Source: Segetibacter sp.
Lineage (GTDB): Bacteria; Bacteroidota; Bacteroidia; Chitinophagales; Chitinophagaceae
Reading direction: 5' to 3'
Assembly (NCBI GenBank): GCA_021154405.1
Contig: JAJKIP010000027.1
Coordinates: 1 to 34,967, forward strand
Length of the DNA stretch: 34,967 nt
The position numbers and the translations under genes were made by a program. The notes beneath the pieces are model-generated. The model was given only the letters and a program-made list of their open reading frames with translations, ran no database searches and had not been told where the DNA came from. This document shows positions 1 to 34,967 of this stretch, one piece after another. Numbering within the stretch: the stretch's first letter is position 1; each line of letters opens with the position of its first letter.

Positions 1-114
1 CGATTGTGATTTTGATCAATCCGGGGTGGAATTCCAGGGCATAGATTCATGAACCTGGCCACAAAAATTAGACGTTTTAAAAACGGGATACTTTTTCAAT
101 AGCCTCATTTTGAC

Positions 115-122
115 TATATTTG
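115..122 (+). promoter_or_regulatory. Bacteroidota-type -7 promoter element for tRNA-His
   Basis: TATATTTG matches the Bacteroidota -7 consensus TAnnTTTG exactly and lies 34 bases before the mature tRNA 5' end. A T-rich TTTTTC at about 92-97 could serve as a weak -33 element. Assignment is by consensus and position only. Confidence 0.5.
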
Positions 123-156
123 CGCCCTGCAAATTTTCGCAGACTTGCAGATAAAC

Positions 157-231
157 GGTGATCATAGCTCAGTTGGTTAGAGCATCAGATTGTGGTTCTG
201 AGGGTCGTGGGTTCGAGCCCCATTGGTCACC
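157..231 (+). tRNA. tRNA-His (anticodon GTG)
   Basis: A full cloverleaf can be folded by eye. The acceptor stem GTGATCA (158-164) pairs with TGGTCAC (224-230). The extra G at 157 faces C231, which is the G-1:C73 pair diagnostic of tRNA-His. The D arm contains AGCTCAGTTGGTTAGAGC. The anticodon stem TCAGA/TCTGA encloses loop TTGTGGT with anticodon GTG at 192-194. The T arm GTGGG-TTCGAGC-CCCAT includes one G-U pair. The 3' CCA is not encoded, because CTG follows, so it must be added after transcription. A -7-like promoter element lies just upstream at 115-122. Confidence 0.97.
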
Positions 232-242
232 CTGAATTGTCC

Positions 243-300
243 ATAAGGTATATAAAGTTTCTACGGTAGCTGCTGGCTCTGCGGACTTTATATACCTTAT
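243..300. repeat. 16-bp perfect inverted repeat (long hairpin) after tRNA-His
   Basis: ATAAGGTATATAAAGT (243-258) is exactly complementary to ACTTTATATACCTTAT (285-300). A GC-richer loop of 26 bases separates the arms, and two G-U pairs could extend the stem inward. It begins 12 bases after the tRNA end and stops before the DUF445-like gene. No T-tract follows directly; the nearest run of T is at about 325-331. It is therefore not a textbook intrinsic terminator. It could be a processing or termination hairpin for the tRNA transcript. Confidence 0.85.
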
Positions 301-334
301 GTTCTTTATTAACAATAGCGTTCTCTTTTTTAAA

Positions 335-886
335 ATGAATTACTGGCTGTTTATTCTCCCAATTTTTGCTGCTCTGGTAGGCTGGAGCATTGGCAAACTG
401 GCGATCTGGGTCCTCATCTATCGCATCTGGCCTAAACGTCAACCTGCAATTGCTGAAAGCATTTCCAAATTTGTTGTACAGGAATTTTCAACGTTGAATC
501 TTGAACAAAAAATTGCTGATCCTTCCAACCTTTCAAAGGCCAGACCTGTGATCGAGTCGCATATTGATCATTTCCTTCGTGTGAAATTGAAAGATCAGAT
601 GCCGATGATCAGTATGTTCATTGGGGACAAGACAATTGATTCGCTCAAAACTATTTTCATGCAGGAGTTGGAGAATCTTTTCCCCGAAGTGATGAAACAT
701 TTTGCCGGCAATCTGCAATCAGAAATGGGAATTGAAAAGATGGTGAGGAATAAAATATCCGGTGTCTCTTCTGAATATGTAAATAAAATAGTAGGTAAGG
801 ATCTTCGTTATATAGCGGCTATTTGCGGCTTCACAGGTTTTATTACCGCACTTATTCAAATTATCATTACACAACTGTTTGTGTAA
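335..886 (+). CDS. DUF445-like membrane protein
   Basis: This encodes a 183-residue protein. Its N-terminal membrane segment has the pattern GW..GKLAIWVLIYR, which resembles the GW.TN.LAI.MLFRP signature of the DUF445 (YheB-like) family. A long, mostly helical middle part is rich in charged residues. A C-terminal hydrophobic segment, about residues 160-182, ends the protein, as in DUF445 proteins. The family's biochemical role is not established. I chose ATG 335 because the upstream in-frame ATG at 299 lies in the distal arm of the inverted repeat. The protein is short for the family, so it may be a compact Bacteroidota branch. The gene stands alone between tRNA-His and the TonB-dependent receptor. 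Confidence 0.65.
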   Translation: MNYWLFILPIFAALVGWSIGKLAIWVLIYRIWPKRQPAIAESISKFVVQEFSTLNLEQKIADPSNLSKARPVIESHIDHFLRVKLKDQMPMISMFIGDKTIDSLKTIFMQELENLFPEVMKHFAGNLQSEMGIEKMVRNKISGVSSEYVNKIVGKDLRYIAAICGFTGFITALIQIIITQLFV

Positions 887-904
887 ACATAATCTTATAA
901 AATA

Positions 905-935
905 GCCATTCGTCGATACAAGTTTGCCATTCGTC
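905..935 (+). promoter_or_regulatory. 10-bp direct repeat, candidate activator site upstream of the TonB-dependent receptor
   Basis: GCCATTCGTC occurs at 905-914 and again at 926-935, a period of 21 bp with an 11-bp spacer. Two same-orientation half-sites two helical turns apart is the geometry bound by LytTR-type response regulators. No LytTR gene is present in the window, so the regulator is an inference. The repeat sits 62 bp before the receptor start codon. Confidence 0.45.
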
Positions 936-996
936 AAGATGTTATTAACAATAGCAAGTTCCTGACTGATAACACGTCAAATGTTAAATTCATTTC

Positions 997-3678
997 ATGC
1001 ATAAATTTTTATCCTTTCTTATCCTGTTTTTTGCTGTTTTAGAGGTTTCGGCCCAGTTTCCTGGAGGCGGCGGTGGAAATCGCGGTAACGGGCAACAGAT
1101 AACCGGTCGTTTGTATGGCAAGATCGTGGAAACCAAATCCGGTAAACCTGTTGAATATGCTTCTGTGCAGCTTATCCAGAATAAGATGGATATGGTAACA
1201 AAGCAGAGAAAGGATACTGTAGTGAATGGTATGCTTACCCAGGCAAATGGTGAGTTCAGTTTGGAAGGAGTTTCAGTATTTGGTCAGCTGAAATTGAAAA
1301 TTAGTGCCATTGGATTCAAAGAGTTCACAGAAAATGTTTCATTTAATTTAAGACCTCCTGCCGGTGGTGCCGCACCAGGGGCTACTCAGGATTTCAGTTC
1401 CATGTTGGGTGCTCTGGACAAGGACCTTGGTAATATAAAAATAGAAATTGAAGAAAAGGTATTGGGCAATGTAGTAGTTGATGCAACAAGGCCAGGTCTT
1501 CAATTAGGTATCGATCGCAAAGTTTTCAATGTAGATAAGAATATTGTTTCTGCCGGCGGAACTGCTATCGATATCATGCGGAATGTTCCTTCTTTGAATG
1601 TGGATATTGATGGGAATGTTACCATGCGTAATAACTCTCCTCAATTATTTGTGGATGGTCGTCCCAGCAATCTTACTTTGGAACAGATACCAGCGGATGC
1701 CATTCAGAGTGTGGAACTGATCACTAATCCCTCTGCCAAATTTGATGCTTCTGGTGGAACAGCTGGCATTCTCAATATCGTATTGAAAAAGGAAAAGAAA
1801 GTTGGATACAATGGTAGTATTCGTGCCAACCTTGATTCACGCGCCCGGGTAGGTTTGGGCGGCGATATCAATTTGCGCCAGAAAAAAGTTAATCTCTTTG
1901 CAAATGCCATGCTCAACCAGCGTAAATCCATTGCTACTGGTACAACTGACAGGCAGAATTTTTATACTACACCTGATGTCAACGTTTATCAAAAGGACCG
2001 TTCAGTTCAATTAGGCGGATTCGGTTTTGCAAGAGGTGGGTTTGATTATTTTATCGATAACAGGAATACACTTTCACTGGCGGTTAATTATGCCAGGGGC
2101 CAGTTCAAACCAAGCGCAGTAAGTGATATCCTGTTTGATTCTCTGTATTCTACTAAAGTTTCTTCCTTCCAGCAGCGCATAACAAATACCGAAGGTAATT
2201 TCAGGAACCTGGGTACTACATTAAGTTTTAAACATAATTTTCCAAAGGCAGGAAAGGAATTGACGGCAGATATAACTTATAATGGTAGCCGGAATGATAA
2301 CGAGAGTTTTATCACAACAGACTATCAAAACGTTCCGCAATACCAAACCCTCAGCACCTATAGCCAGCAGCAGGTAGTTGAAGGAAAGAATCAGAACCTG
2401 ATTGTTCAGACAGATTATGCCAATCCTATTACCGATAAATCCAAGATTGAGTTCGGATTAAGGGCCCAGTTGCGCAGGACAAATAGCGAGAACGCTTTTT
2501 ACATTGATTCATTTAATACTAAAAAGTTTACGCTGCAGCCACAATCGCAGTCTGATTACAAGAGTAATGATCAGGTGTATGCGGCTTATGCTACCTATAC
2601 CAGACAGGGAAAGATTTTTGGTTACCAGTTAGGTCTGAGAGCTGAAAGTTCCGATTACCATGGTGAAGCTTCAGCACAAAATTTTGATATTCATTTCCCG
2701 ATCAGTTTCTTCCCAAGTGTTTTCCTTTCTCAAAAACTGGGAGAAACACAAAGCCTGCAGTTGAATTATAGTCGCCGGATCAATCGTCCCAATTTTTGGC
2801 AGTTGACACCTTTTACTGATTCATCTGACCGCTTAAACCCCAGCAAAGGAAACCCAGGCCTTAAACCTGAGTTCACAAATTCCTTCGAACTGTCTTATGA
2901 AAAGACTTTCAAAAACAGGGGCAATTTCCTTGCCTCTATTTATTATAAGACAACAACAGATCTTATTACCAGGTTCCAGCAACAGGGAACTGGCGCGGGT
3001 GGAGAACCTGTTATATTAACCACATACATTAATGCCAATTCAAGTTTTGTTACCGGACTTGAACTGACCATGCGCAATAGTTTTACAAAGTGGTGGGAAT
3101 TCACTCCTAATTTCAATCTTTATACTTCTGATGTAAAGATTGATATTCCGGGTGAGGAAGATCAGCCAAGGCTGACCAGCTATTTTGTAAAAGTGAATAA
3201 CACATTCAAATTACCGAAGAATATCTCCTTCCAGTTATCTGGTGATTATCAATCCAAGACTGTATTACCACCGGGTGGTACAGGAGGAGGCGGAGGATTT
3301 GGCGGTGGTGGTGGCCGTGGTGGTCCTGGCGGTGGAGGCCCGGGTGGTGGCTTTGGAGGTGCTGCATCGGCATCACAGGGATTTATCCGTCCAACTTATG
3401 GAGTGGACGCTGCGGTACGTTATGAGTTCCTCAAAAACAGAACAGCTTCCATTTCACTTAATGTGAACGATATCTTCCGTACAAGACGCCAGGATATCCA
3501 TTCTGAATCTGCTTTCTTTAGTCAGGATGTATTTCGCAGGCGTGATCCGCAGATACTTCGTCTTAATTTCAACTGGCGCTTCGGTAAATTTGACGCAAGT
3601 CTCTTCAAGCGTAAGAATATGAAAAGTGAAAGCCAGGGCATCGATGCGAGTCAAATGGGCGGAGGTCTGGGTCAATAA
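997..3678 (+). CDS. TonB-dependent receptor, outer-membrane beta-barrel family
   Basis: This encodes an 893-residue outer-membrane protein. A signal peptide (MHKFLSFLILFF...VSAQ) is followed by a Gly-rich linker. A carboxypeptidase-regulatory-like domain spans about residues 37-105 (GKIVETKSGKPVEYASVQL). A plug-like domain lies at about 165-265, with DIMRNVPSLNVD, LFVDGRPSN and the GTAGILNIVLKK ending. The rest is a beta-barrel with many aromatic-ended strands and motifs such as NYSRRINRPNFWQLTPF and NPGLKPE. These match the Bacteroidota outer-membrane beta-barrel family (PF14905-like) rather than the SusC type. No SusD-like partner is adjacent, so the substrate is unknown. A Gly-rich insert (about residues 760-788) interrupts the late barrel. 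A direct repeat upstream and a strong hairpin terminator downstream suggest a single-gene transcript. Confidence 0.92.
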   Translation: MHKFLSFLILFFAVLEVSAQFPGGGGGNRGNGQQITGRLYGKIVETKSGKPVEYASVQLIQNKMDMVTKQRKDTVVNGMLTQANGEFSLEGVSVFGQLKLKISAIGFKEFTENVSFNLRPPAGGAAPGATQDFSSMLGALDKDLGNIKIEIEEKVLGNVVVDATRPGLQLGIDRKVFNVDKNIVSAGGTAIDIMRNVPSLNVDIDGNVTMRNNSPQLFVDGRPSNLTLEQIPADAIQSVELITNPSAKFDASGGTAGILNIVLKKEKKVGYNGSIRANLDSRARVGLGGDINLRQKKVNLFANAMLNQRKSIATGTTDRQNFYTTPDVNVYQKDRSVQLGGFGFARGGFDYFIDNRNTLSLAVNYARGQFKPSAVSDILFDSLYSTKVSSFQQRITNTEGNFRNLGTTLSFKHNFPKAGKELTADITYNGSRNDNESFITTDYQNVPQYQTLSTYSQQQVVEGKNQNLIVQTDYANPITDKSKIEFGLRAQLRRTNSENAFYIDSFNTKKFTLQPQSQSDYKSNDQVYAAYATYTRQGKIFGYQLGLRAESSDYHGEASAQNFDIHFPISFFPSVFLSQKLGETQSLQLNYSRRINRPNFWQLTPFTDSSDRLNPSKGNPGLKPEFTNSFELSYEKTFKNRGNFLASIYYKTTTDLITRFQQQGTGAGGEPVILTTYINANSSFVTGLELTMRNSFTKWWEFTPNFNLYTSDVKIDIPGEEDQPRLTSYFVKVNNTFKLPKNISFQLSGDYQSKTVLPPGGTGGGGGFGGGGGRGGPGGGGPGGGFGGAASASQGFIRPTYGVDAAVRYEFLKNRTASISLNVNDIFRTRRQDIHSESAFFSQDVFRRRDPQILRLNFNWRFGKFDASLFKRKNMKSESQGIDASQMGGGLGQ

Positions 3679-3708
3679 GAAGTCAAAAGATTAACTAATA
3701 GGTTATAG

Positions 3709-3763
3709 AGAGAGCCGTAGAGTATTCCGATAGCTATCGGGATTTTCTGCGGCTCTCTTTTTC
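3709..3763 (+). terminator. Intrinsic terminator after the TonB-dependent receptor
   Basis: AGAGAGCCGTAGA (3709-3721) pairs with TCTGCGGCTCTCT (3746-3758), giving a 13-bp stem with one G-U pair. A run of T (3758-3762) follows. Nested in the loop is the perfect 14-base palindrome CCGATAGCTATCGG (3727-3740). The 3' flank supports termination of plus-strand transcription. Confidence 0.88.
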
Positions 3764-3864
3764 CAGGTGAGTCTGCAATCTTCTCTAGACCCACTATTCT
3801 CCCTGGTTCTCTTTAATCCTCTGTCGTTCTTTATGCGGCAAAACTATCACGCACAGTATTCCCA

Positions 3865-3895
3865 TTTGTTTGAACTTTAAACTCCTGTATATTTG
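3865..3895 (+). promoter_or_regulatory. Bacteroidota-type promoter of the glycan cluster
   Basis: TTTG (3865-3868), a 19-base spacer and TATATTTG (3888-3895) match the Bacteroidota consensus TTTG-N19-TAnnTTTG exactly. Transcription would begin at about 3900, at or just before ATG 3902. That implies a very short or absent leader, and it rules out the TTG at 3893 as a start codon. Confidence 0.65.
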
Positions 3896-3901
3896 GAGCT
3901 T

Positions 3902-4915
3902 ATGGGCGAACCATTGCGTTTTGCGATTATCGGGTGCGGAAAAATTGCAGGCAGGCACGCAGAACAGGCCTGTTCCCATGGACAGCTTGTCGCTGTTTGT
4001 GATATCATTCCTGAAAAGGCCAATGCGCTGGCCAGCCAATATAAGGCCCAACCATATTATTCTATCGAAGGCCTGCTGGCAACTGAGAAAAATATCGATC
4101 TCATTGCAATATGCACTCCCAACTGGTTACATGCCGAACATTCCATTCATTGTCTGCGGGAAGGACACCATGTTTTATGTGAGAAGCCGCTTGCCATTTC
4201 TAAAATTGATGCTGAAGCAATGATCTGGCATGCGCAGGAAAACAGGAGAAAGCTTTTTGTTGTTAAATCTACCCGGTATAATCCGGCATTGATTGAACTA
4301 AAAAAACTGCTGGATGAAGGCAAAGCCGGCAAGGCTTTAAGCTTTCAGCTAAACTGTTTCTGGAACCGTCCCCCAGCCTATTATGAAGGAAACTGGAGAG
4401 GTAAGATCAAAACGGATGGTGGCACTCTTTTTACCCAGTTCAGCCATTATATAGATGCATTGCTTTGGTTATTTGGAAGCGTGAAAAACGTGAATGGTTT
4501 CCGGAAAAATCAAATTCATGCAGACAGCATTGAGTTTGAGGATAGCGGAATTGCTTCACTGGAAATGGAAAATGGAGTGATCGGTGGTTTGAACTGGTCC
4601 GTGAATACCTTTCAAAAGAATATGGAAGTATCCCTGACAATCCTTGCTGAGAAAGCTACTCTGAAACTGGCTGGTGAATACATGAACCAGGTAGACTATC
4701 AACTTGGTGAATCAATTACCCTGCATTCAAAAGATGAAGGAAGCGCCAATGATTATGGCTTTTATAAGGGATCGATGAGCAATCATGATAAGCTCTATGG
4801 ACATTTGGTAAAGGCCCTGAAGGATGACCAGCATCCATTTACATCGGCCGTTGATGGCCTTAAAACTGTTGAGGCAATCGAATTAATCTACGATAGCATT
4901 CCTTTAGATAAGTAA
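3902..4915 (+). CDS. Gfo/Idh/MocA family sugar(-nucleotide) oxidoreductase
   Basis: This encodes a 337-residue NAD(P)-dependent dehydrogenase. The N-terminal Rossmann motif GCGKIAGRH is at residues 11-19. The family signature CEKPLA carries the catalytic Lys at about residue 95. In the C-terminal domain, DGGTLFTQFSHYID supplies His at about 182 and Asp at about 185. The stretch from NRPPAYY to WRGKIKTDGG resembles WbpB/WlbA, which oxidise UDP-N-acetylglucosaminuronate in surface-sugar synthesis. That substrate is an inference from likeness and from the two glycosyltransferases that follow. An in-frame TTG at 3893 lies inside the -7 box of the promoter, so I start at ATG 3902, four bases after a GGAG. 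The next gene begins 9 bases after the stop, so the three genes probably form one operon. Confidence 0.85.
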   Translation: MGEPLRFAIIGCGKIAGRHAEQACSHGQLVAVCDIIPEKANALASQYKAQPYYSIEGLLATEKNIDLIAICTPNWLHAEHSIHCLREGHHVLCEKPLAISKIDAEAMIWHAQENRRKLFVVKSTRYNPALIELKKLLDEGKAGKALSFQLNCFWNRPPAYYEGNWRGKIKTDGGTLFTQFSHYIDALLWLFGSVKNVNGFRKNQIHADSIEFEDSGIASLEMENGVIGGLNWSVNTFQKNMEVSLTILAEKATLKLAGEYMNQVDYQLGESITLHSKDEGSANDYGFYKGSMSNHDKLYGHLVKALKDDQHPFTSAVDGLKTVEAIELIYDSIPLDK

Positions 4916-4924
4916 ATCTTCCAA

Positions 4925-6016
4925 TTGAAAAGAATCTTTTTCACAGTAACCAATGATCTTACCTATGATCAGCGAATGAGGCGGATCTGTACGTCCCTGG
5001 CGGAGAATGGGTATGCGGTTACGCTGGTTGGTTTTCGAAAAAAGAATTCAAAAGCATTAGGAGAGGAAAAATTTATTCAAAAAAGACTTCCCCTGCTCTT
5101 CCAAAAAGGAAAAGGATTTTATGTTGAAGTTAATCTGCGACTTTTCCTCTATCTCTTATACAAAAGAATGAATGCTGTCTGTGCCATTGATCTTGATACC
5201 ATACTGCCCTGCCTGTTCATTTCAAAATTGAAGGGAGTTTTCAGGATTTATGATGCGCATGAATTATTTACGGAAACCAAGGAAGTAGTGACGCGTCCGG
5301 GTATTCAGAAGGTTTGGAGAAAGGTAGAGCGGTATGCAGTCCCAAAGTTCAGCAAAGCTTATACCGTAGGCCAGAGTATCGCTGAAGAATTCAGGAAACG
5401 ATATAATATACAGTTTGAGGTTATACGAAATCTTACCAGATTGCGCGACGAAATTCCAGATCCCCAACCACGGAAATTTGTATTGTACCAGGGAGCTGTT
5501 AATGAAGCAAGGGCATTTGAGTACCTGATCCCTGCCATGAAGCAGGTAAATAATAAACTGGTTGTTTGTGGGGATGGCAACTTCATGGACCAGTTAAGAA
5601 AACTGATTAAAGAAAATGGGGTTGAAGAAAAGGTTGAGTTACGAGGCATGCTTCCGCCTGAAGAATTATGGCAGGCTTCATTACATGCAAAGGTTGGAAT
5701 TACCATTATTGAGAATCTGGGGTTGAATCAGTACTATTCCCTGCCAAATAAATTTTTTGATTATATACATGCTGCTGTGCCTCAGGTAGCCGTTGATTAC
5801 CCGGAATACCGTCGGATCAACGGTCAGTTTGAGGTTGCAGTTTTGCTGGAAAAGACAGATCCTGAAATAATTTCCGCTGCTATCAACAATTTGCTCCTAA
5901 ATGATGTTCTATACAAAAGATTGAAGGATAATTGCATTATGGCGCGAAATACACTGAATTGGCAACAGGAGGAAAAAAAATTACTATTATTTTACCAATC
6001 TGTCTTTAAACAGTGA
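4925..6016 (+). CDS. Glycosyltransferase, GT-B fold, family 4-like (TTG start)
   Basis: This encodes a 363-residue cytoplasmic glycosyltransferase that probably moves a sugar from a nucleotide donor onto a growing surface glycan. The N-terminal acceptor half starts MKRIFFTVTNDLTYDQRM, a beginning typical of Bacteroidota GT4 proteins, and contains IYDAHELF. The C-terminal donor half has LYQGAVNEARAFEYLI, VVCGDGN and the donor-site motif SLPNKFFDYIHAA. No ATG lies near the conserved N-terminus. The start is therefore the TTG at 4925, nine bases after the upstream stop, and internal ATGs would remove the first strand of the Rossmann fold. The 3' end overlaps the next gene by 4 bases (GTGA). Donor and acceptor cannot be read from sequence. 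Confidence 0.85.
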   Translation: MKRIFFTVTNDLTYDQRMRRICTSLAENGYAVTLVGFRKKNSKALGEEKFIQKRLPLLFQKGKGFYVEVNLRLFLYLLYKRMNAVCAIDLDTILPCLFISKLKGVFRIYDAHELFTETKEVVTRPGIQKVWRKVERYAVPKFSKAYTVGQSIAEEFRKRYNIQFEVIRNLTRLRDEIPDPQPRKFVLYQGAVNEARAFEYLIPAMKQVNNKLVVCGDGNFMDQLRKLIKENGVEEKVELRGMLPPEELWQASLHAKVGITIIENLGLNQYYSLPNKFFDYIHAAVPQVAVDYPEYRRINGQFEVAVLLEKTDPEIISAAINNLLLNDVLYKRLKDNCIMARNTLNWQQEEKKLLLFYQSVFKQ

Positions 6017-7143
6017 GTCGTCAGGTCCATATAGTTTGCCTGGATGTTCCCTGGCCACCGGATTATGGTGGTGTTATTGATATGATGAATCGTATCATGG
6101 CATTTAAACGAATGGGGGTTGGCATTCATCTTCATTACTTCAGCTATAATGAACGCGGTACACCGCCTGAACTTGATCAATATTGTCAGACGGTAAATGT
6201 CTATCAGCGCGAAAAGCCCGGCAAGAGTTTATCTCTTCATCTTCCTTATATAGTTGCTTCCCGTATTAATAAAGAATTGATATCACGCCTGGAAGCTGAT
6301 AATCATCCGATCCTGCTTGAAGGGATACACTGCACTGGTATTTTAAAAGAAATGAACATAAGCCAGCGGAAGGTTGTGGTGAGGATGCACAATGAAGAAA
6401 GTGTTTATTATAAAGAACTGGCAAGGGCTGAACAAGGCTGGCTCAAAAAACTGTATTTCTATAATGAAAGCCGGCTTATTCGTAAATACAGCCATCATCT
6501 CCCCCATGAATGTGTTTATGCCTGCGTTTCACAAAAGGATATTCAGGTTCTTAAAAATGATTATCATCTGGAGAAGGTAGAGTTCCTTCCCACCTTTCCT
6601 GCATGGCAGAATGTATGTAGCCAGGAAGGGTTAGGTAATTTCTGTTTGTATCATGGAAATCTATCTGTTCCCGAAAATGAAGAAGCAGCTGCCTGGCTGA
6701 TCTGCAATGTTTTTACAAAGGCCCGTGTACCTTTTATCGTGGCCGGAAAAAAACCTTCAAAAAAATTACAGCGTATTGCAGGGCTTTGTCAGCACACCTG
6801 CCTGGTGGCTAATCCATCCGAGAAGGAAATGAATGACCTGGTAAGAAAAGCCCATATTCACACACTGCCCTGCTTTAATAAGGGAATTACAGGGATTAGG
6901 TTGAAACTATTGCATGCATTATTTGAGGGGAGACATTGCGTGGTCAATGAACCGATGGTAGCAGGTACCGGATTGGAGGAAGCCTGCCATATTGGAAGCA
7001 ATGCCAATGCCTTTGCTTCTATCATCCTGCAATTGCACAATCATCCCTATTCGAGGGAAGAAACCATCCTGAGAAAACAGTTATTGGGAGATACTTACAA
7101 TAACGATAAAAATACCCGGCAGCTTAGTCAATGGTTATGGTAG
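6013..7143 (+). CDS. Glycosyltransferase, GT-B-like (GTG start)
   Basis: This encodes a 376-residue protein. The N-terminus, HIVCLDVPWPPDYGGVIDM, is a glycine-containing donor/acceptor loop typical of GT4-like enzymes. VVRMHNEESVYYKELA is a pattern often seen in Bacteroidota glycosyltransferases. The C-terminal half has FCLYHGNLSVPENEEAA, FIVAGKKPS and GITGIRLKLLHALFEGRH, which correspond to the donor-binding half. The start is GTG 6013, which overlaps the previous stop as GTGA and implies translational coupling. It lacks the clear EX7E-type motif, so family assignment is looser than for its neighbour. The last 20 bp overlap the 3' end of ftsE on the opposite strand. It probably works with the upstream oxidoreductase and glycosyltransferase in one glycan pathway. 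Confidence 0.78.
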   Translation: MSRQVHIVCLDVPWPPDYGGVIDMMNRIMAFKRMGVGIHLHYFSYNERGTPPELDQYCQTVNVYQREKPGKSLSLHLPYIVASRINKELISRLEADNHPILLEGIHCTGILKEMNISQRKVVVRMHNEESVYYKELARAEQGWLKKLYFYNESRLIRKYSHHLPHECVYACVSQKDIQVLKNDYHLEKVEFLPTFPAWQNVCSQEGLGNFCLYHGNLSVPENEEAAAWLICNVFTKARVPFIVAGKKPSKKLQRIAGLCQHTCLVANPSEKEMNDLVRKAHIHTLPCFNKGITGIRLKLLHALFEGRHCVVNEPMVAGTGLEEACHIGSNANAFASIILQLHNHPYSREETILRKQLLGDTYNNDKNTRQLSQWLW

Positions 7144-7813
7144 CATTATCCAGTACTCTGCCCTTTTCTGTGCGGATCATCCTGGCAGGGAATTTTTGCA
7201 CAACTATATAGTCATGTGTAGCCATTACAATAGCTGTGTTGAAATCTTTGCAAATATGGAATAAAAGATTCATGATCTCATCCGAGGTTTCCGGGTCAAG
7301 ATTACCTGTAGGCTCATCAGCCAGGATCAATTTGGGAGAATTTAATAATGCCCTGGCGATATCAACGCGTTGCTGCTCACCTCCACTCAACTCAAATGGC
7401 ATTTTGAAACCTTTGGCTTTTAAACCCACTTTGTCAAGTACATCGTCAATTTTTTCATCCATCAGTTTGTCATCTTTCCAGCCAGTAGCCTTTAATACGA
7501 ATTTTAGATTATTATTTACATTCCGGTCTGTCAGTAACTGGAAATCCTGGAATACCACGCCCAGATTGCGGCGCAGATAAGGTACTTTTTTCCAGGTAAG
7601 TCCTTTAATGGCGAAACCGGCAACTGTAGCGTCACCCTCTGTTAGCGGCAATTCTCCATAAAGCGTTTTCAGCAGGCTGGACTTGCCTGTTCCTGTTTTG
7701 CCTACCAGATACACAAACTCTCCTTTATTTACCCTCAGGTTCACGTCCTGTAACACCAGGCTTACACCCTGGTAAATATTGGCGTGATTGATCTCAATAA
7801 TTGGCTCCGACAT
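7124..7813 (-). CDS. ftsE: Cell-division ABC transporter ATP-binding protein FtsE
   Basis: This encodes a 229-residue ABC ATPase with every motif intact: Walker A GKTGTGKS (38-45), Q-loop Gln89 in VVFQDFQLL, signature LSGGEQQR (142-149), Walker [13 protein letters not shown] (162-173) and H-loop His200 in ATHDY. The size, the lack of extra domains and the sequence [14 protein letters not shown] fit FtsE. FtsE pairs with the membrane protein FtsX to couple divisome constriction to peptidoglycan hydrolase activation. No ftsX lies next to it here. A LolD/MacB-type ATPase is the alternative, but the motif details favour FtsE. The gene stands alone and ends inside the convergent glycosyltransferase gene, with a 20-bp overlap. 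A promoter-like TATTTTTG lies 17 bases upstream of the ATG. Confidence 0.85.
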
Positions 7814-7829
7814 TAAACTGCTTTTGCTG

Positions 7830-7860
7830 CAAAAATAAACGAAACTGTACGTAGGAAAAG
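7830..7860 (-). promoter_or_regulatory. Promoter-like elements upstream of ftsE
   Basis: On the minus strand TATTTTTG (7837-7830) fits TAnnTTTG. It is preceded, 18 bases away, by CTTTTC at about 7860-7855 as an imperfect -33 element. Transcription would begin near 7823, leaving a leader of about 10 bases. Confidence 0.45.
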
Positions 7861-7873
7861 AAATATTTGCTAA

Positions 7874-7909
7874 AACTAAAGAAATAGTTGTAGAACTAAA
7901 TAATTAGTT
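7874..7909. promoter_or_regulatory. Two tandem dyads, candidate BlaI-type operator
   Basis: The 16-bp dyad AACTA-N6-TAGTT occurs twice, at 7874-7889 and 7894-7909, in exact register 20 bp apart (two helical turns). It lies directly upstream of the BlaI-family repressor gene. It overlaps the candidate -33 TTG (7888-7890) of a promoter whose -7 box would be TAGCTTGG (7911-7918). BlaI/MecI repressors bind dyads of this size and commonly repress their own operon. Confidence 0.6.
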
Positions 7910-7936
7910 ATAGCTTGGATGAATCAAATTATTTGC

Positions 7937-8308
7937 ATGAAAACATTAACGAAAGCCGAAGAGCAGGTAATGCAGGCTGTCTGGAAGTTAAATTCGGCCT
8001 TTCTGAGGGATATAGTAGATGAAATGCCTAATCCCAAGCCTCATCAGAATACCGTTGCCACGCTGTTAAAGATCCTTGTAGAAAAGGAATTTATCAGGAT
8101 CACGGTACTTGGTCGTCAGCACCAGTACTCCCCTCTCATCAGCAAAGAAGATTATTCCAAAAAGACCATGAAGCAATTAATGAAGGGATACTTTGAAGGA
8201 TCGTTCAGCAATGTGGTATCCTTCATGGTGAAAGAGAATAATATCTCAATTGAAGAGTTGGAAACCCTGCTACACCAGATCAAAAAACAACAAAACCAAA
8301 AGAAATGA
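7937..8308 (+). CDS. BlaI/MecI/CopY-family transcriptional repressor
   Basis: This encodes a 123-residue winged-helix repressor. The N-terminus MKTLTKAEEQVMQAVW and the recognition-helix segment PHQNTVATLLKILVEKEF are characteristic of the BlaI/MecI/CopY family. The C-terminal helices (GSFSNVVSFMVKENNISIEELETLLHQI) form the dimerisation part, which is where BlaI is cleaved when its partner protease is activated. An in-frame ATG at 7919 would add six residues. I prefer 7937 because it matches the family N-terminus and because a -7-like box at 7911-7918 would place 7919 before the transcript start. The gene overlaps the M56 peptidase gene by 4 bases (ATGA), so the pair is translationally coupled. 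Tandem dyads just upstream suggest autorepression. Confidence 0.92.
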   Translation: MKTLTKAEEQVMQAVWKLNSAFLRDIVDEMPNPKPHQNTVATLLKILVEKEFIRITVLGRQHQYSPLISKEDYSKKTMKQLMKGYFEGSFSNVVSFMVKENNISIEELETLLHQIKKQQNQKK

Positions 8309-10458
8309 CCAGCCTTTTTTATTACCTCATCCAGGTAATTGTTTCATCTGGCATCCTTTACCTGTATTACCAGTTTTTTCTACGGAATAAACGGTTTCAC
8401 CAATATAACAGGTTCTATCTCCTGGGAACTGTTATCATAAGTATCATCATACCATTTTTACGAATACCCGTTTATTTTACCCATGAAGATTCTGCCTCCT
8501 CCATTGTTTTTAGAACACTGACCATACTTGGACCCTCGAGTGAGGAAATCCCTTTGAATACTGGTAATTTAAGTGCACTACAAAATACCTCTCATCATAC
8601 TGTTGATCTGATCTATTGCCTTTATGCGCTGATAGCCTGTCTGGCACTTGGCAGAATTATCATTGGGCTGGTTCGTATTAAAACTCTTGGCAATCGCAAT
8701 CCTTCAAAAAAAATCGGAAATATCTTTTTTATCAATACCAGTGATTCACATGCTCCATTTTCTTTTTTTAACCGGTTATTCTGGCATCGGGATATTGAAT
8801 TGAAGTCTGAAAAAGGTGAACAGATATTTCGACATGAACTGTTCCATATCCGTGAGCGGCATAGCCTGGATATTGTATTCATGGAATTAGTATCCATGGT
8901 TTTCTGGATCAATCCTTTTTTCCATCTGATTAAGAAAGAAATGAGGGCGATACACGAATTTCTTGCTGACAGATATGCTCTTGATAAATGCAACCAATGG
9001 AATTACGCCGAAACGCTGCTGATGCATGCTTTCCAAACCAGGCAATCGCTTGTAAATCCATTTTTCCATAACCAGATAAAAAGACGTATAGCCATGATCA
9101 CAAACCCAAAAAAAACAAGCCACCAATACCTGCGCAAGGTGCTGGTATTACCGGTAGCGGTAGTAATTGTTACCCTGTTTGCCTTCAGTTACCGTAAAAA
9201 CAATCCAATTGTATCAAGCTCAAAAGATATGATCACCGTAGTCGTCGATGCGGGCCATGGTGGTGATGATCCTGGAGTACAAAGCCCAGATGGCAAGTAT
9301 AGGGAATCGGAATTGGCCCTTTCAATTACAAAAATGATTCAACGATTGGCCCCTGAATACAATATTAATGTGCTTATGACCCGGAAAGATGCGAATTATC
9401 CCGGCGGAGCTGCTGACAAGAATCAAGGTTTAATGAAAAGGGTTGAGATCACTAATGAAATAAGCCCCTCGGCATTCATTTCCATACATGTCAATAATAG
9501 TGGGATTAAAGGTTTCCAAAATAAAAATTCAGGAATTGAAGCGTATGTAACAAATAAAAGGGAAGATGATCCCGGTAAAGCTGCTGCCTCTGCCATATTA
9601 CAGGAACTATCGGCTGTATATAAAACATCAATTGATCTGAAATACAGGGAGAACCTTGGCATCTATGTATTGGATAAGAATAAATGTGCTTCTGTAATTC
9701 TGGAATGCGGCTATATGAATAATCGGCAGGACCTGGATTTTATAACTAATGAGGCTAATCAGGAGAAAATGGCTCGAGCTATTTTGAAAGGCCTTGTAAA
9801 CTTCAATAAGAGCCTGGCTTTCCAGGCAGTCCCGGCATTGCAAACTATTGACACCCTGCCCCATTCCTATACTATTGACGGAAAGATTGATTTTGCCGGA
9901 GGAATAACTTTTAAGGCAGAAAATATTACTGTGAAAACGAATGAGGTTCCATCAGGTCAATCATTTAATCCCAAATTGATCGTCTTAAATGGAAGTTTGT
10001 TAACGCAGGAAGATGCAAAGAATACTTTCAAAAACGCAACCGTCCGAAACGCAGAAATTCAAATACTGGCGCCAAATAATGGAGAGGCTATTGGCAAATA
10101 TGGAGAGAGGGCAAGAGAGGGTGTAATTGTAATTGAAAACGCTGTTATGGAAAAGAAGGAGCCAAAACTATTGAAAAATCTAACATTAAATGGTGTAGAA
10201 GGTGACCCATTATTCATTCTGGATGGTAAGGTCCTTGCTCGTGAAGATGCTGAGAAAACGATGAGATCACTGGACCCAAACACTATCGAAAGTATCAACA
10301 TTTTGAAGGATAAGTCTGCAACCACTTTATATGGAGAAAAAGGGAAAAATGGTGTAATACAGATCATAACCAAGAAGAAGAAATACCCTTCTTCCGCCTA
10401 TTTGCAGCCTGGTGACTCACTAATTGTAAGAGAGGATTCGCCATCCAATGTTCAATAA
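8305..10458 (+). CDS. BlaR1-like M56 metallopeptidase fused to N-acetylmuramoyl-L-alanine amidase and two plug-like repeats
   Basis: This encodes a 717-residue multi-domain membrane protein. Residues 1-300 form a BlaR1-type M56 module with membrane segments at about 4-22, 36-53, 102-122 and 278-296. Its zinc-protease motif is HELFH (177-181), with the third ligand Glu218 in HEFLAD. Residues 308-500 are an Amidase_3 domain with all expected residues: His318 in DAGHGG, Glu334 in RESELAL, His395 in SIHVN and Glu467 in ILECGY. Residues 556-612 and 634-690 are two copies of a TonB-plug-like unit (LIVLNG/LFILDG; KYGERAREGVIVI/LYGEKGKNGVIQI). In BlaR1 the segment after the last membrane helix is an external beta-lactam sensor; here an amidase takes that place. 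The protein presumably cleaves or releases BlaI in response to a wall signal. Both the ligand and whether the amidase is active are unknown. Confidence 0.9.
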   Translation: MTSLFYYLIQVIVSSGILYLYYQFFLRNKRFHQYNRFYLLGTVIISIIIPFLRIPVYFTHEDSASSIVFRTLTILGPSSEEIPLNTGNLSALQNTSHHTVDLIYCLYALIACLALGRIIIGLVRIKTLGNRNPSKKIGNIFFINTSDSHAPFSFFNRLFWHRDIELKSEKGEQIFRHELFHIRERHSLDIVFMELVSMVFWINPFFHLIKKEMRAIHEFLADRYALDKCNQWNYAETLLMHAFQTRQSLVNPFFHNQIKRRIAMITNPKKTSHQYLRKVLVLPVAVVIVTLFAFSYRKNNPIVSSSKDMITVVVDAGHGGDDPGVQSPDGKYRESELALSITKMIQRLAPEYNINVLMTRKDANYPGGAADKNQGLMKRVEITNEISPSAFISIHVNNSGIKGFQNKNSGIEAYVTNKREDDPGKAAASAILQELSAVYKTSIDLKYRENLGIYVLDKNKCASVILECGYMNNRQDLDFITNEANQEKMARAILKGLVNFNKSLAFQAVPALQTIDTLPHSYTIDGKIDFAGGITFKAENITVKTNEVPSGQSFNPKLIVLNGSLLTQEDAKNTFKNATVRNAEIQILAPNNGEAIGKYGERAREGVIVIENAVMEKKEPKLLKNLTLNGVEGDPLFILDGKVLAREDAEKTMRSLDPNTIESINILKDKSATTLYGEKGKNGVIQIITKKKKYPSSAYLQPGDSLIVREDSPSNVQ

Positions 10459-11621
10459 GTCAGATCAACACCCGGAGCCTGGATTACCAATTCCTTTTTT
10501 GCACTATCAGTTACTCTTCCGATCACCTGCGCATTCACACCAAAACTTTTTGAGACGTTGATTATCTGATCAGCGTCTTTTTCGTTTGTGTAGATCTCCA
10601 GGCGGGTACCCATATTGAATACCTGGTACATTTCCCGGTCCTCAGCTTTACTGGCATGCTGTATTAACTGGAATATTAGCGGTGGCTCAAATAAATTATC
10701 CTTGATCACCTTTAGATTGCCTGGCAGGTATTTCAGGCATTTGGTCTGCCCTCCTCCACTACAATGGATCAGGCCATGAATTGTTTCAAAATGATTTTGC
10801 AATAATTCTTTCATGACTGGGGCAAACGTTCGGGTTGGACTAAGTAACAGCTGACCGATTGAAATAGTAAGATCATCTATTTTTAACTGATCGGTCATTA
10901 GATGAGGTCCGATATAAACAACTTCTTCATCCAATGAATTTTCAAATGATTCGGGATATTTTTTTGCATAAGATTTGTGAAGCATATCATGGCGGGCACT
11001 GGTAAGACCATTACTGGCAATACCACTGTTATAATCTTTCTCGTAATGGGCTTTACCAAAGCCTTCAAGGCCTACAATGATATCCCCTGCCCTGATGAGT
11101 TCATTAGTTACCAATTTTGATTTAGGCCAGCGGGCAGTCATGGTGCCATTTACTGCAATGGTTCTGACCACATCACCTACATCGGCTGTTTCTCCACCCA
11201 TATAAGTGATATGAACCCCAAATTCTTTCATCTGGTCAAAGAATTCCTGACTGCCGGTTATAACTGCTTCAAGGATCTCAGCAGGGATCAGTTTTTTATT
11301 TCGATCTATTGTAGAAGAGAAAATGAGTTTATCATAAATGCCGGTACATAACAGATCATCAAGGTTCATTACAATGGCATCCTGGGCAATTCCTTTCCAC
11401 ACGGAAATGTCACCGGTTTCTTTCCAGTATATATAGGCGAGGATACTCTTGGTACCAGCTCCGTCGGCATGCATCACATTTACCCAATTGGAATCACCTG
11501 TCAGCACATCCGGGTATATCTTGCAAAATGCGTTTGGATATAGGCCTTTATCGAGGCTTTTGGTAGCTGCGTGAACTTCTTCTTTCTGGGCGGACACTCC
11601 TCTTTTGGAGTATAAACTCAT
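10452..11621 (-). CDS. purM: Phosphoribosylformylglycinamidine cyclo-ligase (AIR synthase)
   Basis: This encodes a 389-residue cytoplasmic enzyme that closes FGAM to AIR using ATP, the fifth step of purine synthesis. Residues near the N-terminus (NVMHADGAGTKS, DAIVMNLDDLLCTG) form the PurM fold's ATP and substrate site. YMGGETADVGDVVRT and GLEGFGKAHYEKDYNSGIASNGLTSARH match PurM core motifs, and HCSGGGQTKCLKYLP matches the C-terminal half. It is longer than the roughly 345 residues of the E. coli enzyme, as in other Bacteroidota PurM proteins. Its stop overlaps the stop of the M56-amidase gene by 7 bp, tail to tail. It is the only purine gene here apart from purC about 9 kb away. A TATTTTTG box lies 17 bases before the ATG. 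Confidence 0.93.
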   Translation of the reverse strand: MSLYSKRGVSAQKEEVHAATKSLDKGLYPNAFCKIYPDVLTGDSNWVNVMHADGAGTKSILAYIYWKETGDISVWKGIAQDAIVMNLDDLLCTGIYDKLIFSSTIDRNKKLIPAEILEAVITGSQEFFDQMKEFGVHITYMGGETADVGDVVRTIAVNGTMTARWPKSKLVTNELIRAGDIIVGLEGFGKAHYEKDYNSGIASNGLTSARHDMLHKSYAKKYPESFENSLDEEVVYIGPHLMTDQLKIDDLTISIGQLLLSPTRTFAPVMKELLQNHFETIHGLIHCSGGGQTKCLKYLPGNLKVIKDNLFEPPLIFQLIQHASKAEDREMYQVFNMGTRLEIYTNEKDADQIINVSKSFGVNAQVIGRVTDSAKKELVIQAPGVDLTY

Positions 11622-11637
11622 AATTCTGATTAAGCTG

Positions 11638-11645
11638 CAAAAATA
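11638..11645 (-). promoter_or_regulatory. -7-like box upstream of purM
   Basis: TATTTTTG on the minus strand fits TAnnTTTG. It sits at the same distance from the start codon as the identical box upstream of ftsE. No convincing -33 element is visible. Confidence 0.4.
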
Positions 11646-11684
11646 AGGTTATCTATCAGTTTGTCCCGACTTAAACAGTATGGA

Positions 11685-11701
11685 ATTTCCAAATTGGAAA
11701 T
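11685..11701. promoter_or_regulatory. 17-base perfect palindrome between purM and ribF
   Basis: ATTTCCAA-A-TTGGAAAT is a perfect palindrome in the divergent purM/ribF gap. A competing 8-bp pairing, GGAATTTC (11682-11689) with GAAATTCC (11703-11710), shares one arm. The palindrome covers the candidate -33 TTG (11694-11696) of ribF, so an operator role is possible. Confidence 0.5.
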
Positions 11702-11722
11702 CGAAATTCCTGACTAGTTTTG
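11694..11722 (+). promoter_or_regulatory. Promoter-like elements upstream of ribF
   Basis: TTG (11694-11696), an 18-base spacer and TAGTTTTG (11715-11722) fit the Bacteroidota promoter pattern. The box ends 10 bases before the ribF ATG, so the leader would be about 5 bases. There is no sign of the conserved core of an FMN riboswitch. Confidence 0.5.
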
Positions 11723-11732
11723 CTAACCCTTT

Positions 11733-12659
11733 ATGCAAGTACATCGGAATATTGAGGCCCTGCCCGCTTTTCGTAATGCTGTTATTACCATCGGAACCTT
11801 TGACGGCGTCCATATGGGCCACAGGCAGGTTATTCAAAAACTGAAAGAAGAGGCCGCTGCAATTAATGGAGAAACGGTAATCATCACTTTTCATCCCCAC
11901 CCCAGGAAGATCGTGTCTTCAGCTATTCTGGGCATCCGGCTAATTAATACGCTGGAAGAAAAGATCAGCCTGCTGGAACAGATCGGCATTGACCATCTCA
12001 TAATTGTACCCTTTACTGAGGCTTTCGCCAATCAGGCTGCTGAGGATTATATTAAAGATTTTCTGGTAGCCCTGTGCAACCCACACACCATAATAATCGG
12101 ATATGACCATCGATTTGGGAGGGACCGCCAGGGTGATTATGTTTTACTTGAGCAAAGGGCATCTGTCTATAATTACGCACTTAAAGAAATACCTAAACAT
12201 ATCCTGGATAATATATCAATCAGTTCCACCAATATCCGTGAGGATATTTTGCATAACAGGATAGAAACCGCCAATAAATTATTGGGATACGAATTCTTTT
12301 TTTCTGGTGAAGTAATCCATGGTGACAAGCTGGGAAGACAACTGGGGTATCCTACCGCCAATCTTAAGATCAATAGCGAGGAAAAGATCATACCGGGCAA
12401 TGGAATATATGCCGTATATGGTGAATTGGCAGGCGGCCCGCGTCACAAAGGAATGATGAGTATTGGCTTCCGGCCTACAGTGGATGGCAAGAAACGGGTG
12501 ATTGAAGTAAATCTCTTTGATTTCAATGAACAGATATACGGCAAGGAACTACGGGTGTACGTAAAAAAATACCTCCGTGCAGAGGTAAAATTTGAATCGT
12601 TGGAGAAACTGGTGAAACAGATAGATCAGGACAAAATTGATAGCCTGAAAATTCTCTAG
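11733..12659 (+). CDS. ribF: Bifunctional riboflavin kinase / FAD synthetase
   Basis: This encodes a 308-residue enzyme that phosphorylates riboflavin to FMN and adenylylates FMN to FAD. The N-terminal nucleotidyltransferase half has GTFDGVHMGHRQ (21-32, with His27 and His30), TFHPHPRK and ISISSTNIRE (161-170). The C-terminal riboflavin-kinase half has GRQLGYPTAN (201-210), GNGIYAVYGEL, MSIGFRPTVDG and EVNLFDFNEQIYG (258-270). Length and domain order are standard for RibF. The start is ATG 11733, just behind a -7-like box. The stop TAG is separated by one base from the stop of the convergent lipoprotein gene. Confidence 0.96.
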   Translation: MQVHRNIEALPAFRNAVITIGTFDGVHMGHRQVIQKLKEEAAAINGETVIITFHPHPRKIVSSAILGIRLINTLEEKISLLEQIGIDHLIIVPFTEAFANQAAEDYIKDFLVALCNPHTIIIGYDHRFGRDRQGDYVLLEQRASVYNYALKEIPKHILDNISISSTNIREDILHNRIETANKLLGYEFFFSGEVIHGDKLGRQLGYPTANLKINSEEKIIPGNGIYAVYGELAGGPRHKGMMSIGFRPTVDGKKRVIEVNLFDFNEQIYGKELRVYVKKYLRAEVKFESLEKLVKQIDQDKIDSLKIL

Positions 12660-12660
12660 C

Positions 12661-13425
12661 CTAGTATTCAATCCGGAATTCCAGGGATTTTCCGTCATCA
12701 AAAAAATCTTCCATGGAACTCATGATGGTAACTGTCTTTTTATCTTCAGAAACTGTTAGGTTCTTTCCTTCTGCTTTTTTCACCGGGGAAGGTAAATAAA
12801 GGATCAATTTACTGTTGCCAATACCCATTGACGACATCTCTTTCATAGCTTTCATGCCTTCATCGTCTCCTACCCTGGCATACCTGTCTGCCAGTAATTT
12901 TCTTTCCAAAAGGCCTTTGCTGATATTGAATGCGTAATATTCATCAATATTGCCCTCGGGCATTTTATCGGTGGGCAACCCTGCAGGCATTCCGGTTTTT
13001 GTACTGTCCAGCTGCTTTTTCATTGCCTGGATAATGACTTTAGAGTACATCTTATCGATAGTAGCAATTTCATTACTCTTGCTAAACGGGAAGGTCATTT
13101 TTGTAATGAGTTTATCATTCTTAAGGTCCATGTTTAAACCCAATGTGCCTTTTTTAACCAGGTCTTTTTCTTCAGCTGTAAGCTCAGGCATTTCGTCTAC
13201 CATTTTCTCCATTGACATGGTGGTATCCACTGCTTTTTCTTCTTTCAGTTTATTCATTTCATCACCCTCTCCTGCCATCTTCGCCAGTCCAAGCATGCTG
13301 CTCATATCACCGGTGGTCGTCATCATTCCTGTTCCGTCAGCCCGCAAGGTTATTTCTTTGGTAGTTTCACAGCTGGTTAAATAAATTGTTGATGCAGCCA
13401 GTAAAAACAGCACAATCCTTTTCAT
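12661..13425 (-). CDS. Lipoprotein of unknown function
   Basis: This encodes a 254-residue protein with a lipoprotein signal peptide, MKRIVLFLLAASTIYLTSC, and lipidation Cys19. The mature part begins with a beta-type stretch (KEITLRADGTGMMTTTGDMSSML). It continues with an acidic, Met-rich and Lys-rich helical region and ends with FDDGKSLEFRIEY. I recognise no enzymatic motif. The DGTG...T..MSSM beginning is seen in other Bacteroidota lipoproteins of unknown role. It lies downstream of holA on the same strand with a 118-base gap, so it may be co-transcribed or separate. It ends one base from the convergent ribF stop. Placement in the periplasm or outer membrane is inferred from the signal only. 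Confidence 0.8.
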   Translation of the reverse strand: MKRIVLFLLAASTIYLTSCETTKEITLRADGTGMMTTTGDMSSMLGLAKMAGEGDEMNKLKEEKAVDTTMSMEKMVDEMPELTAEEKDLVKKGTLGLNMDLKNDKLITKMTFPFSKSNEIATIDKMYSKVIIQAMKKQLDSTKTGMPAGLPTDKMPEGNIDEYYAFNISKGLLERKLLADRYARVGDDEGMKAMKEMSSMGIGNSKLILYLPSPVKKAEGKNLTVSEDKKTVTIMSSMEDFFDDGKSLEFRIEY

Positions 13426-13543
13426 GATAATTTATATAGTTTTTATTTTGTTTGATTCGTATAGCGTAAGCGATGTAAGATAAATCAAATTTTGACAGGC
13501 AAATGTTATAAATATTGTCGTGTCTGTATTTAACAGGGTCTGG

Positions 13544-14542
13544 TCAGGCAGTCATCTTATAAAGCATTTCTTTGAGCAGAGAACCATCTTCGGTAGCGGC
13601 ACTATTGATGCCAATGCTTTTTAAATTATACTGGTGAAGTAACAGCAATATTCTTTCCACCCCCTGGAAATTATAGATCTTTGCAGCCTGCATATAATCC
13701 TTTACGAAAAAGGGATTGACTCCTATTGCGGCGGCCACTCCTTTTTCATCAGTAGTACCTGCACCAAAAACCATAAATACCTTACTGAAAAAGCTATAAA
13801 GAGATGGCAGGACCAGTTGAATTGGCGCAGCCTTGGGATTGGCTTCAAAATACTGAATGATCCGCAGGGCTTTTGCAAAATCCCTGTGGGCAATGGCTGA
13901 TTGTAATTCAAATACATTAAAGTCCTTGCTTACGCCGACGAACTCTTCAATATCTTCTTCTGTTATGGTTTTCCTTTTGCCCAGGTTAATGGAGATCTTG
14001 TTGATTTCATTTTCAATTCGGGTCAGGTCATTCCCGATATGGTCAACAAATAGAGCAAGGCCCCTGGGTGAAATGGAAAGTCCTTTTGTTTCCAGCAATT
14101 CCTGGGTCCATTCCGGAACCTGATTATCGTACATTTTTTTTGTAGTAACCAGTACCCCTTTTTCTTTTATCAGTTTGGCAAACTTTGTACGGCCGTCTAC
14201 TTTTTTATCTTTATAGGAAACGATGAAAATAGTTGACGAAAGCGGGTTATCAATATAGGGTTCCAGTTTTTCAATATCCCTCATCTGCTGGGCCTCTTTT
14301 ATGATCACAACCTGGCGTTCCGCAAACATTGGATACCGTCTGCACGCGTTGACAACCTCTGGCCAGGTGGCATCTTTTCCATAAAAAACGGTGAGATTAA
14401 AGGAGGCTTCGCTTTCATTCAGGATGCTGGTTTCTGCATAATTAACAGCCTGATCTATGAAATATTCCTCGTCGCCCTCCAGCCAGTACACAGGCTTGAA
14501 AACACCCTTTTTCCACTCTGTTATGATCTTGTCAATACTCAT
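13544..14542 (-). CDS. holA: DNA polymerase III delta subunit
   Basis: This encodes a 332-residue protein that is the clamp-loader subunit opening the beta sliding clamp during replication. The N-terminal part, PVYWLEGDEEYFIDQAV, corresponds to the HolA YLL.G.E.yLi.e motif. MFAERQVVIIKEAQQM and SSTIFIVSYKDKKVDGRTKFAKLI follow as in the family. NDLTRIENEINKISI is the conserved L..E..KL helix region. DFNVFELQSAIAHRDFAKAL marks the C-terminal domain that contacts other clamp-loader subunits. The degenerate nucleotide-binding site expected of delta fits the absence of a Walker A motif. The length is typical. It is divergent from the coiled-coil gene at 14746. Confidence 0.93.
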   Translation of the reverse strand: MSIDKIITEWKKGVFKPVYWLEGDEEYFIDQAVNYAETSILNESEASFNLTVFYGKDATWPEVVNACRRYPMFAERQVVIIKEAQQMRDIEKLEPYIDNPLSSTIFIVSYKDKKVDGRTKFAKLIKEKGVLVTTKKMYDNQVPEWTQELLETKGLSISPRGLALFVDHIGNDLTRIENEINKISINLGKRKTITEEDIEEFVGVSKDFNVFELQSAIAHRDFAKALRIIQYFEANPKAAPIQLVLPSLYSFFSKVFMVFGAGTTDEKGVAAAIGVNPFFVKDYMQAAKIYNFQGVERILLLLHQYNLKSIGINSAATEDGSLLKEMLYKMTA

Positions 14543-14638
14543 AAAACGCTAAAATACAATGTTTTTTACCTCTTGGGCGTTATAAATAGTAAATTTAAAA
14601 GGTTTCTGGCACGGTTTTCGGAATTCGATATGCCGAAC

Positions 14639-14694
14639 GGATTTTTGAAGACATCAGAACCAGTGCTAAACCTAGGAAACATGATCAAAAATCC
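14639..14694. repeat. 10-bp inverted repeat in the holA/coiled-coil intergenic region
   Basis: GGATTTTTGA (14639-14648) is exactly complementary to TCAAAAATCC (14685-14694), with a 36-base loop. It lies about 50 bp upstream of the 14746 gene inside a 203-bp divergent gap. No other structure was seen in that gap. It could be a regulatory hairpin or chance. Confidence 0.4.
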
Positions 14695-14745
14695 TTTGGA
14701 CGTAAACCTAAAACTCAAAACTCTTTTTATTTAAACCCATCTTGT

Positions 14746-15729
14746 ATGACAAACACAAATTATCCATCCGCTACTCCACAAAGTACGCCTCCGGCACCAA
14801 GGAATCGCGGAAACAAAAATTTACTGATAGCGATTCTTGCAGTTGGCTTGCTTGGTACATGGGCATATCTACTGTGGGATAAGAACAATTCTGGCGAGAA
14901 AATGCAGATAGCTCAAACCCAGGGTGAAAGCTACATGTCTCAAAGAGACTCTCTGAAACTCCTTTATGATGACGCTGAACTGCGTCTGGATTCAATCACT
15001 GGTGCAAATAACAATCTGCAGGGTGATAAATCAGATCTCCAAAAGCAAATCGAGTCTAACAAGGCTGAGATCAAAAAGATCCTTAATGATAAGAATGCTA
15101 CAGCTGCTGACCTGAAAAGGGCCCGCACTATGATCTCTGACCTGAATGGCCAGATCGCATCACTGGAACAGGAAGTTTCCCGTCTGACTGGTGAAAACCA
15201 GGTACTGACTGCTAACAATACACAGCTTTCTTCTGAAAAGCAGGTATTGGAGCAAAATCTTCAGACTTCTACTTTAGAAAAAGAAGAATTATCTCAAACT
15301 GTTGACGTAGGTTCTACTTTCAGCGCTTCTAATATTCAGATCACTGCAGTGAATGAAAAGAAGAATGGTAAAGAGAAAACTACTACCACAGCTAAAAGAG
15401 TTGATAAACTGGTTATCTCTTTCGATGTAGAGAACCGTATTGCAAGGTCTGGTCCAGCTGATATGTACATTGTAGTAACAGCGCCTAATGGCCAGGTGAT
15501 CACTGATGCTGCTAACGGTACTTCTACCCTGACTACCCGCACAGAAGGTGACAAACAATATACAGCAAAGGTGCCTGTAGATTACGAACAGGGAACTCGT
15601 AAAGCTGTTCAATTCCCGATCCGTCAGAACGATTTCCAGACTGGTAACTACAAGATTGAAGTTTACCACAACGGTTTCAAGATCGGTGAAGGTGTAAGAA
15701 GCCTGAAGAAAGGTGGCCTGTTCAGCTAA
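14746..15729 (+). CDS. Membrane-anchored coiled-coil protein, paralogue A
   Basis: This encodes a 327-residue protein. After a short Pro/Thr-rich cytoplasmic start there is one membrane segment (LLIAILAVGLLGTWAYLLW, about residues 27-45). A long coiled coil follows (about 58-180), with regular Leu/Ile spacing and repeated Q, N, K and E. A Thr-rich linker (KEKTTTTAKR) leads to a beta-rich domain (about 215-320) with KLVISFDVENR, MYIVVTAPNGQVI and NYKIEVYHNGFKIGEG. I know no function for this family. The codon use looks biased to a small set (CTG, ATC, GGT, CGT, AAC), suggesting high expression. A strong terminator follows at 15852-15884. The next gene is a paralogue with the same architecture. 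The beta domain probably faces the periplasm, by inference. Confidence 0.85.
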   Translation: MTNTNYPSATPQSTPPAPRNRGNKNLLIAILAVGLLGTWAYLLWDKNNSGEKMQIAQTQGESYMSQRDSLKLLYDDAELRLDSITGANNNLQGDKSDLQKQIESNKAEIKKILNDKNATAADLKRARTMISDLNGQIASLEQEVSRLTGENQVLTANNTQLSSEKQVLEQNLQTSTLEKEELSQTVDVGSTFSASNIQITAVNEKKNGKEKTTTTAKRVDKLVISFDVENRIARSGPADMYIVVTAPNGQVITDAANGTSTLTTRTEGDKQYTAKVPVDYEQGTRKAVQFPIRQNDFQTGNYKIEVYHNGFKIGEGVRSLKKGGLFS

Positions 15730-15742
15730 GAATAAAATTAAC

Positions 15743-15800
15743 TCCGCCTTCGCGCAAGGCTTACGCTTGCGCCGAAGCTTCAGCGTAGGAGCACGGCGGA
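15743..15800. repeat. GC-rich inverted repeat, probable dispersed palindromic element
   Basis: TCCGCC (15743-15748) and GGCGGA (15795-15800) bound a segment containing a perfect GCGCAAG/CTTGCGC stem (15752-15758 and 15766-15772) and the palindrome GAAGCTTC. Its base composition is unlike the flanking AT-rich gap. It resembles the dispersed TCCGCC...GGCGGA palindromes found between genes in many Bacteroidota genomes. Confidence 0.6.
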
Positions 15801-15851
15801 TAAAATAGGTGGTTTATTCGGTTAAAAGCAGTTGCAAACTCCGCAACAGAG

Positions 15852-15884
15852 CCGTCTCACTTTATTAGTGAGGCGGTTTTTTTT
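15852..15884 (+). terminator. Intrinsic terminator after paralogue A
   Basis: CCGTCTCACT (15852-15861) pairs with AGTGAGGCGG (15867-15876), a 10-bp stem with one G-U pair and a 5-base loop. Eight consecutive T (15877-15884) follow. This is a textbook intrinsic terminator that separates the two coiled-coil genes into different transcripts. Confidence 0.93.
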
Positions 15885-16019
15885 ATGGGTGCCCTACCCT
15901 CCGTTGCCTCATTTCCTGCTTCTAAATCCCGGGCTATAGGAAATCTACGATTATATAGTCGTTAATTTGCCAGCGTTCGGAATATTTTTACCTTTCAGGA
16001 CTTACAAACTGGATTCGGT

Positions 16020-16943
16020 ATGAGAGACACAAAGCCCCTTTTAATTGCCCTTCTTTCCATAGGCCTGGTTGGAACATGGGTCTACCATCTATTCGATAAA
16101 ACGCAGTACAGCCAGCGTATAAAGCAGGTTTACGTGAGAGATTCAATAGGCATTGCCAATGCCATCCGGGACTCGCTGAAGGGCCGGTATGACATGACAA
16201 TTGACTCCATCGATACCCGCCTGGAGTTCACCGAAAATGGCAATGATTCACTGAGAAATCAGCTGGATGTAAATATTGTCCAGGTCAATACCCTCAAAAA
16301 CCAGATCAACTCCCTGCTTAAAAGCCGGAATCTGAGCAAGGAGGATATTGCTAGGGCAAGGCAGATGATCAATGAACTTCAAACGAAAGTGGATGAATTG
16401 AGTGGCGCCAACAGTTCCATCAACGAGGAAAAGAACCGAATGGCCGCCCAAATGCAATCACTGACCTCACAGATCGAAGGACTGCAGCAAAATGTCAAGT
16501 CGCTCAATGATCAGAACCAGACTCTCACTGAACAGATCAGGCTGGCCTCTGTCTTTGTGGCTTCAGATATGAACTTAAATGCAATTGATGAAAAATCGAG
16601 CAAAGAAGAAGAAACAGCCAGTGCCAAAAAGGCTGATAAATTCGTGGCTTCTTTTGTAGTGCAAAATCTGGTGAACGAATTCAAAAATGCAGAGGTTGTT
16701 ATTGTTGTACTCCAGCCGGATGATACGGTTTTAGAGATCAGCGACTGGAACACCGGCAATTTTGAAACCCGGCTTCAGGGAATGAAGGCGTATACCCGCC
16801 TCGTGAAATTTGATTATTCCAAAGGTGAACAAAAGCAGATCATCTTTTCATTGAGTCCGGGTAGTTTTCAGAAAGGGACTTATAAACTCCAGGTCTGGCA
16901 CAAAGGGATCATGATCGGTCAAACAAATAAGACACTTAGCTAA
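16020..16943 (+). CDS. Membrane-anchored coiled-coil protein, paralogue B
   Basis: This encodes a 307-residue protein with the architecture of its upstream neighbour. One membrane segment (LLIALLSIGLVGTWVYHLF, about residues 6-24) is followed by a coiled coil (about 35-175) and a C-terminal beta-rich domain (about 205-307). The paralogy shows in matching blocks: GLVGTWVY/GLLGTWAY, ARQMINELQTKV/ARTMISDLNGQI, ADKFVASFVVQN/VDKLVISFDVEN and GTYKLQVWHKGIMIG/GNYKIEVYHNGFKIG. It lacks the Pro-rich N-terminal tail, and its codon use is less biased than that of paralogue A. The function is unknown. It has its own upstream region and ends at a hairpin shared with the convergent receptor gene. Confidence 0.85.
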   Translation: MRDTKPLLIALLSIGLVGTWVYHLFDKTQYSQRIKQVYVRDSIGIANAIRDSLKGRYDMTIDSIDTRLEFTENGNDSLRNQLDVNIVQVNTLKNQINSLLKSRNLSKEDIARARQMINELQTKVDELSGANSSINEEKNRMAAQMQSLTSQIEGLQQNVKSLNDQNQTLTEQIRLASVFVASDMNLNAIDEKSSKEEETASAKKADKFVASFVVQNLVNEFKNAEVVIVVLQPDDTVLEISDWNTGNFETRLQGMKAYTRLVKFDYSKGEQKQIIFSLSPGSFQKGTYKLQVWHKGIMIGQTNKTLS

Positions 16944-16972
16944 TTAGAATCTGGAATCGAATTGATAATAAA

Positions 16973-16999
16973 AAGGTCGTCCGCGTAGCGGACGACCTT
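16973..16999. terminator. Bidirectional hairpin terminator between convergent genes
   Basis: AAGGTCGTCCGC (16973-16984) is perfectly complementary to GCGGACGACCTT (16988-16999), with a 3-base loop. On the minus strand the stem runs into TTTTTATTAT, which favours termination of the receptor transcript. On the plus strand CTTCTTATTAT follows, giving weaker termination of the coiled-coil gene. Confidence 0.9.
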
Positions 17000-17026
17000 C
17001 TTATTATATTACTAACGCTATATACT

Positions 17027-19942
17027 TTATAGATTATATCCGTAACTAAAGTAATACAGTCCACCAACATAGGGGCTACCAAAACCAGTACGATAATAAC
17101 TGTTACCAAGATTTGTTCCACCAATGCGGAACTGGCCCTTGGAACCTGCTGGCCGATAACTGATCTGTCCATCAACCCAGGTGAAATACGGCAATGTACC
17201 ACTCACGAAAGTTCCCTCATAATAATTATTGTCCTGCCATTTAACTACCACATTAAATCCAAATCCCTTGTAAACATTCTCATTCTTCAATCCGAGATTC
17301 CAGCGATATTTTGGAGCATTAAAGAATGATACGAAACCAGCTGGTAAATCCTTCAACTTATCAGAGAATACGTTTCCATAAACATTATATCCTCTACCCA
17401 ATTGATATTCCATGCCTATTCCCCAGCCTAATGCCTTAACATCCTGGGTAGCAGTTTGCTTGTAAGAAATATTAGTGGTTGTCAATGCAGAGAAAAGACC
17501 TGTCGGGCTTCCGGTTGCAGAACGTCCTATACCAATTGTTGCCAGGAATTGTTTATATATGCTGTAATAAGTGTAGGCATCAATCAGCAATCTCTTTCCA
17601 AGGATGCCTTTATAACCGATCTCGTATGAGTTCACGATCTCTGGTTTCACTTTCGTGAATGTAGCGGGTACCAGCAAATTAGTATTGGCTGGATTTCCGC
17701 TGGCGCGATAAGCCAGGATGCTTTCAGCAGTATACCCCCTGGTTGCAGGTTGGTCCAGTCCATAGAAAGTCTGGAACTCAGGTAAACATCCGATCAGGTA
17801 ACCAGCCCCTGTAATAAGGCTGATATACTGGTCCTGCATAGTTGGGAAACGGTAGGCAGTCTGATAGGAAAAACGGATATTATTATCTTTTGCTACGCGG
17901 AACACAGCTGTGAATCGCGGAGTGAACCTCCCTTCAAAATTGGTTTGTTTATCATAACGCCCGGCAGCAGATAATGTCAGGAAATTATCGAATAATTTCT
18001 TTGACAATTGAATATATCCACCGTATTCATTGATCTTGATATGACCTGTTGTATCAGCAAACAGGGTTCCCTGGGAATTCAATACATATTGTTTCCATTG
18101 AGCGCCAACAATCACTTCTACCTTATCAGAGAAACCAAGTGCATCTGAAAAATTCAGCTGTCCATCACTGGCCCAAAGATCTGTTTTGTCAAGGAAAAGG
18201 GCGCCGCCTTTGGAAATAGGAATATTACGGCCTTCGTTAAGAGCTGCATCAAAGGCAGCTGTACCGGGAAGAAGGCGACCAGCATCTGCAGCAGCACGCG
18301 CAGCCATGTGAGCGGAAACATCACTTACTGCAGTTCCACCTTGCCGTTTGTTTTCTGAATAGGTGGCTACATATTGGCCAAACCAGGTTGAGTTAGCTTT
18401 CCATTTGTTATTGATATAAACACCAAGTGCGGTAGCATTGTAGGATCCACCTGCATTTTCCTGTGTGGTATATCCACGCAGGTACCATGTTTTGGCTTTG
18501 ATCTCCAGTTTATGTTGCGCAATTTTCAGATTACGCAGGGAATAACGGTCTGCACCTGTATATACAGTGGTACCGGTACCAACATAAGAGTTGATGGAGG
18601 CTTCAATATTCGGTGTGATCTTATAATGGATGCCTGCTGTGAACTTTGCATTCACCGTATTGTAATCAACCAGGTTTTTTTCTTCATAGCCAGTTCTGGA
18701 CACACTGTAATTCTGGAAATAACCATTGCGGCTACCAATATAGAACGGAAGAAAGTTTTGAACTGTTGATTGTAAAGCCGCAGGAACACCAGCAAGGAAT
18801 GCTCCTACCTGGGTATTGGTTGGATAAGTTCCCGTTGTGCCAAAATAAGCATTGGCAGCATTCACCAGGTTAAATGCTCCTCCTGTTGCAGCCAGCACAC
18901 CTGCCTGTGTTTGGGCAATCACTACCTGGGCAAATGAGTTCATGTTTGCACTGGCTTCATCACCATACACATTCACTCCATTATAATTTGGATCACTATC
19001 GCGGTTACCACCCACAACACTGCTCAGTACTCCGATCTGCTGTTTATTGCGATAATCATCGGCCTGCCAGTCATCTGCACTCAGAATTGATGCTGAAATT
19101 TTAAAGGCCCATTTATCTTTAATAGCCTTTGCCCAACGGAAAGACCAGTCGTAGTAAGGAGCCGGTTTGCGCTGCCTTCCATCCACATGCATGATCCCCT
19201 GTTTGATATTATAACTAAAACCCTGGTATTTGAATGGATTTTTGCTGGTGATCAGCAAGGTGCCATTCATACCACCAGAACCATAAAGAGCTGATGAAGC
19301 GCCGGACAGCAATTCCACATTCTCAACATCCAGCTCTGTGGGTCCAATTACATTACCTACTGAGAAGTTCAAACCTGGAGCCTGGTTATCCATACCATCA
19401 ATCAATTGATTCAATCGCAGGTTACCACTGGATACAAAGCCTCGGGTAGTAACTGTTTTGAATGTGAGACTGGCCGTATGCATATCAACACCTTTCAGGT
19501 TGGTAATGGCGTCATAGTAATTGGGAGATGCAAGGTTTCTTAATATGGCAGGACTCATTCGCTCAACTGTAACGGGTGATTCCAGTATTCTTGTGGGGGC
19601 CCTTGTGGCAGCCACAACAACTTCCTGACCCAGTGTGGTGCCCGGTTTAAAATCTACTGCAATTTTGGAATCTGTACTGCTGACATTGACTTCATAATTT
19701 TCATATCCAACTGAAGAGAAAACAAGTGTAACGGGTAATTTGGCTACGGAAATGGAGAAATCGCCATTTGAATTGGTATAAGTGCCCTGATTTGTTTCCT
19801 TAACTATAACTGAAACGGCGGGAACAACATCTTTCGTGGAACTATTACGTACTGTACCGGAGATAACATTCTGTGCATTTGCAGCAATCGTAAGCAGGCT
19901 ACTCATTAAAAAGAGAGCCAAAAAGCGACAGCTTTTTCTCAT
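17027..19942 (-). CDS. TonB-dependent receptor
   Basis: This encodes a 971-residue outer-membrane receptor. I start at the ATG whose product begins MRKSCRFLALFLMSSLLTIA, a clear signal peptide ending ANAQ at residue 24. A further upstream in-frame ATG at 20065 would add 41 residues without signal-peptide character. A carboxypeptidase-regulatory-like domain (about 25-110; GTVRNSSTKDVVPAVSV, TYTNSNGDFSI, VFSSVGYENYEV) precedes the plug (about 118-245; TRILESPVTVERM, VTTRGFVSSGNLRLNQLIDG, ELLSGASSALYGSGGMNG). A long barrel follows, ending in aromatic residues (YFSYGYNL). The C-terminal repeat of glycine and tyrosine strands is typical. The NQLIDGMDN and SGASSALYGSGGMNG motifs are those of TonB plug domains. 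No SusD partner or siderophore genes adjoin it, so the ligand is unknown. It ends at a shared hairpin terminator. Confidence 0.93.
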   Translation of the reverse strand: MRKSCRFLALFLMSSLLTIAANAQNVISGTVRNSSTKDVVPAVSVIVKETNQGTYTNSNGDFSISVAKLPVTLVFSSVGYENYEVNVSSTDSKIAVDFKPGTTLGQEVVVAATRAPTRILESPVTVERMSPAILRNLASPNYYDAITNLKGVDMHTASLTFKTVTTRGFVSSGNLRLNQLIDGMDNQAPGLNFSVGNVIGPTELDVENVELLSGASSALYGSGGMNGTLLITSKNPFKYQGFSYNIKQGIMHVDGRQRKPAPYYDWSFRWAKAIKDKWAFKISASILSADDWQADDYRNKQQIGVLSSVVGGNRDSDPNYNGVNVYGDEASANMNSFAQVVIAQTQAGVLAATGGAFNLVNAANAYFGTTGTYPTNTQVGAFLAGVPAALQSTVQNFLPFYIGSRNGYFQNYSVSRTGYEEKNLVDYNTVNAKFTAGIHYKITPNIEASINSYVGTGTTVYTGADRYSLRNLKIAQHKLEIKAKTWYLRGYTTQENAGGSYNATALGVYINNKWKANSTWFGQYVATYSENKRQGGTAVSDVSAHMAARAAADAGRLLPGTAAFDAALNEGRNIPISKGGALFLDKTDLWASDGQLNFSDALGFSDKVEVIVGAQWKQYVLNSQGTLFADTTGHIKINEYGGYIQLSKKLFDNFLTLSAAGRYDKQTNFEGRFTPRFTAVFRVAKDNNIRFSYQTAYRFPTMQDQYISLITGAGYLIGCLPEFQTFYGLDQPATRGYTAESILAYRASGNPANTNLLVPATFTKVKPEIVNSYEIGYKGILGKRLLIDAYTYYSIYKQFLATIGIGRSATGSPTGLFSALTTTNISYKQTATQDVKALGWGIGMEYQLGRGYNVYGNVFSDKLKDLPAGFVSFFNAPKYRWNLGLKNENVYKGFGFNVVVKWQDNNYYEGTFVSGTLPYFTWVDGQISYRPAGSKGQFRIGGTNLGNSYYRTGFGSPYVGGLYYFSYGYNL

Positions 19943-20064
19943 AGTAAGCGATTTAAGTTTTGGAATATTAACGGAAAAATAAGCATTGTCGGGTTTATCT
20001 AAAAATTTAATTTTTAAGGAGAAAGGATAAAATGTTGACATTTTTAAGGGTGCAGGATTGGGCA

Positions 20065-20072
20065 TAAATTTG
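20065..20072 (+). promoter_or_regulatory. -7-like box upstream of purC
   Basis: TAAATTTG fits TAnnTTTG and lies 19 bases before the purC ATG. A TTGACA at about 20035-20040 is too far upstream (27-base gap) for a standard -33 element, so only the -7 box is supported. Confidence 0.45.
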
Positions 20073-20091
20073 CAGCTTCATACTTTCGATT

Positions 20092-21015
20092 ATGGCTTCA
20101 TTTTCCTTCCCCGAACAAACTGGTTTTTATAGTGGCAAAGTAAGGGATGTCTATTATTTTTCGGATTACCTGGTGATGATTGCATCCGACAGGATCTCCG
20201 CATTTGATGTGATCCTGCCACGTCCCATTCCATTCAAGGGCCAGGTATTGAATCAGATCGCTTCTTATATGTTAAAGGCTACTGGTGATATTTGTCCCAA
20301 CTGGCTATTGGATGTACCTGCTCCTTCTGTTTCCATTGGAAAAAAATGTGATCCGTTTAAAATTGAAATGGTGGTAAGAGGTAATCTTACCGGTCACGCA
20401 TGGAGGACCTATTCATCCGGTAAGCGTGAGCTTTGTGGCGCTGAAATGCCAGAAGGCATGAAAGAAAATGATTTCTTCCCCACTCCCATCATCACTCCAT
20501 CAACCAAGGCCTCAGAAGGACATGATGAAGATATTTCCCCTGCCGAGATTATTGCCAGTGGTTTGGCTTCTGCAGCTGAATGGAATGTATTAAAAGATTA
20601 TACCCTGAAATTATTTGAAAGAGGAAAAGAGATTGCTGCCAGACGCGGACTGATACTGGTTGATACCAAGTATGAATTTGGAAAAATAGGGGAAACCATT
20701 TATTTAATGGATGAGATCCATACACCAGACAGTTCAAGATATTTTTATGCCGATGGATTTGAGGAGAGGCAACAAAAAGGAGAAAGGCAAAAGCAGCTAA
20801 GCAAAGAATTTGTAAGGGAATGGCTTATCGCCAATGACTTCATGGGTAAACCAGGCCAGGTGGTTCCGGAAATGAAAGATGAATGGGTTCAGACAATTTC
20901 TCAACGTTATATTGAACTGTATGAAAAAGTGATTGGGGAACCGTTTGTCCCCCAACCTATACCTGAAACGGAGATTAAATCCAGGATTATAAACTCGCTT
21001 AAAAAACTAATGTAA
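20092..21015 (+). CDS. purC: SAICAR synthetase (phosphoribosylaminoimidazole-succinocarboxamide synthase)
   Basis: This encodes a 307-residue cytoplasmic enzyme that joins CAIR and aspartate with ATP to make SAICAR in purine synthesis. The family motifs are all present: [31 protein letters not shown] at the N-terminal ATP site, [15 protein letters not shown], and [32 protein letters not shown] and [12 protein letters not shown] are the substrate- and metal-binding motifs. The length matches the longer PurC type found in Bacteroidota and yeast. The start is ATG 20092, divergent from the receptor gene, with a -7-like box at 20065-20072. No other purine gene is adjacent; purM lies about 9 kb to the left. 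Confidence 0.96.
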
Positions 21016-21023
21016 TCAACGCC

Positions 21024-21067
21024 ATGGTTCTGTCTTACGAACCATATATAGGTGTGTGAGACACACC
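21024..21067. repeat. Two adjacent small hairpins after purC
   Basis: ATGGTTC (21024-21030) pairs with GAACCAT (21039-21045). Six bases on, GGTGTGT (21051-21057) pairs perfectly with ACACACC (21061-21067) over a 3-base loop. Both lie in the 61-bp convergent gap between purC and a lipoprotein gene. There is no T-tract, so termination is possible but not proven. Confidence 0.55.
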
Positions 21068-21076
21068 AGGGCCCGT

Positions 21077-21514
21077 TTAATTAGTTGTTGAAGTTGTTGT
21101 CTTTTTAATGACCTTCTTCTTTGCAGTACCATCAGCGCTCTTGTAGCCAGTGTTACAAAGATTATCGATCATATACTGGGCTTCATCATAAGAAAGCCAG
21201 TAATCCACTACATCACCTCTAATGATAGTTCCTCTTGACCGGTTATACAGGTCCATCAATCCTTTACGGCTGACGTCGCCATATATCACTGCATCCTCAT
21301 AAGGAGCATAACCGCCAACGGATTCAATAACCGTATATCCATTGCGGGTTTCTATTACATAATAGGGGCAGTAATCGTCGCTATAAACAACTACGCCGCT
21401 TTCTTTGGAGAGCCAGTAATCTTCTTCATTTCCATAGTTGCCTCTTTTGGTGCAACCTGCAAAAAGTAATGCCGCTACTATCAATACTGTTGAAATGGTA
21501 AATATCTTTTTCAT
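21077..21514 (-). CDS. Small lipoprotein of unknown function
   Basis: This encodes a 145-residue protein with signal peptide MKKIFTISTVLIVAALLFAGC and lipobox LFAGC (Cys21). The mature part is short and rich in Tyr, Asp and Gly (EEDYWLSKESGVVVYSDDYCPYYVIETRNGY and later DYWLSYDEAQYMIDNLC). It ends in a Lys/Thr-rich tail (KKKVIKKTTTSTT). The phrase DYWLS occurs twice, near the start and the end of the folded part. I know no function. It is expected to be anchored in the envelope. It is convergent with purC and divergent from the lactonase-like gene. Confidence 0.8.
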   Translation of the reverse strand: MKKIFTISTVLIVAALLFAGCTKRGNYGNEEDYWLSKESGVVVYSDDYCPYYVIETRNGYTVIESVGGYAPYEDAVIYGDVSRKGLMDLYNRSRGTIIRGDVVDYWLSYDEAQYMIDNLCNTGYKSADGTAKKKVIKKTTTSTTN

Positions 21515-21660
21515 ACTAATAATGGTTTTGAATGTTGCTGATTATTAACATTCGTTAGATGACAAAAGAGAGACAAAGGTTTATTGACAACTTGTTAAAA
21601 TGCTCCTGGCAGCAGCGCCAATTGTTAACGTTTAGTCAAAGCTTTTCCGTAATTTGTCGC

Positions 21661-22794
21661 ATGAAAAAGTTTTTACTTTCTGCGATTGTTGCCATCAGCG
21701 TTTTATTTGCTTCAGCCCAGAATGATGAATATTATATGTTCGTCGGCACATATACCAGTCCCGGAAAAAGTGAAGGTATCTATGTCTATAAGTTTAACAC
21801 TTCCACAGGAGAATCTGTTCCGGTCTCTTCGATTGCCACCCAAAATCCTTCCTATCTCAGCATATCACCGAATGAAAAATACGTCTATGCAGTTCATGAA
21901 GTTGATTCAAAAGTGCCTGGCGGTGGACAGGTTTCATCCTTTACCTTCAATAAAACTGATGGAAAGCTAAGTCTTGTCAATAGCCAGTCCAGTGGAGGCA
22001 ATAACCCCTGTTATGTGCAGGTCGATAATACAGGCAGATGGGTTTTTGCCGGAAATTATTCTTCTGGAACCTTATCTGTTTATTCCGTAAATAATGATGG
22101 CAGCCTCGGCAGTCCCAATACGATCCAGCATGCTGGAACCGGACCCGATAAACAAAGGCAGGAAGGTCCGCATGTTCATTGTACTGTAATTTCTCCAGAT
22201 AATAAATGGTTATATGTGCCAGATCTTGGCATCGATAAAGTAATGATCTATAAGTTTGACGATAAAACCGGTAAGCTTACCAACAATGCAAAGGATGGAT
22301 TTGTTGCTGCAGAACCAGGTGGTGGGCCCCGTCACATCACTTTTGCTCCCAATAAAAAATATGCGTACCTGATCCAGGAATTGGCCGGCCAGGTAGCTGC
22401 CTATCAATATAAAAAAGGTGATCTCAAACTTATTCAGCGAATATCTACCATTGATTCCACAAAAAAAGGTACGCCGGGTAGCGCTGATATTCACGTTTCG
22501 CCAGATGGGAAATTTTTGTATGGTTCGAATCGTGGAAACTTAAATGATCTCGTTTGGTATAATATAGACCCTTCCAACGGAAAACTTGCCGTGGCAGGCC
22601 ATCAATCTACTCTAGGCAGAACTCCGCGCAATTTCAATATTGACCCTTCGGGCAATTATTTACTGGTAGCGAACCAGGGCAGTAATGAAATTGTAGTCTT
22701 CAAACGTAATAAAAGTACAGGGGCCTTAACGGATACAGGAAAACGCATACCAGTTGGTCAGCCAGTTTGCATTAAATGGATGAAGATTAATTAA
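21661..22794 (+). CDS. Secreted lactonase-family seven-bladed beta-propeller (6-phosphogluconolactonase-like)
   Basis: This encodes a 377-residue protein. The signal peptide MKKFLLSAIVAISVLFASAQ justifies the start at 21661; an upstream in-frame ATG at 21559 only adds residues without signal character. Repeated blades carry the lactonase-family pattern: MFVGTYTSPGKSEGIYVYKF, NPSYLSISPNEKYVYAVHE, GPHVHCTVISPDNKWLYVPDLG, GGGPRHITFAPNKKYAY, SADIHVSPDGKFLYGSNRG and TPRNFNIDPSGNYLLVANQGS. The cytoplasmic relative YbhE hydrolyses 6-phosphogluconolactone. This exported version may act on another lactone in the periplasm, so the true substrate is uncertain. Its stop is 5 bases from that of the convergent histidine-kinase gene. 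Confidence 0.9.
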   Translation: MKKFLLSAIVAISVLFASAQNDEYYMFVGTYTSPGKSEGIYVYKFNTSTGESVPVSSIATQNPSYLSISPNEKYVYAVHEVDSKVPGGGQVSSFTFNKTDGKLSLVNSQSSGGNNPCYVQVDNTGRWVFAGNYSSGTLSVYSVNNDGSLGSPNTIQHAGTGPDKQRQEGPHVHCTVISPDNKWLYVPDLGIDKVMIYKFDDKTGKLTNNAKDGFVAAEPGGGPRHITFAPNKKYAYLIQELAGQVAAYQYKKGDLKLIQRISTIDSTKKGTPGSADIHVSPDGKFLYGSNRGNLNDLVWYNIDPSNGKLAVAGHQSTLGRTPRNFNIDPSGNYLLVANQGSNEIVVFKRNKSTGALTDTGKRIPVGQPVCIKWMKIN

Positions 22795-22799
22795 GCTGA

Positions 22800-24392
22800 T
22801 TACTCGCCAGCGGGAAGTGAGAAGGAGAAAACGCTTCCCTTTCCCTGGGTACTTTCCACAAACATGCGGCCGTCATTTTTAGCAAGGAATTCTTTGCACA
22901 GCATCAGTCCTAAACCAGTGCCTGATTCATTAGCTGTTCCTTTTGTGGTGTAAAAATTATTGGCATTTATCTTTTGCAGCGTTTCCATGCTCATTCCACT
23001 ACCGGTATCTTTTACAAATACCTCAACGGTAGACCCTGCCTGGTTCGCTTCCACTACTACCCTGCCATTAGCAGAAGTAAATTTGAGTGCGTTTGATACA
23101 AGATTCCTGATCACAACACTGATCATATCTTTATCAGCAAACACATGAAGCGGTTCATTGACCCTGTTTTCAAGGACAATTTGCTTTGATCCTGCCTGCA
23201 GGCGCAGCAATTGCATCACTTCCTGAATGAGTACAGAGATATCCAGTATCTGGGGTTTCCTTTCACCCGCTGCCAGTTGGCTCTTGGCCCATTGCAACAG
23301 ATTTTCCATCAGGCTGGCTGTATAGCTTAGGTCACTGGCGGCATCAGGGATCAGCTCCCGTACATCTTCAGCTGATATCTGTTGTGTTGCAGCATTATTA
23401 AAAAGATCGCGCAGTGCAAATACAGGGGCTCTAAGATCATGGGATATAATCGAGAACAATTTTGTCTGGAATGTATTGAGTGCAGTAAGCTGGTTTGTTT
23501 GCGTCTCCAGCTGCTGTGCCTTTACACTAATGATCTCATTCTTTTGTTCCACCTCCAGATTCACCTTATTCAATTCTTCATTTTTCTTAAGAATGAATCC
23601 CTGGTAACCGGTATTTTCTTTCATGATCAGGTATAGACCATAAAAAATAAAGAAGATGGCTACCACCTGGTTGAAATAATAAAAACCCAGACTGGCATCC
23701 TTCAGGTGAAAAGTATAATTTTTGATCACCACTACAAGCATGAAGTAGCTGATCATGGAAAAGCTTACAGAAAGGATCATCTGGCTGATCTCCTGCAAAA
23801 AGAAAACCGCAAGGATACCGTACATTATAAAATACAGGTCCATGCCCAGGTTCATTCCATCCATATAAATAAGACAGGCGGCAAATGGAGAAAGTATGAA
23901 ATAGGATAACAAGGCACTATTATATCTTCTTAAACCATTTAAAGTAAGAACGATTGCGCAAACAAAAACCGGCGCCAGTGAAATACAAAACGAACTGATG
24001 GAAACGCCCCTTGTCTTGAAAAGGGCCAGGAAAGGTATCAGGAGGCTGGTGATGAACTGCAAAATATTGATCTGGTTCAGCAGCAAAAGCCTTCTCCGTT
24101 GTGTTTCATCCAGGGCTTCTGTTATTCCCTGTGAACATATATTTTCGTGAAGCTTTAGGAGGTTTGCCTGGAAACGCCTCAGGTAATACTGGTTTTTTTT
24201 CAGAGCAGCATGCCATAAAAAACCAATAGAACCGAACGAAGTTCTGATTCCGTGTTTAGTATAAATAGCTGTGGAGTAAAATGCCTGTATGATATTATCT
24301 AAAAATCCCTGTGCAAGTTGTAACGGGCCCGCAAAGCCTGGGAAGCTAAATTTTTCAGGAGTCTCTTCGGGTTTTTGCTCTAGAAATTTCAT
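22800..24392 (-). CDS. Membrane sensor histidine kinase (orphan)
   Basis: This encodes a 530-residue kinase. A roughly 105-residue soluble N-terminal region is followed by six predicted membrane segments (about 106-124, 133-155, 160-176, 185-200, 205-223, 238-256). A coiled-coil linker (about 268-310) leads to the phosphoacceptor helix FSIISHDLRAP with His318. The ATPase domain has the N box (RNLVSNALKF, Asn434), G1 DTGSGM (462-467) and G2 GTGLGLMLC (491-499). All catalytic motifs look intact. No response-regulator gene is adjacent, so its partner must lie elsewhere. The signal may be sensed within the membrane, because no periplasmic loop is long enough to be a domain. It is convergent with the lactonase gene and downstream of trhO. 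Confidence 0.92.
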   Translation of the reverse strand: MKFLEQKPEETPEKFSFPGFAGPLQLAQGFLDNIIQAFYSTAIYTKHGIRTSFGSIGFLWHAALKKNQYYLRRFQANLLKLHENICSQGITEALDETQRRRLLLLNQINILQFITSLLIPFLALFKTRGVSISSFCISLAPVFVCAIVLTLNGLRRYNSALLSYFILSPFAACLIYMDGMNLGMDLYFIMYGILAVFFLQEISQMILSVSFSMISYFMLVVVIKNYTFHLKDASLGFYYFNQVVAIFFIFYGLYLIMKENTGYQGFILKKNEELNKVNLEVEQKNEIISVKAQQLETQTNQLTALNTFQTKLFSIISHDLRAPVFALRDLFNNAATQQISAEDVRELIPDAASDLSYTASLMENLLQWAKSQLAAGERKPQILDISVLIQEVMQLLRLQAGSKQIVLENRVNEPLHVFADKDMISVVIRNLVSNALKFTSANGRVVVEANQAGSTVEVFVKDTGSGMSMETLQKINANNFYTTKGTANESGTGLGLMLCKEFLAKNDGRMFVESTQGKGSVFSFSLPAGE

Positions 24393-24522
24393 AGATGGCG
24401 GTATTGGACGCGAGGCCTAAAAGTAATACTTGGGCCTTGCATTGTCAACCTTTATTATCCGGTAAAATTCTGAAATTTTATGGAAAATCACAGATTACAT
24501 AAAGTATTGATTTGTAACATGC

Positions 24523-25578
24523 TCAAAAGCCCTTTTTTTGATCATTTTTCCCGGGTAATATTGGCCTGATTCGAGACCTGGATTTGTTAAAGATATTCTG
24601 CCCTTTATCAATCCCTTTTCGCAGGGCTTTCTGCTGATCTTCCGGGAGATGGATAAAATCCTGACATTCCTGGCTACAACAGGCCTCAAATTGCTCCTTA
24701 CAGCTCTCGCACTGGATGAACAGGAGATGGCAGGCATCATTTACACAATTGACATGGGTGTCACAAGGCTGGCCACACTGGTGACAGTGTGCAATGATAT
24801 CTTCCGTAATCCGCTCACCAAGCCTTTCATCAAATACAAAATTTTTACCGATGAATTTATTCTCCAGATTCTTTTCCCTGGCCTGGTTGCTGTAATGAAT
24901 AATGCCTCCTTCCAGATGAAATACATTCTTAAATCCATGATGAAGCATAAAGGCAGAGGCCTTCTCACAACGGATGCCTCCGGTGCAATACATGATAATG
25001 TTCTGGTCTTTCTTATCCTTCATCAAGTTAACGGCCGCAGGTAACTGTTCCCGAAACGTATCACTGGGTATCTCGATCGCATTTTTGAAATGACCTACTT
25101 CATATTCATAATGATTGCGCATATCAATCACAATGGTATCCGGACTGGCGGTAAGCTGGTTGAATTCTTCTGCGTTTACATAACGGCCTTTATTCTCCAT
25201 ATCAAATTCCGGGTCTGTTATTCCATCAGCTACAATCTTGTCACGGACTTTTATATCCAGTACATAAAATGATTTTCCATCATCATGAACGGCAATATTC
25301 AATCGAAGGTCCTTTAAATGAGGAATTCCATTTAACAGTTCCCTTAATGTGTCTAGCCTGGCTGTGGGCATGCTGACCTGGGCATTTATCCCTTCGTGGG
25401 CGATATAGATGCGGCCCAGAACCTGGAGCTCACTTAACTGCCGGTAGAGATCATTGCGAAAAACAGCGGTATCCTCAATTCTGAAATACCGGTAAAATGA
25501 TATGGTTGTTCGGGGAGTGGGATCGTTTTGAATACGTTCCTTTAGCTCCTTACGGGAGACGCGGTTATGAAGTGCCAT
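24523..25578 (-). CDS. trhO: tRNA uridine(34) hydroxylase, rhodanese family (TrhO/YceA-like)
   Basis: This encodes a 351-residue protein. TrhO hydroxylates U34 of certain tRNAs to ho5U, the first step toward cmo5U-type wobble modification in organisms that make it. The N-terminal acylphosphatase-like part has [16 protein letters not shown] and [15 protein letters not shown]. The rhodanese domain has [19 protein letters not shown] and [15 protein letters not shown], with active-site Cys198 (CTGGIRC) retained. A Cys-rich tail ([25 protein letters not shown]) probably binds zinc. I start at ATG 25578 because translation further upstream runs through a GC-rich palindromic repeat (25603-25626). 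No partner gene is adjacent. Confidence 0.92.
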
Positions 25579-25602
25579 CTGAGAAGTATCTGAAATTTGA
25601 CC

Positions 25603-25626
25603 CTCTCCCGCCCACGGCGGGGGAGA
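25603..25626. repeat. GC-rich palindrome upstream of trhO
   Basis: CTCTCCCGCC (25603-25612) folds on GGCGGGGGAGAG (25616-25626 region) with one bulged G and a CAC loop. It lies in the 106-bp gap between trhO and the DUF5686 gene. Its composition resembles the CCTCTCCC...GGGAGAG palindromes scattered between genes in many bacteria. Confidence 0.6.
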
Positions 25627-25684
25627 GAATTTTAATAATCGGGCAGTTGCAGGCTGCACCAAATTTCAGCTGCAAAGTTAACCA

Positions 25685-28186
25685 TTATTCAGTGAAGCGC
25701 ATCTTTCCACCAAGCAACCCTCCAAGCCCTATCCTTACTCCATATTGATTACCCAGACCTGGCTGGTAGGCTGTTACAAGATCAACCCGGAAAACCTTGA
25801 AGATGTTTTCCAGTCCCGCAAATAGCTCAACGTAATAATTTTGTTTGTCTACAAAGAAGGTATTTGCTCCACCAACAAGGTTCCACTTCAATTTATTAAA
25901 GAGTGGGATCTTGTTGGTCAGTAACCCATTGAAATGATGTTCTACATGGCCAAAGGCATAAAATTGTTCGTCATTGCTATATCGATAATAAGGTGCTAGC
26001 TGGAAGCTGTTCAGGTATTTGATATTATAGAATGTCTGGTTACCATTAAAATGTTTGAGGTCCGGGATCTGTACGTTTTTATTGTTCAGAAATCCTCCGA
26101 TACCAATTTTGTATTGGAACTCCCCTCCCATTTTGAAATTCATCCTGTCGTTGACAGTAAATCCCCATTTATCGAAGTCTACATCACTTCCAAATAGCTT
26201 GTGAATACCTTTCGAATATTCAACCGTAAATGTTGGCGCCTTTGAACCAATTGGCACCTTTCTATAGGGAAACTCTATATAATGTTGACCCGGCTGCCAT
26301 GATAATGCAATGCTCGCCACAAGCGCCTGGTGTTTTTCAAATGGAATTGCTGCCAGTTCGTAGGGATGATTGGGCAGTATTGGCTTCTCTCCTTTCTTAT
26401 TGAAGGAAAAATCAGTGCTATTTTCTACCGGCAGGCGGTTTTCATAAGTTGCATTGATATTAAACTGCAATCCATTGTCCAGCCTGTTATTATATTCAAC
26501 GCTGCCATACCAGTTTTCATACAATTTCATGTAGTTCTTTCTGTCAAGCAATGTGTAAAAGGCATTTGTGATCGGATTGATAGGATTGTCGTGATTGAAT
26601 TGACTCAGACGCTTACCTCCTGCAAGTTGAAAATACCGGTTACGGTAAGAATATTTCTTTGGACTGATCCTGAATTCACCATATGAATTCAGGTGAGTGT
26701 TACTAAAGCCATACCGGGTGTTCCATTGCAGGCTGTAGCTATTACTGCTTTTGGGTTTATTAAGGTGAAAATTCTGCTCCACATTGACAGATACACCTTC
26801 TACCGTATTATATTCTACCTGGGTGATCAATTGCCTGAGGCTCCAGGTCAGGGTGGATTTTTTTCCGTAGAAATTATGAGACTGCCCGGACCATAATAAT
26901 CCTTTCACCGTAACAGGCTTCTGTTTTTTACGTAAAGAATCCAGATACCCTGGTGTACGCAGTGAATCGGTTCGGAGTTTGACCAGGCTATCCTTAACAA
27001 CAAAGTCCCGTTTTTCCTCTGTTTCCAGTGCAACAGGCCTGGATTTGTTCCAGAAAACGGAATCCTTTCTATTAAACCCCGTATCATATCTCATAAGAGT
27101 ACGATCAAAATGTTTTTTAGAAAACTCCGGATTGATATTATAGTCAGAATAGACATTTACAAATCCGCCCGAGATCTGGAACCCAAACTGCCTGAACGCG
27201 AAAGAAAGATATTGGTTCTTCGTTTTCCAGATATCCTTTTGAACTGGCGAATGTAGCTGGGTAATGCGAAGCGTATCCAATAATTCCAATTGATTCTTAT
27301 TGGTGGTAAATAGATCAAGGCTGAATATTCGCCAGTCGTCTTCTGCTATTTGAATAGTGCCGGCAAATAACGGCTCATTTAATCTGCGAGGAGTTACCCT
27401 GATCGTATTTACCATTACTCCTTCCTCAACAAAGCTGCCTTCATATTTATACTTGTAATAGTTCAGCGCTCCATCAGCAATCGGTGATATGAAACCTCGG
27501 GGATTTAAATTATTGTCGAATATGGAAACATTGTTCTGGTAGAAATTTATGAAGAAAGGAAAACTGAGACCGTAACCTCCTCCGCTTTCCCTCGAAGCGA
27601 TTACACGGAACTTTATATTACCGGGTTTTGCATAATCTACTTCAGTAAGAGATTCTGAAAGAAATAATATTCCTTTACCTAAGGAGTCGAGCCCGTCGTC
27701 GTCATCTCTTTCAACCTTTGTACCAAATACTCTTTTGGGAATAGAGCCTGATCTGATCAACCCTTTGATATAGACATTTACCCTGAATGAATCAACCTGA
27801 TTATTGTAATAGCTTCTTTTCTTTATGGCCTGACGGATGATCTCATAAGCAGGATCCTCTCCTCTTTTCACCACCACTTCGCTCAGGGTCAGTTCCTGTA
27901 TGGATAAGGTGAAATTGACTACCTGGTCTTCGCTTGCGACTGTGATCTTTTTTTCAATTGTTCCATATCCCACATACTGACAAACCACGCTGTATTCTCC
28001 CGGAGCCAGATTAATGGAATATTTACCAATGCTATTGGAGGTAACGCCTCTGTTAGTTCCTTTGATGCTGATGGATGCATAAGGCAGCGGTTTACCGTTA
28101 TTATCGGTAACCAGTCCGGTTATGGTACCGGCTGATGCCTGAAAAACAAATGCAATAAATAAGGTGAGTAGTATATTTCTCCTCAT
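25685..28186 (-). CDS. DUF5686 and carboxypeptidase-regulatory-like domain outer-membrane protein
   Basis: This encodes an 833-residue protein. The signal peptide (MRRNILLTLFIAFVFQASA) is followed by a carboxypeptidase-regulatory-like domain (about 20-100; GTITGLVTDNNGKPLPYASISIKGT, CQYVGYGTIEKKI). A linker (ELTLSEVVVKRGEDPAYEIIRQAIKKR) leads into the long DUF5686 region, which has many barrel-like amphipathic strands and ends with GVRIGLGGLLGGKMRF. Linkers of the form EDPAY.IIR.AI..R are the hallmark of this Bacteroidota family. These proteins lack a clear TonB plug; their role is undefined but an outer-membrane barrel is likely. It lies between trhO and a small membrane protein, all on the same strand but with separating gaps. 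Confidence 0.88.
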   Translation of the reverse strand: MRRNILLTLFIAFVFQASAGTITGLVTDNNGKPLPYASISIKGTNRGVTSNSIGKYSINLAPGEYSVVCQYVGYGTIEKKITVASEDQVVNFTLSIQELTLSEVVVKRGEDPAYEIIRQAIKKRSYYNNQVDSFRVNVYIKGLIRSGSIPKRVFGTKVERDDDDGLDSLGKGILFLSESLTEVDYAKPGNIKFRVIASRESGGGYGLSFPFFINFYQNNVSIFDNNLNPRGFISPIADGALNYYKYKYEGSFVEEGVMVNTIRVTPRRLNEPLFAGTIQIAEDDWRIFSLDLFTTNKNQLELLDTLRITQLHSPVQKDIWKTKNQYLSFAFRQFGFQISGGFVNVYSDYNINPEFSKKHFDRTLMRYDTGFNRKDSVFWNKSRPVALETEEKRDFVVKDSLVKLRTDSLRTPGYLDSLRKKQKPVTVKGLLWSGQSHNFYGKKSTLTWSLRQLITQVEYNTVEGVSVNVEQNFHLNKPKSSNSYSLQWNTRYGFSNTHLNSYGEFRISPKKYSYRNRYFQLAGGKRLSQFNHDNPINPITNAFYTLLDRKNYMKLYENWYGSVEYNNRLDNGLQFNINATYENRLPVENSTDFSFNKKGEKPILPNHPYELAAIPFEKHQALVASIALSWQPGQHYIEFPYRKVPIGSKAPTFTVEYSKGIHKLFGSDVDFDKWGFTVNDRMNFKMGGEFQYKIGIGGFLNNKNVQIPDLKHFNGNQTFYNIKYLNSFQLAPYYRYSNDEQFYAFGHVEHHFNGLLTNKIPLFNKLKWNLVGGANTFFVDKQNYYVELFAGLENIFKVFRVDLVTAYQPGLGNQYGVRIGLGGLLGGKMRFTE

Positions 28187-28267
28187 AGGCCAGTTGGAGA
28201 AACGAAAATAATGGGTACTTAATTAAAAGAAGACAGTGCTATTGCTATTTGGAAAAGTTTTAACAGC

Positions 28268-28609
28268 TCAATGCTTTCTAACATAACTACCACTGAGTGC
28301 CGCAAAACCCGCAACCAGTCCGCCAACAAGTCCTGTGATCAGTATTAATAGAATGGAATTACCTCCAAGGGGAAGCAGGCTGGCTATTTTTTGAGATAGA
28401 ATACTCTCGTTGGCGCTATCCATCCATTCCGCCAGTGAAGCCCATAACAGGAATATTGCTGCAAACCCGGCAAGGAATGCTTTCCAGGCTTTCTGTTGCA
28501 CCATGACCCCAACAATAAAAGCTACAATTGCGATCACCCACCATTCAAAATAAAGCGAAGAAATAAATGAAAGCAAAGCCGTTAATAATAATGCTACCAG
28601 AAATCGCAT
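28268..28609 (-). CDS. Small membrane protein of unknown function
   Basis: This encodes a 113-residue protein with three to four hydrophobic segments (MRFLVALLLTALLSFISSLYF; WWVIAIVAFIVGVMV; AFLAGFAAIFLLWASL; NSILLILITGLVGGLVAGFAAL). It ends in a short basic tail (YVRKH). The longer in-frame reading begins with TTG at 28633 inside the penicillin acylase gene. I prefer ATG 28609, 10 bases downstream of the acylase stop. The tight spacing suggests co-transcription with the acylase. I recognise no family with a known role. Confidence 0.75.
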   Translation of the reverse strand: MRFLVALLLTALLSFISSLYFEWWVIAIVAFIVGVMVQQKAWKAFLAGFAAIFLLWASLAEWMDSANESILSQKIASLLPLGGNSILLILITGLVGGLVAGFAALSGSYVRKH

Positions 28610-28619
28610 GATTGAAGAT

Positions 28620-31070
28620 TTATCCTTTAGCAAATCGCATTACCCATTTCACTTTTTTCTCTATCCCATCTGATTGCTGCATGATCCATAATGTATAATA
28701 TTCGCCTTTAGCCCAGGTATCAATGAAATTATCATAATACCTGCTACCAGGATTTCCACTTTGTCCGCCCGGGTATACGCCATAAGCCTCTGTATCATCT
28801 TTCAGGTGAACTACCATTCTCCAGCTTGGACCATGATCCATTTTTGTAGCATTGATGACCCCGCTTCCTCCACCAACAGGAACATGTAGGCGACTAAACG
28901 CGGGAATTTTCAACAGGTGTTGAACCTTCGTATCCTTATAGCGGGCCCATTCCAATTTCCCTTCAGTCTCCGCCTTTCTCAATTTTTCAGTGGCATTCTT
29001 TAAGGAGATTACCAGCATATCCTGCAAGGTTTCTTTCTCAGGCGTTTTTATATTATCAATAAAGCGGTAGGCAGAATCTTTGTGAAGACTCTCCACCAGC
29101 GTACTCTCATTGGGCCATGGCATGGGAAGGTTTGATCCATTTATTTCATCTGCCCATATAGCAATCTCCAGTTCCTTCCACCATATATCGAATACCGTCG
29201 CCCCTTTTTCTGATATATCATTCCGGAAATTCCAGCTTTTATAAATATCCAGGTATTTCTTTTCGTCATTTCCAAGTTTTGATTCATCAACCTGCATTAG
29301 TATATCTTTTGAGAATTCAGCCAGCACACGGTAATTATCAGTTTGTAATCTTTCCATATCATTGATCCTGATATGATGCATCGAATCAAGATTTCGGTTA
29401 ATGGTATAACCACGATAAACCGGGAAACTGTTACCCGTATAATAGGGGTAGCTTGAATCTGTGGATAATTGATTGGCACTACTAACATACCCGCGCGAAG
29501 GATTCAACATATGCGGGTTTTCAGATTGGGGTATTATTCCTCTCCATAAATAACTACTGTCAAGTCCTTCCATAAAGAAATCCCCCTGCCTTCTCCATTT
29601 AGCCGGAAAATCTCCCTGCTGCCAGATTGCTATATCGCCATTCTTGCTTGCAAAAGCGAGGTTTTGACCCGGACAGGTCAGGTATTTGATTGCTTCAATA
29701 TAATCAGTATAATTTTTAGCACGGTTCCACTCATACATCATGGCCAGTTCATTGGAAGGATCATTTGCCTTCCATTTCACTGCATAATACTTGTCACTGC
29801 CCTGGGAAATAGGGAAACGGTGATCATAAATTACAGGTCCGAATACAGTATAGGCTACTGTATCAAGCAATGGCTTCTTTCCACGGATATTGATGATCTC
29901 GGTTCGCTTTTCGGTCCTTTGCCATACACTGTCAAACATATATTCATTCATGTTCTCATCCCTGAACCGTATCTCATAATAATCCTTAACATCCCTGCCT
30001 GAATTGGTGATACCAAAAGCGATGCTATCATTAAATCCGATGATAATATTAGGTGCTCCCGGAAAGCTAACGCCGTAAGCATTAAAATCAGGTGTTGAGA
30101 TCTGCATTTCATACCAGATGGAAGGAAGATTAAGTCCAAGGTGCGGATCGTTGCAAAGTATTGGTGCACCACTTGCTGTTTTGGTTCCACTTACTGCCCA
30201 GTTATTGCTTCCATTGTTCTTGTCAGGTTGAGGTAATAAATTGGTAATTGTATCCTTTCGAAAAGTAAAGTAAGTTGAATCCGCTGCAGCAGGCTTTCCC
30301 AAATTAAATGCTGGCGCTTTTGGATAAGGATTATCAGGCGTATTGGGTACTACGGGTTTTAATGAATCCTGTATTACAGGGTACAGCTTTTCAAAATCAA
30401 TGGCCGATAAAACATTTCTTGCATTGGTATACTCGGCATCGTCATCTGCACCAGAAAGATCATAAGCAAGATACTTTACAAGCAGGGCCGTTTTCAGATT
30501 ACTCCAATGCTGGGGCTTATATCCAAGCAGTTTGTATTCAAGCGGCAATTCTGTTTCTTTTAAATTATCGATCCAGGCATTGGCGCCTTCAGTATAGGCG
30601 TCAGCCTGTGCCTTCACCGCAGGGATTTTATTCATTTCCTCCAATGTTAGCTCTGCTGCATGCACCATCCCCAATCTTCGCATGCTTCGGTCATATTTCA
30701 AATATTGTCCTTCATCTCCCTCACCAATTACCTGACTAACCATTCCTGCTGCTGCAAAGGTTTGAAATTCCATTTGCCATAATCTGAATTTCGCGTGGAG
30801 ATATCCCTGGATGAAATAAACATCATGATCATTCTCTGCAAATACATGGGGAACCAGACGGTCATCAAAATAAACTTCTGCTTTACCCGTAATGCCCGGG
30901 AACTGGAGATCAGCGTTGAAATCATGATCAGTAGCTTCAGCATTTTGCCAAAAGCCATGTTGAGGACTGAGAAAATTTCCCATGGCGGGAATAGCCCCCC
31001 ATCTCTTATTGAGGCCAAATACCAATCCAGCTGTAACAACCGTAGAAACCAGAAAGGGGACAACTCTCAT
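28620..31070 (-). CDS. Penicillin acylase family hydrolase (Ntn hydrolase)
   Basis: This encodes an 816-residue precursor of the N-terminal-nucleophile hydrolase family that cleaves amide bonds, such as those in penicillins or N-acyl-homoserine lactones. An N-terminal hydrophobic segment (MRVVPFLVSTVVTAGLVFGL) is a signal or anchor. The alpha part contains VYFIQGYLHAKFRLWQMEFQ, typical of the family. The self-cleavage junction is NNGSNNWAVSG, with nucleophile Ser288, giving a small alpha and a large beta chain. Later motifs GAPNIIIGFNDSIAFGITNSG and HGPSWRMVVHL fit. The longer frame starts at TTG 31079, so I use ATG 31070. The native substrate is unknown. The next gene, a small membrane protein, follows at 10 bp. 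Expected location: periplasm. Confidence 0.9.
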   Translation of the reverse strand: MRVVPFLVSTVVTAGLVFGLNKRWGAIPAMGNFLSPQHGFWQNAEATDHDFNADLQFPGITGKAEVYFDDRLVPHVFAENDHDVYFIQGYLHAKFRLWQMEFQTFAAAGMVSQVIGEGDEGQYLKYDRSMRRLGMVHAAELTLEEMNKIPAVKAQADAYTEGANAWIDNLKETELPLEYKLLGYKPQHWSNLKTALLVKYLAYDLSGADDDAEYTNARNVLSAIDFEKLYPVIQDSLKPVVPNTPDNPYPKAPAFNLGKPAAADSTYFTFRKDTITNLLPQPDKNNGSNNWAVSGTKTASGAPILCNDPHLGLNLPSIWYEMQISTPDFNAYGVSFPGAPNIIIGFNDSIAFGITNSGRDVKDYYEIRFRDENMNEYMFDSVWQRTEKRTEIINIRGKKPLLDTVAYTVFGPVIYDHRFPISQGSDKYYAVKWKANDPSNELAMMYEWNRAKNYTDYIEAIKYLTCPGQNLAFASKNGDIAIWQQGDFPAKWRRQGDFFMEGLDSSYLWRGIIPQSENPHMLNPSRGYVSSANQLSTDSSYPYYTGNSFPVYRGYTINRNLDSMHHIRINDMERLQTDNYRVLAEFSKDILMQVDESKLGNDEKKYLDIYKSWNFRNDISEKGATVFDIWWKELEIAIWADEINGSNLPMPWPNESTLVESLHKDSAYRFIDNIKTPEKETLQDMLVISLKNATEKLRKAETEGKLEWARYKDTKVQHLLKIPAFSRLHVPVGGGSGVINATKMDHGPSWRMVVHLKDDTEAYGVYPGGQSGNPGSRYYDNFIDTWAKGEYYTLWIMQQSDGIEKKVKWVMRFAKG

Positions 31071-31107
31071 AGTGATCAATTAGGTGAAAGATAAAAAAGA
31101 AAAACCG

Positions 31108-31120
31108 GGATTTACAATCC
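31108..31120 (-). terminator. Weak hairpin upstream of the penicillin acylase gene
   Basis: On the minus strand GGATT-GTA-AATCC (31120-31108) is flanked by A-rich and T-rich runs, extending the pairing to about AAAAAGGATT/AATCC...TTTTT. It follows the stop of the phytase-like gene. The stem is short, so this is a low-confidence terminator. Confidence 0.4.
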
Positions 31121-31146
31121 TTTTTATTTCTATATGTGGCTTGGCT

Positions 31147-32286
31147 TTAGGGGATGATCTCGTATAAAAAAAACTGGTTCCTTTGTCTTTCATCAAAATT
31201 ATTATCTGATACAAATAGCAGTGTACGGTGATTATTGGGCAGTAATGGTCCAAATGTCACGCCTTCTATATTGTCGATATATCGATCCAGGCTTTTGTTC
31301 AAATCGATGATCAACTTCTTTCGAATTGGATGTTTCGCGGGTTGATTTTTCAGGGATCGGTTAGCAGAAATATCTTCCGCTCCTGTTGCATCTGCCAGGT
31401 ACACTTTTACGTCTGATGGCGCTCTTCCGGTAGAATAGGCCCGTTCGATTACGATGAACTGATTGTTTCCAATATATAATATATCGGATACTCCGTTTAC
31501 TTTAAAGGCTCCGGGAGGATTGGCCGGATAAGGAATGGCGCCTATCTCGTAAGCATACTGTGCTACCTGTTTTCTTGTGGTCCTGTCAAATTTGACGAAA
31601 CGCACCCAGGCTGTAGAATCACCGGTTCCTGCCCTTGGACCGTCTTCATACAATGGCTCTTCAACGCTTACATAGATATGACTATAGTTTTCATCAAAGC
31701 TTAACCCTTCCAGCACACTATTGTGCCGGGGTCCCAATTCGGCTGGCTGAATATGTAGATTAATAGGGAGTTCAAAGCTATCCCTGTATTGTCCCTCTGG
31801 AGAAACAATCACGATCTCCGGGTCCTGGAATTGTTTATCAACAGGCCTTCTCTGCCCTTCACTACTCCAGATCATTTCATTACGCGTGGGATCATATCGC
31901 ATGGCTTCCAGATCAGCGGAATGTATGCGATCCTTATTTATATCCGGATAAGGAACACCATTCTTATTCTTCAAAATGGTAACAGATGTAAAATTTACAG
32001 TATCGATCCCCTTTTCATTCAGGTTAATCTTTGCCGTGTAGAATCTTGAAGCCCCACGAGCTGATGGATCATCACAGATAAAATAATACTGACTGGTTTT
32101 GGGATCATAGTCTATACCTGAAAGTCCACCAATAGTAGTGCCTTCCAGCTGACGGCTATTCGGATAATCATATTCATTAATAAAATGCAAACTGCCAATG
32201 TTATTCTGTTTGCTAATTTTTCTTGAAGAGGTGCAGGAAGCAAGTAGGGCAATGAATAAAACAAACACCAGTCTCTTAATTTGCAT
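31147..32286 (-). CDS. Esterase-like activity of phytase family lipoprotein (PF13449-like)
   Basis: This encodes a 379-residue protein with lipoprotein signal MQIKRLVFVLFIALLASC (Cys18). The mature protein has the phytase-like layout: GGLSGIDYDPKTSQYYFICDDPSARGASRFY, ADLEAMRYDPTRNEMIWSSEG, GPRHNSVLEGLSFDENYSHIYVSVEEPL, and a C-terminal NIEGVTFGPLLPNNHRTLLFVSDNNF. These are the beta-propeller repeats of the family of esterase-like phytase-fold proteins. No phytase-specific HAP or ALP signature is seen, so a phosphatase role is not certain. It is probably anchored in the envelope. A -7-like box TAGTTTTG lies 17 bases upstream of the start. The penicillin acylase gene is downstream on the same strand. 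Confidence 0.85.
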   Translation of the reverse strand: MQIKRLVFVLFIALLASCTSSRKISKQNNIGSLHFINEYDYPNSRQLEGTTIGGLSGIDYDPKTSQYYFICDDPSARGASRFYTAKINLNEKGIDTVNFTSVTILKNKNGVPYPDINKDRIHSADLEAMRYDPTRNEMIWSSEGQRRPVDKQFQDPEIVIVSPEGQYRDSFELPINLHIQPAELGPRHNSVLEGLSFDENYSHIYVSVEEPLYEDGPRAGTGDSTAWVRFVKFDRTTRKQVAQYAYEIGAIPYPANPPGAFKVNGVSDILYIGNNQFIVIERAYSTGRAPSDVKVYLADATGAEDISANRSLKNQPAKHPIRKKLIIDLNKSLDRYIDNIEGVTFGPLLPNNHRTLLFVSDNNFDERQRNQFFLYEIIP

Positions 32287-32302
32287 CCGGTTTGATTTGA
32301 GG

Positions 32303-32310
32303 CAAAACTA
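32303..32310 (-). promoter_or_regulatory. -7-like box upstream of the phytase-like gene
   Basis: TAGTTTTG on the minus strand fits TAnnTTTG and is identical to the box upstream of ribF. It lies 16 bases before the ATG. No clear -33 element is seen. Confidence 0.4.
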
Positions 32311-32380
32311 GGAAAATACAGTCTACATTTACCCGATGCTTACGGAATAATCGTTATTTCGAGAAGAAGAAATGATGACA

Positions 32381-33196
32381 TTAATCATATCGTTGAATTG
32401 CCTCTCCTACCTGTTTCAGGTATCGTGAATATTCTATTACGTAATTCTTGTCTCTGGGATATTTGTTTCCCAACCCGTATACCATACTTTTCAGGTATCC
32501 GTATGCCTGCTCAGATTGGGCCGGATTAAAGAAGAGTTTGGCAAAATCACTTTCAGGATCATATGGCACAGTGGACATGGCATGCTGATAATACCGCAAA
32601 GGCAGGATCACTCTTTTGCCAATAAAGAAGCTGGACTCATCAGCTACCAGTTCAAAATACCGGGAATAATAATCAAGCATTTTTCCCAAGCGTATCCTTA
32701 TCTCCTTTTCCGATTCAGCAGCTGTTGGTTTTTTTCTCCATTCGTTTCTGGATTTATCCAATAAAATACCGTTGGTCAGTTTTTTAAAATACCAGTCAAC
32801 CTTGATTGTTTCCCCTTGCGTATGCAGATTTTCTCTCAATTGCAATTGCTTATCCCTGTAGCTTAGATATTTAACCTTGAAATAATCGAAACCTTTTCCA
32901 CCATTTCCCATATAAATATCCAGGTCTGGAGAAATAGCCCATTTTCCTGTTACTTCAGGGTAATCTACCTGCTGAAAATTTCCATTTTCAAAAAAACGGA
33001 TCAGTTTCAGGCATTTTGCCTCAACTACAGAATCCTGCATTTTTCCATAGATCTGGCGCTGGTCTTCATTTTCGAGTTGGTGATCGGCAACCAATACCAG
33101 CCAGTCGCCTTCCAGTGTTTCCTTTAATCTGGCTTCTTCAGTTTTGGACTGGCAGGTGGCAAATGCAAAAGCGTATAGTATGATAAGGTAGCGCAC
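32381..33196 (-). CDS. Lipoprotein of unknown function (GTG start)
   Basis: This encodes a 271-residue protein. Starting at GTG 33196 gives MRYLIILYAFAFATC, a short lipoprotein signal with Cys15. The longer frame (TTG 33256) would prepend 20 residues that run through the promoter. The mature part contains LKETLEGDWLVLVADHQ, GKWAISPDLDIYMGNGGKGFDYF and DWYFKKLTNGILLDKS, which suggest a lipocalin-like beta domain. A helical C-terminal part follows (AQSEQAYGYLKSMVYGLGNKYP, NYVIEYSRYLKQVGEAIQRYD). I do not recognise the family. Its -7-like box ends only four bases before the GTG, so the mRNA could be leaderless. The start is therefore less certain than the body of the gene. Confidence 0.7.
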   Translation of the reverse strand: MRYLIILYAFAFATCQSKTEEARLKETLEGDWLVLVADHQLENEDQRQIYGKMQDSVVEAKCLKLIRFFENGNFQQVDYPEVTGKWAISPDLDIYMGNGGKGFDYFKVKYLSYRDKQLQLRENLHTQGETIKVDWYFKKLTNGILLDKSRNEWRKKPTAAESEKEIRIRLGKMLDYYSRYFELVADESSFFIGKRVILPLRYYQHAMSTVPYDPESDFAKLFFNPAQSEQAYGYLKSMVYGLGNKYPRDKNYVIEYSRYLKQVGEAIQRYD

Positions 33197-33200
33197 CGTG

Positions 33201-33232
33201 CAAATGTAGAATTCAAAATCGTATAATGCAAA
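33201..33232 (-). promoter_or_regulatory. Bacteroidota-type promoter upstream of the 32381-33196 gene
   Basis: TTTG (33232-33229), a 20-base spacer and TACATTTG (33208-33201) on the minus strand match the Bacteroidota promoter consensus. The -7 box ends four bases before GTG 33196, and the -33 element overlaps the T-tract of the upstream terminator. Confidence 0.6.
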
Positions 33233-33269
33233 AGAAGCAAGCGTGGCTACCACCAACTAGCTTGCTTCT
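33229..33269 (-). terminator. Intrinsic terminator of the 33320-34222 gene
   Basis: On the minus strand AGAAGCAAGC (33269-33260) pairs perfectly with GCTTGCTTCT (33242-33233). An inner GTGG-TAG-CCAC stem lies in the loop. TTTTG follows immediately. This fits termination of the lipoprotein gene ending at 33320. Confidence 0.75.
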
Positions 33270-33319
33270 ATTTGCATTTTGGAATCCACCCGTTTACTCC
33301 GGGTCTAACACTCAATTTC

Positions 33320-34222
33320 TTAAGGTAGAATCACAATACGACTCTTGGCACCATTGTTCCAGGTAAGCTTGGCTTTGTTATCACAATCACCGTTATTCGG
33401 GGCGCCGTAATCAAGGAATAATTCACGGTCATTGATCTTTATTTTAAGTATACCATCATTAATCCAGTGGCAAGCCACTTTCTTGATGAGGGCTGATTCA
33501 GTATTAAGCGTAATTGTAACACCGTTATTGAATTCAGTCTGTGAGCGGCCTTCAATGTTGAAAACATCATCAATCAGGTCATCAGTAGTTCCTCCATCAG
33601 TTTGCTTTACATGGCGAATGGCATTGTATTTATATCCTCTGCCATTAGGGAAATTTACTTTTCCATCAACTATCTGGGTAGTGAATTTGATATTTCCGTT
33701 TTCACTAAGGTTGGTGATTACCTTGGTACCTTCAACATGGGCACGATTCAGATAAAAATCCTTAAGGGTAATTGTCAATACAGAACCAGAGTGACGAATA
33801 GGACCTGTAAAATGCAATACTATGGCACCTTTCCGGAGTTTACCATCCAGTCCTACGCAACCATCACCAAAATCAATTGTTACTGTTTTAGGGTAACTAC
33901 CATCATCCGGGGTAACAGAAATCTGGGCACATTGTCCAATACGAGCTCTTAATCGGACAAACGGAAAAAAACGGGCAGATTCATCTCCTTTAGCGGCGCT
34001 GGCAAGACCTTCTTCATCAGCGGCAGTGAAACTGATATCTTCAATATCATCATAGCTTGCTTCTGCTTCTGTACTTTCTTCAGAATAAGCCACGGCATCA
34101 TCTTCTGTTACTGCAGGCGTTGCATTCTGATTATTATTTTCTTTCTGGCAGGAGAAAAGAAACGCAGCCAGGAAAATGGCAACACAGGCTACAGCAATTC
34201 GGTTAAAAGTGAGAAATTTCAT
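33320..34222 (-). CDS. Lipoprotein of unknown function
   Basis: This encodes a 300-residue protein. The start at ATG 34222 gives MKFLTFNRIAVACVAIFLAAFLFSC, a lipoprotein signal with Cys25; a longer in-frame start at 34279 adds residues without signal character. An acidic low-complexity stretch (DDAVAYSEESTEAEASYDDIEDI) precedes a beta-rich domain. That domain contains VTIDFGDGCVGLDGKLRKGAIVLHFTGPIRHSGSVLTITL and ends in KLTWNNGAKSRIVIL. The DFGDGC.G.DGK.RKG pattern recurs in Bacteroidota lipoproteins of unknown function. It is divergent from the membrane-protein gene at 34325 and ends before an intrinsic terminator. Confidence 0.82.
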   Translation of the reverse strand: MKFLTFNRIAVACVAIFLAAFLFSCQKENNNQNATPAVTEDDAVAYSEESTEAEASYDDIEDISFTAADEEGLASAAKGDESARFFPFVRLRARIGQCAQISVTPDDGSYPKTVTIDFGDGCVGLDGKLRKGAIVLHFTGPIRHSGSVLTITLKDFYLNRAHVEGTKVITNLSENGNIKFTTQIVDGKVNFPNGRGYKYNAIRHVKQTDGGTTDDLIDDVFNIEGRSQTEFNNGVTITLNTESALIKKVACHWINDGILKIKINDRELFLDYGAPNNGDCDNKAKLTWNNGAKSRIVILP

Positions 34223-34324
34223 GACTATACTTTTAGGGTTATGGGAATTAATAACGCAACTTTGGAACGTTGGCGGCAAGGAAAGTTTAACGACACCTTA
34301 AAATATTTTAATAATTCGCTATAA

Positions 34325-34967
34325 ATGAAGGAAATCATTGGGTTTATCCGGCTGTATGCCAAAGAGATAAATAAACCGGTTCTACTGATTAGCGCTTTAT
34401 TTATGGCAGCCCTGATCTGGCTCAATTACGCATATAGCCTGGAAAACAGGCTGATTCATGAAATAGGCGCTCCATGGCCAGGGATCAAAGCTCATTTCCT
34501 AATATCCTTTGCAGCATTCGTTTTTCCCTATTTGTTATTATTGGCCAGGAAAAAAGAAACCCATCAATTAAGACCAGCTTTTTTCTTTTGCCTGCTCATT
34601 GCACCATTTTTATTTGCAGTCAAAGTAAGTATGGATACCACCATTACAGCATCAGCAGATCCCTGGTGGAATGAATACTGGAATGATGTTATTTACTGGC
34701 CTCCCCGATTGTTAATGCTATTGGTTTGTCTGGCACTTATACGATGGATATTACTGCCGGAAGAAAATAGCTTTTATGGTGCCCGGGTGAAGAAAATGAA
34801 TTGGAAACCCTACTGGATAATGTTACTCATAATGGTGCCATTAATTTCCATTGCTTCTACCCAGCCTGATTTTCTGGCAACTTATCCTAAAATGAAGGAG
34901 ATACTTCCTCTCCCACCGAATGCTCATCCAGCCTGGTGGTATAAGGTATTATTTGAATTGTCTTACG
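34325..34967 (+). CDS. Membrane protein, 3' end cut by the window edge
   Basis: An open frame from ATG 34325 runs without a stop to the last base, giving at least 214 residues. It begins MKEIIGFIRLYAKEINKPVLL and has hydrophobic segments at about 19-35, 59-74, 86-100, 134-150 and 163-178. Trp-rich loops occur (DPWWNEYWNDVIYWPPR). The layout, with a long N-terminal membrane part before the cut, could fit a CPBP-type intramembrane protease. The catalytic motifs that would prove this lie beyond the window. It is divergent from the lipoprotein gene at 33320-34222. Confidence 0.8.
   Translation, partial: MKEIIGFIRLYAKEINKPVLLISALFMAALIWLNYAYSLENRLIHEIGAPWPGIKAHFLISFAAFVFPYLLLLARKKETHQLRPAFFFCLLIAPFLFAVKVSMDTTITASADPWWNEYWNDVIYWPPRLLMLLVCLALIRWILLPEENSFYGARVKKMNWKPYWIMLLIMVPLISIASTQPDFLATYPKMKEILPLPPNAHPAWWYKVLFELSY

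Follow-up and report, generated by a model that had tools for sequence, protein, structure and literature searches.

A nearly class-wide, unnamed Bacteroidia protein family with a membrane anchor, a coiled coil of conserved length and an Ig-like domain, read as a candidate periplasmic strut

Background

GldM/PorM stalks consist of an N-terminal transmembrane helix, a helical stalk and C-terminal Ig-like domains, and cross the periplasm. MreC, TolA and DivIC share the plan of the protein described here, namely a transmembrane helix, a coiled coil and a periplasmic domain, while their C-terminal domain is presumably of a different fold. In the accessible portions of two sources, Lpp is described as a trimeric coiled coil of ~ 7.5 nm, present at up to a million copies per cell, and changes to its length are reported as both tolerated and informative (PMC8824477; PMC5736177).

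Here we analyzed two neighboring genes, A and B, in a 34,967-nucleotide stretch of a Segetibacter sp. contig (JAJKIP010000027.1), which we refer to as the window. An initial annotation, made from the letters of the window, had proposed an abundant envelope scaffold (A) with a second, differently expressed copy (B). A gene that is nearly universal in its class, has ribosomal-like codon use, and bears no Pfam or NCBIfam name marks a gap in what is known about the Bacteroidota envelope. If A fixes or maintains the spacing of the two membranes, it would answer the question of what does the job of Lpp in Bacteroidota, and the conserved length of its coil makes the ruler reading directly testable.

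Results

Two full-length paralogs differ in codon use

The features of the locus are collected in Table 1. The two genes had been annotated as tandem paralogs sharing a membrane anchor, a coiled coil, and a C-terminal beta domain, and this was borne out by BLASTP, which aligned residues 21-320 of A with residues 2-306 of B at 32% identity and 55% similarity (E 2e-49). A and B are therefore true full-length paralogs. B lacks both the N-terminal tail of A and its C-terminal KKGGLF tail.

Table 1. Coordinates of the features at the A-B locus, in window positions
Feature	Position	Strand	Description
holA (DNA polymerase III delta)	13544..14542	-	divergent neighbor of A
Conserved box TTCTGGCACGGTTTTCGGAA	14604..14623	+	upstream of A
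ORF A	14746..15729	+	327 aa: short cytoplasmic tail (predicted), one TM, long coiled coil, Ig-like C-terminal domain
A membrane anchor	14818..14877	+	residues 25-44, hydrophobic
A coiled coil	14878..15303	+	residues 45-186, one uninterrupted heptad coil
A Ig-like beta sandwich	15304..15708	+	residues 187-321, family-defining domain (predicted fold)
GC-rich imperfect palindrome	15743-15801 (about)	.	folding z -2.2, moderately better than shuffles
Intrinsic-terminator-like hairpin	15848-15880	+	between A and B; 14 pairs and a T tract; folding z -4.8
ORF B	16020..16943	+	307 aa: fast-evolving A paralog, ordinary codon use
Strong symmetric hairpin	16973..16999	.	between convergent B and TonB-dependent receptor gene

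Codon use was evaluated against 133 background ORFs of at least 150 aa, taken from 18 other contigs of the source genome (83% complete, 383 contigs), and the reference for the codon adaptation index (CAI) was a set of 15 ribosomal-protein ORFs from the same genome, picked by eye in one operon. A had a CAI of 0.754, higher than 99% of the background ORFs and higher than the ribosomal leave-one-out mean of 0.726, while B had a CAI of 0.588, at the 21st percentile. The ENC of A was 43.4, and none of the 133 background ORFs was lower (mean 53.5, sd 3.2); that of B was 57.4. Codon bias is thus unequal between the two genes, with the narrow codon set confined to A, as had been claimed. Elsewhere, the codon bias of A is weaker. 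A ranks lowest in ENC within its locus at 24 of 71 Chitinophagaceae loci, and ENC was lower in A than in B in only 24 of 38 other pairs, the contrast being strongest in the window. Judged by codon bias, A is probably an abundant protein in the source organism. Abundance outside the relatives of the window is less clear, since at 11 of 39 class loci, where 4.2 would be expected, no gene has a lower ENC than the class ortholog.

The family appears nearly universal in the class

In whole genomes, the family was found in 55 of 59 from the family and order of the window and in 277 of 295 from its class, which we take to be Bacteroidia in GTDB terms; among well-assembled class genomes, the count was 241 of 252. 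With the beta domain alone as the query, 274 of the 295 still matched, so the class-wide count is not coiled-coil noise. There was no match in 18 of the 295, some of them complete. In a sample of 148 genomes from the phylum, 46 matched, 32 of them in the class. The 14 matches outside it covered the coil only (E 4e-8 to 5e-4), and nothing beyond coiled-coil noise was found outside the class in this sample. The closest named loci belong to Terrimonas, Niastella, Niabella, Flavisolibacter, and other Chitinophagaceae. One family member (L163) has 516 aa, probably from an over-long start.

Neither A nor B matched any Pfam or NCBIfam model over its curated cut-off, and the listed matches were mostly coil-only (for B, the best 25 of 58 Pfam and 32 NCBIfam rows). 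Coil-only matches to DivIC (Pfam) and MreC (NCBIfam) were weak and below the cut-offs. When the beta domains of 55 members were compared with Pfam, DUF6941 reached the most members, weakly (12 members, best E 0.001), and other families touched at most six of the 55, at E values of at least 0.001 among the matches listed. The beta domain had two weak matches among PDB sequences (E 0.0024 and 0.26), and whole-family matches in the PDB were discarded as coiled-coil noise. By these searches, the family appears to be nearly universal in the class and unnamed in Pfam or NCBIfam. The breadth of A had escaped the initial annotation, as had the status of B as a young duplicate limited to part of one family.

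A candidate third copy in the same genome (E 0.02) was rejected, as its ORF looks by eye like a GH2-type glycosidase with likeness at the level of fold only. PG1850, a hypothetical protein of 302 aa, was also dropped as the P. gingivalis ortholog and is a candidate only, going by the accessible part of its source (Gupta and Lorenzini 2007, PMC1887533). A literature search with little reach into subscription journals returned no paper that we recognized as dealing with the A family.

A coiled coil of conserved length carries an Ig-like domain

A contains no Cys and therefore no lipobox; 133 of 201 family members are also free of Cys. Its hydrophobic segment would be an anchor of the uncleaved signal-anchor type. 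The N-terminal side of this segment is the more positive in 147 of 201 proteins, in keeping with an N-in topology, and is not in the other 54 (five further rows had no transmembrane segment at the chosen threshold and were omitted). From this charge pattern, A is predicted to lie with its N terminus inside.

The periodicity of the coil was averaged over 40 class proteins together with A and B. Hydrophobicity over residues 45-186 had a best period of 3.50, with a power reached by 0 of 5000 column shuffles, and in no 28-residue segment of the coil did the phase at 3.5 leave the range of 59 to 98 degrees. One position of the heptad core was Leu in 46% of cases, and the other was Leu, Ile, Asn, or Val, with Asn at 18%. 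Asn in one core position and Leu in the other favors a parallel dimeric coiled coil, and on this pattern and general knowledge of coiled coils a parallel dimer is the favored state for A. The distance from the transmembrane segment to the Ig domain was 143 +/- 6.8 residues across 40 proteins (39 of 40 fetched loci, 31 family codes), and the alignment of the coil had 2-3% gaps despite 16-25% identity; identity in the Ig domain was 31%. With a coiled-coil rise of 0.1485 nm per residue, the 142 residues would span ~ 21 nm, about as wide as the periplasm of Gram-negative bacteria. No figure for periplasm width was found in the accessible part of PMC9870892.

AF2 modeled the C-terminal region of A as a beta sandwich with a pLDDT of about 90. 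Its confidence was low across the transmembrane region and no more than moderate along the coil, where the model interrupts the helix near residues 88-95 and 115-120. In VIA, the beta domain matched the C-terminal domain of AlkC (Z 10.2, rmsd 2.5, 102 aligned) and, in near-equal rows, Ig domains of GH2 enzymes (Z 9-10); Foldseek and VIA-align together placed it among the Ig-like domains of glycosidases, transglutaminases, and AlkC. Since many structure matches are tied, the domain has no specific relative, and the models assign it to the Ig-like fold as a fold class. The initial annotation could name no function for the family, and the match found here is generic rather than to a well-described family. 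An Ig fold says little about the ligand.

One alternative is that the coil and beta domain make up an ordinary secreted or surface protein whose codon bias and universality have unrelated causes. In its favor, both structural elements are widespread, and the match of the beta domain is to a generic fold. We consider this highly improbable, given the low gap rate, the length conserved over 31 family codes, the presence of the Ig domain in nearly all class genomes, and purifying selection on both genes (median dN/dS 0.116 over 64 usable A pairs and 0.052 over five usable B pairs).

The same architecture could belong to a membrane-tethered periplasmic chaperone or holdase, similar to Skp or PpiD, with the coil and Ig head acting as escorts for outer-membrane proteins. 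The likely abundance and the universality of A would fit a role in outer-membrane biogenesis, and Ig-like folds do serve in chaperones such as PapD. Against this, the rod keeps to heptads throughout instead of being splayed, no PPIase or Skp-type family was among the matches listed, and a term search for "coiled" gave nothing in the accessible part of a paper on the Bacteroidota BAM complex (PMC12611786). We regard a chaperone as quite unlikely.

The cytoplasmic end of the protein bears on a further alternative, a transmembrane sensor or signaling rod whose Ig head senses the state of the wall or outer membrane and whose coil signals to the tail. Before the transmembrane segment, the A proteins of Chitinophagaceae have a conserved, predicted cytoplasmic tail in common, M..TNYPSA.P, and one unbroken coil register would suit signal transmission. 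The tail is short, though, with 48% gaps across the class and no domain, very high codon bias would be unusual for a sensor, and none of the recurrent neighbor clusters was conspicuous as a regulator gene. A sensor is unlikely on this evidence.

Fusions to OmpA and the gene neighborhood

Four genomes of a single family (f74) encode PD40-CarboxypepD_reg-OmpA proteins of 913-1024 aa with the Ig domain at the C terminus (L202:3194-5998, L257:1053-3950, L258:803-3541, and L259:675-3746). These come from three genera (g210 twice, g409, and g293), and the fusion genomes also keep the stand-alone gene of ~ 310 aa. A profile built without the row of the first fusion still matched residues 806-933 of that protein (E 1.3e-25). 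Across f74, 128 of 149 genomes matched the family, and the listed misses were mostly genomes of at most 2.3 Mb, with a few exceptions. Among the matches listed, OmpA (PF00691) was absent from A and B and occurred in the fusions only. The fusions sit in few genera, and they place the Ig domain beside a peptidoglycan-binding module at least in f74. These proteins share the Ig domain with A, whereas A itself has no OmpA domain and is predicted to be anchored in the inner membrane.

Reading by eye, A was adjacent to holA in 73 of 80 named Chitinophagaceae loci. Among 40 class loci, none had holA beside the gene, while 13 had it divergent from a PF00156 gene (cluster c1, also read by eye) that we take to be comF. 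Outside comF the neighbors varied, and no conserved operon surrounded the gene in these 40 loci. A shared operon was therefore set aside as a clue to function, the gene being solitary outside Chitinophagaceae. L171, L193, and L198 are among the comF loci, and in some of the comF loci a presumed GAF-type gene and a Big_5 gene follow.

The neighborhood and the fusions bear together on whether A belongs to one of the known machines that cross the envelope (the type IX secretion and gliding motor, Tol-Pal, or division), in the manner of GldM/PorM. Its order of parts is that of GldM, and the fused PD40-CarboxypepD_reg-OmpA architecture is the one of PorE-type proteins in type IX secretion. A differs from GldM/PorM in its single Ig domain, its long heptad coil, its solitary gene with varied neighbors, and its near-universality in the class, which goes beyond the known spread of type IX secretion. 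By name, the 25 Pfam families listed for A (E <= 1) include neither GldM/PorM nor another such subunit. We consider a machine subunit very unlikely.

A candidate periplasmic strut

The reading that we prefer, at a rough probability of 0.42 and therefore tentatively, is that A serves as an abundant strut in the periplasm, probably dimeric and anchored in the inner membrane, with its Ig head close to the peptidoglycan or outer membrane. It draws on computed features (domain order, shared ancestry, codon bias, distribution, heptad register, length conservation, the box found only upstream of A, and the Ig-OmpA fusions), from which we infer the abundance, dimer state, topology, location, partner, and strut function of A. 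Of the proposed abundant envelope scaffold, abundance stands on codon bias, and the scaffold role is the best reading of the architecture, the coil geometry, and the OmpA fusions.

A would be the Chitinophagaceae ortholog of a class-wide family of unnamed periplasmic struts. Its N terminus would stay in the cytoplasm, with one helix anchoring it in the inner membrane, and two chains would likely zip into a parallel coiled coil of about 142 residues, or 21 nm, that carries the Ig head to the peptidoglycan or outer-membrane side of the periplasm. There the head might bind a partner in the wall or outer membrane, and many copies of A could brace or tether the envelope. B would be a later, fast-evolving duplicate, transcribed separately from A, produced at a lower level, and presumably a specialized variant.

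Lpp offers a close comparison for the preferred reading, as both it and A (by codon use) would be abundant periplasmic coiled coils, conserved in length and tied to envelope spacing. A is not an Lpp, since it lacks a lipobox and has a transmembrane anchor. It further differs from Lpp in its likely anchorage in the inner membrane, in a coil nearly three times longer that is likely dimeric, and in its Ig-like head. A more specific claim is doubtful, namely that Bacteroidia have in this family a counterpart of Lpp attached at the opposite membrane, a class-specific, abundant ruler of ~ 21 nm that would set the width of the periplasm by docking its Ig head on tethers of the peptidoglycan or outer membrane.

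Origin of B and the regions between the genes

In a quick tree of 102 proteins, B formed one clade inside the A genes of Chitinophagaceae, while a single branch set the 40 class genes apart on one side. As the B clade is nested among Chitinophagaceae A genes, A can be read as the vertical ortholog and B as the later duplicate, although the node joining B to its A sister had an SH-aLRT of only 83 in this tree. B exceeded A in non-synonymous divergence for 814 of the 818 locus pairs. On these comparisons, B appears to be a fast-evolving duplicate born inside Chitinophagaceae and present in part of one family.

Among the 80 named loci, 37 had A alone, 19 had A-B, 20 had A-X-B, and two were variants; in the other two, A was missed by the ORF picker. 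X is an exported protein of ~ 382 aa, found in 22 of the named loci (at L042:9128-10270 and 21 further ones), 21 of which have it between A and B. Its predicted fold is that of the Ppx/GppA-NTPDase group (Foldseek 1t6d, E 4e-12), and the two members scanned had no Pfam match. Loss of X from between A and B was considered and dropped for the window, where tblastn found no remnant (E over 1), and our explanation is not built on X.

The two genes had been described as independently regulated, separated by a strong terminator and a dispersed-type palindrome. A terminator-like hairpin was confirmed, while "dispersed-type" holds only weakly, as the palindrome has two other partial copies in the genome, at 85-86% over about 40 nt. 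Independent regulation is supported by the terminator and more strongly by the box upstream of A. The hairpin beyond B is probably a two-way terminator. In the same interval, between B and the TonB-dependent receptor gene, positions 16965-17007 form an almost perfect 20-bp inverted repeat (folding z -8.2).

The box, near-invariant as TGGCAYGGTTTTNG across Chitinophagaceae, is nearly the sole conserved stretch in the A upstream region among relatives. Its core was found upstream of A at 73 of 78 named loci and in 22 of 28 relatives from the same family, using a pattern composed after viewing 14 of the counted loci; it was found upstream of none of 43 B genes and none of 40 class orthologs. Within the genome, TTCTGGCACGGTTTTCGGAA occurs once at 0 mismatches and once more at up to 3, which is no higher than the backward-control level. 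L019, L020, and L023 retain the box with no holA in the flank examined, which indicates that the box goes with A.

Part of the box fits the -24 element TGGCAC of sigma54 promoters, the consensus being given as TGGCACN5-7TTGCT in the accessible part of PMC12316311. A G stood ten bases after the GG in 92% of 96 distinct sites, a comparison in which the search itself demanded the TGGCA core, while the -12 GC dinucleotide was found in 3 of the 96. RpoN was present in 58 of 58 relatives. A full sigma54 promoter upstream of A was rejected, as the -24 half agrees and the -12 GC does not. We therefore name the box only as a conserved A-specific element, to judge by its sequence, that is possibly sigma54-like. 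A scan for canonical sigma54 sites gave 29 matches against 12 in the control at one mismatch, and no regulon was inferred.

Several other features of the window were observed. A 25-bp inverted repeat with no spacer lies at 3709-3758, after an outer-membrane protein gene (997-3678). Between ribF and holA, an ORF for a lipoprotein-like protein of 254 aa (12661-13425) had no match in Pfam and is kept in many Chitinophagaceae loci. The gene at 8305-10458, directly preceded by a BlaI-type repressor gene (7919-8308), encodes a protein of 717 aa with a weak TonB plug-like match just below the cut-off. This protein combines a BlaR1-type M56 peptidase with Amidase_3 (E 1e-34), and thus joins a sensor protease to a wall hydrolase.
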